58,698 bases of DNA from an uncultured Naasia sp. (GTDB lineage: Bacteria; Actinomycetota; Actinomycetes; Actinomycetales; Microbacteriaceae): the NCBI GenBank assembly GCA_913778905.1, contig CAJYYA010000017.1, forward strand, positions 1 to 58,698, in the 5' to 3' direction. The first letter of the stretch is position 1; every line of letters begins with the position of its first letter. Shown piece after piece: positions 1 to 58,698 of this stretch. A program made the translations under genes and the position numbers. The notes under the pieces are model-generated. The model ran no database searches, had not been told where the DNA came from, and saw nothing but the letters and a program-made list of their open reading frames with translations.

Positions 1-153
1 CGTCGCGCCCCCGGCCGCACCCCCGGGTCCGCTCGACGGCGCTCGGACCACAGGCGCGCCCCCACCCGGGGCCCTGGTCAGTCCCCGGGTGGGGGCGCGA
101 CTGTGGTCCGATCGCCGTCGAGCGGAACCGGGGGTGCGGCCGGGGGCGCGACG
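1..153. repeat. 70-bp near-perfect inverted repeat
   Basis: Arms 1-70 and 84-153 are reverse complements with three mismatches over 70 bp and a 13-nt loop (71-83). The right arm lies in the 3' coding end of the small secreted-protein gene and the loop holds its stop codon. The left arm reads as a mirror copy of the same Pro/Ala-rich tail. The left arm begins at window base 1, so the repeat may be longer than seen. It is far longer than an ordinary terminator; a local inverted duplication or an assembly fold-back are both possible. Confidence 0.85.
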
Positions 154-365
154 GGGGTCGGGCGTCCGGACGGGCGCGGATCGGGGCTGGTCGCACCGTC
201 CCGATCGGACCCGGTCGGCGTCACCACGGGAGTCTCGACCGTCAGCGGGGCCACCTCAACCGTGGTCCCGGCTTCTGCACGGGGCTCTCCGGACCACGCG
301 AACGCGGCGAGAGCGAGGGCAGCGGTGGCGGCGATCACTCCGCCGATGAGCCTTGCCCGTGTCAT
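78..365 (-). CDS. Small secreted Pro-rich hypothetical protein
   Basis: A 95-residue protein of unknown function. It begins with MTRAR and then a strongly hydrophobic stretch (about residues 6-25, rich in Ala, Leu, Ile), which looks like a signal peptide or single membrane anchor. The rest is low-complexity, rich in Pro, Thr, Gly and Asp, so it would be an exported disordered tail. I recognise no domain. It is divergent from the aldo/keto reductase downstream. Its 3' end forms one arm of a 70-bp inverted repeat, so the C-terminus may have been altered by that rearrangement. A short protein in a GC-rich region could be a chance ORF, but the signal-like N-terminus argues for a real gene. Confidence 0.5.
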   Translation of the reverse strand: MTRARLIGGVIAATAALALAAFAWSGEPRAEAGTTVEVAPLTVETPVVTPTGSDRDGATSPDPRPSGRPTPVAPPAAPPVPLDGDRTTVAPPPGD

Positions 366-403
366 GTCCCCATCTTGTCCGACGCGGCGCTCCGTGTGGA
401 GGG

Positions 404-421
404 GATGAGAGAGCTCTCATC
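404..421. promoter_or_regulatory. Palindromic candidate operator
   Basis: Two 8-bp arms, GATGAGAG and CTCTCATC, are separated by AG. The site lies between the divergent secreted-protein gene and the first aldo/keto-reductase gene, where a dimeric repressor could control either. No T-run follows, so a terminator is less likely. Confidence 0.35.
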
Positions 422-545
422 TTCTGTCGTCTGCAGTCCGGGGGAGACGGCTCGAAAATCCGATATATCGATGCCGTCGTAAAGTGCCCCCTAGGTGGGG
501 CCGTTCCCAGCTAGCATTGATGCAGGACCTAGGGATGGGGCGGGA

Positions 546-1493
546 ATGGATGTGATGGAGAGCGCCTTCACGCCCGCGCGCCGCGCCATCGGGCCCACCG
601 GTCTGCGCGTGTTCCCCTTCGGCATCGATGGTTCGGTCTTCGGGTGGGCCGCCGGCTTCGATCAGACCATCGAGGTGCTCGACGAGTTCGCCGCCGCCGG
701 TGGGAACCTCATCTCGACCGCGGATCACTACGCCGGCGGACGCAGCGAGATCATGATCGGCCGCTGGCTCGCGTCCCAGGAACGCAGTGACTACGTGGTG
801 GCCACCAAGGTCGGTCGCCACCCCGACGCGTCCGGTCTCGGGCGGGCCACCATCCGCGCTGCGGTCGAAGCTTCTCTCGACCGTCTGCAGACCGATCGCA
901 TCGACATCCTCTCGTTCGACGGTGACCACCCTGAAACGCCGCTCGAGGAGAGCCTCACCGCGGTGTCCGAGCTCATCGCCGAGGGGCGGGTCGGTCACTT
1001 CGCGCTGTCCGAGTTCCGGAGTCGGCGTGCCGTCGAGGTCATGCAGACCGCCGCCCGGCGCTCCCTGCCGTCACCCGTGGCTCTCGTCGCCGAGTACAGC
1101 CTGATGGAGCGGGACGACTACGAGGGCGACCTCGCCGCCGTTGCGGAAGGCTACGAACTCGGCGTCATCGTGCGGCTTCCGCTGGCCAGTGGTTTCCTCC
1201 GCGGAGACTTCCGCTCGAAGGACGACCTTCCGGCATCGCCCATGTTCGCCGGAGCTCTCCGCTATGTGAACCGGCACGGGCACCGCGTGCTCCACGCCCT
1301 CGAAGGCATCTCGCACGAGGTGGGCGAGAACATCGGTCGCGTGGCCATGGCCTGGGTGCTCTCGAAGCCGCAGATCGCTGCCGTAGCGGTTCGGGCCAAG
1401 GATTCGGCGCAGTTGCTCGACCTGATCGCGGCCGCCCGTCTGCCACTTCTCGATGAGGCGCAGATCGCTCGCCTCGACAAGGTCTCGCGCTGA
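546..1493 (+). CDS. Aldo/keto-reductase family protein with altered catalytic site
   Basis: A protein of about 315 residues with the (beta/alpha)8 aldo/keto-reductase pattern: an N-terminal TGLRVFPFG strand, the TADHYAGGRSE loop, VVATKVGR and a C-terminal cofactor-binding half. The family uses an Asp-Tyr-Lys-His tetrad. Tyr and Lys are present, but the Asp position (five before Tyr) is Ser, and the His position after the DIL strand is Asp. Normal NADPH-dependent carbonyl reduction is therefore doubtful. ATG at 546 follows a G-rich stretch; in-frame starts also exist at 495 and 555. The next gene is a clear paralogue, and a TetR gene lies beyond it. Confidence 0.8.
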   Translation: MDVMESAFTPARRAIGPTGLRVFPFGIDGSVFGWAAGFDQTIEVLDEFAAAGGNLISTADHYAGGRSEIMIGRWLASQERSDYVVATKVGRHPDASGLGRATIRAAVEASLDRLQTDRIDILSFDGDHPETPLEESLTAVSELIAEGRVGHFALSEFRSRRAVEVMQTAARRSLPSPVALVAEYSLMERDDYEGDLAAVAEGYELGVIVRLPLASGFLRGDFRSKDDLPASPMFAGALRYVNRHGHRVLHALEGISHEVGENIGRVAMAWVLSKPQIAAVAVRAKDSAQLLDLIAAARLPLLDEAQIARLDKVSR

Positions 1494-1598
1494 GCGCTCG
1501 ATCCTCATCGCATTCGGATAACGATCGTTCCGCGAGGCTCGACACCGTCCCGACGCCCGTGTCCGTGGACTTAGCATCGGGCTCGAAGGGGGACGTGC

Positions 1599-1649
1599 AT
1601 GACGACGACGCGCCGCTGTCCGCGACGCGTTCCGACGAGCCGTCCATGA
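1599..1649 (+). CDS. Possible 16-aa leader ORF, translationally coupled
   Basis: ATG at 1599 sits 6 nt after a strong Shine-Dalgarno AAGGGGG (1586-1592) and opens a 16-codon frame. Its TGA stop overlaps the in-frame ATG (1646) of the next gene as ATGA. That ATG has no ribosome site of its own, so coupling through this short frame is plausible. The peptide is Arg/Pro-rich with no recognised function. A possible -10 (TAGCAT, 1572-1577) lies just upstream. It could also be chance, with the downstream gene starting at GTG 1559 or 1595. Confidence 0.3.
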   Translation: MTTTRRCPRRVPTSRP

Positions 1650-2827
1650 CCGGCCAGGTCACGCTCTGGGACTGGGATGACGATGGGGTCACCCTCTCCC
1701 AGGCGCCGGATCCGACGGCGCGGTCCTCATCCCCGATGTCGACGCTCGATGTCGAGTCGACGATCGAATCGTCCGCCGGGCGGCCGGTCGACCCGGCACA
1801 GGACACGGCCCCCGTCGCCGGGCCGCCGGTCGCAGCGGCGTCTTCCGTCACCGAGGCGATCCGCCTCCCCTCGGCCGGGTACCGCTTCCGGCGGCTGCCC
1901 GGTTCGGACCTCTCGATCTTCCCGGTGGTCCTGGGAGGCGTCGCCTTCGGCTGGACCGCCGCGGGAGACCAGTCGATGGCGGTTCTGGACGCCTACGCCG
2001 AGGCCGGCGGGAACGCCCTCGACACCGCCGGCTCCTATTCATCGGGTCGCAGCGAGATCCTCATCGGCAACTGGCTGCGCGACCGCGGCGACAGAGACCG
2101 CTTCGTGGTGTCGACGAAGATCGGCCGACGCGATTCCAGTTCGGGGTTGGGCGCCCACGCGATCATCCAGGCTGCGGAGGAATCGCTCGAACGCCTCCGC
2201 CTCGAAACGATCGACATCCTCTACTTCCAAGCCGACGACCCCTCCGTTCCACTGGAGGAGACGCTCACGGCGGCCGATTCCCTCGTCCGCAGCGGGAAGG
2301 TGCGTTACCTGGCCGCGTCCGGATTCCGGCCGGACCGCCTCATGGAGGCCCGGGTGATCGCCGGGCAGCTGGTCCTGCCCAAGTTCCTGGGCGTGCAGCT
2401 CGATTACAACCTGCTCGGCCGGCACGCGTTCGAGGCGGAGATGTCACCGGTTGCGCGAGCGCAGGATCTGGCGGTGCTCGCGTCGTCCCCCCTGGCGCGA
2501 GGCTTTCTCGGCGGCGGCTACCGTGCGCGGCGCGGCCCGCGCGGCGCGGCCGCACCGGCGAAGAGCATGCAGATGGCGCAGCACATGACCAAGCGCGGGT
2601 TCCGGGTGCTGGAGGCGCTCGACGGCGTGGCTGAGGAGCACGGGGTGGCGCCCGCGACCGTCGCCCTCGCGTGGCTGCTCACGAAGCCGCTCGTCACGGC
2701 GCCCGTCGCGAGTGCGAGCAGTGCTGAGCAGGTGGCCGACCTCGTCCGTGCGCCGTCGGTGCACCTGACCCGGGCGCAGGTGTCGCTGCTCGATCGGGTG
2801 TCGAGCTGGTCGTCGCAGGGGCGCTGA
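1646..2827 (+). CDS. Aldo/keto reductase paralogue with N-terminal extension
   Basis: About 393 residues from ATG 1646 (GTG 1559 would give 422). The first 75 or so residues are hydrophilic and Asp/Ser/Pro-rich, opening with MTGQVTLWDWDDDG, and are probably disordered. The remainder is an aldo/keto-reductase barrel closely related to the upstream gene; both share an FGW...DQ...VLD...AGGN segment. Asp and Tyr of the tetrad (DTAGSY) and Lys (STKIGRR) are kept, but the catalytic His is Gln (DILYFQADDP). It may be an unusual reductase or a binding protein. It lies 152 bp after its paralogue, probably from a tandem duplication. Confidence 0.8.
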   Translation: MTGQVTLWDWDDDGVTLSQAPDPTARSSSPMSTLDVESTIESSAGRPVDPAQDTAPVAGPPVAAASSVTEAIRLPSAGYRFRRLPGSDLSIFPVVLGGVAFGWTAAGDQSMAVLDAYAEAGGNALDTAGSYSSGRSEILIGNWLRDRGDRDRFVVSTKIGRRDSSSGLGAHAIIQAAEESLERLRLETIDILYFQADDPSVPLEETLTAADSLVRSGKVRYLAASGFRPDRLMEARVIAGQLVLPKFLGVQLDYNLLGRHAFEAEMSPVARAQDLAVLASSPLARGFLGGGYRARRGPRGAAAPAKSMQMAQHMTKRGFRVLEALDGVAEEHGVAPATVALAWLLTKPLVTAPVASASSAEQVADLVRAPSVHLTRAQVSLLDRVSSWSSQGR

Positions 2828-2858
2828 ACCCACGGGTTCGCGCCGGTGGATCTTCGCG

Positions 2859-3461
2859 TCAGTCGGGGATGCGCTTGTCGGCGAGCAGCCGATCGGCCGC
2901 GCGGTGCAATGCGGCGGACGACGCGATCGGGTCCGCACCGACGTAGGCGCCGCCCATCGCTCCGTCGCGGAGAAGGAAGAGCTCGTCGGCGGCGGCTCCG
3001 GGGGCGGGGTGGCCGATCTCGACGAGACGGTGCTCGAGGAACTCGATGAACCAGTCGCGATGGTGCAGGATGGCGACTCGCACGGGGTGCGTGACGTTGA
3101 AGAATTCCGACGCCGCGTTGAGGAAGGGGCAGCCTCGGAAGTCCCGTCGTCCGAGGTCGGCCGCGATGCCGTCGATCAGAGAGCGGATGGTCTGCTCCGC
3201 GTCGGGGGATGCGGCGTGCAGCGTCTCGAGCGACTCGCGGACCTGCTGATCGCGATGCTCGATGTAGGCGAGGATGAGTGCATCCTTCGAGCCCCACTGC
3301 TTGTAGAACGTCGCCTTGGTGACACCGGCCTCGGCGATGATGCGATCGATGCCGACCGTGTTGATGCCCTCGGCGTAGAACAGCCGGTCGGCGACCTCGA
3401 GGAGGCGGAGTTTGGCGGCCGAGGGACGCCGTGCGGCTGATTGGGGGATGTCAGCGTGCAC
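2859..3461 (-). CDS. TetR/AcrR-family transcriptional regulator
   Basis: A 200-residue protein. Residues of about 12-60 form the TetR helix-turn-helix (AADRLFYAEGIN..., IAEAGVTKATFYKQWGSKD), followed by an all-helical ligand domain containing GCPFLNAASEF. GTG at 3461 is preceded 6 nt upstream by AGAGGAGA, which decides the start; the open frame runs much further upstream without support. It is convergent with the aldo/keto-reductase genes and divergent from the M16 protease. A 22-bp palindrome 170 bp upstream is the likely operator, so autoregulation is expected. The ligand cannot be read from sequence. Confidence 0.9.
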   Translation of the reverse strand: MHADIPQSAARRPSAAKLRLLEVADRLFYAEGINTVGIDRIIAEAGVTKATFYKQWGSKDALILAYIEHRDQQVRESLETLHAASPDAEQTIRSLIDGIAADLGRRDFRGCPFLNAASEFFNVTHPVRVAILHHRDWFIEFLEHRLVEIGHPAPGAAADELFLLRDGAMGGAYVGADPIASSAALHRAADRLLADKRIPD

Positions 3462-3629
3462 GGCGTCTCCTCTGGGCGGATCGGGGGAAATCCGCCGCTT
3501 GCCATTTCGCGAGCGAGGATTCGCTCTCTTTCTCGATCCGAGATTTGGGGGGACTCCCGGATCGAAACTACTCGGCGGTCGGGTGTTCCGCCGTTCGAAT
3601 CGCTTCGATGTAATGAACTTAGCAGGGTG

Positions 3630-3651
3630 GGACAGACAAGTCTGTCTGTCC
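3630..3651. promoter_or_regulatory. Candidate TetR operator
   Basis: The 9-bp arms GGACAGACA and TGTCTGTCC are perfect inverted repeats with the 4-nt spacer AGTC, giving a 22-bp site of typical TetR-family size. It lies between tetR and the M16 protease gene and could control one or both. Confidence 0.6.
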
Positions 3652-3740
3652 GCACTATTTCGAGGTCCCCAAAATGGGGGGCATCGGTGCGGAGTCGGCA
3701 CGGATCGGCTGGTTCCCGGGGCGATGTCGGAGCCGTGAAC

Positions 3741-3746
3741 TAGGCT
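3741..3746 (+). promoter_or_regulatory. -10 box of M16 protease gene
   Basis: TAGGCT, 7 nt before ATG 3754, with no Shine-Dalgarno sequence; a leaderless start is expected. Confidence 0.55.
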
Positions 3747-3753
3747 CCCCACG

Positions 3754-5112
3754 ATGAATGGCGCCGTTGCACTACCGCTGAACCGGGTCGAGCAGACCAT
3801 CGAGATCGCCGGTGGATCGACACTGCGGCGCACCATCCACCCGAGCGGCCTCCGAGTGCTGACCGAGTCCGTTCCGGGAGCGCAGAGTGCGACGATCGGG
3901 TACTGGGTGCCGTCCGGGTCGCGCGACGAGAAGCCCGGCACCTTCGGGTCGACGCACTTCCTCGAACACCTCCTGTTCAAGGGCACGTCGGAGCGCACCG
4001 CGCTCGACATCGCCATCGCGTTCGACTCGGTGGGCGGCGAGCACAATGCCGTGACCGCCAAGGAGTACACCTGCTACTACGCGAAGATCCGCGACGTCCA
4101 TGTCGATATGGCGGTCGACGTGCTGTCGGACATGCTCGCCGGGAGCCTCCTCGACGAGCGTGAATTCGACGTCGAGCGAGATGTCATCCTCGAGGAGCTC
4201 GCATCCGCGGCCGACGATCCGGGTGACCTGGTCAACGAGAAGGCGTTCGAGTCGGTGTTCGGCGATCACCCCCTGGCGCGTCCGATCGGGGCCGATCCCG
4301 TGGAGATCGAAGCGGCTACGCGAGAGTCGGTGGCGGCGCACTATGCGCAGCAGTACCGTCCCGAGCGTCTCGTGATCGCGGCGGCCGGCGGCGTCGACCA
4401 CGACCGTCTCGTCGAGCGCGCTGTCGCCGCTCTGAGCCGCGCCGGGTGGGACATGACCGCCTCGGCCGCGCCGGTCGAGCGGCGGTCGACGGAACGCGCC
4501 GTCGTGCGGTCCGCGTCCCCGCTCATCGCGGTCGAGCGGGCGAACGAGCAGGCCCACCTCCTTCTGGCGGCCCCCTCCATCACTGCGACCGATCCACGGC
4601 GCCCCGCGATGGCGGTGCTCAGCGCGGCGTTCGGCGGCGGGATGTCGTCGCGCCTCTTCCAGGAGGTGCGCGAGAAGCGGGGGCTGGCCTACTCGGTGCA
4701 GTCGTTCGCTGCGACCTTCTCCGACGCGGGTCTCTTCGGTCTGTACGCCGCCAGCGCGCCGGCGAAGGCTCCGACGGTGGCCCGCCTCATGCGCGATGAA
4801 CTCGACAAGCTGTCCGATTCGGGGCTTTCGCTCGATGAGCTGACCCGTGCGGTCGGTCAGTTGTCCGGCGCGTCGGCTCTCGCGCTCGAAGATTCGGACA
4901 CCCGCATGTCGCGTCTCGGCAGATCCGAACTGATGAGCGGTGAGTTCGTCGACCTCGACGAACTCCTCCGCCGCTACGAGGCCGTCACGCTGGACGAGGT
5001 CCGGGGGTTGGCCCGCGAACTTGCGGTCGCCGACTGGACGACCGCTGTCGTCGGGAGCGTCACGGCCGAAGACTTCGCGACCCAGGTCGCGACCAGCACG
5101 GGAGGTGCCTGA
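3754..5112 (+). CDS. M16 family zinc metallopeptidase
   Basis: A 452-residue protein of the pitrilysin/processing-peptidase family. The inverted zinc motif HFLEH is at residues 68-72 and the third ligand Glu about 76 residues later (near 148, in ERDVILEEL). A second M16-like C-terminal half follows, with the GGGMSSRLFQEVREKRGLAY signature. This is the active single-chain type that digests peptides or processes precursors in the cytoplasm. Length is normal for the actinobacterial family. Its stop codon overlaps the start of the phosphatase gene by one base, so the two are co-translated. Confidence 0.93.
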   Translation: MNGAVALPLNRVEQTIEIAGGSTLRRTIHPSGLRVLTESVPGAQSATIGYWVPSGSRDEKPGTFGSTHFLEHLLFKGTSERTALDIAIAFDSVGGEHNAVTAKEYTCYYAKIRDVHVDMAVDVLSDMLAGSLLDEREFDVERDVILEELASAADDPGDLVNEKAFESVFGDHPLARPIGADPVEIEAATRESVAAHYAQQYRPERLVIAAAGGVDHDRLVERAVAALSRAGWDMTASAAPVERRSTERAVVRSASPLIAVERANEQAHLLLAAPSITATDPRRPAMAVLSAAFGGGMSSRLFQEVREKRGLAYSVQSFAATFSDAGLFGLYAASAPAKAPTVARLMRDELDKLSDSGLSLDELTRAVGQLSGASALALEDSDTRMSRLGRSELMSGEFVDLDELLRRYEAVTLDEVRGLARELAVADWTTAVVGSVTAEDFATQVATSTGGA

Positions 5113-5714
5113 TGGCCCACTACCTCTACCTCGTCCGGCACGGCGAGCAGCTCGACGCCGAACACGGCATGCCCGACGGACCGTTGTCGCCGCGCGGTAG
5201 ACGGCAGGCCGAGCTCATCGCCGAGCGCCTCGGGGGAGTCCCCTTCACGAACGCATGGCACTCGCCGCTGCGGCGCGCCGAGGAGACCGCCGCCGTGTTC
5301 TCGGAGAAGCTTCCCGGGCTGCCGATGGAGCCGTCGTCGCTGCTGTTCGATTGCATCCCCTCGGGCCCGACACCCGACATGCCGTCGTCGTTCGAGTCGT
5401 TCTTCCACTCGATCACCGAAGAGGAGATAGAGGCGGGCATCGCCCAGATGTCCGATGCGGTGGACGAGTTCTTCGCCCCGGCGCGGGAGGATCGCCACGA
5501 CCTGCTGATCACTCACAACTTCGTCATCGGGTGGTTCGTGCGACACGCCTTCGACGCGCCCAACTGGCGTTGGTTGGGGCTCAACCAGGCCAACTGCGGC
5601 CTCACGATCATCCGCGTCCGCTCGGCGAAACCGCCCGTCTTGATCGCCCACAACGACCTGGCCCACCTGCCGGCGGAGCTCCGCACGGGCATGCCCGACC
5701 AGCAGCCCTTCTAG
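5112..5714 (+). CDS. Histidine phosphatase family protein
   Basis: A 200-residue phosphoglycerate-mutase-like protein. The catalytic LVRHGEQ motif is at residues 7-13, followed by the LSPRGRRQAE helix and SPLRRAEET. The second His is in LLITHNFVIGWFVRH. These residues support a phosphohistidine phosphatase fold; the substrate is unknown. ATG overlaps the preceding TGA as TGATG, so translation is coupled to the M16 protease. A convergent hypothetical gene lies 13 bp after its stop. Confidence 0.9.
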   Translation: MAHYLYLVRHGEQLDAEHGMPDGPLSPRGRRQAELIAERLGGVPFTNAWHSPLRRAEETAAVFSEKLPGLPMEPSSLLFDCIPSGPTPDMPSSFESFFHSITEEEIEAGIAQMSDAVDEFFAPAREDRHDLLITHNFVIGWFVRHAFDAPNWRWLGLNQANCGLTIIRVRSAKPPVLIAHNDLAHLPAELRTGMPDQQPF

Positions 5715-5727
5715 GCGGCCATCCCCG

Positions 5728-6075
5728 TCAGAAGATCCTGCTGGGGAATGAGAACAGCCGCCCACCGGGTTCCCAGTCGTCGAGGTGACGCCGGAGCGAT
5801 CGGATCCCGTCGGCCGTTTTCGGTGCCGTGAGCCGGGTCATGGAATTCTCCAGAATCAGCTCGCCGACGGTTCGCGCGATGAGATCGTCCACCTCGAATG
5901 GATTGTCGTGTAACCCGATTCCGGCGAGCTCTCGTAACGCTGCCGAGTCGAGGCCGTCGACGAGCGCCTGCGCTGCGGCGTCCGACAGCACACGACGGTG
6001 TCGACCGACGCCGATGCTCCACCACGCGAGGGCTTCCGCCAGGGTCTCGCCGGGCGACGGCTGGGGAACGGTCAT
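5728..6075 (-). CDS. Hypothetical protein, second gene of a GNAT pair
   Basis: A 115-residue soluble protein of unknown function. It is mostly helical in appearance, with an acidic middle (GLHDNPFEVDDLIARTVGELIL) and a basic, aromatic C-terminus. Its start codon overlaps the stop of the upstream acetyltransferase gene (TCAT on the plus strand), which argues for a genuine coupled gene. I recognise no domain. Confidence 0.7.
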   Translation of the reverse strand: MTVPQPSPGETLAEALAWWSIGVGRHRRVLSDAAAQALVDGLDSAALRELAGIGLHDNPFEVDDLIARTVGELILENSMTRLTAPKTADGIRSLRRHLDDWEPGGRLFSFPSRIF

Positions 6076-6545
6076 GGCGCAAGCTTCTTGCTGAACCAGT
6101 GCGTCGCGTTGGGGTTGTCGTTGTACGGGGCCGTTTCGACATAGCCGTTGCTCCGGTAGAGGGAGCCGGCCGCCGTCAGGCTGGCATTGGTGTCGAGTAC
6201 CGCCACGGATGCCCCCAGCTCGACCGCGCGCGTCTCCAGTTCGGCGAGCAGCCGCCGTCCGGCTCCCGTGCCGCGCGCGGCGGGGCGCAGGTAGAGATGC
6301 TTGATCTCGAAGCGTTCGCGTCCGTCGAAATCGGGGGACAGGCGCTTGACACCTCCGCAGCCGAGTGGCGCGCCGTCGTCGTCGGTGACGAGAACGAACA
6401 CACCCGCGGGGGCCACGAACAGCGACGGGTCGGGAAGGTTCACCTTGTACCCGCCGCCCGGGAAGCCCGCCGCTCGTTCGGCGAAGTACGCCTCGAGGAC
6501 TTCCGTTGCGCGGGCATCGTCCACTCGGGTCGCTTCGAACAGCAT
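6072..6545 (-). CDS. GNAT family N-acetyltransferase
   Basis: A 157-residue acetyltransferase. The acetyl-CoA signature is LYLRPAARGTGAGRRLL, preceded by the GCGGVKRL strand and followed by the LDTNASLTAAGSLYRSNGY motif. ATG at 6545 was chosen because TAGCCT lies 7 nt upstream on the minus strand, giving a leaderless start; the open frame extends 12 codons further without support. The substrate is unknown. It heads a two-gene unit with the 115-aa hypothetical protein. Confidence 0.88.
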   Translation of the reverse strand: MLFEATRVDDARATEVLEAYFAERAAGFPGGGYKVNLPDPSLFVAPAGVFVLVTDDDGAPLGCGGVKRLSPDFDGRERFEIKHLYLRPAARGTGAGRRLLAELETRAVELGASVAVLDTNASLTAAGSLYRSNGYVETAPYNDNPNATHWFSKKLAP

Positions 6546-6552
6546 GGGAGCC

Positions 6553-6558
6553 AGGCTA
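6553..6558 (-). promoter_or_regulatory. -10 box of GNAT gene
   Basis: TAGCCT on the minus strand, 7 nt before the ATG at 6545. Confidence 0.5.
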
Positions 6559-6635
6559 CGGCGGTGTCTCTCCGGAGTCATCCGTGAGCCTGCCCGGCTC
6601 GAGCCGTCCGAGAGTCGCCCGTCAGGGGTCGCCGC

Positions 6636-6641
6636 TAGGCT
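6636..6641 (+). promoter_or_regulatory. -10 box of dapB
   Basis: TAGGCT, 6 nt before ATG 6648, without a Shine-Dalgarno sequence. Confidence 0.55.
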
Positions 6642-6647
6642 CGTTCC

Positions 6648-7475
6648 ATGTCCGCCGCAGCATCACCCGAGTCCGGTCCGCTCAAGGTCGCGGTGGTGGG
6701 GGCCAGCGGCTCGATGGGGCGGCTCATCACCGGGATCGTGAACGATTCGGAGCAGTACGAGCTCTACGCGTCCCTCACCTCGAAGTCCTCGCTCGACGAG
6801 ATGATCGGCGCGGACCTCGTGGTGGACGTCACCCTCCCGCAGGTATCCCCGAGCGTTGTCGACTTCGCCATCCGTCACGATCTCCCCGTTCTCGTCGGAA
6901 CCTCCGGGTGGAGCTCGGACCGCGTCGCGTCCGTCCGAGCTCTCGTCGCAGAGCATGGGGTGGGCGCCATCTTCGTGCCCAACTTCTCGATCGGTTCCGT
7001 GCTCTCGACGCACTTCGCCGGTCTCGCGGCACGGTATTTCGACTCCATCGAGATCGTCGAAGCCCATCACGCCGGGAAGATCGACTCGCCGTCCGGCACC
7101 GCAGTCCGCACGGCCGAGACGATCGGTGCAGCGCGGGCCGATCTCGGCCCCGTCGTCGCCCCGCACGTCGACCAGCGCGCCCGCGGCCAGCAGGTGGCGA
7201 GCGTGCCCGTCCATTCCATCCGACTGCGCGGCCTGCTGGCCAAGCAGGAGGTCTTCCTCGGCAGCACCGGCGAGGTGCTCACCATCTCGCACGACACTTA
7301 CTCTCATGACGCCTACACGGCGGGTATCCGTGTGAGTCTCGCCGCGCTGCCGAAGGTCCGCGGCATCGTCGTGGGGCTGGGCCCGCTCCTCGGCCTCGAG
7401 CCCGCGACGCCAGAAGAGGAGGGCGCAGTCGACGACGGCGCCCCATCGGGACAGGCCGCGGCGACCACCCCGTGA
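6648..7475 (+). CDS. dapB: 4-hydroxy-tetrahydrodipicolinate reductase
   Basis: A 275-residue DapB. It reduces hydroxy-tetrahydrodipicolinate with NAD(P)H in the cytoplasmic lysine/diaminopimelate pathway that feeds peptidoglycan. The nucleotide-binding VVGASGSMG is at residues 16-24. The substrate motif EAHHAGKIDSPSGTA is at about 138-152, with His140/His141 and Lys144. The C-terminal 25 residues are an Ala/Pro/Glu-rich tail beyond the usual domain. dapA and dapF are elsewhere in this window. The TGA overlaps the GTG of the next gene. Confidence 0.97.
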   Translation: MSAAASPESGPLKVAVVGASGSMGRLITGIVNDSEQYELYASLTSKSSLDEMIGADLVVDVTLPQVSPSVVDFAIRHDLPVLVGTSGWSSDRVASVRALVAEHGVGAIFVPNFSIGSVLSTHFAGLAARYFDSIEIVEAHHAGKIDSPSGTAVRTAETIGAARADLGPVVAPHVDQRARGQQVASVPVHSIRLRGLLAKQEVFLGSTGEVLTISHDTYSHDAYTAGIRVSLAALPKVRGIVVGLGPLLGLEPATPEEEGAVDDGAPSGQAAATTP

Positions 7476-7930
7476 CCCGACTGCCCAAGGGGCTGATCGC
7501 GGCCCTGCTCATGGCGGCTCTGCTCGGGCTCTACATCGTCCTGCTCGGCGCACGAGCGGTGGCCTTCGTCGCCAGCGGTGAGCCCGTCGGTGTCGCCATC
7601 GGCATCGCGCTCTTCGTGTTGCCGGTCATCGGTGCCTATGCGCTGTGGCGGGAGCTGTCTTTCGGATTCGATTCGCAACGCCTGCTCGACCGCCTCGCCT
7701 CGGAGGGTGGCCTGCCCGACGACGATCTGCCGCGACGCGCCAGCGGTCGCCCCGAGCGCGCGGCAGCCGATGCCGCGTTCCCTGCCTATCGCGAAGCCGC
7801 CGAAAAGCATCCCGATGACTGGCGGTCGTGGATCCGCCTCGGTCTCGCGTACGACGCGAGCGGCGACCGGCGCCGGGCACGTCAATCCATTCGCACCGGG
7901 ATCGAGACCGAGAAGCGCACGCGCGCCTGA
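7472..7930 (+). CDS. Membrane protein with TPR-like C-terminus
   Basis: A 152-residue protein with two membrane segments (about residues 7-30 and 38-60) and a cytoplasmic tail. The tail has a single TPR-like helix pair (AAFPAYREAAEKHPDDWRSW, LGLAYDASGDRRRARQSI). The GTG start overlaps the dapB stop as GTGA, so it is translated with dapB. The function is not known; the TPR-like hairpin suggests protein binding. Confidence 0.82.
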   Translation: MTRLPKGLIAALLMAALLGLYIVLLGARAVAFVASGEPVGVAIGIALFVLPVIGAYALWRELSFGFDSQRLLDRLASEGGLPDDDLPRRASGRPERAAADAAFPAYREAAEKHPDDWRSWIRLGLAYDASGDRRRARQSIRTGIETEKRTRA

Positions 7931-7951
7931 CGGCTGGGCGGGCGCGCCCGG

Positions 7952-8863
7952 TCAGAGCGACGCGTCGACCGCCTGATCGCTGGTGCGGTCGCGGAACACG
8001 AATCCGTCCTCGACGAGCCGGGTGGGAGCCACGTCCTGGCTAGCGAGAAGGAGCTCTCGCCCCGCGTCGCCGAGAAGGGCCTCGATGGCGAACTTCGGCG
8101 CCGGGATCAGGAACGGACGCTTCATCCGCTCCGCCAGGTGCTTGCCGATCTCGGCCGATGTGGCGGGGGTGGGCCCGGTAAGGTTGACGGGTCCGCTCAG
8201 CTCCGAGGTGAGCAGGTGCACGATTGCGGAGGCCTCGTCGTGGAGGCTGATCCACGGCCAGACCTGCCGACCGCCACCGAGCGGACCGGAGACTCCGAAC
8301 TTGGTGAGCAGCTTCACCGGCGCCAGCGCACCTCCCGTGGGGGAGAGGACGACTCCCGTGCGAAGGAAGACGGTGCGGATGCCGGAGCGCGCTTCGCTCG
8401 CCGTCTGCTCCCACGCCTCCACGACGTCCGCGAGGAAGCCGTCGCCCCGAGCAGAGGATTCCGTCAGCCGCTCTCCCGGGCGGGAGCCGTAGATCCCGAC
8501 CGCGGAGCCGCTGAGGAAGGTCTTCGGGCCCGGCGATGCTTTCGCCATGGCCTCGACGAGCGTGCGGGTCGCCGCGATGCGTGAGGAGCGGATCTGCTCG
8601 CGGTAGTCGCTCGTCCAGGGCAGCTTGTTGAGCGAAGCCCCGGACAGGTTGACGACGGCGTCGATCCCATCGAGCGCGTGGGCGTCGAGCGTCCCCGCAC
8701 TCGGGTTCCAGGTGATCTCGCTCGCGTTCCTCGACTCCCGTCTCACGAGAGTGGAAACCGAATGGCCGGCGTTTCGCAGCTGCTTCTGCAGTTCGGTGCC
8801 GATGAGACCGCTGGCCCCGGCGATGAGGACGCGGAGGCCGTCGGGGCGCGATGAGGCTGTCAT
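7952..8863 (-). CDS. TIGR01777-family NAD-dependent epimerase/dehydratase-like protein
   Basis: A 303-residue extended-SDR protein of the YfcH/TIGR01777 family. The N-terminal Rossmann motif is VLIAGASGLIGTEL, followed by VNLSGASL, SGSAVGIYG and the characteristic PWISLHDEASAI. The C-terminal DUF1731-like segment has LLASQDVAPTRLVEDGFVF. The substrate of the family is unresolved. ATG 8863 was chosen because the reverse-strand TAGGCT (8871-8876) is 7 nt upstream; the frame stays open far upstream as a shadow of thyX. Confidence 0.92.
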   Translation of the reverse strand: MTASSRPDGLRVLIAGASGLIGTELQKQLRNAGHSVSTLVRRESRNASEITWNPSAGTLDAHALDGIDAVVNLSGASLNKLPWTSDYREQIRSSRIAATRTLVEAMAKASPGPKTFLSGSAVGIYGSRPGERLTESSARGDGFLADVVEAWEQTASEARSGIRTVFLRTGVVLSPTGGALAPVKLLTKFGVSGPLGGGRQVWPWISLHDEASAIVHLLTSELSGPVNLTGPTPATSAEIGKHLAERMKRPFLIPAPKFAIEALLGDAGRELLLASQDVAPTRLVEDGFVFRDRTSDQAVDASL

Positions 8864-8870
8864 GCGCGTC

Positions 8871-8876
8871 AGCCTA
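8871..8876 (-). promoter_or_regulatory. -10 box of TIGR01777 gene
   Basis: TAGGCT on the minus strand, 7 nt upstream of ATG 8863. Confidence 0.5.
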
Positions 8877-8986
8877 GGGTCGTCCGGCTGACATCCGACC
8901 GGACATGATGAGGGATTTTCCCGGGTGCTCCCGGGCCAGTTCGCGCGACCGGGGCGACCATGCGCGACGCACGGGTCGGGACTGCC

Positions 8987-8992
8987 TAGGGT
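8987..8992 (+). promoter_or_regulatory. -10 box of thyX
   Basis: TAGGGT, 6 nt before GTG 8999. A palindromic CCCGGG-TGCT-CCCGGG hairpin lies further upstream in the same divergent gap. Confidence 0.5.
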
Positions 8993-8998
8993 GGGGGT

Positions 8999-9730
8999 GT
9001 GAGTGAAGACATCGAGTTCCGCAGTGAGATGACCGTGGAGCTCGTTCGATCGAGCGCCCACGATTCCGACGTGCTGTTCGCAGCGCGCGTGTCGACCCAG
9101 GGGGAGAAGACCCTCGGCGACGCGCAGGACGGCGTCGAAGCCGATGAGAAGCGCGACCGCGGGCTCATCAACTACCTCATGCGAGACCGTCACGGCTCGC
9201 CGTTCGAGCACAACTCCATGACGTTCTACGTGCAGGCGCCGATCTTCGTGTTCCGCGAGTTCATGCGGCACCGCGTCGCCTCGTACAACGAGGAATCGGG
9301 TCGCTACCGCGAGCTGCGCCCCACGTTCTACGTGCCCGGTCCCGAGCGCAAGCTCGTGCAGGTCGGAAAGCCCGGCGCCTACAGCTTCGAAGACGGCACC
9401 CCCGAGATGACCGAGCTCGTCGGCCAGCAGACGCGCGCCGTCAGCACCCAGGCCTACGAGTCCTATCAGCGCATGCTCGACGCGGGCATCGCGCGGGAGG
9501 TCGCTCGCATCGTTCTCCCGCTCAACCTCTTCTCGTCGATGTACGTGACGATGAACGCGCGGGCCCTGATGAACTTCCTCAGCCTCCGAACCAAGCGCGA
9601 GGACTCGCACTTCCCGTCGTTCCCACAGCGCGAGATCGAGATGGTCGCCGAGAAGATGGAGACCTCGTTCCAGGAGCTCATGCCCCTGACCCACGCGGCG
9701 TTCGAGAAGAACGGACGGGTCGCACCCTGA
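8999..9730 (+). CDS. thyX: FAD-dependent thymidylate synthase
   Basis: A 243-residue ThyX. It methylates dUMP to dTMP with methylene-tetrahydrofolate and FADH2. The signature RHRVASYNEES (RHR-x7-S) is at residues 90-100, followed by GRYRELRPTFYVPG. Length and order match actinobacterial ThyX. It is the only thymidylate synthase in the window. The stop codon TGA overlaps a CTG that appears to start the SDR gene. Confidence 0.97.
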   Translation: MSEDIEFRSEMTVELVRSSAHDSDVLFAARVSTQGEKTLGDAQDGVEADEKRDRGLINYLMRDRHGSPFEHNSMTFYVQAPIFVFREFMRHRVASYNEESGRYRELRPTFYVPGPERKLVQVGKPGAYSFEDGTPEMTELVGQQTRAVSTQAYESYQRMLDAGIAREVARIVLPLNLFSSMYVTMNARALMNFLSLRTKREDSHFPSFPQREIEMVAEKMETSFQELMPLTHAAFEKNGRVAP

Positions 9731-10488
9731 CCCGGCGACGCGTCGCGCTCGTCACCGGGGCCACCGCCGGCCTCGGTGCCGAGTTCTCGCGTCAGCTGGC
9801 CGCCCGCGGGTTCGATCTCGTCCTGGTCGCCCGCTCGGCCGACGGACTCGAGCGCGTCGCCGACGAACTGCGTTCCGCCGGCCGCCGGATCGATGTCCTC
9901 GCCCGTGATCTGTCCGACGCGGGCGCGCTCGCCGACGTCGAGACGCGGCTCGCGGACCCATCCCGTCCTGTGGACCTGCTGGTCAACAACGCCGGCTTCG
10001 GGCTCCGTGACCCGTTCGCCTCGTCGGCTGTCGATGACGAGCAGCGGCTGCTCGACGTGCTCGTCACGGCACCCATGCGCCTCACCCACGCCGTTCTTCC
10101 GCAGATGGTCGAGCGGGGCCGTGGCGCGGTGGTCAACGTCGCAAGCGTGGCGGCCTACACTCCACGCGGAACCTACGGCGCGGCGAAGGCATGGCTGCTG
10201 TCGTTCAGCCGGTCCTTGCACGTCGAGCTCCGGGGACGCGGCGTGACCGTGACGGCCGTGGCACCGGGGTTCGTCCACACGGAGTTCCACTCGCGGATGC
10301 GGGTGTCGAAGGACGGCATCCCGCGCGTCCTGTGGCTCCGGCCCGAGTACGTGGTGCGTGCCACCCTGCGCGCGGCGGCGCGCCGTCGCATGGTGACCAT
10401 CCCCAGCCTGCGCTACCGCCTCATCGTCGCTCTCGCCCGCCTCGCCCCGGCGCCCTGGGCCGCCGCGGGCACCCTCACACCCCGCTGA
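9727..10488 (+). CDS. Short-chain dehydrogenase/reductase (probable CTG start)
   Basis: A 253-residue classical SDR with the cofactor motif VTGATAGLGAEF near residues 8-19, NNAG (NAGFGLRDPF), the catalytic Ser in VNVASVAAYTP, and YGAAKAWL (Tyr-x3-Lys). A C-terminal hydrophobic stretch follows. No ATG, GTG or TTG exists in this frame before the Rossmann motif; the first one (9970) would remove the whole cofactor site. CTG 9727 overlaps the thyX TGA as CTGA, the position normally taken by ATGA or GTGA, so I infer a CUG start coupled to thyX. The substrate is unknown. Confidence 0.85.
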   Translation: MTRRRVALVTGATAGLGAEFSRQLAARGFDLVLVARSADGLERVADELRSAGRRIDVLARDLSDAGALADVETRLADPSRPVDLLVNNAGFGLRDPFASSAVDDEQRLLDVLVTAPMRLTHAVLPQMVERGRGAVVNVASVAAYTPRGTYGAAKAWLLSFSRSLHVELRGRGVTVTAVAPGFVHTEFHSRMRVSKDGIPRVLWLRPEYVVRATLRAAARRRMVTIPSLRYRLIVALARLAPAPWAAAGTLTPR

Positions 10489-10501
10489 ACCGAGCACCCT
10501 G

Positions 10502-10645
10502 CTGAACAAATGCAGGAGTCCGAAGAACGAATGCAGGATCCGAGGAATCGGCCCCTTATCGGTTCCGCATGACTCCTGGGGACCGGTCCGGCGGGTCCTG
10601 CAAACAGCGCGGCATCTCCTGCATTCGTCACGCGGTTCCTGCATT
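10502..10645. repeat. Five-iteron element, copy A
   Basis: The 9-bp core AATGCAGGA occurs at 10509-10517 and 10530-10538 on the plus strand (21-bp step). On the minus strand it starts at 10596 (degenerate), 10617 and 10637 (21- and 20-bp steps). Exactly 57 bp separate the two facing sets. The outer end carries CTGAACAAATGCAGGAGTC. Copy B on the other side of the DUF559 gene has the same geometry inverted. Confidence 0.85.
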
Positions 10646-10698
10646 CGGTCGGCCACGATGGGGAACGCGCTCGGGTGCCCCTTCTGCCGGAAGCCATC

Positions 10699-11577
10699 TC
10701 AGGTGGGGATCCGGATGGGTGACGCACGGTGGTCGCCGCGTGCCACGGCGGCCAGCACGGCGGCCTCGACGAGGCCCCATTCGCGCTCGACCTGGTTGGC
10801 CAGGAACCGGAGTGTGCGATACCCGCGGGCGCTGGCCGCAGCATCGCGGCGACGGTCGCGGGCGTCGTCGCGGTGGAACGCCTCGCCGTCGAGCTCGACG
10901 ATGAGCGTGTCGCCGATGAGAGCGTCGACGATGCCGACGCCGTCGATCCGAACCTGTTGAGCCACCTGGATGTCCAGCGCGCGGATACGGAAGACGAAGA
11001 TCGATTCGATTCCGCTCGCCGACGAGGTACCCACTGCCGGCAGGCGTCGGCGGAACGTACGGGGGAGAGAGTCACGAACAGCGGCCCAGTCGCCTTCGGT
11101 AACGAGTCCGGTGTGCAGCGCCGACTCCGCCACCACGGCCAGGTACTCGGGGGAGTGGCAGTGGGCGATCTGACGGAGACACTCAGTAGGAGGCGCCACT
11201 ACGCGCGACCGCTCGCAGGATGTACCCGTCCAGTGCACCTTCACGGTCGATCCGTCACCGAGTCGCGTTCGGTACGAAGTGGCGGTCCGCAGACGGGAGG
11301 CTTTCTCGTGCACACCGACATGGAGCACCTCGTCCCCGCGCGGCACCCACAGACCCCAGAACCGGGCGCCGCTGCTGCATGCCAGCTGACCGCCCACCCG
11401 CACCGCGCGTTGCGCGTCGGGCGGCAAGGACGGCGAGCAGTACCAGCCCTGTCGTACGCGGACGAGCACGCGGGACGCGACGAGATCCGTGATCCGGGTT
11501 CGGTCGAATCCGGCGTCGTGCAATTCCCAGGTGGCGATGACTCCGCCGCGATCACGGATGAGGGTTTCGAGTTCCAT
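10699..11577 (-). CDS. AbiEi-like winged-helix / DUF559 endonuclease-domain protein
   Basis: About 292 residues. The N-terminus (residues 1-50: LIRDRGGVIATWELHDAGF, RITDLVASRVLVRVRQGWYC) resembles the AbiEi antitoxin DNA-binding region. The C-terminal 90 residues match DUF559, a Vsr-like PD-(D/E)xK nuclease fold: IVELDGEAFH, then DARDRRRD, RGYRTLRFLANQVEREW. A role in DNA defence or repair is inferred only. ATG 11577 was chosen because GGGAGGG lies 7 nt upstream; the open frame continues through copy B of the flanking repeat. It sits alone between two inverted five-iteron elements, interrupting the thyX-dapA interval. No AbiEii-like toxin gene is adjacent. Confidence 0.82.
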   Translation of the reverse strand: MELETLIRDRGGVIATWELHDAGFDRTRITDLVASRVLVRVRQGWYCSPSLPPDAQRAVRVGGQLACSSGARFWGLWVPRGDEVLHVGVHEKASRLRTATSYRTRLGDGSTVKVHWTGTSCERSRVVAPPTECLRQIAHCHSPEYLAVVAESALHTGLVTEGDWAAVRDSLPRTFRRRLPAVGTSSASGIESIFVFRIRALDIQVAQQVRIDGVGIVDALIGDTLIVELDGEAFHRDDARDRRRDAAASARGYRTLRFLANQVEREWGLVEAAVLAAVARGDHRASPIRIPT

Positions 11578-11681
11578 CCGAGCACCCTCCCGCTCGCCGT
11601 GGGCGTGCCGGGAGGCGGAGCGAGCGATGTGGGGCATCGGCGGCGATCGCGGCCGGGGGAGGAGACGGCCGCCTCTGAACA

Positions 11682-11825
11682 AATGCAGGATCGGCACGCG
11701 GAATGCAGGAGACGACGTCACAAATGCAGGAAGCGTGGAGAAAGTGGCCCGGAAAGTCGGGGGTGTCATCGCCGACCGACTCCGCATCTCCTGCATTCGT
11801 TTTGCCGACTCCTGCATTTGTTCAG
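11682..11825. repeat. Five-iteron element, copy B (inverted relative to copy A)
   Basis: Plus-strand AATGCAGGA cores are at 11682, 11702 and 11723 (20- and 21-bp steps). Minus-strand cores start at 11789 and 11810 (21-bp step). The facing sets are 57 bp apart, as in copy A. The outer 19 bp (11807-11825) are the exact reverse complement of 10502-10520. The remaining 11578-11916 interval holds the DUF559 ribosome site and the dapA promoter; I see no other gene. Confidence 0.85.
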
Positions 11826-11903
11826 AACAGGGGAGGGACGGAGCGCACCGGCTGTTCACTCGACGACGGACGAGAGGTGCCTCGCCGTGAAGGGCCCACC
11901 GGA

Positions 11904-11909
11904 TAGCCT
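11904..11909 (+). promoter_or_regulatory. -10 box of dapA
   Basis: TAGCCT, 7 nt before GTG 11917 but only 1 nt before the in-frame ATG 11911, which favours GTG as the leaderless start. Confidence 0.55.
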
Positions 11910-11916
11910 TATGGTC

Positions 11917-12894
11917 GTGTCAGCGCAGGAGAACCCGTTCGGCCAGGTCTTGGTCGCCCTCGTCACCCCGTTCACCGCCGACGGCGAAGTCGATTGGCCG
12001 GCAGTCGAGAGCCACATCGATCACTGCATCAGCGAGGGCGCCGACGGCATCGTCGTCACCGGCACCACCGGTGAGACGAGCACCCTGACCGACCCCGAGA
12101 AGGTGCGACTCGTCGAGGTCGCCCGCGACGTGTCGTCAGGCCGCGCGAAGGTCATCACCGGTGGTGGCTCGAACGAGACGGCCCACGCCATCGAGCTCTA
12201 CAAGAAGAGCGAGAAGGTCGGTGCCGACGGCATCATGATCGTCACGCCGTACTACAACAAGCCCACTCAGGCGGGCATCCTCACGCACTTCCGCATGGTC
12301 GCCGACTCGACCGACCTGCCGGTGATCCTCTACGACATTCCCGGCCGCACGGGCGTTCCCATCAAGTACGAGACCATCCTGCGCCTCGCGAAGCACCCCA
12401 ACATCCTCGCCGTGAAGGACGCCAAGGGCGACTTCAGCGAGGTCAGTCGTGTGCTCAACCAGACCGACCTCCTCTACTTCTCGGGTGATGACGCCAACGT
12501 GCTCCCTCATCTCTCGATCGGAGCGAGCGGACTCATCGGCGTGACCGCCAACATCGCCCCGGCGGCCTATCGGACGATGGTCGACGCCGTGAACGCGAGC
12601 GATCTGGCGACCGCGACGGAGATGCACAAGGCTCTCGAGCCGCTCGTGCGCGCGACGATGACTCATGTCCCGGGTACAGTCGCAACGAAGTACATCCTTC
12701 ACGGCCTCGGCCGGATCTCCTCGCCCCGCGTGCGCCTGCCGCTCGTCGGACCCGAGGAGTGGGAGGCCGCACTCATCGAAGACGAGATCGATCTCGTCCG
12801 CACCATCCCGGGTGTGAAGTTCACCAAGTTCCGTCCCGACCGCAACGCCGCGGCCGGCGGAGCGCTCCCCAAGGTGGCGGGTACCACCCGCTAG
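11917..12894 (+). CDS. dapA: 4-hydroxy-tetrahydrodipicolinate synthase
   Basis: A 325-residue DapA. It condenses pyruvate with aspartate semialdehyde at the first committed step of lysine/DAP synthesis. Seen are the GTTGETSTLT phosphate-type loop (about 50-59), catalytic Tyr in ILYDIPGRTG (about 139) and the Schiff-base Lys in LAVKDAKGD (about 167). The C-terminus has an extra basic stretch (FRPDRNAAAGGALPKVAG). RNase J follows 74 bp downstream, a pairing common in actinobacteria. The start was set by the -10 spacing, although a much longer open frame exists upstream. Confidence 0.97.
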   Translation: MSAQENPFGQVLVALVTPFTADGEVDWPAVESHIDHCISEGADGIVVTGTTGETSTLTDPEKVRLVEVARDVSSGRAKVITGGGSNETAHAIELYKKSEKVGADGIMIVTPYYNKPTQAGILTHFRMVADSTDLPVILYDIPGRTGVPIKYETILRLAKHPNILAVKDAKGDFSEVSRVLNQTDLLYFSGDDANVLPHLSIGASGLIGVTANIAPAAYRTMVDAVNASDLATATEMHKALEPLVRATMTHVPGTVATKYILHGLGRISSPRVRLPLVGPEEWEAALIEDEIDLVRTIPGVKFTKFRPDRNAAAGGALPKVAGTTR

Positions 12895-12914
12895 GGGCAA
12901 CAAGCTTTTCCCAT

Positions 12915-12954
12915 CCGCCCGCGACGGGCGGCAACAGGCGATCCGAGAATCGCC
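12915..12954 (+). promoter_or_regulatory. Two hairpins in the leader of the RNase J gene
   Basis: CCGCCC-GCGAC-GGGCGG (12915-12931) and GGCGAT-CCGAGA-ATCGCC (12937-12954) are consecutive stem-loops ending 3 nt before AAGGAG, the ribosome site. They could attenuate transcription between dapA and rnj or act in RNA-level control of the nuclease. Confidence 0.45.
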
Positions 12955-12968
12955 ACTTAAGGAGTCGC

Positions 12969-14648
12969 ATGATCGACGACGCACTGTACGAACCCCCGGC
13001 ACTTCCAGAGGGCACCCTGCGGGTCATCCCGCTCGGCGGTCTCGGCGAGGTCGGCCGGAACATGACCGTATTCGAGTTCGGCGGCAAGCTGCTGATCGTC
13101 GACGCGGGTGTGCTGTTCCCGGAGGAGCACCAGCCCGGAGTCGACCTGATCCTGCCGGACTTCACCCCGATCCGGGATCGCCTCGACGATGTGCTGGGCG
13201 TCGTCCTCACACACGGTCACGAAGACCACATCGGGGCGGTTCCCTACCTGCTCCGCCTGCGCGGGGACATCCCCCTCATCGGCAGCTCGCTGACGCTGGC
13301 CCTCATCGAGGCCAAGCTCAAGGAGCACCGCATCAAGCCCTACACGCTCACCGTGGCCGAGGGGCAGCAGGAGAAGCTCGGGCCCTTCGACCTCGAGTTC
13401 GTGGCGGTCAACCATTCCATCCCGGATGCTCTCGCCGTCGCCATCAAGACCCCGGCCGGCGTCGTTCTGCACACCGGTGACTTCAAGATGGACCAGCTTC
13501 CGCTCGACAACCGGCTGACCGACCTCCGTGCGTTCGCCAAGCTCGGCGAGGCGGGCATCGACCTCTTCCTGGTCGACTCGACCAACGCGGACGTGCCCGG
13601 TTTCACCCCGTTGGAGCGCGCCATCGGGCCGGTCCTCGAGCAGGTCATCGCCCGCGCCCCGCGCCGCGTCATCGTCGCGAGCTTCTCGAGTCACGTGCAC
13701 CGTGTGCAGCAGGTGCTCGACGCCGCCCATGCGAACGGCCGTCGCGTGGCGCTCATGGGTCGCAGCATGGTGCGCAACATGGGGATCGCCGCGGACCTCG
13801 GTTACTTGAAGGTGCCCCAGGGTGTCTTGATCGACGCCAAGAAGGCCCCGGACCTGCCCGACGACAAGGTCGTCTACATGTCGACCGGTTCGCAGGGCGA
13901 GCCGATGGCCGTCCTCGCGCGCATCGCCAACATGGAGCACCAGATCGAGATCGGCGAGGGCGACACCGTCATCCTCGCCTCGAGCCTCATCCCCGGCAAC
14001 GAGAACGCGGTCTACCGCGTCATCAACGGCCTGACCAAGCTCGGCGCCAACGTCGTCCACAAGGGCAACGCCAAGGTCCACGTCTCAGGCCACGCCGCCG
14101 CCGGCGAGCTGCTGTACTGCTACAACATCCTCAAGCCGAAGAACGTCATGCCCGTGCACGGTGAATACCGTCACCTCGTCGCGAACGCGCAGCTCGCGCG
14201 CGACACCGGCATCCCCGAGGCGAACACCATCGTGGGCGGCAACGGCACGGTGGTCGATCTGAAGGACGGCGTCGCGAAGGTCGTCGGACGCGTCGACATC
14301 GGCATGGTCTACGTGGACGGCTCGAGCGTCGGCGAGATCGACGAGGCCGACCTCAAGGATCGCCGCGTGCTCGCGGAGGAGGGCTTCATCTCGATCTTCA
14401 CCGTCGTCGACCCCGCGACCGGCCACATCGTCGCCGGCCCTGAGGTGCACGCGCGCGGCTTCGCGCCCGACGAGAGGATCTTCGACGAGGTCATCCCGAA
14501 GATCCGGCAGGCCCTCATCGAGGCGGCGGAGAACGGGACCCGCGACACGCACGCGCTGTCGCAGGTCGTGCGCCGCACGGTCGGGCGCTGGGTGAACACG
14601 AAGCACCGCCGTCGCCCGATGATCGTCCCCATCGTCATCGGCGGTTGA
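12969..14648 (+). CDS. rnj: Ribonuclease J
   Basis: A 559-residue metallo-beta-lactamase/beta-CASP ribonuclease with 5'-3' exo- and endonuclease activity in mRNA decay and rRNA processing. The zinc motif THGHEDHIG (His82, His84, Asp86, His87) is followed by VNHSIPDA and HTGDFKMD. The beta-CASP region contains SFSSHVHRVQQ and STGSQGEPM, and then comes the dimer-forming C-terminal region. ATG 12969 follows AAGGAG by 5 nt. Length is normal. The gene probably shares a transcript with dapA. Confidence 0.96.
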   Translation: MIDDALYEPPALPEGTLRVIPLGGLGEVGRNMTVFEFGGKLLIVDAGVLFPEEHQPGVDLILPDFTPIRDRLDDVLGVVLTHGHEDHIGAVPYLLRLRGDIPLIGSSLTLALIEAKLKEHRIKPYTLTVAEGQQEKLGPFDLEFVAVNHSIPDALAVAIKTPAGVVLHTGDFKMDQLPLDNRLTDLRAFAKLGEAGIDLFLVDSTNADVPGFTPLERAIGPVLEQVIARAPRRVIVASFSSHVHRVQQVLDAAHANGRRVALMGRSMVRNMGIAADLGYLKVPQGVLIDAKKAPDLPDDKVVYMSTGSQGEPMAVLARIANMEHQIEIGEGDTVILASSLIPGNENAVYRVINGLTKLGANVVHKGNAKVHVSGHAAAGELLYCYNILKPKNVMPVHGEYRHLVANAQLARDTGIPEANTIVGGNGTVVDLKDGVAKVVGRVDIGMVYVDGSSVGEIDEADLKDRRVLAEEGFISIFTVVDPATGHIVAGPEVHARGFAPDERIFDEVIPKIRQALIEAAENGTRDTHALSQVVRRTVGRWVNTKHRRRPMIVPIVIGG

Positions 14649-14777
14649 TCCGATCCGCCGGGTCATCCTCTCGTCAGGCCGTCTTCCTCGGATGTCCTCC
14701 GAGAGGATGACTCGGAACATGTGAGTTCGCCGATAGCGTCGACCTCGAGCCCGAACGTCGGGTGACGAGGGGGCGGC

Positions 14778-15845
14778 GTGGGCGTCTGGCGCAAGTGGAT
14801 ATTCCCGATTCTGCGGATCGTGGTCTTCGCGGCCATCGCCGCGGCCCTGGTCAAGCTCGCCTTCTTCGCCGATCCCGCCGGGGATGCCGGGCCGGCAGTC
14901 CCCACGGGGACCATCACGGATCCCGTCTACGTCGTGACGACGGGGACGGTGCGCAACGACGTCAAGCTGACGGGCTCGGTCGAGTCGGATCCCGCTCGGG
15001 CCGTCAAGGCGGTCGCCGCGGGCTCGGTCGACGAGCTCTTCGTCGGACAGGGCGCGAGCGTCAATCAGGGTGATGAGCTCTACGACATCAAGGTCGAGAC
15101 CCCACGCGACCCGGTCGAGACGACCGCGCCGGACGGCAGCATCCAGATCACCCAGCCCAAACCGATCGTCACCTACGAGAAGGTGCTCGCTCCGATCAGC
15201 GGGGTGCTCACCTCGCTCACGGTGATCCATGGACAGTCCGTCGCGATCGGCGACACGACCGGTCAGGTGAGTCCGCCGACGTTCTCGGTGACCGGCTCGA
15301 TCCAGCCCGCCCAGCAGTACCGTCTGCTCGAGAAGCCCACCGAGGCGACCGTCGCGATCACGGGCGGTCCGGCTCCGTTCACCTGCACGAACCTGACGAT
15401 CTCGAACGGCACGGCCTCGAGCGGTGGCGGCGGTGGGAGCGGAACCGACTCCGGAGTCGTTCCCGGGGGCGCTCCGAGCGGATCGGGTGGCCCGGTCGTG
15501 CGGTGCGCCGTGCCGGGCGATGTCACGGTGTTCGCGGGGCTGGCGGCCGACATCTCGATCGCGGCCGGATCGGCGGAGAACGTGCTCGTCGTGCCGACCA
15601 CAGCGGTCGAGGGCGGGGCGGAGTCGGGCAAGGTCTACCTCGTCGGCGCCGACGGGGCGCAGGAGGAGCGTGTCGTGAAGCTGGGACTTTCGGACGGCAC
15701 GAACGTGCAGGTCACGGAGGGGCTCGCCGAAGGCGATCAGATCCTGCAGTTCACGCCCAACGCTGCCGCGGTCATCCCGGACGGGTGCTACGACGCCGGT
15801 GGTGGCGCGGTGTTCTGCGACCCGGGTTCCGGGATCGTCCAATGA
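14778..15845 (+). CDS. MacA/HlyD-like periplasmic adaptor subunit
   Basis: A 355-residue protein with one N-terminal membrane anchor (about residues 8-29) and an extracellular body. The body has a biotinyl/lipoyl-like region (AGSVDELFVGQGASVNQGDELY, then VLAPISGVLTSLTVIHGQSV), beta-barrel segments and a GGGGGSG linker. Several Cys residues (CTN, RCAV, DGCYDAGGGAVFC) could form disulfides outside the membrane. GTG 14778 follows a GAGGGGG-type site. The stop overlaps the ATPase start (ATGA), so it belongs to a three-gene exporter with the next two genes. The exported substrate is not known. Confidence 0.88.
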   Translation: MGVWRKWIFPILRIVVFAAIAAALVKLAFFADPAGDAGPAVPTGTITDPVYVVTTGTVRNDVKLTGSVESDPARAVKAVAAGSVDELFVGQGASVNQGDELYDIKVETPRDPVETTAPDGSIQITQPKPIVTYEKVLAPISGVLTSLTVIHGQSVAIGDTTGQVSPPTFSVTGSIQPAQQYRLLEKPTEATVAITGGPAPFTCTNLTISNGTASSGGGGGSGTDSGVVPGGAPSGSGGPVVRCAVPGDVTVFAGLAADISIAAGSAENVLVVPTTAVEGGAESGKVYLVGADGAQEERVVKLGLSDGTNVQVTEGLAEGDQILQFTPNAAAVIPDGCYDAGGGAVFCDPGSGIVQ

Positions 15846-16561
15846 CGCTGCTCGCACTCGACGCGGTGTCGCGGACGGTCCGACTGCCGACGGGGGAGCC
15901 GCTCACGATCCTCGACCGCATCGACGTCGAGATCGATCGCGGCGAGCGGGTGTCGATCGTCGGGCGCTCCGGATCGGGCAAGTCCACGCTGCTGAACCTG
16001 TTGGGGCTCATCGACGCCCCCACGACGGGAATCGTGTCGATCGACGGGCGCGATGCTCGGAGCCTGTCGAGCCGCGCCCGCGACCGCCTCCGCGGCGAGC
16101 GCATCGGTTTCGTCTTCCAGCAGTTCAATCTGCTTCCCGGGCGCACGGCGCTCGAGAACGTCACGACTCCGCTGCTCTACGAGACCGGCCGGGCGTTCTG
16201 GCGCCGTCGGGCGATCGCGACCTGGATGCTCGAGAACGTCGGACTCGGTCACCGTCTCGACTCGACGCCTGACAAACTGTCCGGCGGTGAACAGCAGCGC
16301 GTGGCCATCGCCCGTGCGCTCGTACGGCGACCGCAGCTGATCCTCGCCGACGAGCCCACCGGTGCGCTCGACCTCGAGACGGGCCACAGCGTCATGGAGC
16401 TTCTCGAACGGGTGGCGCGCGAGACGGACGCCGCGCTCGTCACGATCACGCACGATCCGAACATCGCGGCCCGCGCCGGCAGGCACTTCCACCTCGACGG
16501 CGGTCGACTGACCTCGGCCGACTTCGCCGGCGCGGGGTCGGCTCCCGAGGCATCGCGGTGA
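15842..16561 (+). CDS. MacB/LolD-type ABC transporter ATPase
   Basis: A 239-residue ABC ATPase. Walker A is GRSGSGKST (about 40-48), the Q-loop is FVFQQFNLLPGRTALENV, the signature is [15 protein letters not shown], and Walker B is LILADEPTGALD. His is in TITHDP. The FNLLPGRTALENV segment is typical of the MacB/LolD/FtsE class, which powers mechanotransmission exporters. It overlaps the adaptor gene and the permease gene by 4 bp on either side (ATGA and GTGA). Confidence 0.95.
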   Translation: MTLLALDAVSRTVRLPTGEPLTILDRIDVEIDRGERVSIVGRSGSGKSTLLNLLGLIDAPTTGIVSIDGRDARSLSSRARDRLRGERIGFVFQQFNLLPGRTALENVTTPLLYETGRAFWRRRAIATWMLENVGLGHRLDSTPDKLSGGEQQRVAIARALVRRPQLILADEPTGALDLETGHSVMELLERVARETDAALVTITHDPNIAARAGRHFHLDGGRLTSADFAGAGSAPEASR

Positions 16562-17790
16562 TCTGGCTGCAGCGCGCGCTGACGGCGTTCGTCGGTTCCT
16601 GCGCCGAGGCGTGGAGCGAGGTGCGCGTGCACCGCGGGCGCGTGCTGCTCTCGCTCATCGGCGTGGGCGTCGCGGTCTGCGCGCTCACGGTGGTCGTGGC
16701 GGCCGGGTCCATCGCGCAGCAGGCCCTGCGTGAGGTCAGCGAACGGCAGAGCGGGCGCGCGGCCACCATGAGCATCTCGGTCAACAGGATCGACGGCTCA
16801 CCCGTCGACGCGGCGAAGGTCGCGGACGCGTTCGACACGGCCGTCGATCGATACGGCATCACCTGGTTCAGCGAGCGCAGCTACGTGCAGCAGGCGGTCC
16901 GCTTCCCCGACGGGCGTCTGGACGTGTCCACCGAGGCGGTCGATATCGGCTACGGCGAGATGCACCGCCTCAAGATCGCCGAGGGATCCTGGTTCACCGA
17001 CGCGGATCAGGCACGTCTCGCGCCCGCGCTGGTCGTCAACGAACGTTTCTGGGAGCGGATGGGATCGCCCGACCTGCGGACCCATCCGACCGTGGTCCTG
17101 CCCGGCGAGGTGAACACGGTCGCGGTCGTCGTCGGGGTGACCCCGTCGACGAGCTTCGATACACAGCCGAGCATGTACATGCTCGGTTCGCAGTTCCGCC
17201 TCCTCGCCTCCACCGCGGGGCCCTCGCAGAACTTCAACACTCCGCAATACGAGGTCTGGGTTCCGGAATCGGACGCCGAGCAGCTCGGCAGCCGGGTGGC
17301 GGCCGACATGGGCGGGCTGCTGGGGGAGAAGTACGCGGCCAGTGCGTTCCGCAGCGACTACGCCGAGCAGAACGCGTCTTCGCTCGAGCAGGTGCAGCTC
17401 ATCATCGGCGGGATCGCGCTGCTGGTGCTGCTCCTCGGCGCACTCGGCCTCGTCAACATCGCCCTCGTGACGGTGCGCGCCCGGATCCGGGAGATCGGCA
17501 TCCGTCGGACCTTCGGCGCGACCGCGGCCCGCGTCTTCTTCTCGGTGCTCATGGAGAGCGTCGTCGCGACGGTGGTGGCGGGCATCGTCGGCGTCATGCT
17601 GGCGGTGCTCGTCGTCAAGAATCCGCTGACCGAGGAGCTCATCGGCCAGGGGATCGCCGACCTTCCGCCGTTCCCGGTCGACGCGGCGATCGTCGGGTTG
17701 GTCTCGGCCACCGCGGTCGGCGCTCTCGCCGGACTGATCCCCGCTCTGGTCGCGGTGCGGGTCAAGGTCATCGACGCCATCCGCTACTGA
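16558..17790 (+). CDS. MacB/FtsX-type ABC permease
   Basis: A 410-residue permease with the MacB layout. There is one N-terminal membrane helix (LLSLIGVGVAVCALTVVVAAG), a large extracellular MacB_PCD domain of about 230 residues, then three helices in the C-terminal third around the FtsX signature (VRARIREIGIRRTFGATAARV). The GTG start overlaps the ATPase stop. With the adaptor and ATPase it would form a tripartite-like exporter adapted to a Gram-positive envelope, for example for peptides, lipids or antibiotics. Confidence 0.93.
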   Translation: MIWLQRALTAFVGSCAEAWSEVRVHRGRVLLSLIGVGVAVCALTVVVAAGSIAQQALREVSERQSGRAATMSISVNRIDGSPVDAAKVADAFDTAVDRYGITWFSERSYVQQAVRFPDGRLDVSTEAVDIGYGEMHRLKIAEGSWFTDADQARLAPALVVNERFWERMGSPDLRTHPTVVLPGEVNTVAVVVGVTPSTSFDTQPSMYMLGSQFRLLASTAGPSQNFNTPQYEVWVPESDAEQLGSRVAADMGGLLGEKYAASAFRSDYAEQNASSLEQVQLIIGGIALLVLLLGALGLVNIALVTVRARIREIGIRRTFGATAARVFFSVLMESVVATVVAGIVGVMLAVLVVKNPLTEELIGQGIADLPPFPVDAAIVGLVSATAVGALAGLIPALVAVRVKVIDAIRY

Positions 17791-17854
17791 CCCCGCACCT
17801 TCGTGTCGTCGTCGGCTCGACGGGCGCTCGCGAGGACTGGCAGACTCCCTTCCC

Positions 17855-18343
17855 GTGAGCGGTTTCCGAATCCGGCCGGCGGGCCCCGGCGATGGTCAGG
17901 TCCTGACCGACGCGCTCGTCGAGGCCGCGAGCTGGAACCCGAACCGCCCCCGCACCCGCGCGGACGTGCTGAGCGATCCCGTGCGGCTCCGGTACATCGC
18001 CTCCTGGCCGCGACCGGGCGACGCCGGCGTCATCGCCGTCGACGACGCGGACTCGCCCATCGGAGCCTGCTGGTTCCGCCTGTTCCCGGCCGACCGTCCC
18101 GGTCTGGCGGCCGTCGATGGCGTCCCCGAGCTGATCCTCGGCGTACGCCCGGTCTGGCGCGCGCAGGGTGTCGGACGCGCGCTCCTGCGCGAGACGATCC
18201 GGCTCGCGGAGGCCGCCGGTCACGCACGGATCGCGCTGAGCGTGGAACGCGGCAACTTCGCGAGCCGCCTCTACGTGAGCGAGGGGTTCACGATCGTCTC
18301 GAGCGGCGACACCGCCGACGTGATGGTGCGCGCCTCGCGGTGA
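17855..18343 (+). CDS. GNAT family N-acetyltransferase
   Basis: A 162-residue acetyltransferase. FRIRPAGPGDG opens the domain, GACWFRLFP is strand 4, ELILGVRPVWRAQGVGRALL holds the acetyl-CoA Q/RxxGxG/A loop, and SRLYVSEGF the C-terminal motif. The substrate is unknown. GTG 17855 is preceded by CAGACT 8 nt upstream, a slightly off-consensus -10 placed as in other leaderless genes here. It stands alone between the exporter operon and a lipoprotein gene. Confidence 0.88.
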   Translation: MSGFRIRPAGPGDGQVLTDALVEAASWNPNRPRTRADVLSDPVRLRYIASWPRPGDAGVIAVDDADSPIGACWFRLFPADRPGLAAVDGVPELILGVRPVWRAQGVGRALLRETIRLAEAAGHARIALSVERGNFASRLYVSEGFTIVSSGDTADVMVRASR

Positions 18344-18372
18344 GCGAGCTTCGGCTCGGTCGTGGTCGGCAC

Positions 18373-18398
18373 GTCACGAATCGTGACATCACGATTCG
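18373..18398. promoter_or_regulatory. Two overlapping palindromes, candidate operator
   Basis: GTCACGA-A-TCGTGAC (18373-18387) overlaps CGAATCGTG-ACAT-CACGATTCG (18377-18398), giving three half-sites of the type CACGA(A/T)TCG. The site lies 46 bp before the lipoprotein start. Its cognate regulator is not evident nearby. Confidence 0.5.
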
Positions 18399-18444
18399 AC
18401 CTCGGCCATTGACGGCGGGTCTGCTCGCGCCGACATACTTCGCT

Positions 18445-19212
18445 ATGACTCACCTTCGCCGCCGTTCGCGCGGCGCCCGCCTCGCCGGGTGTATCGCCAT
18501 GATGACTCTTCCCCTGCTCACGATCGTCGGGTGCACGCCGAACGCTGAGGTCATCGATGCGGTGCCGACCATCGTCCCCACCCTGGACACGTCGCCGAGC
18601 CCGTCGCCCGAGCCCTCGGTCTCACCGAGTCCCGCCGTGCCCTCCGGTCCACCCTCGGTCTCGAGCCTGGTCATCACTCCTGAGGGGATGAACGGGCTCG
18701 TCACCGGGGAGCCCATCCCGGCGTCGATGGCGACTTGGGATCCTCAGGGATGCCGGCCGGGCAACGAGAATCAGGCGGATTATTTCGCCGAAGACGACCC
18801 GGTGTGGCAGGCCTTCATTCCGACCTACGACACGTTCACCTATCAGAAAGACGGCTACACGCACGAGGCCTATCCCTTCGAGCCTCACCATGACGAGAAC
18901 GGGAATCTTCGCTGGCTGAGGGTGCGTTCGGACCAGATCCGATCGGACAGAGGCATCGGGATCGGGTCGAGCGAAGCCGATGTGCGCTCCGCCTACCCCG
19001 ATGCCGAGGTGTTCCTCAAGGGGGCGGGCGACGCGTATCGGACCTACAACATCACAGGCGAGACGGGCCGGCTCGTCATCGAGATCGCGGGCGCAGGCTT
19101 CGAGTACGGAGCGGCCCCGACGGTATGGACGATGTATCTCGAATCGCCCGACGAAGAGCTCCACTCGATCGGCGGGGGAGACGCGGGAGGTTTCTGCGCT
19201 CTCGGCGTCTGA
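18445..19212 (+). CDS. Putative lipoprotein of unknown function
   Basis: About 255 residues. The N-terminus has Arg-rich [12 protein letters not shown], a hydrophobic stretch and lipobox IVGC, so the mature protein should be anchored outside the membrane through Cys near residue 30. A Pro/Ser-rich linker (PSPSPEPSVSPSPA) of about 30 residues follows, then a globular domain with TWDPQGCRPGNENQADYF, EAYPFEP and GIGIGSSEADVRSAYPDAEV. The SSEADVR(S/A)AYP motif occurs in several actinobacterial surface proteins, but I cannot name the family. ATG 18445 has CATACT 5 nt upstream. The double palindrome upstream suggests regulated expression. Confidence 0.75.
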   Translation: MTHLRRRSRGARLAGCIAMMTLPLLTIVGCTPNAEVIDAVPTIVPTLDTSPSPSPEPSVSPSPAVPSGPPSVSSLVITPEGMNGLVTGEPIPASMATWDPQGCRPGNENQADYFAEDDPVWQAFIPTYDTFTYQKDGYTHEAYPFEPHHDENGNLRWLRVRSDQIRSDRGIGIGSSEADVRSAYPDAEVFLKGAGDAYRTYNITGETGRLVIEIAGAGFEYGAAPTVWTMYLESPDEELHSIGGGDAGGFCALGV

Positions 19213-19287
19213 GTCCGCCGCGCCGGGCGTCCCTGACAGCCGCGGCGTCCGCTGCGTGTCAGACCGGGGCGGGGCGTGCGCTGTGCG

Positions 19288-19293
19288 TATCGT
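19288..19293 (+). promoter_or_regulatory. -10 box of ftsK
   Basis: TATCGT, 6 nt before ATG 19300. This favours ATG 19300 over the in-frame GTG 19276, which lies upstream of the box. Confidence 0.5.
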
Positions 19294-19299
19294 GAGGGA

Positions 19300-22158
19300 A
19301 TGGCTGGCAACGGCAAGACGACTCCCCGTGCCCGCGCGAGCGCGCGCAGCGCTCCCGCGACGACGCGCACCCGTGCGGCCACCTCGAACCCGACCACGGC
19401 TCGCACCCGCAAGATGCCCGTGCCGCCGGAGCCGAAGCCCGGCATCCTGACCCGGATGTGGCTCGGAATGGCTCATGTCGCCGGGGGAGCGGCCCGGGTC
19501 TTCGGCCCCGAGACCCTTGAGAAGAGCCAGCGTCGAGACGGCGTGCCCTTCCTCCTGCTGCTCCTCGCGATCGCCGGTGCCGCGGTCGAGTGGTTCGCCG
19601 TCGGCGACCCGATCGCCATGACCCTCGACGCGTGGACCTTCGGCGGTCTCTTCGGACGCCTGGCCTTCGCGCTTCCCGTGATCCTCTTCGTCTTCTCGAT
19701 CTGGCTGTTCCGCCATCCCAGCTCCGTCAACGACAACGGTCGGATCGGAATCGGTCTCGGGCTCATGCTCGTCTCGATCTCCGGCCTCTGCTACGTCTTC
19801 GGCGGTCAGGCGGCCCCCTGGAACGGCATCGACCGGATCGCCCTCAGCGGCGGCGTGGTGGGCTGGGTACTGGGCGGCCCGCTCGTCAACGTCACGACCG
19901 CGGTCGGTGCCACGGCGGTCTTCTCGCTGCTCATCCTGCTCTCGCTCTTCATCATCACGAAGACCCCGCCGAACAAGGTGCCCGCCCGGATCGGTCAGCT
20001 CTACACCTACCTCTTCGGCGCCGAGACGGCCGAGGCCGAGGAGGAGAAGTCCGCGCCCGCCAAGCGTTCCCGTGCCAAGAAGGCCGACGTCGACGACGAG
20101 CGCTTCGAGGAGCAGGAGGAGAACCTTCCCTGGTGGCGGCGCAACAAGACCGGCCGCGAGGTCGAACCCGCGTTCGACTCCGCCCTTGTGCAGGACTCCT
20201 TCACCGAGGTCCTCGATGGCGCCCAGCAGCCGGCGACGGCTCCCTCCCGCGGGAAGCGGCCGGATAGCGAGGCCCCCGGTGCCGTGCAGTCGCCGAGCGA
20301 CAGCTCCGCCTTCGGGATCGAGCTGCTCGACGACCTGCTGCAGGCCGAGGAGGCCGTCCGTCGCGCCACCGGCGAGATCGAGCTCGGCCACACGGGGATC
20401 CGCGACGATTCGGACGGCGCCACCGAGATACTGCGCCCCATCGAGCCGGATCTCCTCGCCTCGCCGGACGACCCGCTGATCCCACCGACTCCGGATGAGG
20501 CGGCGGCAGCCGAGGGAGCCGTCGACCGCATGGCCTCGGCCATCCCGGTCGGGCCCTACCGACTGCCCCCGGCGTCGTCGCTGTCGCAGGGATCGCCCGC
20601 CAAGGAACGGTCGGCCGCCAACGACGAGGCCGTCGCCGCTATCACGAGCGTGCTCACGCAGTTCAACGTCGACGCGAAGGTGACCGGCTTCTCGCGCGGG
20701 CCGACAGTCACGCGCTATGAAGTCGAGGTCGGCCCCGGCGTCAAGGTCGAGCGGGTCACGGCGCTCAGCAAGAACATCTCCTACGCCGTCGCGAGCAACG
20801 AGGTGCGCATCCTCTCGCCGATCCCCGGCAAGAGCGCCATCGGCATCGAGATCCCGAACACCGACCGCGAGATCGTGTCGCTGGGCGACATCCTCCGCTC
20901 CAAGGCCGCCATCTCGAGCACGCACCCGATGACGATCGGCGTCGGCAAGGACGTCGAGGGCGGGTTCGTCGTCGCGAACCTCGCGAAGATGCCGCACCTG
21001 CTCGTCGCCGGTTCGACCGGATCGGGTAAGTCGAGCTTCGTCAACTCGATGATCACGTCGCTCCTCATGCGGGCGAAGCCGAGCGACGTGCGAATGGTCC
21101 TGATCGACCCGAAGCGCGTCGAGCTCGCCCCGTACGCCGGCGTCCCGCACCTGATCACGCCCATCATCACGAACCCCAAGAAGGCCGCCGAGGCGCTGCA
21201 GTGGGTCGTGAAGGAGATGGACATGCGGTACGACGACCTCGCGTCGTTCGGCTTCCGCCACATCGACGACTTCAACAAGGCCGTCGTCGCGAACGAGATC
21301 ATCCTCCCGGCGGGGAGCGAGCGGGTGCTCAAGCCCTACCCGTACCTTCTCGTGGTGGTCGACGAGCTCGCCGACCTCATGATGGTCGCCCCGCGCGACG
21401 TCGAGGACTCGATCGTGCGCATCACCCAGCTCGCCCGTGCGTCCGGTATCCACCTGGTGCTCGCGACCCAGCGGCCGTCGGTCGACGTCGTGACCGGACT
21501 CATCAAGGCCAACGTGCCCTCCCGTCTCGCGTTCGCCGTGACGAGCGTCACCGACTCGCGCGTCATCCTCGATCAGCCCGGCGCCGACAAGCTCATCGGT
21601 CAGGGAGACGGACTCTTCCTGCCCATGGGCGCGTCCAAGTCGGTTCGTGTGCAGGGCGCCTGGGTTCGCGAGGACGAGATCAACCGCGTCGTCGAGTTCG
21701 TGACCAAGCAGGCCCGTCCCGAATACCGTCAGGACGTCGCCGCGGTCACCGAGCAGAAGGTCATCGACGCCGACATCGGAGACGACCTCGACCTGCTGCT
21801 GCAGGCCGCCGAGCTCGTCGTCACGACCCAGTTCGGATCGACCTCGATGCTCCAGCGCAAGCTCCGCGTCGGTTTCGCGAAGGCCGGGCGCCTCATGGAC
21901 CTCCTCGAATCGCGCAAGATCGTCGGCCCGTCCGAGGGGTCCAAGGCCCGCGACATGCTCGTCACCGCCGAGCAGCTGCCCGAGGTGCTCGCGCGCATCC
22001 GCGGGGACGACGGACCCAGCGGTGCGCCGGCGGCGCCCTCTGCGCCCGTCGCTCCGCCCCTGCCCGGCTTCGACCCGGTCGACGCGCAGTTCGACGGCCT
22101 CGAGGTCGTCGACGCCGACGAGAGCGAAGACGCCTGGGGCCTCACCGGCCGCGATTGA
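19300..22158 (+). CDS. ftsK: DNA translocase FtsK/SpoIIIE
   Basis: About 952 residues. A basic Ala/Thr-rich N-terminus is followed by four membrane helices between about 80 and 220, an acidic and Pro-rich linker to about 430, then the motor. Walker A is [10 protein letters not shown], Walker B is [13 protein letters not shown], and [12 protein letters not shown] follows. The C-terminal gamma winged helix ([39 protein letters not shown]; only ends quoted) would read KOPS-like sites to pump DNA to dif at the septum. pgsA and cinA follow, the usual actinobacterial order. Confidence 0.96.
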
Positions 22159-22299
22159 TCGGGGCGCCCGTCCTCTCCTGCAGCGGGAGCACGGCGTTCC
22201 GCGGCTCGCCGGTCATCGGACGACACTCGCGGGTGGCGTCGATAGGCTGACCGGCGGGATGACCCGGCGGGGACGCGGGGCTGGCGACGGGAGACACGC

Positions 22300-22989
22300 A
22301 TGGCGGCGGACGACGGAGGCGCCTCGGATCTCCCGAACGGACCCCACGCCCGGGCGGGGCTCGCCGAGCGCTTGCGTGGACGCGTGATCCGCGGCGGCGA
22401 GGGAAAGGTCAGCGACGCCAACATCGCGAACGTCATCACGGTCGTCCGCATCCTCTTCGCACCTGTGTTCGTAGCCCTCCTCCTGATCGATGCGGGCCAG
22501 GACGGCCCGCTCCGCTGGGTCGCATTCGTCCTCTTCGTCATCGGGATCGCGACCGACGGCATCGACGGGATGATCGCCCGTGGCCGCAACCTGGTCTCCA
22601 ACGTCGGCATCCTGCTCGATCCGATCGCCGACAAGGTGCTCACCGGCGCCGCCCTGGTAGGCCTCACGCTCCTCGGCGAGCTGCCCGTGTGGGTCACCGC
22701 GCTGATCCTCATCCGCGAGATCGGAATCACGGTGTTCCGCTTCTCGGTGCTCAAAGACCGGGTCATCCCGGCGTCGCGCGGCGGAAAGCTCAAGACCCTC
22801 TTCCAGGCGTTCGCCATCTCTTTCGCGCTGGCTCCCTTCACCTCTCTCGCGCTGAACGCGGGGCTCATCGAGATCGCTCAGCTGTCAGAGGTGCTCAACA
22901 TCGTCCTCATGAGCATCGCGACGATCCTCACGGTCGTCACCGGTGTCGACTACCTCGTTCAGGCCCGACGCATCAACCGCGCACGATGA
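22300..22989 (+). CDS. pgsA: CDP-diacylglycerol--glycerol-3-phosphate 3-phosphatidyltransferase
   Basis: A 229-residue CDP-alcohol phosphatidyltransferase that makes phosphatidylglycerol phosphate at the membrane. The family motif D-G-x2-A-R-x8-G-x3-D-x3-D is complete (DGMIARGRN...GILLDPIADK, around residue 88-110). About six membrane helices are visible. A hydrophilic N-terminus of 45 residues precedes the first helix. GGGAGA lies a few bases before ATG 22300. A possible -10 TAGGCT is at 22242-22247, implying a short 5' leader. The stop overlaps cinA (ATGA). Confidence 0.94.
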   Translation: MAADDGGASDLPNGPHARAGLAERLRGRVIRGGEGKVSDANIANVITVVRILFAPVFVALLLIDAGQDGPLRWVAFVLFVIGIATDGIDGMIARGRNLVSNVGILLDPIADKVLTGAALVGLTLLGELPVWVTALILIREIGITVFRFSVLKDRVIPASRGGKLKTLFQAFAISFALAPFTSLALNAGLIEIAQLSEVLNIVLMSIATILTVVTGVDYLVQARRINRAR

Positions 22990-23480
22990 GTGCGGCGGCC
23001 GAGCTCGTCTCCCTGCTCCGAGCGAGCGGGGTGACCGCGGCCTGCGCCGAGTCCTTGACGGGTGGGGCCCTCACTGCCGCGCTGGTCGAGATCCCCGGTG
23101 CATCGGCCGTCCTGCGCGGCGGGATCGTCGCGTACGCCACCGAGCTCAAGCACGACCTGTTGGGGGTCGAAGCGGCGCTGCTGGGCGAGTTCGGGCCGAT
23201 CCACGGCGACGTCGCGGCCGCCATGGCGATGGGTGTGCGCGAGAAGTGCGGTGCCGACCTCGGCATGGCGACCACGGGGGTCGCGGGGCCGGACGGACAG
23301 GACGGACATCCGCCCGGGGAGGTCTTCATCGCGGTGGCCCATGGGGTCGGGGTCGAGATCCGAGGACTCTCCCTCACAGGGGATCGGGCTGCGATCAGGG
23401 CGGCCACCGTCGTCGCAGCCCTCGAACTGGCGCTCGAGGTCGTCCGTGAAGACGCCCCCGGGACGCTATCCGATTCCTAA
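22986..23480 (+). CDS. cinA: CinA-family nicotinamide-nucleotide amidohydrolase
   Basis: A 164-residue protein consisting only of the C-terminal CinA (PncC) domain. The motifs AESLTGGAL (about 20-28), GGIVAYATELK and TTGVAGPDGQDGHPPGEVFIAV are diagnostic. PncC deamidates NMN for pyridine-nucleotide recycling. The N-terminal molybdopterin-like domain of full CinA is absent, as in many actinobacteria. ATG overlaps the pgsA stop. Confidence 0.93.
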   Translation: MSAAAELVSLLRASGVTAACAESLTGGALTAALVEIPGASAVLRGGIVAYATELKHDLLGVEAALLGEFGPIHGDVAAAMAMGVREKCGADLGMATTGVAGPDGQDGHPPGEVFIAVAHGVGVEIRGLSLTGDRAAIRAATVVAALELALEVVREDAPGTLSDS

Positions 23481-23505
23481 GACCTGAGTCGGAATAGCTC
23501 AGGTC
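23481..23505 (+). terminator. Hairpin after cinA
   Basis: GACCTGAG and CTCAGGTC form an 8-bp stem with a 9-nt loop directly after the cinA stop (23478-23480). No U-tract follows, so termination would be weak or Rho-assisted; an operator role for the downstream regulator is an alternative. Confidence 0.45.
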
Positions 23506-23629
23506 TCCTGATCGTTACGACTAACGTGTTCACAATCAACACCCAACCCGCGTCAGTAGGTTGTGGGTTCATCAGGTCTTCGCGGTTCCCACCGCGGTAT
23601 CGAGCATCAGCTCAAGAAAGGGGGGTCTC

Positions 23630-23965
23630 ATGGTTCTAGTCCGTCAAGAGCTCGGCGATGTCCTCCGAGACTTCCGTCTCCAAAAGGGTCGTACCCTCCG
23701 TCAGGTCGCGGGCAAGGCGAGCGTCGCGCTCGGCTACCTCAGCGAGGTCGAGCGGGGCCAGAAAGAGGCGTCGTCCGAGATCCTCGCGTCGGTCGCCGAG
23801 GCGCTCGACACCCCGATCTCGGTGATCATGCGCGAGGTGGGCGACCGTCTCGCAGTGGTCGAGGGGCTCGACGCGATCCCCGATGCGCTTCCCGCGGACT
23901 TCGGTTCGCGCTACCCGTCGGATCGTTTCGACACCCAGGTGGATGCGGGTCTCGTGGTCCGCTGA
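23630..23965 (+). CDS. clgR: XRE-family regulator, ClgR-like
   Basis: A 111-residue protein with one Cro/C1 helix-turn-helix (about residues 18-70: LRQVAGKASVALGYLSEVERGQKEASSEILASVAEAL) and a short C-terminal tail. Position after ftsK-pgsA-cinA and the sequence match ClgR, the actinobacterial activator of clp protease genes and stress functions. ATG 23630 follows AAAGGGGGG. A 150-bp leader separates it from cinA, so it likely has its own promoter. A terminator follows. Confidence 0.88.
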   Translation: MVLVRQELGDVLRDFRLQKGRTLRQVAGKASVALGYLSEVERGQKEASSEILASVAEALDTPISVIMREVGDRLAVVEGLDAIPDALPADFGSRYPSDRFDTQVDAGLVVR

Positions 23966-23978
23966 CCTGTCCAATCGT

Positions 23979-24016
23979 CGAAAGGCGTCCCGCCGGTATC
24001 GGTGGGACGCCTTTCG
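23979..24016 (+). terminator. Intrinsic terminator after clgR
   Basis: A perfect 13-bp stem (CGAAAGGCGTCCC with GGGACGCCTTTCG) and a 12-nt loop. It lies 13 bp after the clgR stop and before the DUF3046 gene. Confidence 0.8.
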
Positions 24017-24055
24017 CGTTCCCATGGCTCGAGTGCATTCGGAGAGGGTGTCGGT

Positions 24056-24277
24056 ATGAAGTTGAGCGAGTTCCGGTTCGCGGTGCGCGAGGAGTTCGGT
24101 GAGATGAAAGGTCGTGCCTACCTGCGCGACCTGAGCCTGGCTGGCGCCGGGGGCCTGACTGCCGAAGAAGCGCTCGAGGCGGGTTTCGATGCGGGGGACG
24201 TCTGGGTGGCGTTGTGTCGAGAAGCGGAAGTGCCCGTGGAGCGGTGGCACGGACGCGGCCGCCCCGAGCGGGACTGA
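24056..24277 (+). CDS. DUF3046 family protein
   Basis: A 73-residue protein matching the actinobacterial DUF3046 family (MKLSEFRFAVREEFGEMKGRAYLRDLSL, VWVALCREAEVPVERWHGR). Its function is unknown. It normally sits just upstream of recA, as here. GGAGAGGG precedes ATG 24056. The mature fold looks like a small helical bundle with an acidic middle. The 283-bp gap to recA contains the SOS box. Confidence 0.88.
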   Translation: MKLSEFRFAVREEFGEMKGRAYLRDLSLAGAGGLTAEEALEAGFDAGDVWVALCREAEVPVERWHGRGRPERD

Positions 24278-24560
24278 CGATTCGTCGCCGACCGCGCGGG
24301 ATCGGCTCCGACACGCCGAATGGGACTCGAATACACATTCGAATGAGGCGTAGTGTCCTCAACAGGCGGCCGGAAGCGGAATCTCGCTGACAACGGGGCC
24401 GTCCTCGGATGCGATGTCGGAGGTCGGTCGTAACGTGTCGAGCAGGCCGAAAACGCCACCCACGCCTTGTCGAGCCGGCCCCACGGTGTGGATCGACAGC
24501 CTATAGGCGCACCACTACGGCGCTCGGAGCATCCGAGAGCTCACCGAACAGGAGAACCCC
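24278..24560 (+). other. recA upstream region
   Basis: A 283-bp noncoding stretch holding the SOS box (24327-24342), a -10 (TAGTGT 24351-24356), the small palindrome GCCTATAGGC and the recA ribosome site AGGAG. The recA leader is therefore about 200 nt. I see no gene in it. Confidence 0.6.
24327..24342. promoter_or_regulatory. LexA-binding SOS box of recA
   Basis: TCGAAT-ACAC-ATTCGA is a perfect palindrome resembling the Gram-positive/actinobacterial SOS box TCGAAC-n4-GTTCGA. It covers the -35 position relative to TAGTGT (24351-24356). Confidence 0.85.
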
Positions 24561-25634
24561 ATGCCCTCACCCGCAGACCGCGAGAAGGCCCTCGAAACCG
24601 CTCTCGCTCAGATCGATCGCCAGTTCGGAAAGGGCTCGGTGATGCGTCTCGGCAGCGACGAGCGCGCGCCGATCGAAGTGATCCCCACAGGTTCCATCGC
24701 CCTCGACGTCGCGCTGGGTATCGGAGGACTCCCGCGCGGCCGCATCATCGAGATCTACGGTCCCGAATCGTCGGGTAAGACGACGGTCACCCTGCACGCC
24801 ATCGCCAACGTCCAGCGCGCGGGCGGTATCGCCGCGTTCGTCGATGCCGAGCACGCGCTCGATCCCGAGTACGCCAAGAAGCTCGGCGTCGACATCGACG
24901 CCCTCCTCGTCTCGCAGCCCGACACGGGTGAGCAGGCACTCGAGATCGCCGACATGCTCGTCCGTTCCGGCGCCATCGATCTCGTCGTCATCGACTCCGT
25001 CGCCGCGCTCGTGCCCCGTGCCGAGCTCGAGGGCGACATGGGCGACTCGCACGTCGGCCTCCAGGCCCGACTCATGTCGCAGGCTCTTCGCAAGCTGACC
25101 GGTGGTCTGAACCAGACCAAGACCACGGCCATCTTCATCAACCAGCTCCGCGAAAAGATCGGCGTCTTCTTCGGCAGCCCCGAGACGACCGCCGGAGGTA
25201 AGGCGCTGAAGTTCTACGCGTCGGTCCGTCTCGACATCCGTCGTATCGAGACCTTGAAGGACGGCACCGACGCGGTCGGTAACCGCACCCGCGTCAAGGT
25301 CGTCAAGAACAAGATGGCGCCGCCCTTCAAGCAGGCCGAGTTCGACATCCTCTACGGCACCGGCATCAGCTGGGAGGGCAGCCTCATCGACTTCGGCGTA
25401 GAGCACCTCATCGTGAAGAAGTCGGGAGCCTGGTACACCTACGAGGGCGATCAGCTGGGCCAGGGCAAGGAGAACGCCCGCAACTTCCTCAAGCAGCACC
25501 CCGAGATCGCGCTCGATATCGAGACGAAGATCAAGAACAAGCTGGGTGTCGGGCAGCAGGCCGCGGTCCCCTCGCTCGAGGCGGAGAAGCCTGTCGCTGC
25601 CGAGCCCAAGCTCGCAGCGCGCAAGAGCGCCTGA
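24561..25634 (+). CDS. recA: Recombinase RecA
   Basis: A 357-residue RecA for strand exchange and LexA co-protease activity in the SOS response. Walker A is GPESSGKT at 67-74, Walker B is [13 protein letters not shown]1 is [15 protein letters not shown] and the [21 protein letters not shown] segment is complete. The C-terminal tail has Ala/Glu/Lys-rich sequence. No intein is present. AGGAG precedes the ATG. recX follows one base after the stop codon, and LexA is encoded 7 kb downstream. Confidence 0.98.
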
Positions 25635-25635
25635 G

Positions 25636-26493
25636 ATGACACCTCGCGAGGGCGCCGACGGCTGGGTGGCTCCGGTCACCCCGTTGTTCGGCGCCCTCGC
25701 GCGTCCGACGTCGACGTCCCCGGCGCGGGCGGCACCACCGAAGAGCCGGACCGATGACGAGGGCTGGTACGTCCCGACCGAGGACGATGCGCCCGAGACC
25801 GAACAGGACGATACGCCGGTGGCACGCACCGCCGTCATCTCCACCGATGAGTTGCCGGCGCAGCCCCGGCGCCTTCCGACACTGGCCGATTTCGACCGCG
25901 AGTCGCGCAGGGATGCATCGGTCCGCACTCCGGTGGTCGAGGCGACCGACCGTTTCGCGCGCCGTCGCGCATCGGGCCGCGGGGCTACGTCGAACCAGAC
26001 GGCCGATCCTGCCGACGAGGAGCGCGAGGCTCCGCGCCGGCGTATCGAGAACGTCAGCACCGCGGCGCTCGCACGCCGTGGTCTCAGCGTGAGCGAAGTC
26101 CGTGCGCGCCTGATCGAGAAGGGCTTCACCTCCGACCAGGTGGAGCCCGAGATCCGAAGACTTCTCGATGCGCGGTACCTCGACGATCGCCGCTTGGCCG
26201 AGGAGATCGTCCGGATCGAGACCGAGCGGAAAGGCAAGGGGCGTAGCGCGATCGTTGCGGAACTCCGTCGCCGGGGGATCGAGGCCGATGATTTCGACGA
26301 CGTCATGGCCGAGCTCGACTCCGACGACGAACTCGATCGGGCTCGCGACTTCGTGCTCAAGAAGTTGTCGTCGCTTCGCAACGTCGACGACGAGACGGCC
26401 AAGCGTCGCCTCTACGGTGCGTTGGCTCGCCGCGGCTTCGGTGGCGACGTCGTCCGCACGGCTGTCGCCGAAGGCATGGTCGACCGGCCCTGA
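25636..26493 (+). CDS. recX: Regulatory protein RecX with long N-terminal extension
   Basis: A 285-residue protein. The RecX three-helix repeats occupy about residues 135-285 ([68 protein letters not shown]). RecX binds RecA filaments and inhibits recombinase activity. The first 130 residues are low-complexity, rich in Pro, Thr, Asp and Arg, and not part of the family; they are probably disordered. ATG 25636 lies two bases after the recA stop, so the genes share an mRNA. Confidence 0.92.
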
Positions 26494-26505
26494 CGCGCTC
26501 GCGCG

Positions 26506-26511
26506 TAGACT
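26506..26511 (+). promoter_or_regulatory. -10 box of miaB
   Basis: TAGACT, 7 nt before ATG 26519 in the recX-miaB gap; no Shine-Dalgarno sequence. Confidence 0.5.
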
Positions 26512-26518
26512 TTTCCGC

Positions 26519-28066
26519 ATGAGCGATGTCCTGACCCACGTCTCGAATCCGGTGGACGTCGCCGCAGTCGGGGAGCGCGAGTCGCCTGCGCGAACGTACT
26601 CGGTCCGCACCTTCGGGTGTCAGATGAACGTCCACGACTCCGAGCGCCTCAGCGGCTCGCTGGAGGCGGCGGGCTACGTCAAGGCCGAGGCCGACGAGGA
26701 CGCCGATGTCGTGGTCATCAACACGTGTGCGGTCCGCGAGAACGCCGACAACAAGCTCTACGGCAACCTGGGCCATCTCGCCTCGGTGAAGCGCAAGCAC
26801 GAGGGTATGCAGATCGCGGTGGGCGGCTGCTTGGCCCAGAAGGACAAGAACGTCATCCTCGAGAAGGCCCCCTGGGTGGACGTGGTCTTCGGCACCCACA
26901 ACATGGGTTCCCTGCCCAGCCTCCTCGAACGTGCTCGCCACAACGACGAGGCGCAGATCGAGATCCTCGAGGCGCTCGAGGTCTTCCCCTCGACCCTTCC
27001 GACGAAGCGCGACTCGACCCACAGCGGTTGGGTGTCGATCTCCGTCGGCTGCAACAACACCTGCACGTTCTGCATCGTGCCCGCCCTCCGTGGCAAGGAG
27101 AAGGATCGCCGGCCCGGCGACATCCTCGCCGAGGTTCGGTCTCTGGTCGATGACGGGGCGATCGAGGTCACCCTGCTGGGGCAGAACGTCAATTCCTACG
27201 GTGTCGAATTCGGAGACCGGGGCGCCTTCGCCAAACTGTTGCGCGCGGCGGGCACCATCGAGGGGTTGCAACGCATCCGTTTCACCAGCCCTCACCCGGC
27301 GGCATTCACCGACGACGTCATCGATGCGATGGCCGAGACGCCGAACGTCATGCCGCAGCTGCACATGCCGCTGCAGTCGGGCTCGGATCGGGTGCTCAAA
27401 GCCATGCGCCGCTCCTACCGTTCGGAGAAATTCCTGGGCATCCTCGACCGCGTGCGGCTGCGCATGCCGGACGCCGCCATCACGACCGACATCATCGTGG
27501 GCTTCCCGGGCGAGACCGATGCCGACTTCGAAGAGACCCTCCGGGTCGTCGAGGCGTCGCGCTTCGCATCGGCGTTCACCTTCCAGTACTCCATCCGGCC
27601 GGGCACGCCGGCCGCGACCATGCCCGACCAGATCCCGAAGCAGGTCGTGCAGGAGCGCTACGAGCGTCTGCAGGCCCTCCAGGACCGCATCTCGCTCGAG
27701 GAGAATCAGGCGCAGATCGGGCGTCGCGTAGAGGTCCTCGTCGGCAGCTCCGAGGGCCGCAAGGCGGAAGAGACCCATCGTCTGTCCGGTCGGGCCCGGG
27801 ATAACCGGCTGGTGCACTTCGCCCTCCCCGAAGGGGGTGACGTACCGCGCCCGGGCGACTTGGTCGAAGTGACCGTCTCGCAGGCGGCCCCCTTCCACCT
27901 GGTGGCCGACCCCGTTCAGGGCGTCGGAGTGCCCGTCATCCGCACGCGAGCCGGTGACGCATGGGACCGCGCTCAAGCCGACTCATGCGGAGTCCCCGCC
28001 GCTCCCGCCACGGCGGGAGCCCCGCGGGCGGTATCGCTCGGCCTCCCAACTTTCCGCGTCCGCTAG
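26519..28066 (+). CDS. miaB: tRNA-2-methylthio-N6-dimethylallyladenosine synthase
   Basis: A 515-residue radical-SAM methylthiotransferase acting on i6A37 of tRNA, the product of MiaA encoded next. The N-terminal UPF0004 domain has Cys in TFGCQMN, NTCAVRE and GGCLAQ for the auxiliary cluster. The radical-SAM motif is CNNTCTFC. The C-terminal TRAM domain ([15 protein letters not shown]...RLVHF) is followed by a 45-residue Ala/Pro-rich tail. The UAG stop abuts the miaA GTG. Confidence 0.96.
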
Positions 28067-28996
28067 GTGCCCGCGTCACCCCTGCTCGTCATCGGGGGGC
28101 CGACCGGGACGGGCAAATCGGCGCTGTCGCTCGATGTGGCGGAGTCGCTGATCGCTTCCGGTCGGCCTGCGGAGATCGTCAACGCCGACGCCATGCAGCT
28201 CTACCGCGGCATGGACATCGGGACGGCGAAACTGCCGCACTCGGAGCGTCGCGGCATCCCGCACCACCTGTTCGACGTTCTCGACGTCACCGAGGTGTCG
28301 ACGGTCGCGGACTACCAGTCACTGGCGCGCGCTGCGGTGAGTGATATCCGGGCGCGCGGCGCCGAGCCCATCGTCGTCGGCGGGTCCGGTCTCTACATAT
28401 CCGCTCTCGTACACGATCTGAGGTTCCCGGGAACTGACGCGGCCGTGCGCGCCGCCCTGGAAGCCGAGCTGGATCGGGTGGGCCCCGATGCGATGTGGAC
28501 CCGGTTGGAGTCGCTCGATCCGCCTGCGGCCGCGGTCATCGATCGCTCCAACGGACGCCGGGTGATCCGCGCTCTCGAGGTCATCGCCATCACGGGGGAG
28601 ACCTACAGCGCGACCCTGCCGGATCGCACGTCGCCCTGGACCCCGCATACGCTCGTCGTCCTCGATGTACCGATCGAGGAGCGTCCGGCACTCAAGCTCC
28701 GGCTGGGGGATCGGGTCGAGGCGATGTTCCGCGACGGGCTCGTCGAAGAGACCCGCGGCCTCCTCGAGGCGGGCCTCAGGGATGGGGTGACGGCGTCACG
28801 TGCCATCGGCTATTCGCAGGCGATCGGTGTGATCGATGGAACGATGGACGTGGTGGCCGCCGTCGAGGAGACGACGGCGCTGACTCTGCGTTACGTGCGT
28901 CGGCAGCGCTCCTGGTTCGGACGCTACGACGACGGCGTACGGGTCACGACCGCGGACGCGTTACCCCGTGCGCTCGATGCGCTGCGGGCCGTCTGA
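28067..28996 (+). CDS. miaA: tRNA dimethylallyltransferase
   Basis: A 309-residue MiaA that adds the dimethylallyl group to A37 of UNN-reading tRNAs. P-loop GPTGTGKS is at 11-18; NADAMQLYRGMDIGTAK and GGSGLYISAL are the substrate loops, and RYVRRQRSWFGR is near the C-terminus. GTG 28067 directly follows the miaB TAG, which fixes the start and implies co-translation. The product is the MiaB substrate. Confidence 0.95.
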   Translation: MPASPLLVIGGPTGTGKSALSLDVAESLIASGRPAEIVNADAMQLYRGMDIGTAKLPHSERRGIPHHLFDVLDVTEVSTVADYQSLARAAVSDIRARGAEPIVVGGSGLYISALVHDLRFPGTDAAVRAALEAELDRVGPDAMWTRLESLDPPAAAVIDRSNGRRVIRALEVIAITGETYSATLPDRTSPWTPHTLVVLDVPIEERPALKLRLGDRVEAMFRDGLVEETRGLLEAGLRDGVTASRAIGYSQAIGVIDGTMDVVAAVEETTALTLRYVRRQRSWFGRYDDGVRVTTADALPRALDALRAV

Positions 28997-29014
28997 ACCG
29001 GCGCCCACGCCGCC

Positions 29015-29020
29015 TAGGCT
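29015..29020 (+). promoter_or_regulatory. -10 box of dapF
   Basis: TAGGCT, 6 nt before ATG 29027. Confidence 0.5.
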
Positions 29021-29026
29021 GGTGCG

Positions 29027-29902
29027 ATGACGACGCTGCGCTTCACCAAGGGTCACGGCACCGGAAACGACTTCGTGTGCATCGCCGACCCCGAGGGCGA
29101 GAACGAGCTCACGCCAGCACAGGTCGCGGCGCTGTGCGACCGCCACTTCGGTATCGGGGCCGACGGGATTCTTCGAGCGGTCCGATCGTCGAAGATCGAT
29201 GCGGGTGCCGCAGCGCTCGTCGAGGACGCCGCTGCCGAGTGGTTCATGGACTACCGGAACGGCGACGGCAGCGTCGCCGAGATGTGCGGCAACGGCATCC
29301 GCGTCTTCGTCCGGTTCCTCCTCGATCAGGGCCTGATCGAGCTCGAGAACGGGCAGAGCGTCGCCATCGGCACGCGCGGTGGAGTCCGCGACGTGCAGAG
29401 GACCGGCAACGGCTTCGCCGTCGATCTCGGCCGCTGGCGCCTCGAGCCCGGCGACTCGCTCGTGCAGGTGAAGAGCCTCCCCGTGGCGCGACCGGGTGTC
29501 GGCATCTCGGTTCCGAATCCGCACGTCGTACTCGCGGTAGCGGATGAGAGCGAGCTCGAACGCGCCGATCTGACCTACATCCCCGTCGTCGAGCCCGAGC
29601 GGCCGGAGGGGACCAACGTCGAGCTGGTCCTCCCGAGCGATCCGCTGGTGACCGACGGGGTGGGCTCCATCCGCATGCGCGTCCACGAACGCGGCGTGGG
29701 CGAGACCCTCTCCTGCGGGACGGGCGCAGCGGCAGCGGCTCTCGCCACTCGGCACTGGGCCGGTCAGGGCGCGCCCGATCAATGGCGGGTTCAGGTGCCG
29801 GGCGGCGTCGTCGGCGTCCGGATGTTCCCCACCGAGGATGGCGAGCACGTCTCACTGAGTGGCCCTGCGGACCTCGTCTTCAGCGGTACCGCCGAGGTCT
29901 GA
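29027..29902 (+). CDS. dapF: Diaminopimelate epimerase
   Basis: A 291-residue DapF converting LL- to meso-diaminopimelate for peptidoglycan and lysine. It has the N-terminal [10 protein letters not shown] and two catalytic Cys: [11 protein letters not shown] and [13 protein letters not shown]. The two-fold symmetric fold is complete. It is separated from miaA by 30 bp with a leaderless-type promoter, and its gene order (miaA-dapF-hflX) is the common actinobacterial one. Confidence 0.96.
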
Positions 29903-29946
29903 GCCCTTTCCCGTGCGGGCGGCTCGGGCCGCCGTGCGAGGCCTCG

Positions 29947-30555
29947 TCAGCGGCGTTGGACCTTGAGCACCCGGAAGCCGCGCGAGATGGCGTCACGGTC
30001 GACCTGGAATTCCGAGCCGAGGTCGTCGCTCAACCAGCGTTGCAGCGAGTCCGACCCGAGGTTCTTCTGAACGACCAACCAGGCGGTGCTGGCCTCGTCG
30101 AGACGCGGCAGCCAGGCCTGCAGCAGCGCGTGGAGTGCGGGCTTTCCGATCCGGATGGGCGGATTCGACCAGATCGTCCGGAATCGCAGGTCGGCGGGAA
30201 CATTCTCGGGGGTGACGGCGTTCACGTTGTCGAGGCCCAGTTCCCGGGCGTTGCGACGGGTCAGCTCCAGCGCACGCTCGTTGACGTCGACCGCCCAGAC
30301 GGTCGCGCGCGGTGATTCCATGGCCAGGCTCAGCGCGATGGGGCCCCACCCGCAGCCGATGTCCAACAGGTTCCCGCCCGGGGGCGGTTGCGGGACGTTC
30401 TCGAGCAGCACCCGGGTGCCCCCGTCGAGATGCTCGGGAGAGAAGACACCGGGGGCGGTGGTCAGCTCGACGTCCCGGCCGGCGAGCCTGGTTCTTATGC
30501 GCCGGGGCTCGAAGTCGCTCCCCGGATCGGCCGAGAAGTAATGATCACCAGACAT
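29947..30555 (-). CDS. Class I SAM methyltransferase, RsmC-like
   Basis: A 202-residue methyltransferase. The SAM motif is LLDIGCGWGPIALSLA, followed by AVDVNERAL, and catalytic motif IV is SNPPIRIGK, typical of the RsmC/RlmG guanine-N2 rRNA methyltransferases. It is about the size of one RsmC half, like other actinobacterial members. ATG 30555 has GGGGGTG just upstream; a TTG four codons earlier is less likely. It is convergent with dapF and divergent from hflX. Confidence 0.88.
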   Translation of the reverse strand: MSGDHYFSADPGSDFEPRRIRTRLAGRDVELTTAPGVFSPEHLDGGTRVLLENVPQPPPGGNLLDIGCGWGPIALSLAMESPRATVWAVDVNERALELTRRNARELGLDNVNAVTPENVPADLRFRTIWSNPPIRIGKPALHALLQAWLPRLDEASTAWLVVQKNLGSDSLQRWLSDDLGSEFQVDRDAISRGFRVLKVQRR

Positions 30556-30633
30556 TCGCACCCCCAACGGCCGATGTGCTCAGGACATTTAGCCACAATC
30601 ACGAGGATCCGTGCCACAGCAGACGACTCCGGC

Positions 30634-30657
30634 GACACAGACGACACAGACGACACG
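30634..30657. repeat. Short 9-bp tandem repeat
   Basis: Unit GACACAGAC is repeated 2.6 times in the rsmC-like/hflX divergent gap. It may vary in copy number between strains. Confidence 0.6.
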
Positions 30658-30722
30658 CAATGACAGCAGCCCCCGCGAGGGGTCGACGACGCGAGACCAG
30701 GCCCTGGGTGCGGGCTCGCAGA

Positions 30723-30728
30723 TAAGGT
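30723..30728 (+). promoter_or_regulatory. -10 box of hflX
   Basis: TAAGGT, 8 nt before ATG 30737. Confidence 0.5.
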
Positions 30729-30736
30729 GGCAGCAC

Positions 30737-32242
30737 ATGGATGATGCAACAGAAAACCGCGACGACGTCGTCGCACGCGTGCTGCAGGCGGCCGAGAGCA
30801 GGTCGTCGGGCGTCGCCGTATTCGGCTCGCGCAACGAGTCACCGTCCGCCTTCGGGGCCGACCACGACGGCGAGCAGTTCGACCTCGAAGACCGGCAGGC
30901 TCTCCGCCGCGTCGTCGGCCTCTCCACCGAACTCGAAGACGTCACCGAGGTCGAGTACCGGCAGCTGCGACTCGAGCGGGTCGTCCTGATCGGGGTCTAC
31001 TCCCAAGGCAACCTCGCCGACGCCGAGAACTCGTTGAGGGAGCTGTCCGCTCTCGCCGAGACGGCAGGCGCCTCGGTCCTCGACGGGCTGCTCCAGCGTC
31101 GCCCCCATCCCGACCCGAGCACGTACTTCGGGCGAGGCAAGGCGGAGGAGCTGCGCGCGACGGTCGCCGCCTTCGGTGCCGACACGGTTATCGCCGACAC
31201 CGAGCTCGCGCCCAGCCAACGACGCGCGCTCGAGGACGTCGTGAAGGTCAAGGTCATCGACCGCACCGCGGTCATCCTCGACATCTTCAGCCAGCACGCG
31301 AAGAGCCGCGAGGGCAAGGCGCAGGTCGAGCTCGCTCAGCTCGAGTACCTCCTTCCCCGCCTCCGCGGATGGGGTGAATCGATGTCGCGCCAGGCCGGTG
31401 GTCAGGTCGGCGGTGCCGGAGCCGGTATGGGCTCCCGTGGACCCGGTGAGACGAAGATCGAGCTGGATCGCCGTCGTATTCACACCCGCATGGCTCGTCT
31501 GCGCAAGCAGATCGCCGCGATGAAGCCCGCCCGCGACGCCAAGCGCGCCACTCGCCGTCGCAACGACGTCCCGTCGGTCGCGATCGTGGGCTACACGAAC
31601 GCCGGCAAGTCGAGCCTTCTGAACCGGATCACACGGGCCGGGGTGCTCGTGGAGAATGCGCTCTTCGCCACGCTGGACGCGACCGTGCGCCGATACGAGA
31701 CCCCGGACGGTCGCGAATTCACGCTCGCCGACACCGTCGGGTTCGTGCGGAACCTCCCGCACCAGCTGGTCGAGGCCTTCCGGTCGACTCTCGAGGAGAC
31801 CGCTGACGCGAGCGTGCTGGTGCACGTCGTCGACGCGTCGCACCCCGACCCGGGCTCCCAACTCGCCACGGTGCGCGGTGTCGTCGGTGAGCTGGGCGCA
31901 CGGAACATCCCCGAGATCGTGGTGTTCAACAAGGCGGACCTCGCGGGCCCCGACGAGCGCCTCGTGCTCCGCGGGCTCGAGCCCGACTCGGTCTTCGTCT
32001 CCGCCCGCACGGGCGAAGGCGTGGAGGAGCTCCTCGCGGTCATCGCGGACCGGCTCCCGAAGCCGAGCCACGAGGTACGCGCCCTCGTGCCCTACGACCG
32101 CGGCGACATCATCGCCCACGTGCATGAGCGCGGGCAGGTCATCGATCTCAGTTACGAGGAGGGCGGCACTCTGCTGCACGCATTCGTCGGACCCGAGGAT
32201 CGGGCGTCGCTCGACGACTTCCTCGTCTCCGTCGACGCCTGA
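30737..32242 (+). CDS. hflX: GTPase HflX
   Basis: A 501-residue ribosome-associated GTPase that splits stalled ribosomes under stress. An acidic N-terminus of 65 residues precedes the HflX domain (STYFGRGKAEEL, ELAPSQRRALE, GGQVGGAGAGMGSRGPGETK). The G domain has G1 GYTNAGKSS, G3 DTVGF and G4 NKADL. The C-terminal domain ends near VGPEDRASLDDFLV. A strong terminator separates it from convergent lexA. Confidence 0.95.
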   Translation: MDDATENRDDVVARVLQAAESRSSGVAVFGSRNESPSAFGADHDGEQFDLEDRQALRRVVGLSTELEDVTEVEYRQLRLERVVLIGVYSQGNLADAENSLRELSALAETAGASVLDGLLQRRPHPDPSTYFGRGKAEELRATVAAFGADTVIADTELAPSQRRALEDVVKVKVIDRTAVILDIFSQHAKSREGKAQVELAQLEYLLPRLRGWGESMSRQAGGQVGGAGAGMGSRGPGETKIELDRRRIHTRMARLRKQIAAMKPARDAKRATRRRNDVPSVAIVGYTNAGKSSLLNRITRAGVLVENALFATLDATVRRYETPDGREFTLADTVGFVRNLPHQLVEAFRSTLEETADASVLVHVVDASHPDPGSQLATVRGVVGELGARNIPEIVVFNKADLAGPDERLVLRGLEPDSVFVSARTGEGVEELLAVIADRLPKPSHEVRALVPYDRGDIIAHVHERGQVIDLSYEEGGTLLHAFVGPEDRASLDDFLVSVDA

Positions 32243-32261
32243 CGGGGCAGCACCGCCACGA

Positions 32262-32300
32262 CGAAGGGCGCGCATCGGTTCCACCGATGCGCGCCCTTCG
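32262..32300. terminator. Bidirectional terminator between hflX and lexA
   Basis: A perfect 18-bp stem (CGAAGGGCGCGCATCGGT with its complement) and a 3-nt loop, between two convergent genes. Confidence 0.9.
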
Positions 32301-32318
32301 CGTGTTCGCGTGAGTCGG

Positions 32319-32987
32319 TCAGACCGCCCGGAGGACCGCGGTGACGACGCCGAGCACCTGCGCCTGGTCGCCGAGGATCGGCTCGAACGCGGAGTTGCGG
32401 GGGAGTAGCCAGGTGTGTCCGTCGCGCTGCTTGAACACCTTGACGGTCGCCTCCTCGTCGAGCATCGCGGCGACGATGTCACCGTTCTCGGCTGTGCTCT
32501 GTGCGCGGACCACGACCCAGTCGCCGTCGCAGATCGCAGCATCGATCATGGATTCGCCCACGACCTTGAGCATGAAGAGCTCGCCCTTGCCGACGAGTTG
32601 ACGCGGCAGTGGGAACACCTCTTCCACCTGCTGCTCGGCCGTGATCGGGATACCCGCCGCGATGCGGCCGACGAGTGGCACCATGGCCGCGTCGCCCACC
32701 GGGGTGACGTTGTCGGACGGGGAGTCGGTCGAGGTCGACGGCAGGTCGATGAGGATCTCGAGGGCGCGGGGCCGATTGGGGTCGCGACGCAGGTACCCGG
32801 AGAGCTCCAGCTGACCGAGTTGGTGCGTGACGCTCGAGAGCGACGAGAGACCGACGGCATCACCGATCTCGCGCATGCTCGGCGGGTAGCCGCGCGTGGC
32901 CACCGACTGCTGGATCGCCTCGAGAATCGCGACCTGCTTGTCGCTCAGGCTCTTGCGGCGCCGGGTTCCCGAAGGGCTGGTGGTCAT
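32319..32987 (-). CDS. lexA: SOS repressor LexA
   Basis: A 222-residue LexA. The N-terminal winged helix spans about 12-75 ([31 protein letters not shown]). The self-cleavage Ala-Gly bond is in GRIAAGIP (about 111-112). The Ser in VVGESM (146) and the Lys in ATVKVF (183) form the catalytic dyad. ATG 32987 was chosen from the family start ([15 protein letters not shown]); the frame is open upstream. An SOS box 217 bp upstream lies in the divergent gap shared with the LysM gene. Confidence 0.96.
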
Positions 32988-33204
32988 CGCGTGGCCTCGC
33001 TCATCAGGGTGCTCCTCGTCGTCGCCCCTCCGCGAGGACACGGCGGTCTGCCGGCCGAACCCGATGTCGGAGGGTGCTGGTTGTGTTCTCACGAACAGAT
33101 CGAACTGTATCCGAGGAGATGCCTCGGTTGCAGCAATCCTTCGAGCGTTTCTTCGAATAGTCGAGAAGAAATGCCGAGAATCCGGGGTTGACGTTCGAGT
33201 TGTT

Positions 33205-33218
33205 CGAAGATACGTTCG
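33205..33218. promoter_or_regulatory. SOS box between lexA and LysM gene
   Basis: CGAAG-ATAC-GTTCG matches the CGAAC-n4-GTTCG consensus with one mismatch. It is 29 bp before the LysM-protein start. Further TTCGA repeats lie just upstream (33192-33207). Confidence 0.75.
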
Positions 33219-33246
33219 GAACATCTCTTCTACTTCAGGAGTCGCA

Positions 33247-33612
33247 ATGAGTGCATACGCCCCCGCAGCAGCCACCGCCGGAGTCGCTTCCGCCGTCGCT
33301 CCCCGCCTGCGGATCACCCGGCGTGGTAAGGCTGTTCTGGCCACCGTGCTCTCGATCCCGGCCGTCGTGGTGATCGGCATGATGGCGACTGCGGGCGGCC
33401 CGGCCGTCGCCAGCGCCGAGCAGGGTGCGACCACCGAGTTCGCCTACGTCACGGTCTCGGCCGGCGAGTCGCTCTGGGATGTCGCGGAGCGAGTCGCCCC
33501 GTCGCTCGACCCGCGTGACGTGATCGCCGACATCGAGCGTCTGAACGGGCTCGAGGGTTCCGGCGTCGCAGCGGGCGAGTCGCTCGCGATTCCCGCCGAC
33601 TACACGAACTGA
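33247..33612 (+). CDS. LysM-domain membrane protein, SOS-induced division-suppressor type
   Basis: A 121-residue protein. A basic cytoplasmic start is followed by one membrane segment (about 38-58, [21 protein letters not shown]) and an extracellular LysM domain (about 72-119, [18 protein letters not shown]...ESLAIPA). Divergence from lexA and the SOS box match mycobacterial Rv2719c (ChiZ) and the corynebacterial divS position, which restrain cell division during DNA damage. That role is inferred from context. An AGGAG precedes the ATG. Confidence 0.88.
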
Positions 33613-33645
33613 TTCGTCCGTCCGGCCCCTCGCCGGGGCTGCTTC

Positions 33646-33651
33646 TAGACT
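33646..33651 (+). promoter_or_regulatory. -10 box of hisC
   Basis: TAGACT, 7 nt before GTG 33659. Confidence 0.5.
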
Positions 33652-33658
33652 CGCTCGC

Positions 33659-34753
33659 GTGACTTCGCTCGACGATCTGCCCATCCGCGACGACCTCCGC
33701 GGCCAGAAGCCCTACGGTGCTCCGCAGCGACAGGTGCGCGTAGCCCTCAACGTCAATGAGAACACTCACGGGGTGCCCGAAGACGTAGCGCAGGACATCG
33801 TCCGGCACATCGCCGAAGCCGCGCTGACGATCCACCGCTACCCCGACCGCGAGTTCACGCCTCTGCGCGAGAGCCTCGCGGCCTACCTCGGCCACGGCAT
33901 GACCCCGGAGAACATGTGGGCCGCCAACGGGTCGAACGAGGTCACCCAGCACGTCCTGCAGGCCTTCGGCGGCCCCGGTCGTCGCCTGCTCGGCTTCCCG
34001 CCCACCTATTCGATGCACTCGATCCTCGCCGCGGCGACCGGCACCGAATGGGTCGAGGGTCGTCGAGACGAGGGCTATGAGATCTCGCCCGAGACCGTCG
34101 TAGCCGAGATAGAGAGGACGAAGCCCGACATCGTCTTCCTCTGCGCGCCCAACAACCCCACCGGAACCGGCGTTCCGATGGCCACGATCGAGGCCGCTTA
34201 CGACGCCACCGAGGGCGTCGTCTTCGTCGACGAGGCATACGCCGAGTTCATGCCGACGGGATCGCCGTCCGCCCTGACGCTTCTGCCCGGACGCCCCCGC
34301 CTGATGGTGTCGCGCACGATGAGCAAGGCCTTCGCGTTCGCGGGTGCGCGCGTCGGTTACCTCGCCGCGGATCCCGCCGTCATCGACGCGCTGCGCCTGG
34401 TGCGTCTGCCGTATCACCTGTCGGCCTTCACCCAGGCCGCTGCTGTCGCCGCGCTCGCGCACTCCGCCGAGATGCTCGCCATGGTCGAGGACATCAAGGG
34501 GCAACGCGACCGACTCGTCGCCGAGCTGCCGTCCCTCGGGTACTCCCCGTGGCCCAGCGAGACCAACTTCGTCCTGTTCGGCGGAGTCGACGACCCGCAC
34601 GCCACGTGGGAGTACCTGCTGGAGCGCGACGTGCTGGTGCGCGACCTCGGCATCCCGAACACCCTTCGGGTGAGTGCGGGCACCGAGGCCGAGACGACGG
34701 CCTTCCTCCAGGCCCTTTCGGGGGCTGCCGCCGACCTCCGACGCGAAAACTAG
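33659..34753 (+). CDS. hisC: Histidinol-phosphate aminotransferase
   Basis: A 364-residue PLP enzyme. NVNENTHG, APNNPTGTG and FVDEAYAEF precede the Schiff-base Lys in SRTMSKAFAFAGARVGY; Arg in TLRVSAG binds the substrate carboxylate or phosphate. It transaminates imidazole acetol phosphate to histidinol phosphate. hisB, hisH and priA follow in order, but no hisD precedes it, unlike many actinobacterial his operons, where it is the first gene. Confidence 0.95.
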   Translation: MTSLDDLPIRDDLRGQKPYGAPQRQVRVALNVNENTHGVPEDVAQDIVRHIAEAALTIHRYPDREFTPLRESLAAYLGHGMTPENMWAANGSNEVTQHVLQAFGGPGRRLLGFPPTYSMHSILAAATGTEWVEGRRDEGYEISPETVVAEIERTKPDIVFLCAPNNPTGTGVPMATIEAAYDATEGVVFVDEAYAEFMPTGSPSALTLLPGRPRLMVSRTMSKAFAFAGARVGYLAADPAVIDALRLVRLPYHLSAFTQAAAVAALAHSAEMLAMVEDIKGQRDRLVAELPSLGYSPWPSETNFVLFGGVDDPHATWEYLLERDVLVRDLGIPNTLRVSAGTEAETTAFLQALSGAAADLRREN

Positions 34754-34756
34754 ACT
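34751..34756 (+). promoter_or_regulatory. -10 box of hisB
   Basis: TAGACT, 6 nt before ATG 34763. It overlaps the hisC stop codon, so hisB may also be transcribed separately. Confidence 0.45.
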
Positions 34757-34762
34757 GCTCTC

Positions 34763-35383
34763 ATGACCTCACAGCCCGCGTCGGCAGCGCGCGTCGCCCA
34801 CATCAAGCGCGAGACCAGTGAGTCTTCGGTCGACCTCCGCATCGACCTCGACGGCTCCGGTGCCAGTGACATCGAGACCGGCGTGCCGTTCTTCGACCAC
34901 ATGCTGACGGCGTTCGCGAAGCACTCGCTCACCGACCTCCGGGTGCGCAGCGTGGGCGACATCCACATCGACGTCCACCACACGGTGGAGGACACCGGCA
35001 TCGTGCTGGGCGCGGCCATTCGCCAGGCGCTCGGCGATAAAAGCGGCATCGCTCGCTTCGGTGATGCGACCGTCCCGCTCGACGAGTCTCTGGCCCGCGC
35101 GGTGGTCGACATCTCCGGGCGCCCGTTCCTCGTTCACGAGGGTGAGCCCGAGGGGTTCCCGTTCCACCTGATCGGCGGACACTTCACCGGCAGCATGGTG
35201 CGCCACTTCTTCGAAGCCGTCACCTTCGCAGCGGGGCTCACCGTACACGTCGATCTGCTGCGCGGTCGCGACCCGCACCACATCGCGGAGGCGGAGTTCA
35301 AGGCGTTCGCCCGTGCGTTCCGCGTCGCGAAGTCGTTCGACGCATCGGTGGATGGCATCCCGTCGACGAAGGGCGCCCTGTGA
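34763..35383 (+). CDS. hisB: Imidazoleglycerol-phosphate dehydratase
   Basis: A 206-residue single-domain HisB, without the phosphatase half found in enterobacteria. The metal motifs are [28 protein letters not shown] and [16 protein letters not shown]. It dehydrates imidazole glycerol phosphate in histidine synthesis. The stop overlaps the GTG of hisH (GTGA). Confidence 0.96.
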
Positions 35384-36012
35384 CGGCGCCATCCGTCGCG
35401 GTTCTCGACTACGGAAGCGGCAACGTCCACTCGGCGGTGAAGGCCCTTCAACTGGCGGGCGCAGACGTCACCCTGACGGCCGACCGCAAGGCGGTCATGG
35501 AGGCCGACGGTCTCCTCGTCCCCGGCGTCGGCGCGTTCACCGCCGTCATGGATGCCCTCGACGAGGCCCGCGGCGGCGAGCTCATCGACCGGCGTCTCGC
35601 CGGTGGCCGACCGGTGCTCGGGATCTGCGTGGGCATGCAGGTCATGTTCGAGCGTGGCATCGAGCGCGGAGAAGGTCGCGCCGGACTCGGCGAGTGGCCG
35701 GGGACGGTCGAGGAGCTCCGAGCTCCGCGTCTGCCGCACATGGGCTGGAACACGGTCGACGCTCCAGCCGACTCGGCGCTGTTCGAAGGCCTCCATGACG
35801 AGCGCTTCTACTTCGTGCACTCCTATGCCGCGCGCGAGTGGACGCTCGACGTGCAGAAGCCGCATCGCGTGCCCGGTGTCACCTGGGCCGAGCACGGCGA
35901 GCGTTTCGTCGCGGCGGTGGAGAACGGCCCGCTGTCGGCGACTCAGTTCCACCCGGAGAAGAGCGGTGCCGCAGGTATCGCGCTCCTCTCCAACTGGCTC
36001 AAGACCCTCTAG
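35380..36012 (+). CDS. hisH: Imidazole glycerol phosphate synthase glutaminase subunit
   Basis: A 210-residue class I glutamine amidotransferase. The nucleophile Cys83 is in GICVGMQ, with the catalytic His and Glu in QFHPEKS near the C-terminus. It supplies ammonia to HisF, which is not in this window. The GTG start overlaps the hisB stop. Confidence 0.95.
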
Positions 36013-36113
36013 CCTCGCGTCGGGCAGGCCGCCGCCGGCGGATATGCTCGGAGGCGTTTTGCGCGGCCTCGCGCCGCACCCCACTTCGATCCAGAGACGA
36101 GTTCGTACACGCC

Positions 36114-36863
36114 ATGAGCGAGTTCTGCACGACGCCCCGCCTGACCCTGCTCCCCGCGGTTGACATCGCCGACGGTAAAGCCGTGCGCCTGGTTCAGGGC
36201 GAGGCCGGTAGCGAGACCAACTACGGCGATCCCGCTGATGCGGCCGCCGACTGGGTGCGTCAAGGGGCCGAATGGATCCACCTCGTCGACCTCGATGCGG
36301 CGTTCGGGCGCGGTAACAACACCGGCGCGCTGAAGAAGGTCATCCGCGCCTCGCGCGGCGTCAACATCGAGCTCTCCGGCGGTATCCGCGACGACGAGTC
36401 GCTCGAGCGCGCGCTCGAGTCGGGTGCGAAGCGGATCAATCTCGGTACAGCCGCTCTGGAGAATCCCGAATGGGCCGCCAGTGTCATCGCGCAGTACGGC
36501 GAAGCCGTCGCGGTGGGGCTGGATGTTCGCGGCACGACACTCGCCGCCCGGGGGTGGACCGAGGAGGGTGGCGACCTGTGGACGGTCTTCGACCGTCTCG
36601 AGGAGGCCGGCTGCGCCCGCTACGTCGTGACCGATGTCACCAAGGACGGCACGCTCCGCGGCCCCAACATCGAGCTGCTCAAGCAGATCATGGATCGCAC
36701 CGAGCGTCCCGTCATCGCCTCCGGAGGGGTCTCCAGCCTGGACGACATCGCGGCTCTCCGGGAGCTGGTGCCTCAGGGTCTCGAAGGTGCGATCGTCGGC
36801 AAGGCCCTCTATGCGGGCGCTTTCACCCTCGCCGAGGCGCTCGACGTCGCCGGACGCCCCTGA
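36114..36863 (+). CDS. priA: Phosphoribosyl isomerase A (HisA/TrpF bifunctional)
   Basis: A 249-residue (beta/alpha)8 isomerase. General acid/base Asp residues are in [10 protein letters not shown] (about 17) and [13 protein letters not shown] (about 175), and phosphate loops are SGGIR and ASGGVS. In actinobacteria this protein (PriA) serves both histidine and tryptophan synthesis; dual function here is inferred from lineage. ATG 36114 is about 100 bp after hisH. TATGCT at 36041-36046 may be a -10, giving a short leader. Confidence 0.93.
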
Positions 36864-36866
36864 CGC

Positions 36867-37673
36867 GTGGGGCCCGACGCGACGCATCGCGGTGAGGATC
36901 ACGCCCACGGCGCGGGTGATCCTCGCCTCGTCGACTCGGCCGGTCAGCCGTGGGCGGGCCGAGAACTGCACGCTCCCGCATTCGCGCAGGACGACGGTTC
37001 CGCGGCTCCCCGCCTGATCGAGGCCATCCGCCGCTTCCGCTCTCACGAGGTGGGCCCGGCGGAGGTAGTGGCCGCCCTTGCCGGCACACGACTGCTCGTT
37101 CCGCTGCTCGCCGTGCTCGGTGAGGCCGCTCCCGGGCCGCACGGCAAGCTCGTCGACAAGAGCGCCGAGTTGGCCATCGTGACGGTCGAAGGGCGGGACG
37201 GGCGTCGGGTGCTGCCGGCCTTCACGTCGGTCCAGGCTCTGCAGACGTGGAACCCGAAGGCGCGCCCCGTTCCGGTCGAGGCGGAACGCGTCGCCCTCGC
37301 CGCGGCATCCGAGGAGACCGATCTGGTGATTCTCGACCCCCGATCCGATACCGAATTCGGGCTGCGTCGTTCAGCTCTCGAAGCGCTGGCTCGGGGATCC
37401 GAGTGGCGCCCACCGTGGCAGGAAGCGTCGGTGGTCGAGGATGTCCGGGCCAGTGTCGCCGACGAGCCCGCTGTCGTGGCCGTGGACCTGATTCCCGGAG
37501 ACCCGGAGGCGACACTGGTCGGCGCCGAGCTCGCGATCCGTCTCGAACTGCGCCCGGGGCTCGATCGTGAGGCGCTAGACGGGCTGCTGGCGCGTCTCGG
37601 TGCGTCCTGGGCCACGAGTGCGGGGCTCGCGAGTGTGGACGGCGTCGCCGTCAGTCTCGCCACGGCCCGCTGA
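36867..37673 (+). CDS. SseB-family protein
   Basis: A 268-residue protein of the SseB family found downstream of his genes in actinobacteria. Visible family features include DSAGQPWAGRELHAPAFAQDDGSA, LLVPLLAVLGE, DKSAELAIVTVEGRDGRRVLPAFTSVQALQTW and a Val/Asp-rich C-terminal domain. The molecular role is unknown. GTG 36867 lies 3 bp after priA and is the only canonical start before the conserved region, so the genes are coupled. An inverted repeat (GAGGATCAC / GTGATCCTC) lies in its first 20 codons. Confidence 0.85.
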   Translation: MGPDATHRGEDHAHGAGDPRLVDSAGQPWAGRELHAPAFAQDDGSAAPRLIEAIRRFRSHEVGPAEVVAALAGTRLLVPLLAVLGEAAPGPHGKLVDKSAELAIVTVEGRDGRRVLPAFTSVQALQTWNPKARPVPVEAERVALAAASEETDLVILDPRSDTEFGLRRSALEALARGSEWRPPWQEASVVEDVRASVADEPAVVAVDLIPGDPEATLVGAELAIRLELRPGLDREALDGLLARLGASWATSAGLASVDGVAVSLATAR

Positions 37674-37717
37674 GACCGCCTACCGAAGCCGACGCGCCAC
37701 GGCGTGAGTACGGGGCG

Positions 37718-38071
37718 TCAGTTGACCGGCCCGGTCCACTTCTCGCCCGGACCCTTGCCGATCGGATCGGGGAAGGGAGAAGCCTCGCGGAATGCGAGCT
37801 GGACCGAACGGAGGCCGTCGCGCAGGGCGCGGGCGTGGTGGTCGCCGAGGGAAGGCGCGCTGGCGGTGACGAGGCCTGCGAGGGCGTCGATCAGCTTCCG
37901 GGCCTCGTCGAGATCGGTCTTCGCGGTGCTCGGGTGACCGTGATCGTCGACACCGAGACCGCACTGCACGGCGGCGGCGCTCAACAGATGGACGGCCACC
38001 GTGTTGATGACCTCGACGGCGGGAACCTCGCCGATATCGCGGACGTAGGAGTCATCGGTCTGCTCGGTCAT
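37718..38071 (-). CDS. DUF1844 family protein
   Basis: A 117-residue protein. The DUF1844 core is DIGEVPAVEVINTVAVHLLSAAAVQCGLG and DLDEARKLIDALAGLV. The family commonly lies divergent to infC in actinobacteria, as here. Its function is unknown. ATG 38071 follows AAGAGGTG. The C-terminal 20 residues (ASPFPDPIGKGPGEKWTGPV) are polar and Pro-rich. Confidence 0.88.
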   Translation of the reverse strand: MTEQTDDSYVRDIGEVPAVEVINTVAVHLLSAAAVQCGLGVDDHGHPSTAKTDLDEARKLIDALAGLVTASAPSLGDHHARALRDGLRSVQLAFREASPFPDPIGKGPGEKWTGPVN

Positions 38072-38365
38072 AACGCACCTCTTGGGTTCAGGGGGAAAGT
38101 TTCTGCTAGCATCGTCTGGTTGACCGGGGCTCGTTCCCCGTGATCGACAAGGAAAGTGGAGCTCGACTCCCACCCGCGCTAACCGCTTCTTGAGGTTACC
38201 GGGTAGATGCGCCCCGGCCTCTCGTCGCGAGACGACTGGTCAGACTGGGCGGCCCCGTGTGTTCCGCGCACGGCCGTGTCTCTCACACGGTGGGGCACGC
38301 GTATCCGCTCTCCTCGCAGCACGCCTGATCCCAGGCGTCGCCAGAACCGAGTGAAGGAGCAACGC
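38072..38365 (+). promoter_or_regulatory. infC leader region
   Basis: This 294-bp noncoding region holds a probable -10 (TAGCAT 38107-38112) and a leader of about 250 nt. Stem-loops include TAACC-n9-GGTTA, CCGTGT-CTCTC-ACACGG and ACGCCTG-ATCC-CAGGCGT (the last near 38325-38342, just before the ribosome site). Long leaders ahead of infC-rpmI-rplT control these genes by L20/IF3 in other bacteria; a similar role is inferred. Confidence 0.5.
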
Positions 38366-39004
<639 letters not shown>

Positions 39005-39038
39005 TCGGCGCCACGACCTAGCAAACCCAAGGAGAATC

Positions 39039-39233
39039 ATGCCCAAGCAGAAGACCCATTCCGGGGCGAAGAAGCGCTTCAAGCTGACCGGTTCCGGCAA
39101 GCTCATGAAGCAGCAGGCGGGAATGCGCCACAACCTCGAGAGCAAGGCGAGCAAGCGCACGCGTCGCCTCAACCAGGACCAGGTCCTGTCGCCGGCCGAC
39201 AGCAAGGTCGCGAAGAAGATGCTCGGCCTGTAA
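39039..39233 (+). CDS. rpmI: 50S ribosomal protein L35
   Basis: A 64-residue basic protein, [18 protein letters not shown] with the typical AKKRFK segment and [14 protein letters not shown], binding 23S rRNA. AAGGAG precedes the ATG by 5 nt. It lies 34 bp after infC in the conserved infC-rpmI-rplT order. Confidence 0.97.
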
Positions 39234-39279
39234 CAGGCACCCGCTCGCAAAGCTTTTAGAACCGTAAGGAAGCAACACA

Positions 39280-39669
39280 ATGGCAAGAGTCAAGAGGGCC
39301 GTCAACGCCCATAAGAAGCGTCGGGTCATCCTCGAGCGCGCCTCCGGTTACCGCGGCCAGCGTTCGCGCCTCTACCGCAAGGCCAAGGAGCAGGTCACCC
39401 ACTCCCTCGTCTACGCGTACCGCGACCGCCGCGCTCGCAAGGGTGACTTCCGTCGCCTCTGGATCCAGCGCATCAACGCCGCGTCGCGCGCGAACGGCCT
39501 CACCTACAACCGCTTCATCCAGGGCCTCGGCCTCGCGGGTGTCGAGGTCGACCGTCGTATCCTCGCCGAGCTGGCCGTCCACGAGCCCGCCACCTTCGCC
39601 GCGCTCGTCGCGACCGCGAAGGCTGCGCTGCCCGCCGACACCTCGGCCCCCAAGGTCGCTCAGGCCTGA
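39280..39669 (+). CDS. rplT: 50S ribosomal protein L20
   Basis: A 129-residue assembly protein of the large subunit. The [19 protein letters not shown] start, [16 protein letters not shown] and [21 protein letters not shown] are characteristic. The last 15 residues are an Ala/Thr/Pro tail. AAGGAAG precedes the ATG. L20 often represses this operon by binding the mRNA leader. A strong terminator follows. Confidence 0.97.
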
Positions 39670-39684
39670 TCTGACGCCTTTCGC

Positions 39685-39719
39685 GAAAGCCCCGCTCCGT
39701 GCTTCGGAGCGGGGCTTTC
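39685..39719 (+). terminator. Intrinsic terminator after rplT
   Basis: A 15-bp stem starting GAAAGCCCCGCTCCG with a 5-nt TGCTT loop, ending in CTTTC. It closes the infC-rpmI-rplT operon. Confidence 0.88.
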
Positions 39720-39748
39720 CGCGTCTCGGAGCCCGGGCATCGCGTGGG

Positions 39749-39754
39749 TAGGCT
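39749..39754 (+). promoter_or_regulatory. -10 box of the rRNA methyltransferase gene
   Basis: TAGGCT, 6 nt before GTG 39761. Confidence 0.5.
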
Positions 39755-39760
39755 CGCTTC

Positions 39761-40561
39761 GTGCTCGAGAACCCCCGCGCCCCTCACGTCCGCTCCATCG
39801 CCAAGCTGGCTCAGAAGAACGTCCGCACCGAACGGGCCGAGTTCCTCCTGGAGGGTCCGCAGTCGGTGGGGGAGGCGCTGACCTGGCGCCCCGAGCTCAT
39901 CGTGGAGATGTTCATCACCCCCACCGCTTTGGAGCGCTACCCCGACCTCGCCGAGAAGGCGGAGGCCGAGGGGATCGAGTTCGAGTACGCGACCGAGGCG
40001 GTCATCGATTCGATGTCGGACACCGTCACACCGCAGGGTGTCGTCGCGGTGGCCAAGCAGTTCCCGACCTCCATCAAAGACGTCTTCGCGGCGAAGCCCC
40101 GTTTGATCGCCGTACTCGAGGAAGTCCGCGACCCGGGCAACCTGGGCACCATCATCCGGGCTGCCGACTCCGCGGGTGCGGACGCCGTGATCCTCAGCGG
40201 TCGGGCCGTCGACCTCTACAACCCTAAGGTCGTGCGCTCGACCACGGGCTCGCTGTTCCACCTGCCGGTCTCCGTCGGGGCGACGCTAGCGGATGTCGTC
40301 ACGCGCGCCCGTGCCGCCGGCATGCAGGTGCTCGCTGCCGATGTGAAGGGCGAAGACCTGGCCGGGTATCGGTCGGGGGATGGGCTCGCCGCGCCCACGC
40401 TCTGGATCTTCGGCAACGAGGCCCGCGGGCTGGAGGATGCCGACCTCGCGCTCGCCGACAATGCCGTGGCGGTCCCCGTGTACGGGAAGGCCGAGTCGCT
40501 CAACCTGGCGACGGCGGCGTCGGTGTGCCTCTACGAGAGCGCGTTCGCCCATAGGGCGTGA
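39761..40561 (+). CDS. TrmH/SpoU-family RNA 2'-O-methyltransferase
   Basis: A 266-residue SPOUT methyltransferase. The N-terminal substrate-binding domain (RSIAKLAQKNVRTERAEFLLEG) is followed by the knotted domain: EEVRDPGNLGTIIRAADSAG (motif 1), LWIFGNEARGL (motif 2) and VPVYGKAESLNLATAASVCLYE (motif 3). This resembles the RlmB/TsnR group acting on 23S rRNA; the exact nucleotide is not readable. Its place between rplT and pheS genes is usual in actinobacteria, though here the ABC operon intervenes. Confidence 0.93.
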   Translation: MLENPRAPHVRSIAKLAQKNVRTERAEFLLEGPQSVGEALTWRPELIVEMFITPTALERYPDLAEKAEAEGIEFEYATEAVIDSMSDTVTPQGVVAVAKQFPTSIKDVFAAKPRLIAVLEEVRDPGNLGTIIRAADSAGADAVILSGRAVDLYNPKVVRSTTGSLFHLPVSVGATLADVVTRARAAGMQVLAADVKGEDLAGYRSGDGLAAPTLWIFGNEARGLEDADLALADNAVAVPVYGKAESLNLATAASVCLYESAFAHRA

Positions 40562-40642
40562 GTCGTTCCGTGCGAGGCGCTCTCGAGGCGGGATGTGTGG
40601 CTCACGGGAATGAATCGGTTTCGCCGATGCTGTTCCGTGTGC

Positions 40643-40806
40643 TCTCGGTACGCTTCGCTACTCGAGCCGTCTCGGTACGCTTCGCTACTCGACGTCCGGA
40701 AGTGGAGGCTGCTGAGAACTCGCGCTCTTCAAACTTCGGAGGTCGAGTAGGCCGCCAGGCCGTACCGAGACCGGCCGAGCAGCGAAGCGTATCGAGGCCC
40801 TCTCGG
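40643..40806. repeat. Extragenic palindromic repeat, copy 1
   Basis: CTCGGTACGCTTCGCTACTCGA occurs twice in tandem here (two separate halves of about 22 bp, near 40643 and 40671). The complementary arms follow: GTCGAGTAGGCCGCCAGGCC with TACCGAGAC, then CGGCCGAGCAGCGAAGCG with TATCGAGGCCCT. The whole folds as a long imperfect hairpin. A related copy lies at 44287-44393 on the far side of the ABC operon. Confidence 0.8.
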
Positions 40807-40891
40807 CCGTCCGTGAGCACCGCTCACCACCCGACACCTGATGTTTCACTGCGGTTACGATCCACGCCCCGAATCGATTAACCAACACCTG

Positions 40892-40906
40892 TCGACATAG
40901 TGTCGA
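40892..40906. promoter_or_regulatory. Inverted repeat over the ABC-operon -10 box
   Basis: TCGACA-TAG-TGTCGA, centred on the putative -10 TAGTGT (40898-40903) that lies 6 nt before ATG 40910. A repressor bound here would block the promoter. Confidence 0.45.
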
Positions 40907-40909
40907 GGA

Positions 40910-41665
40910 ATGGCAGTCGCTTCCGCAGCTGATCCGTTGGTCATCGTCGATCACGTCGACAAGCACTACGGCAAGCTCCACGTCCTGAAGGACATCAACA
41001 CCACCGTTCGTCGCGGCGAGGTCGTCGTGGTCATCGGCCCCAGCGGATCGGGTAAGTCCACGCTGTGCCGCACGATCAACCGTCTCGAGACCATCGACAG
41101 CGGCAGCATCACGATAGACGGCGACCCGTTGCCCGCCGAGGGCAGGCAGCTCGCCCAGCTGCGAGCCGATGTGGGCATGGTATTCCAGTCGTTCAATCTC
41201 TTCGCGCACAAGACCGTCCTCGAGAACGTCACCCTGGGGCCCATCAAGGTGCGCGGGGTCGCGAAGGCCCAGGCCGAGCAGGAGGCGATGGCCCTGCTCG
41301 AGCGCGTCGGAGTCGCGAACCAGGCGAAGAAGCTGCCCGCCCAGCTCTCCGGTGGCCAGCAGCAGCGCGTCGCCATCGCCCGTGCGCTCGCCATGAAGCC
41401 GAAGCTCATGCTCTTCGACGAGCCGACGTCGGCCCTCGACCCGGAGATGATCAACGAGGTCCTCGACGTCATCACCGGGCTGGCGAAGGACGGGATGACC
41501 ATGATCGTCGTCACCCATGAGATGGGCTTCGCTCGTCGCGCGGCCGACCGGGTCATCTTCATGGCGGACGGGGCCATCGTCGAGGACGCCACCCCCGCAG
41601 CCTTCTTCGATTCGCCGCAGAGCGATCGAGCCAAAGACTTCCTCTCGAAGATCCTCGCCCACTAG
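40910..41665 (+). CDS. gluA: Glutamate-type ABC transporter ATP-binding protein
   Basis: A 251-residue polar amino-acid ATPase. Walker [10 protein letters not shown] (about 44-52), [20 protein letters not shown] (Q-loop), [17 protein letters not shown] (signature), [15 protein letters not shown] (Walker B), and VVTHEM. Order ATPase, binding protein, permease, permease matches the corynebacterial glutamate system gluABCD, so glutamate or a related acidic amino acid is the likely substrate (inferred). Confidence 0.93.
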
Positions 41666-41780
41666 AGGCACGAGTCATCGGCGAGATCTTCACTCGCAGA
41701 GGCAAGCGACGGGTCGCCCGACACAGGCGCACCCGCCGGAATCACCCGCAATCCCACACCACGAGAACACGGAGTGACAC

Positions 41781-42701
41781 ATGAAGCTCAAGCAACTCGC
41801 GACGGCGGCGACCGCAGCGGTCCTGCTCGCAGCCCTCACCGCCTGCGGCGCGCCCGGCAGCGCCAGCAACCCGAATGCGGGATCGCCCACCGAGGGCGGC
41901 GCGACCGGCGACGGCCCCTACGGGCTCGAGATCGCCGAGAACCCGGAGTTCGAAGCCGGTACGACCATGGCGACCCTCGCCGAAGCGGGCACCATCACGA
42001 TCGGCACGAAGTTCGACCAGCCGCTCTTCGGTCTCCTCGGCACGGGCGACAAGCCCGCCGGATTCGACGTGGCGATCGGTTCGCTCGTCGCGTCAAAGCT
42101 CGGCATCCCGTACGACTCGATCAAGTGGACGGAGACGCCGTCGAACATCCGCGAGACCGCGATCCAGAACGGTGATGCGAGCCTCGTAGTCGCGACCTAC
42201 ACGATCAACGACAAGCGCAAGGCGCTCATCGACTTCGCCGGCCCGTACTTCGTCGCCGGTCAGGCGATCATGGTGCTCGCCGACAACAACGACATCAACG
42301 GCCCCGAAGATCTCGCCGGCAAGCCCGTCTGCAGTGTCGAGGGCTCGACCCCCGCGGCCAAGATCGCCGAGTACGGTGCCCAGGTCGTCGCGACCGACGT
42401 CTACAGCAACTGCCTCGACCCGCTGCGCAACGGCCAGGTCGTCGCGGTCACGACGGACAACGTGATCCTGTCGGGCTTCGTCGACCAGAACGAGCCCGAG
42501 TTCAAGCTCGCGGGTGACGGTGTCACCTTCACCGAAGAGCCCTACGGTATCGGCCTGAAGAAGGACGACCAGGCGTTCCGGGACTTCGTCAACGACACGC
42601 TCGAGGAAGCGTTCGAGGACGGCACGTGGGCGCGACTGTTCGAGCAGACCGCCGGCAAGGTCCTGCCCGTCCCGACGCCGCCGACGCTCGACCGCTACTG
42701 A
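41781..42701 (+). CDS. gluB: Amino-acid ABC transporter substrate-binding lipoprotein
   Basis: A 306-residue binding protein. A signal peptide with lipobox LTAC anchors it outside the cell through Cys near residue 22. The SBP_bac_3 fold follows: GTITIGTKFDQPLFGLLG, AGFDVAIGSLVASKLGI, NGDASLVVATYTINDKRKALIDFAGPYF (in parts) and AVTTDNVILSGFV. It should capture the ligand for the adjacent permeases. Confidence 0.93.
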   Translation: MKLKQLATAATAAVLLAALTACGAPGSASNPNAGSPTEGGATGDGPYGLEIAENPEFEAGTTMATLAEAGTITIGTKFDQPLFGLLGTGDKPAGFDVAIGSLVASKLGIPYDSIKWTETPSNIRETAIQNGDASLVVATYTINDKRKALIDFAGPYFVAGQAIMVLADNNDINGPEDLAGKPVCSVEGSTPAAKIAEYGAQVVATDVYSNCLDPLRNGQVVAVTTDNVILSGFVDQNEPEFKLAGDGVTFTEEPYGIGLKKDDQAFRDFVNDTLEEAFEDGTWARLFEQTAGKVLPVPTPPTLDRY

Positions 42702-42782
42702 CCGACTGAACGGTGGGGACGTCGGGTGCCATGCCCGGCGTGCCCACCGCAGCACTCCTGAAAGAGGGATGCGGAACCGCCC

Positions 42783-43430
42783 GTGAACGCAATCTTCGAC
42801 AACCTCGGCCTGTTCGGTGAGGGCTTCGGGAACACGCTCCTGTTGCTCCTGGGCACCGTCCTGCTCGCCCTGCCCCTCGGACTGATCGTGGCGGCCATGC
42901 GGATCAGCCCGTTCGCGAGCCTCCGTTGGACGGGCACCGTGTACACGGAGCTGCTTCGCAACACGCCCCTCACGCTCGTCTTCTTCTTCCTCTTCTTCGT
43001 GATGCCCAAGCTCGGAGTCACCGTCGACTTCTTCCCGTCCGCGATCGCGGCGCTCACGCTCTACACAGCGCCCTTCTATGCGGAGGCCATCCGGTCCGGC
43101 GTCAACTCCGTACCCGTCGGACAGGCTGAGGCGGCGCGGAGCATCGGGCTCGGCTTCGGTCAGACGCTCACCCTCGTGATCCTCCCGCAGGCCGTGCGCA
43201 GCGTCATCCCGCCGCTCATCAACGTCACCATCGCGCTGACCAAGAACACCTCGGTGGCCACGGCCTTCTTCGTATTCACGCTCGTCAGCGTGTTGACGCG
43301 CCTCATCCGAAGCAATCCGGCGGACCTCATCGCCCTCTTCCTGGGGATCGCGGTCTGCTACCTGCTCATCACCATCCCGCTCGGCCAGCTGGCCGACCGG
43401 CTCGAGAAGCGACTGGCGGTGGCTCGATGA
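42783..43430 (+). CDS. gluC: Amino-acid ABC transporter permease (first)
   Basis: A 215-residue permease with about five membrane helices. The HisM-family motif is ELLRNTPLTLVFFFLFF, and the EAA loop is EAARSIGLGFGQTLTLVILPQAVRSVIPPL (parts shown). GTG 42783 lies 81 bp after the binding-protein gene. The stop overlaps the start of the second permease (ATGA). Confidence 0.93.
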   Translation: MNAIFDNLGLFGEGFGNTLLLLLGTVLLALPLGLIVAAMRISPFASLRWTGTVYTELLRNTPLTLVFFFLFFVMPKLGVTVDFFPSAIAALTLYTAPFYAEAIRSGVNSVPVGQAEAARSIGLGFGQTLTLVILPQAVRSVIPPLINVTIALTKNTSVATAFFVFTLVSVLTRLIRSNPADLIALFLGIAVCYLLITIPLGQLADRLEKRLAVAR

Positions 43431-44266
43431 GCTCGGTCCTGTACGACGCGCCCGGCCCTCGCACCAAGCGCACGTCGGCGATCGTCTCCACGGTCGTCGG
43501 CCTGGTCATCCTCGCCGCTCTCGGCTACTCGCTTCTCACCCTGGGGGAGCAGGGGCTGTTCGGGGCCGACCGGTGGAACATCTTCAACGACCCACTAGTG
43601 TGGCTCGACCTGCTCCGCGCGCTCGGTAACACCCTGCAGGCGGCGGCGCTCGCCGCCGTCGGCGCGGTCATCCTCGGGATGGCGCTCTCGCTGCTGCGGA
43701 TGGCCGAGCATCGGTGGATCCGCATCCCGGTCACCGTCGTGCTGGAGTTCCTCCGCGGGCTGCCCGTGCTGCTCATGATGGTCTTCTTCTGGGGCGTGTT
43801 GGGGCTGGACAGCTTCATCGCCGTGGTCCTCGCGCTGGTCCTCTACAACGGGGCGATCATCGGCGAGGCGCTGCGTTCCGGCATAGTGGCGCTCCCGAAG
43901 GGTCAGCGCGAGTCGGGCCTGTCGATCGGGCTCGGCAGCCTGCAGACGCGGCTCGTCATCGAGTTCCCGCAGGCGTTCCGGAACATGCTGCCGATCATCG
44001 TCGCGCAGCTCGTCGTCCTGCTGAAGGACACGTCGCTCGGCTACGCCATCGGCTACGCGGAGCTCATCCGTCGTGGGCGGCTGCTGTCGGAGAACTTCGG
44101 GGCGTCGCAGTACGGCTTCTCGGTGTTCATCGTCATGACGGCGATGTACCTCGTCGTGAACCTGACGGTGTCGACCCTCGCCCGCCTCGCGGCCCGCCGC
44201 CGGGGGACGAAGGACGTGGACCCGGTGATCGCCGCGAACACGAAGGACCCGGGCGCCTCCGTCTGA
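43427..44266 (+). CDS. gluD: Amino-acid ABC transporter permease (second)
   Basis: A 279-residue permease of the same family, with five to six membrane helices. The N-terminus is longer than in GluC. Motifs are EFLRGLPVLLMMVFFWGVLG and the EAA-type loop ESGLSIGLGSLQTRLVIEFPQAF. It would pair with GluC and the ATPase. ATG overlaps the gluC stop. The C-terminal 30 residues are polar. Confidence 0.93.
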   Translation: MSSVLYDAPGPRTKRTSAIVSTVVGLVILAALGYSLLTLGEQGLFGADRWNIFNDPLVWLDLLRALGNTLQAAALAAVGAVILGMALSLLRMAEHRWIRIPVTVVLEFLRGLPVLLMMVFFWGVLGLDSFIAVVLALVLYNGAIIGEALRSGIVALPKGQRESGLSIGLGSLQTRLVIEFPQAFRNMLPIIVAQLVVLLKDTSLGYAIGYAELIRRGRLLSENFGASQYGFSVFIVMTAMYLVVNLTVSTLARLAARRRGTKDVDPVIAANTKDPGASV

Positions 44267-44286
44267 GGTTCCCCGGCCTTTGGGCG

Positions 44287-44393
44287 CTCTCGATACGGCC
44301 TGGCGGCCTACTCGACGTCCGGGTTTCCGGGGGTCGAGTAGCGGAGCGTATCGAGACCGGCCGAGTAGCGGAGCGTATCGAGGCCCTACCCGG
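44287..44393. repeat. Extragenic palindromic repeat, copy 2
   Basis: The left arm CTCTCGATACGGCCTGGCGG with CCTACTCGAC pairs with GTCGAGTAGCGGAGCGTATC and GAGAC. A second partial arm, CGGCCGAGTAGCGGAGCG, ends in TATCGAGGCCCT. It is related to copy 1; the two bracket the ABC operon. It lies in the gluD-pheS gap. Confidence 0.8.
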
Positions 44394-44431
44394 GCGAGCG
44401 CACCGCTCGAAGTCGCGACCACGCCTCCCGG

Positions 44432-44437
44432 TAGACT
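44432..44437 (+). promoter_or_regulatory. -10 box of pheS
   Basis: TAGACT, 8 nt before GTG 44446. Confidence 0.5.
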
Positions 44438-44445
44438 CGATCCTC

Positions 44446-45486
44446 GTGTCAGAACCCGTAGCCATCACCGAGGAAGCGGTCTCCCAGGCCGTCGAAGCCG
44501 CGCTCTCCGCCATCGGCGGAGCGTCCTCCGTCGCCGAACTCAAGGCCGCACGCACCGCCCACACGGGCGAGGCGTCCGCGCTGGCGAAGCTCAACGCCCT
44601 CATGCGTCAGGTGCCCGGCGATCAGAAGGCCGCGGCAGGCAAGCTCGTCGGTCAGGCCCGTGGGCGCGTCAACCAGGCGGTCGCCGCCCGTGAGACCGAG
44701 CTCGCCGAAGCCGAGACCGCCGCTCGCCTCGAGGCCGAGCGCGTGGATGTCACCGCCGCGTCGACGACCTGGCGTGCAGGTGCCCGCCACCCCCTGAGCC
44801 TGCTTCAAGAGGAGGTCAGCGACATCTTCGTCGGCATGGGGTGGGAGATCGCCGAAGGGCCCGAGCTGGAGCACGAGTGGTTCAACTTCGACGCTCTCAA
44901 CTTCGATGAGGATCACCCCGCCCGCGCGATGCAGGACACGTTCTTCGTCGACCCGCCCGAGCGCCACCTCGTGATGCGAACCCACACGTCTCCGGTGCAG
45001 GTGCGATCCATGCTCGACCGCCCGCTGCCGCTCTACGTGCTGTGCCCCGGCCGGACCTACCGCACGGACGAGTTCGACGCGACGCACCTGCCCGTCTTCT
45101 CGCAGTTCGAAGGTCTCGCCATCGACAAGGGCCTGACCATGGCGCACCTGCGCGGCACGCTCGAGCACTTCGCCCGCATCATGTTCGGCGACGAGGCGCG
45201 CATCCGCCTGCGCCCCAACTACTTCCCGTTCACCGAGCCGTCCGCCGAGATGGACGTCTGGCAGCCCGGCGCCAAGGGCGGCCCCCGCTGGATCGAATGG
45301 GGCGGCTGCGGCATGGTCAATTCCAACGTGCTTCGCGCCGCCGGCATCGATCCCGACGAATACCAGGGCTTCGCCTTCGGCATGGGCATCGAGCGCACCC
45401 TCCAGTTCCGCAACTCCCTCAACGACATGCGCGACATGGCCGAGGGCGACGTGCGGTTCAGCGAGCAGTTCGGCCTGGTCCTGTGA
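44446..45486 (+). CDS. pheS: Phenylalanine--tRNA ligase alpha subunit
   Basis: A 346-residue class II synthetase subunit. The N-terminal coiled coil (about 10-90) binds tRNA; motif 2 is MRTHTSPVQVRSM, the active site contains RTYRTDEFDATHLPVFSQFEGL (parts shown), and motif 3 is FAFGMGIERTLQFR. It pairs with PheT to make Phe-tRNA. The frame is open far upstream; GTG 44446 is fixed by the family N-terminus and the -10 spacing. Confidence 0.97.
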   Translation: MSEPVAITEEAVSQAVEAALSAIGGASSVAELKAARTAHTGEASALAKLNALMRQVPGDQKAAAGKLVGQARGRVNQAVAARETELAEAETAARLEAERVDVTAASTTWRAGARHPLSLLQEEVSDIFVGMGWEIAEGPELEHEWFNFDALNFDEDHPARAMQDTFFVDPPERHLVMRTHTSPVQVRSMLDRPLPLYVLCPGRTYRTDEFDATHLPVFSQFEGLAIDKGLTMAHLRGTLEHFARIMFGDEARIRLRPNYFPFTEPSAEMDVWQPGAKGGPRWIEWGGCGMVNSNVLRAAGIDPDEYQGFAFGMGIERTLQFRNSLNDMRDMAEGDVRFSEQFGLVL

Positions 45487-45538
45487 CCGGCCGCATCGCC
45501 CTGGCCCCGAACGCCCGCACCACCCGAAAGGCAACGCG

Positions 45539-48070
45539 ATGAGGATCCCTCTGAGCTGGCTCGCCGAATACGTCGACCTCCCCACCGGCACCACGCTGGC
45601 CGATGTGCATGCCGCCCTCGTCAAGGTCGGCCTGGAGGAAGAGGCCGAGCACGGCTTCGACGTCACCGGTCCCGTCGTCGTCGGCGAGGTGCTCGAGTTC
45701 ACCCCCGAGCCCCAGTCGAACGGCAAGACCATCCGCTGGTGCCAGGTGCGTGTCGCCCCCGAGGGGGAGCTCGCTGCCGACGGCGGCGCCGACGTGCGCG
45801 GCATCGTCTGCGGCGCCGGCAACTTCTTCGTCGGCGACAAGGTCGTGGTGACGCTGCCGGGCTCGGTGCTGCCCGGTCCGTTCCCGATCGCCGCGCGCAA
45901 GACGTACGGGCATGTGTCCGACGGCATGATCGCGTCCACGCGCGAGCTCGGCCTCGGCGAGGAGCACGACGGCATCCTGCGTCTGGAGTCCCTCGGCCTC
46001 GACCCCGAGCCGGGGACCGACGCGATCGCGCTGCTCGGTCTCGACGACAGCGCCGTCGAGGTCAACGTCACGCCCGACCGCGGCTACGCGTTCTCCATCC
46101 GCGGCATCGCCCGGGAGTACGCGCTATCGACCGGAGCGACCTTCCGCGACCCGGCGGCCGTGCCGCAGCCGGTCGCCGCCGGCGGGTTCTCCGTCACCAT
46201 CGACGACGACCGCCCCGTGCGCGGCCGCGTCGGCGCGAACGTGTTCGTCACGCGCGTGGTGCGCGGCGTCGACGCGAGCAAGCCGACCCCGCCATGGATG
46301 CAAGCCCGCCTGCGTCTCGCCGGCATCCGCTCGATCTCGCTCGCCGTCGACATCACCAATTACGTCATGCTCGAGCTCGGGCAGCCGCTGCACGCCTACG
46401 ACCTCGACAAGCTCGAGGGGGGCATCGTCGTCCGCCGCGCGGCGGAGGGCGAGACGATCGTCACGCTCGACGACCAGACTCGGAAGCTCGATCCGGAAGA
46501 TCTCGTCATCGCGGACGACGCGGGTGCCATCGGCATCGCCGGCGTCATGGGTGGCGCGCGCACCGAGTTCTCGGACACGACGACGAACGTGCTCATCGAG
46601 GCCGCCGGATTCGACCCCGTCTCGATCGCCCGCTCGGCCCGTCGCCACCGTCTGCCCAGCGAGGCGTCCAAGCGCTTCGAGCGCGGCGTCGATCCGCTGA
46701 TCGCCGAGGCCGCCGCGGCCCGTGTCGTGCAGCTGCTCGTCGACCTCGCCGGAGGGACCGTCGACCCGCTGGGATCGACCCACTTCGAGGCGACCCCGCC
46801 GTCGCCCATCGAACTGCCCGAGGGCTACGTCACCGGCATTATCGGCGTCGACTACACGCCCGCCGAGGTGCGATCGGTGCTGTCCGCCCTCGGCGCGACC
46901 ATCGAGGCGACCGACACCGGCCTCCTCGTGACGCCGCCGACCTGGCGTCCCGACCTGACCGATCGTGCGACGCTCGCCGAGGAGGTCGCGCGCCTCGTCG
47001 GCTACGACCGGATCCCGTCGGTCCTCCCGATCGCTCCGCCCGGACGTGGCCTCACCCGGTCCCAGCGTCTGCGTCGGAGTGTCGCGGCGACACTCGCGGC
47101 CGCGGGGAGCGTCGAGGTCATGCCGTTCCCGTTCGTCTCCGAGGCGGACAACGCGCTGTTCGGATCCGCCGCCGACGAGCCTCCGGCCGCGATCAGGCTG
47201 GCGAATCCGCTCGCGGGCCAGGCGCCCTACCTGCGGACCTCGCTCATCCCGGGACTCCTGGAGGCGGCGAAGCGCAACCGCTCGCGTGGCCGCGTGGATC
47301 TCGACCTCTTCGACATCGGATCGGTTTTCCGTCCCGAGGCCGGCGTGACGTACGGCACCGACTACATTCCGCCGATCGCGGCATTGCCGACGCGCGAGAC
47401 GCTCGTGAACCTCAACGCCAGCCTCCCGCCGCAGCCCCGCCACGTCGCGGTGGTGCGGATGGGGCACAAGGTTCCCAAGCAGCCGGGGCAGCCTGCGGTC
47501 GATTACGACTGGCGCGACGCTCTGGCCGCGGCCCAGCAGATCGCGGCCGCGGTCCGCATCACGCTGCGTCCCGTTCAGGGCAGCCATCACGCGTTCCACC
47601 CGGGACGCACGGCGGAGTTGTTGGTGGACACCGCCGAGGGCGTCGTGTCCGTCGGGTACGCCGGTGAGCTGTTGCCGTCGGTGGCGCTGGAGGCGGACCT
47701 CGCCGAGGTCGTCGCCGTCGCAGAGCTCGACCTGGACGCGCTCATCCGTCTGGCCGACCCCGACGCGCACGCCGCGACGATCGCGAGCACACCGGCGGCG
47801 ACACAGGACGCGTCGCTGGTCGTCGACGCGGGTGTGCCCGCGGGAGACGTCCGCGCCGCGCTCATCGCCGGGGCGGGTGAGCTCGTCGAGAGCATCGCAC
47901 TGGTCGACGACTACCGTGGCGCCGGACTGCCCGAGGGAACGAAGTCGCTGACGTTCGCGATGCGCTTCCGCGCCCCGGGCCGCACACTGACGGCAGCCGA
48001 GGCGACGGAGGCGAAGCTCGCGGGAGTCGCCGAGGCGACCGCCCGCACAGGCGCCACCCTCCGCGAATAG
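45539..48070 (+). CDS. pheT: Phenylalanine--tRNA ligase beta subunit
   Basis: An 843-residue subunit. In order: N-terminal EMAP-like tRNA-binding domain (about 40-160), B3/B4 editing region, B5 domain, the synthetase-like core (RSQRLRRSVAATLAAAG, NPLAGQAPYLRTSLIPGLLEA) and the C-terminal FDX-ACB anticodon-binding domain (about 750-843). Full length. GAAAGG precedes ATG 45539, 52 bp after pheS. Confidence 0.97.
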   Translation: MRIPLSWLAEYVDLPTGTTLADVHAALVKVGLEEEAEHGFDVTGPVVVGEVLEFTPEPQSNGKTIRWCQVRVAPEGELAADGGADVRGIVCGAGNFFVGDKVVVTLPGSVLPGPFPIAARKTYGHVSDGMIASTRELGLGEEHDGILRLESLGLDPEPGTDAIALLGLDDSAVEVNVTPDRGYAFSIRGIAREYALSTGATFRDPAAVPQPVAAGGFSVTIDDDRPVRGRVGANVFVTRVVRGVDASKPTPPWMQARLRLAGIRSISLAVDITNYVMLELGQPLHAYDLDKLEGGIVVRRAAEGETIVTLDDQTRKLDPEDLVIADDAGAIGIAGVMGGARTEFSDTTTNVLIEAAGFDPVSIARSARRHRLPSEASKRFERGVDPLIAEAAAARVVQLLVDLAGGTVDPLGSTHFEATPPSPIELPEGYVTGIIGVDYTPAEVRSVLSALGATIEATDTGLLVTPPTWRPDLTDRATLAEEVARLVGYDRIPSVLPIAPPGRGLTRSQRLRRSVAATLAAAGSVEVMPFPFVSEADNALFGSAADEPPAAIRLANPLAGQAPYLRTSLIPGLLEAAKRNRSRGRVDLDLFDIGSVFRPEAGVTYGTDYIPPIAALPTRETLVNLNASLPPQPRHVAVVRMGHKVPKQPGQPAVDYDWRDALAAAQQIAAAVRITLRPVQGSHHAFHPGRTAELLVDTAEGVVSVGYAGELLPSVALEADLAEVVAVAELDLDALIRLADPDAHAATIASTPAATQDASLVVDAGVPAGDVRAALIAGAGELVESIALVDDYRGAGLPEGTKSLTFAMRFRAPGRTLTAAEATEAKLAGVAEATARTGATLRE

Positions 48071-48079
48071 CCGCCGCCT

Positions 48080-48862
48080 CCCTTCGTATCGCTCCGCTCA
48101 ACGGGCGGGAGGACTGTCGCCCCGCCCATTGAGCGAAGCGGAATGAAGGGGTAGCAACGGAGTTCTTCGGTGCTCGTTTCGCGACGGCCCTGGCGGGCCT
48201 CCTCAATGAGCGGCTGTGTGCGGTCGCTGAGGAGGTCGCTCTGCGACCGTCGCGAAGCGGTCCGAGGATGGTGCCCTGCATTTCGCTTCGCTCAATGGGC
48301 GGGCGGTTCCGAGCATGCGCCCCGCCCATCGAGCGGAGCGAAATGAAGGGGTGGCAGCGGAGTTCTTCGGCGCTCGTTTCGCGACGGCCCTGGCGGGCCT
48401 CCTCAACGAGCGGCTAGGTCTGGTCGCTGAGGAGGTCGCTCTGCGACCGTCGCGAAGCGGCCCGTGGGCAGGTGCCCTGCATTTCGTTGCGCTCAATGGG
48501 CGGGCGGTCCCGGGCGTGTGCCCCGCCCATTGAGCGGAGCGAAATGAAGGGGTGGCGGCGCGGTTCTGAGATGCACTCCTCTGGCGCTTGTTTCGCGACG
48601 GCCCTGGCGGGCCTCCTCGACGAGCGGCTGTGTGTGGTCGCTGAGGAGGTCGCTCTGCGACCGGCGCGAAGCGGTCCGTGGGCGGGTGTCCTGCATTTCG
48701 CTTCGCTCGATGGGCGGGCGGTTCCGAGCATGCGCCCCGCCCATTGAGCGGAGCGAAATGAAGGGGTGGCAACGGAGTTCTTCGGTGCTCGTTCCGTGAC
48801 CGCCCTGGCGGACCTCCTCAACGAGCGGCTCCGATCGTCGCGAAGCGGCCGCCGCACGCGCT
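48080..48862. repeat. Tandem array of about 200-bp hairpin-bearing units
   Basis: This 805-bp gap between pheT and the arginine cluster has units beginning CCCCGCCCAT at 48120, 48320, 48521 and 48735, so periods are 200, 201 and 214 bp; the fourth unit has an internal deletion. Each unit includes GTTTCGCGACGGCCCTGGCG, CGCTGAGGAGGTCGCTCTGC and a junction hairpin made of ATTTCGCTTCGCTCAATGGG and CCCATTGAGCGGAGCGAAAT. A diverged hairpin half starts near 48080. ORFs in the array are repeats read by chance. Confidence 0.88.
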
Positions 48863-48867
48863 AAGGT
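48862..48867 (+). promoter_or_regulatory. -10 box ahead of the Arg-rich mini-ORF
   Basis: TAAGGT, 8 nt before ATG 48876. The same hexamer precedes argC. Confidence 0.45.
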
Positions 48868-48875
48868 CGTCACCT

Positions 48876-48953
48876 ATGGAGATCCGTCGGCCCGCTTTCG
48901 CGCTCGTGCGCGACGGTCGACGTGCGCGCCGCGGCGCGGACCGCCGACTCTAG
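48876..48953 (+). CDS. Arg-rich 25-aa leader ORF upstream of argC
   Basis: ATG to TAG, 25 codons, of which 9 are Arg (residues 4, 5, 12, 15, 16, 18, 19, 23, 24), including four Arg-Arg pairs. It sits 126 bp before argC with a leaderless-type -10, and two stem-loops follow before argC (48970-48991 and 49021-49046). This is the layout of an arginine-responsive attenuator, where ribosome pausing at Arg codons would change downstream RNA folding. Caution: GC-rich chance frames are often Arg-rich, and argC has its own -10. No ArgR box is evident. Confidence 0.4.
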   Translation: MEIRRPAFALVRDGRRARRGADRRL

Positions 48954-48969
48954 GCGGCGCCTCATCAGC

Positions 48970-48991
48970 GCTCGATCCCTCGTGGTCGAGC
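48970..48991 (+). promoter_or_regulatory. Stem-loop between Arg-rich ORF and argC
   Basis: GCTCGATC-CCTCGT-GGTCGAGC: an 8-bp stem (one G-T wobble) with a 6-nt loop, 16 nt after the mini-ORF stop codon. No U-tract follows. Confidence 0.45.
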
Positions 48992-49020
48992 CGGAGCCGT
49001 CGCCCAAGATCAGGTCCCGC

Positions 49021-49046
49021 CCCGCGCCTGCCACAGGTGTCGCGGG
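49021..49046 (+). promoter_or_regulatory. Second stem-loop before argC
   Basis: CCCGCG and CCTG pair with CAGG and CGCGGG around a CCA loop and a 3-nt bulge, giving a 10-bp stem that ends 20 nt before the argC -10. Confidence 0.4.
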
Positions 49047-49066
49047 CTTCGTCCACCTCCTCTCAC

Positions 49067-49072
49067 TAAGGT
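49067..49072 (+). promoter_or_regulatory. -10 box of argC
   Basis: TAAGGT, 6 nt before ATG 49079, without a Shine-Dalgarno sequence. Confidence 0.5.
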
Positions 49073-49078
49073 CTTCTC

Positions 49079-50128
49079 ATGCCTTTGTCCGTTGCCGTCG
49101 CCGGGGCATCCGGTTACGCGGGCGGCGAGATCCTGCGTCTCCTCTCCGGTCATCCCGACTTCGAGATCCGCACGGTCACCGCCCACTCCAACGCAGGTCA
49201 TCTCCTGGGCGAGGTGCAGCCGCACCTGCGCTCGCTCGCGCATCTCGAGCTGGTCGCGACGACCCCCGAAGCCCTCGCGGGCCACGATGTCGTCTTCCTC
49301 GCTCTGCCGCACGGCGCATCCGGTGCGCTCACCGCCGAGCTCGGTGACGACGCCCTCGTCGTCGACTGCGGCGCCGACCACCGTCTCGAATCCGAAAAGG
49401 ACTGGGCGGCGTTCTACGGCGGCGACTTCTTCGGCGCCTGGACCTACGGCGTCCCCGAGCTCCCCATCGACGGCGGAGCCGCGAAGCAGCGCGATCGTCT
49501 GATCGCTGCCCGCCGTATCGCCGCCCCCGGATGCAACGCCAGCACTGTGGCCCTCTCTCTCGCTCCGGGAATCGCGGCCGGGGTCATCGACGCGGGCGAC
49601 ATCGTCGCCGTGCTCGCCGTCGGCCCGTCGGGCGCGGGCAAGGCTCTCAAGACGAACCTCCTGGCCGCCGAGATCCTCGGCAGCGCCAACCCGTACGCCG
49701 TCGGCGGCACGCACCGTCACATCCCCGAGATCCAGCAGTCGCTGCGCTGGTCCGGGGCGGCCGACCCGAAGGTCTCGTTCACGCCGGTCATCGTCCCGAT
49801 GTCGCGGGGGATCCTCGCCACCAGCACGGCGCGCGTCACTCCCGGGACGGATGCCGCGACCGTCCGTCAGGCGTGGATCGATGCCTACGCGGGGGAGCCT
49901 TTCGTCGAGCTCCTCCCCGAGGGGCAGTTCCCTCGGACCGCCGACGTCCTCGGGGCGAACACCGCGCTCCTCGGTCTCGCGGTCGACGAGCAGGCAGGGC
50001 GCGTCGTCGTCGTGACCGCCGTCGACAACCTGGTCAAGGGCACCGCGGGTGCCGCCATCCAATCCGCCAACATCGCCCTCGGCCTCGCCGAGACGGCGGG
50101 CCTCACCACGAACGGAGTCGCGCCGTGA
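49079..50128 (+). CDS. argC: N-acetyl-gamma-glutamyl-phosphate reductase
   Basis: A 349-residue NADPH-dependent reductase of arginine synthesis. The nucleotide-binding motif [10 protein letters not shown] is at 8-17; catalytic Cys152 is in [19 protein letters not shown] follows. First gene of argC-J-B-D-F-H. The stop overlaps argJ GTG (GTGA). Confidence 0.97.
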
Positions 50129-51282
50129 GCGTCACCGCACCCCAGGGATTCGAAGCAGCAGGCGTCACCGCCGGACTGCGCTCGACCGACGCTCCCGATG
50201 TCGCCCTCGTGGTCAACCGGGGTCCGCTCATGCACGGTGCCGCCGTGTTCACGAGCAACCGGGCCAAGGCCAACCCCGTCATCTGGAGCCAGCAGGTCGT
50301 CACCGACGGCCGCATCCAGGCGGTCGTCCTGAACGCAGGCGGCGCCAACTGCTTCACCGGAGCCTTCGGTTTCCAGACCACGCACCAGACGGCCGAGCAG
50401 GTCGCCGCCGATCTGGGCATCTCCGCGGGAGACGTGCTCGTCTGCTCGACCGGACTCATCGGGGTCGGAGACGAGACGTTCCGGGCGAAGGTCCTCTCCG
50501 GCGCGAAAGCGGCCGCAGCCGGTCTCTCGACCGATGGCGGGGAGAACGCGGCCAACGCGATCCTCACCACCGACACGCACGCGAAGCAGGTGGTCGTCTC
50601 GCGCGACGGCTGGTCGATCGGCGGCATGGCCAAGGGAGCCGGGATGCTGGCGCCCGGTCTCGCCACCATGCTCGTCGTCCTCACGACCGACGCGGTCATC
50701 GAGCAGCCCTCGCTCGACGCGGCGCTCCGCGAGGCGACGCGCGTCACCTTCGACCGGCTCGACTCCGACGGCTGCATGTCGACCAACGACACCGTGACGA
50801 TGCTGGCGAGCGGAGCATCGGGTGTCGAGGCTGACATCGAAACCTTCACCGCCGCTCTCGTCGAGGCCTGCGCCGATCTCTCCGCGCAGCTCCAAGGGGA
50901 CGCGGAGGGCGCGTCCCACGATGTGAACATCGAGGTCATCGGTGCCAAGACCGAGGATGAGGCCGTCGAGGTCGCGCGGTCGGTCGCCCGCAACAACCTG
51001 TTTAAGGCCGCCGTCTTCGGCAACGACGCGAACTGGGGCCGCGTGCTCGCGGCCATTGGCACCACGGACGCCGAGTTCGACCCCTACGACGTCGACGTGA
51101 GCATGAACGGGGTGCGCGTGTGCACCCAGGGCGGCCCCGACCGTCCGCGCGAGGACGTCGACATGACGGCCCGCCGCCTGCACCTGCTCATCGACCTCAA
51201 GGTGGGCGGTGCGACCGCGACGGTGCTGACCAACGACCTCACGCACGACTACGTCCACGAGAACAGCGCGTACTCCAGCTGA
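50125..51282 (+). CDS. argJ: Bifunctional ornithine acetyltransferase / N-acetylglutamate synthase
   Basis: A 385-residue ArgJ that recycles the acetyl group from acetylornithine to glutamate. The self-cleaving nucleophile Thr is in [37 protein letters not shown] and [14 protein letters not shown] are family motifs. The protein splits into alpha and beta chains at Ala-Thr. Presence of ArgJ indicates the economical cyclic pathway. Overlaps argC and argB. Confidence 0.96.
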
Positions 51283-52205
51283 TGACCGAGTCCGCACCCA
51301 CCACCAGGTCGCTGCCTCTGCAGACGACAACGCAGGACGAGGCGGCCGTCAAGGCGGCCACGCTCATCGAGTCTCTGCCCTGGCTGCAGCGTTTCGCCGG
51401 CCAGATCGTCGTCGTGAAGTACGGTGGCAACGCCATGGGCGATGACCGCTCCCTTCAGGCCTTCGCGGAGGACATGGTCTATCTGCGCGCGGTCGGCATC
51501 CGCCCCGTCGTCGTGCACGGCGGCGGCCCCCAGATCTCCAACATGCTCGATCGCCTCGGCATCGAGAGCGAGTTCCGCGGTGGATACCGCGTGACGACTC
51601 CCGAGGTCATGGAGGTCGTCCGCATGGTGCTCACCGGGCAGGTGAGCCGCGACATCGTCTCGGGTATCAACGAGCACGGCCCGCTCGCCGCCGCGGTCTC
51701 GGGAGAGGACGCAGGTCTCTTCTCCGGACGCCGCCGCGCCGCCGTTGTCGACGGCGTCGAAGTCGACCTCGGCCTGGTCGGCGATGTCGTCTCGGTCGAC
51801 CCGGCGGCCGTCCTTGCGCAGCTCGACGCCGGCCGCATCCCCGTCGTATCGAGCATCGCGCCCGAGATCGACGGGGGCGGTCAGAGCCTCAACGTCAACG
51901 CGGACGCCGCTGCGGCGGCGCTCGCCGTGGCCCTCGGTGCGGCCAAGCTGATCATCCTCACGAACGTCGCCGGGCTCTACAGCGACTGGCCGGACCGCAC
52001 GTCGCTCGTCTCGCACATCACATCGGCCGAGCTGGCGGCCCTACTGCCCAGCCTCGACGCGGGCATGATCCCCAAGATGACTGCCTGCCTCACCGCGGTC
52101 GAGGGCGGCGTCGAGAAAGCCGCCGTCATCGACGGCCGGATCGAGCACTCCATCCTCCTCGAAATCTTCACTGGAAGCGGAATCGGAACGGAGGTCGTCG
52201 CGTGA
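51282..52205 (+). CDS. argB: Acetylglutamate kinase
   Basis: A 307-residue amino-acid kinase. [34 protein letters not shown] and [13 protein letters not shown] are the nucleotide and substrate motifs. The N-terminal helix (about 20-40) is of the type found in arginine-inhibited hexameric enzymes, so feedback inhibition is likely. ATG overlaps the argJ stop by one base. Confidence 0.97.
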
Positions 52206-53431
52206 GCACGACCAGCGAACAGACCACCCTCGATGAGAGAACGGCTCGCCCGGTCGCGGATGAGTACACCGCGCGTCACGCGTCGGCGCTCATCAAGACC
52301 GTCGGGACCCCGCTGCGCGTGCTCGAACGCGGCGAGGGCGCGTGGGTGTGGGATGTCGATGGGGGGAAGTACCTCGATTTCCTCGCGGGCATCGCGGTCA
52401 ACTCGCTCGGCCACGCTCATCCCGTGATGGTCGAGGCAGCGTCGCGTCAGGCCGCGACGCTGGTGCACATCTCGAACTACTTCGCGAGCAAGCCGCAGAT
52501 CGAGCTCGCCGAACGTCTTCGTCGGATCACCGGCGCGGGTGACGAGGGGCGCGTGTACTTCGGGAACTCGGGCGCCGAGGCGATGGAGGCGGCGTTCAAG
52601 CTGGCCCGGCGCAACCGCACCGAGGGCCGATCGAAGATCGTCTCCCTCAAGAACTCGTTCCACGGCCGCACCATGGGTGCGCTGGCCCTGACCGGCAAGG
52701 TCGCGCTGCAGGAGCCGTTCCTCCCGATGGTCGAGGGCGTCGAGCACATCGACACCACCCTGGAAGCGCTTGAAGCCGCCATCGACGACTCCGTGGCGGC
52801 CCTTGTGCTCGAGCCCATCAAGGGCGAGGCCGGTGTGCTGCCGCTCCCCAGCGGCTTCATGCGTCGGGCGCGTGAGCTGACCGCCCAGCACGATGCACTC
52901 CTGATCGTCGACGAGATCCAGACGGGTGTCGGTCGCACCGGCGAGTGGTTCGCCTACGAGCTCGACGGCGTCACCCCCGACGCCGTCACGATCGCCAAGG
53001 GTGTCGGTGGCGGTGCGCCCATCGGTGCGCTCGTCACCTTCGGGGCGGCAAGCGATCTCCTCAAGCGCGGTGACCATGGCAGCACCTTCGGCGGCAACCC
53101 GTTCGCGGCCGCGATCGCCGGGGCAGTGGTCGATGAGATCGAGCGAGCAGGACTGCTCGAGAACGCGCGGACGCGGGGCGCTCAGCTGCAGGACATCCTC
53201 CGCGCGGCCGATTCGCCCCTGCTCACCGAGGTGCGCGGAGCGGGTCTCATGGTCGGAGCAGGAGTCGCCGATGGCCGTGCCCTCGAGATCGCGAATGCGG
53301 CGCTCGAGGAGGGCTTGATCATCAACGCCCCCAACCCGGACTCGCTGCGCATCGTTCCGCCGCTGATCATCGGCGACGTCGAACTCGACGAGTTCGACGT
53401 CCGATTCCGGCGCGCGCTCGCTCGCCTCTGA
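52202..53431 (+). CDS. argD: Acetylornithine aminotransferase
   Basis: A 409-residue class III PLP aminotransferase. [50 protein letters not shown] and Lys in [14 protein letters not shown] are complete. GTG overlaps the argB stop. It makes acetylornithine from the semialdehyde. Confidence 0.96.
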
Positions 53432-53491
53432 CAGCTCGTCGCCCACCCTCGAACCTCCGCGGCCCACGCCGCCCACCGACTAAGGACCACC

Positions 53492-56005
<2,514 letters not shown>

Positions 56006-56009
<4 letters not shown>

Positions 56010-56689
56010 GCGACGCGAGCGCCGAAGGTCTCGCCGGCCTCGGAGCGGGAACCGGTCCGGAGTTCTTCGCTCCCGATCGCGTCCTCTTCGAGCAGCGGGC
56101 CGAGGTGGTCGCGCCTCTCGTGCTCGGGGGCATCCTGACCAGGCACGGCGCAAGTGGTCCGGTGTCGCTGCGGATCTCGGAGGTCGAGGCGTACAGCGGA
56201 CTCGGCGATGATCCGGGGTCGCACGCGCACCGCGGAGAGACCCCTCGCAACCGGGTGATGTTCGGCCCCGCCGCCCACCTGTACACGTATTTCACCTACG
56301 GCATGCACACGTGCGCCAATATCGTCTGCCTCCCCGAGGGGGTAGCCGGGGGACTCCTGCTGCGCGGTGGCGAGATCGTTCAGGGCGAGCCGTTCGTTCG
56401 GGAACGTCGGGGGGACGCCCCGTTCCGGGACCTCGCCCGCGGCCCGGCTCGACTCGCGAACGCCATGGGGATCCCGCTCGGCGACGGGGGAGCGGACGTG
56501 CTCTCCGGGCAATACTCGCTGCGCCTCCGAGTGGATCCGATCGTCGATGTCGGGAGGAGCGCGCGAACCGGAGTGAGCGGCGCGGGCGGGACGGACGACT
56601 ACCCGTGGCGCTTCTTCATCCCCGGTGACCCCACCGTCTCGCCCTATCGTCGGCATGTCCCGAAGAAGCGGGCGACCGGGGCAGGCTAG
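56006..56689 (+). CDS. 3-methyladenine DNA glycosylase, AAG/MPG family (probable CTG start)
   Basis: A 227-residue alkylpurine DNA glycosylase. The catalytic Glu is in ISEVEAYSG (near residue 61), and TPRNRVMFGPAAHLYTYFTYGMH forms the base-flipping pocket (parts shown). The N-terminal PEFFAPDRVLFEQ, matching the family EFF helix, lies upstream of the first GTG (56105). The frame has no ATG, GTG or TTG before it; CTG 56006 overlaps the preceding TGA as CTGA. I infer CUG initiation coupled to the small membrane protein. Confidence 0.88.
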
Positions 56690-56730
56690 CCCAAGCGGTC
56701 GGGATGAGTCGTCACGGGCGAGGCGGGCGA

Positions 56731-56736
56731 TAGCGT
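56731..56736 (+). promoter_or_regulatory. -10 box of tyrS
   Basis: TAGCGT, 6 nt before GTG 56743. Confidence 0.5.
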
Positions 56737-56742
56737 AGAGGC

Positions 56743-58059
56743 GTGTCCGAATCCGTACTTCTGCCCGACCAGCGCAACGATCCGTCCTTCCCGTCCATCT
56801 GGGACGAACTGGTCTGGCGAGGGCTGATCCATGTGTCCACCGATGAGACCGCGCTTCGAGAGCTGCTTTCCGGGGACCCGATCACTTACTACTGCGGATT
56901 CGACCCCACCGCCCCGTCGTTGCACCTCGGCAATCTGGTGCAGTTGCTGCTGATGCGACGGCTGCAACTCGCCGGGCACCGACCGCTCGGTCTGGTGGGC
57001 GGATCGACCGGTCTGATCGGCGACCCGCGCCCTACCGCCGAGCGCACTCTCAACACGCGCGAGACCGTGGCCGAGTGGGTGTCACGACTGCAGGCGCAGG
57101 TCGAGAGGTTCCTGTCGTTCGACGGGGACAACGCCGCGCGGATGGTCAACAACCTCGACTGGACGGCCCAGCTGTCGGCGATCGACTTTCTCCGAGACGT
57201 GGGCAAGTACTTCCGGGTGGGCACGATGCTCAAGAAGGATGCGGTGAGCGCGCGCCTCAACTCGGATGCGGGCATCAGCTACACCGAGTTCAGCTACCAG
57301 ATTCTCCAGGGCTACGACTTCCTGCAGCTGCATCGCGAGTTCGGGTGCGTGCTGCAGACCGGTGGCAGCGACCAGTGGGGCAATCTGACCAGCGGTACGG
57401 ACCTGGTCCACCGTGTGGAGGGCCGATCGGTGCACGCCATCGGCACGCCGCTCATCACCAACTCGGACGGGACGAAGTTCGGCAAGAGCGAGGGCAACGC
57501 CGTCTGGCTCGACGGCGAGCTCACGAGTCCGTGGGCGATGTACCAGTTCTGGCTCGGCACAGGAGATGCCGATGTGATCGATCGCCTGAAGGTCTTCACG
57601 TTCCTCGACCGTGTCGAGATCGAACGCCTCGGGCAGGCGACGGCCGATGCCCCGTTCCGGCGTGAGGCGCAGAAGACCCTGGCGGCGATCGTCACCGCGA
57701 CAGTCCACGGCGAGGATGCGGTGCGCAAGGTGATCGCCGCTGCCGATGCACTGTTCGGCGGAGGCGAGCTGGGCGAGTTGGACGGCGCGACGCTCCGCGA
57801 CGCGCTCGCCGAGATTCCGCACGCCACCGTGCCGGCGGAGACGCTGGTCATTCAGGCGCTCGTCGACACAGGTCTGACCGGGAGCCTCAGCGATGCTCGT
57901 CGCGCCATGTCGCAGGGCGGGGTTCAGGTCAACAACGTGAAGGTCGACGATCCGGCGGCGATCGTCGGTCAGCACGTGCTGCCCTCCGGAGTCGCCGTTC
58001 TGCGCCGTGGAAAGAAAACTCTCGGCGCCGCGTTCGTCGACGGAGTGTCCGGGGCCTGA
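56743..58059 (+). CDS. tyrS: Tyrosine--tRNA ligase
   Basis: A 438-residue class I synthetase. The HIGH-type motif is HLGNL at 61-65, GSDQWGN binds tyrosine, and KFGKS is the KMSKS equivalent (near 245). The C-terminal S4 RNA-binding domain (about 370-430: LSDARRAMSQGGVQVNN) is present. Placement between argH and the rRNA operon is common in this lineage. Confidence 0.97.
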   Translation: MSESVLLPDQRNDPSFPSIWDELVWRGLIHVSTDETALRELLSGDPITYYCGFDPTAPSLHLGNLVQLLLMRRLQLAGHRPLGLVGGSTGLIGDPRPTAERTLNTRETVAEWVSRLQAQVERFLSFDGDNAARMVNNLDWTAQLSAIDFLRDVGKYFRVGTMLKKDAVSARLNSDAGISYTEFSYQILQGYDFLQLHREFGCVLQTGGSDQWGNLTSGTDLVHRVEGRSVHAIGTPLITNSDGTKFGKSEGNAVWLDGELTSPWAMYQFWLGTGDADVIDRLKVFTFLDRVEIERLGQATADAPFRREAQKTLAAIVTATVHGEDAVRKVIAAADALFGGGELGELDGATLRDALAEIPHATVPAETLVIQALVDTGLTGSLSDARRAMSQGGVQVNNVKVDDPAAIVGQHVLPSGVAVLRRGKKTLGAAFVDGVSGA

Positions 58060-58069
58060 ATTCCCCGGA
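58048..58069 (+). terminator. Hairpin at the tyrS stop codon
   Basis: TCCGGGG and CCCCGGA form a 7-bp stem whose loop includes the TGA. A weak terminator candidate; no U-tract. Confidence 0.45.
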
Positions 58070-58102
58070 ATGGTGCGGGACACGCCGTGAAGACGCTGTG
58101 AT

Positions 58103-58131
58103 TTGCGGAGGTCGTGGATCGCACGTATTGT
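58103..58131 (+). promoter_or_regulatory. rrn promoter P1
   Basis: TTGCGG, a 17-nt spacer, and TATTGT. Confidence 0.65.
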
Positions 58132-58226
58132 TCTTCTTGTTGCCCCAAACGGTGCGGGAAGCTGGAAGAGCTTCTAGCCCGTCAAGTTGGGAACATCGGT
58201 TGCTGTAGCGACGGGGTCTGGTCCGC

Positions 58227-58255
58227 TTGACGGATGTGGATTCTGGTCTTACAGT
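58227..58255 (+). promoter_or_regulatory. rrn promoter P2
   Basis: TTGACG, a 17-nt spacer, and TACAGT. A transcript from here would have a leader of about 315 nt before 16S rRNA. Confidence 0.7.
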
Positions 58256-58576
58256 TGCTGAGCTGCTCCGGGGCTGAACAAGCCCCACGGTCTGCATCTT
58301 CTGGGTGTGGGCAAGAGTCGCCTTCGGGTGGGCTCCACAGGGGCGCGTTTGGATGTCAGCCTTCATGCTGCTGCTGCACTGAGTGTGGTGGTGGGTGTTG
58401 TGTGTCCGATCCTTGAGAACTCAACAGCGTGCACTAAGTCAATGCCAAATTACCTCGGCCTCATCGTTTGATGGGGTTTGAGATTCCTTTGGTTATTTGG
58501 ATTGTCAGTAGACAGTCTTTTTAGCTGGTTTCAAACTCGCTGCGACACCTTATTCCGGTGTTGTATGCATTTCTTT

Positions 58577-58698
58577 TTTACGGAGAGTTTGATCCTGGCT
58601 CAGGACGAACGCTGGCGGCGTGCTTAACACATGCAAGTCGAACGGTGAAGCAGAGCTTGCTCTGTGGATCAGTGGCGAACGGGTGAGTAACACGTGAG
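58577..58698 (+). rRNA. rrs: 16S ribosomal RNA, 5' end (partial)
   Basis: AGAGTTTGATCCTGGCTCAG (E. coli positions 8-27) begins at 58584, followed by GACGAACGCTGGCGGCGTGC and the CACATGCAAGTCGAACG segment. The mature 5' end is estimated at about 58577. The gene is cut by the window end after the V1 region, so the taxon cannot be settled from it here. Confidence 0.97.

Follow-up and report, generated by a model that had tools for sequence, protein, structure and literature searches.

The closest described counterparts of the elements analysed here are REPINs, which, in the available part of their description, are made up of inverted 16-mers at a distance of 71 bp, the spacer showing compensatory changes (PMC3116915). 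The tnpA-REP genes that accompany such repeats are bordered by palindromes and co-evolve with their REPs (PMC8266576, accessible portion), and tagged palindromic repeats carrying GTAG or CGTC tags are announced in the title of a further article (PMC3733652), in the accessible text of which actinobacterial names or a nuclease appear in one passage, in the reference list. On the protein side, the promoters of AbiEi and Rv2827c contain inverted repeats of 23 bp to which these proteins bind (PMC7319586, available sections). An association between DUF559 genes and bracketing repeats is not described in the titles and abstract openings of the literature covered, which lay mostly outside subscription papers.

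The locus studied here shares with REPIN–RAYT systems the conserved inverted ends and a variable spacer of fixed length (in its own genome, G000, as well as in G002, G007 and G060), intergenic copies that are dispersed and also clustered, and a partner gene that is bordered by the repeats and varies together with them. It differs in that the partner is an AbiEi-like/DUF559 protein rather than a Y1/HuH transposase, that the spacer does not pair, that no GTAG or CGTC tag appears at the element ends in the consensus, that the iterons are set at two-turn steps, and that some brackets are apparently not dispersed. Its likeness to the AbiE type IV toxin–antitoxin systems lies in an N-terminal domain that weakly matches models of AbiEi, itself a protein that binds inverted repeats (PMC7319586, available sections); here, however, the C-terminal domain is DUF559, the four scanned neighbours do not include an AbiEii toxin, and the sites are found also downstream of the gene and genome-wide. 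Compared with other DUF559/Vsr-like PD-(D/E)XK endonucleases, the nuclease is joined to a putative DNA-reading domain, and a family of repeats brackets its gene. Finally, the elements are short, non-coding and dispersed and have inverted ends, as do MITEs, but no convincing target duplication accompanies them, and their interiors have diverged whereas cores and spacing have been kept.

The DUF559 locus and its flanking elements

In the window, that is, the whole stretch of 58,698 nucleotides that was analysed, the core AATGCAGGA occurs 11 times, against 0.10 expected from shuffling, and nine of the 11 copies fall inside two elements, A and B, on either side of a DUF559 gene. Element A (10502..10652, plus strand), between the stop of the short-chain dehydrogenase (SDR) gene and the 3′ end of the DUF559 gene, is a five-iteron element (2+3) in which core 1 (AATGCAGGA, 10509..10517) and core 2 (10530..10538) are on the plus strand and cores 3 (10596..10604), 4 (10617..10625) and 5 (10637..10645) on the minus strand, core 3 being a degenerate copy, TCCTGCAAA, with two mismatches. 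Element B (11675..11825, minus strand), upstream of the DUF559 gene, has the opposite orientation and reads 3+2 on the plus strand, with cores 1 (11682..11690), 2 (11702..11710) and 3 (11723..11731) on the plus strand and cores 4 (11789..11797) and 5 (11810..11818) on the minus strand. Successive steps in A are 21 bp, a 57-bp gap, 21 bp and 20 bp, and B is its mirror image. Of the original prediction that ten inverted cores share an identical geometry, the geometry and nine cores hold, the exception being the degenerate core 3 of A; the outer terminus of 19 bp, CTGAACAAATGCAGGAGTC, is exact in both elements, as had been claimed. Steps of 20–21 bp equal two helical turns, and the phased cores appear, as was also proposed, to resemble sites for a protein. 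Elsewhere in the window, at about 48690–48767, an isolated core match lies within a separate inverted repeat, formed by TTTCGCTTCGCTCGATGGGCGGG and an inexact inverse copy, that may be a terminator.

The gene between A and B (10699..11577, minus strand; ATG at 11577, with the open frame starting further upstream, at 11859) encodes a 292-aa protein with an AbiEi-like winged helix and a DUF559 (Vsr-like nuclease) domain. It is flanked by host genes on the plus strand, a thyX-like gene (8999..9730; Thy1, PF02511) and the SDR gene (9730..10488; PF00106, start approximate) on one side, and on the other a dapA-like gene (11914..12894; DHDPS, PF00701, start approximate) that serves as the anchor for the orthologous junction. 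The four neighbouring proteins scanned were Thy1, a short-chain dehydrogenase (adh_short), DHDPS and RNase J, and an AbiEii toxin is absent among them.

DUF559 domains belong to the Vsr-like fold. The domain (PF04480) is matched in the 292-aa protein with 35.2 bits (cut-off 20.6) and in all four proteins that make up our search profile, A1; the match to AbiEi_4 is weak (21.8 bits, under the cut-off of 25), and the PADLOC AbiEi model is matched with an E value of 5.6e-07. The only solved relative in a profile search was 3hrl, named endonuclease-like protein (E 0.0022, profile positions 212–277). Residues E191, D218 and D241 are identical in all 87 aligned proteins, and D230, H235 and E228 in 85, 83 and 79 of them, respectively. 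Since these residues of the nuclease core, the acidic and histidine residues of the DUF559 domain that we take to be catalytic, are conserved, the nuclease looks intact from its sequence. A single-sequence structure prediction was set aside (mean pLDDT 44.7). No evidence for a defence role came from the PADLOC profile scan, which matched AbiEi models only, plus DpdF weakly in one member. Relatives of the protein are absent from the viral contig collection, and on plasmids they are represented by three Tsukamurella records with 30–32% identity.

Dispersed copies in the same genome

The genome of origin (3,218,083 bases in 23 contigs) contains 125 exact AATGCAGGA cores against 6 for a reversed control, and at least 31 elements were recognized in 31 stretches around listed core positions and in the window. 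This total is a lower bound, because elements were sought near 100 of the 125 core positions, and a core standing alone did not qualify as an element. With so many copies in one genome, the element cannot be the private border of a single cassette: 29 of the 31 do not adjoin this DUF559 gene. The original prediction had regarded isolated copies unlinked to DUF559 genes as speaking against its proposal and, taken literally, such copies are there; nevertheless, the link to DUF559 survives, because bracketed gene and dispersed core co-occur in several genomes, with exceptions, and the claim that gene and elements belong together is upheld by the recurrence of bracketing in other genera with other cores.

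The copies are highly regular. Five sites, each with at most two mismatches, lie on a 20/21-bp grid in 28 of the 31 elements, the other three having four, four and three sites; the steps are 20 or 21 bp, and the central gap is 57 bp in 29 elements, 56 bp in one and 58 bp in one. Mean pairwise identity is 0.38 across the 57-bp gaps (0.28 expected by composition) versus 0.96 for the inner core, and the near-palindromic CCCGGAATCATGCGGG, or its reverse, is recurrent within the gap. The elements are intergenic in 28 of 31 cases; the other three run into the margin of an ORF loosely called by a rough gene caller based on codon position. When genome contigs were scanned for the exact core doublet, at least 107 stretches were found; the best 80 of the 107 are mostly single matches in unrelated taxa, and the latter were taken as chance.

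A second AbiEi/DUF559 gene of the same genome (L224, in G000:C6:21000-27000) is likewise bracketed, by elements near 2344–2423 and 3414–3493 of that stretch with the core CCAAATCACGGAGA, 66 bp apart. No further copy of this core was found in the 363,729 bp of own sequence scanned.

DUF559 genes and their brackets in related genomes

A dapA orthologue is present in seven of eight congeners. The SDR–dapA junction is without a DUF559 gene in four of these seven (L181, L183, L184 and L185), so that an empty site, which the original prediction had proposed to look for, does exist in relatives. In the other three the junction carries a DUF559 gene whose product is 59% (L180), 51% (L186) or 38% (L182) identical to the window protein, and each of these genes has an inverted-repeat element at either end, built on a different core (CTGACCAAATGCAGGAGA, CTGACCAAATCAAGGAGA and CGCAAGCGGA, respectively). 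These elements, too, are dispersed. The end motif AMCAAATSMAGGAG occurs 42 times in G002, 23 times in the own genome, 20 times in G007, four times in G001, three times in G004, twice in G006 and not at all in the other three genomes, its reversed control being absent from all nine genomes of the genus. Elements of the L182 type comprise five of 64 bp in G001, two of them next to the gene, and a match of 77 bp in G002. In the majority of G002 and G007 elements the end motifs start at a distance of 68 bp from one another, and the overall range is 64–68 bp. Counted instead from a AATGCAGGA-like core to its inverted partner, the distance is 66 bp for the inner pair of the own elements, 65 bp in most G002 and G007 elements and 64 bp in G060; with inner-pair distances so alike, the own elements look like the common pair plus extra iterons outside. 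Some arrays of G002 (L289, L297 and L286) mix two element types, one of them with a ACCAAATCAAGGAG-like core that is matched by neither of the two G002 DUF559 loci examined.

Using the A1 profile at a threshold of 1e-20, matches were obtained in 36 of the 60 genomes of the family, presumably Microbacteriaceae, and in eight of the nine genomes of the genus (the own genome counted in both). Comparison of 400 bp upstream with 400 bp downstream showed that in 57 of 107 DUF559 loci the two flanks have a repeat in common that scores at least 16, the remaining 50 being unbracketed at this score. The first batch accounts for 50 of 87 loci (37 genomes, 29 of which have at least one bracketed locus), and the second, made up mostly of weaker matches, for seven of 20. 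The same score was reached by 20 of 2000 mismatched flank pairs, a figure that excludes pairs drawn from one genome, and by six of 287 other genes, which were taken from stretches at regular, pre-fixed coordinates in six genomes and whose downstream flank starts at the end of the open frame rather than, as for the 87 DUF559 loci, at the end of the profile match; in an earlier control set of 12 genes, one reached it. Excluded from the 87 loci were L210 and L218, which are cut by contig ends, and L272, a duplicate of L224. At L266 of G001 the DUF559 open frame enters the downstream element, which thus encodes the last residues; this locus is bracketed by eye but was missed in the initial repeat scan because the open frame runs into the element. 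Significant shared repeats lie near both gene ends, and the association between DUF559 genes and elements is strong.

Two other motifs were found in the flanks. An inner motif like TCACACGTT gave five matches in the DUF559 flanks versus none in twice as much control sequence; as the matches are confined to three genomes, the motif is present but not general. A TCCACAG motif, CTCCACAG, occurs in the flanks of 14 of 37 genomes, mostly about 45–105 bp before the match start, and not in the control, but it is unlinked to bracketing, being found at 16 of the 37 loci that lack a repeat of score 15 and at 15 of the 50 that have one.

Abundance of a core in a genome tends to go with its presence at a DUF559 gene. 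Among the 31 family genomes whose DUF559 loci were examined, and for which L210 and L218 were restored, 20 or more AATGCAGGA copies are present in all six genomes with AATGCAGGA in a DUF559 flank versus none of the 25 others; the core is on both flanks in G000, G017, G052 and G071 and on one side in G060 and G045 (a contig-cut locus). Among all 60 family genomes, G064 (34 copies), G081 (30) and G082 (28) also reach 20. The single DUF559 locus analysed in G064 has a bracket that differs from AATGCAGGA, contrary to what the 31 genomes had led us to predict, and G081 and G082 are enriched in AATGCAGGA with no DUF559 match at 1e-20. The genome of G082 is small, and its AATGCAGGA sites are not paired. 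G065 has one AATGCAGGA core in one flank and 13 copies in the genome. Within the genus, the core GCRCGGATCMGGA is found 108 times in G005, 82 in G002, 35 in G003, 33 in G007, 30 in G004, 20 in G001, 11 in G006, three in G000 and once in G008. It is exact on both sides of DUF559 genes in G005 (two loci), G002, G003 and G007 and has one mismatch on both sides in G001; it occurs in none of the DUF559 flanks examined in G004 (two loci), G000 and G008, and G006, which is 68% complete, has its 11 copies and no DUF559 match at 1e-20. In all, up to four genomes are enriched in a core for which a bracketed gene was not found among the matches, which speaks against a strict partnership.

The more alike two proteins are, the more alike their cores tend to be (Mantel r 0.356 over 50 loci, P ≤ 0.0005), a correlation from which the contribution of shared ancestry was not removed; by region, r is 0.30 for residues 1–60, 0.37 for residues 61–185 and 0.20 for the nuclease. 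In 20-kb stretches sampled at fixed coordinates, a clear additional copy of the L214 bracket repeat is present in G043 (score 25), and G024 probably has one of the L203 repeat (score 17); no further copy of their own bracket repeats was found in the 100 kb sampled from each of G048, G051, G014 and G073, queries from several of which gave single matches in the samples of other genomes. These mixed results, together with the bracket of L224 and its lack of further copies, indicate that dispersal of bracketing cores is common but not universal.

Possible roles of the elements and their partner protein

We consider it fairly probable that the AbiEi-like/DUF559 protein serves a family of intergenic elements specific to its genome as their resident partner, much as RAYT (TnpA-REP) is the partner of REPINs. 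Judged from sequence, the DUF559 protein is likely to bind the cores, and the promoter binding of AbiEi and Rv2827c provides a precedent for the proposed reading step. The N-terminal winged helix would bind the cores along one face of double-stranded DNA, and the two inverted arms would be paired across the gap of fixed length; the Vsr-like nuclease may then nick at or inside the element, which repair could copy or move. The gene might travel together with its two flanking elements, and elements on their own might be spread in trans. It is for us an evenly balanced proposition that this represents a second, independently evolved kind of REPtron, in which a winged-helix/PD-(D/E)XK protein reads double-stranded iterons and maintains or spreads its own repeats, with its reading domain evolving in step with the core, across numerous genera of a single actinobacterial family. 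If true, one large group of the common but unexplained DUF559 proteins would gain a substrate that can be read from the flanks, REPIN-like repeat populations could be run by an unrelated enzyme, and dozens of natural protein–site pairs would be at hand for learning how the AbiEi-type winged helix reads DNA.

Reading of a hairpin RNA or of single-stranded DNA was ruled against by the absence of interior pairing and of an Rfam match. In four element sets, of which that of G002 mixes two element types, the interior arms show no pairing beyond that of permuted arms, and clearly less in G007 and G060, and a hairpin intermediate is thus not suggested; nothing in Rfam comes near the gathering score for positions 10400–11950.

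Mobilisation of the elements is something that we infer from the comparison of one genome per species. Alternatively, the elements could be immobile now and constitute nucleoid, repair or self-marking sites under selection, with cores that change along with the reader protein. Diverged interiors combined with fixed spacing would agree with such maintained sites. Two results speak against copying or movement: a convincing target-site duplication is lacking, and no freshly copied pair was seen among the own elements, the top interior identity being 0.58. Four own stretches share an element-bearing intergenic gap with G002 (L178/L286, L177/L289, L148/L297 and L170/L295), an observation equally compatible with old maintained sites and with mobility, though the form differs: the own genome has one five-iteron element in each gap (two in L170), and G002 has groups or arrays of pairs, partly with two alternating element types. 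Against maintained sites, no other shared position was established when 16 element stretches of G002 and 13 of G007 were compared with the 31 own stretches and the window, although remote synteny can be missed in this comparison because it was made by blastn only. The count of one core ranges from 1 to 108 between congeners, and in four of them the junction at which the gene lies here is empty, which also argues against selectively maintained sites, and we regard this explanation as rather unlikely.

The elements could also form an operator network, in which an AbiEi-like repressor autoregulates via element B and the dispersed elements make up its regulon. Such a role would be in line with the autoregulation of AbiEi and Rv2827c via inverted repeats in their promoters (PMC7319586, available sections) and with the conservation of cores and phasing but not of the filler. 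However, the second element sits downstream of the gene, the nuclease residues are conserved, and, by the rough gene caller, 13 of the 31 own elements are situated between convergent genes, as are 32 of the 155 gaps that serve as background (one-sided Fisher P 0.013), and two between divergent ones. Since the DUF559 and dapA genes of the window had escaped the caller, A and B were assigned by hand to a convergent and a divergent gap, respectively, which brings the counts to 14 and 3. An operator network therefore appears improbable.

It is very improbable that the elements are relics of an unrelated transposon (MITEs) by which DUF559 genes were merely carried along. The inverted-repeat ends and the dispersal do resemble MITEs, but simple decay would not spare cores and spacing, and DUF559 genes are bracketed by locus-specific cores in many genera, with covariation of protein and core. 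In addition, a target-site duplication is not convincing in any of the three sets, the best z values among 250 offsets (3.3, 3.2 and 3.5) being at differing offsets and lengths. As for the possibility that these are ordinary REPINs under the control of a RAYT encoded at another locus of the genome, the 71-bp distance between inverted 16-mers and the variable spacer given in the available part of PMC3116915 come close to the 64–68 bp seen here, but this explanation is largely contradicted already and next to negligible, since the spacer is without compensatory pairing and PF01797 (RAYT-type transposase) is found in none of the nine genus genomes (one of them 68% complete) versus five of 14 control genomes.

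With regard to the proposed partnership of DUF559 protein and elements, a directional inner motif made up of parts of TCACACGTTCATGCGGATC is common to the elements of G007 and G060, to one element type of G002 and to L224, despite their different ends, and is possibly a site of action of the nuclease or of a host factor.
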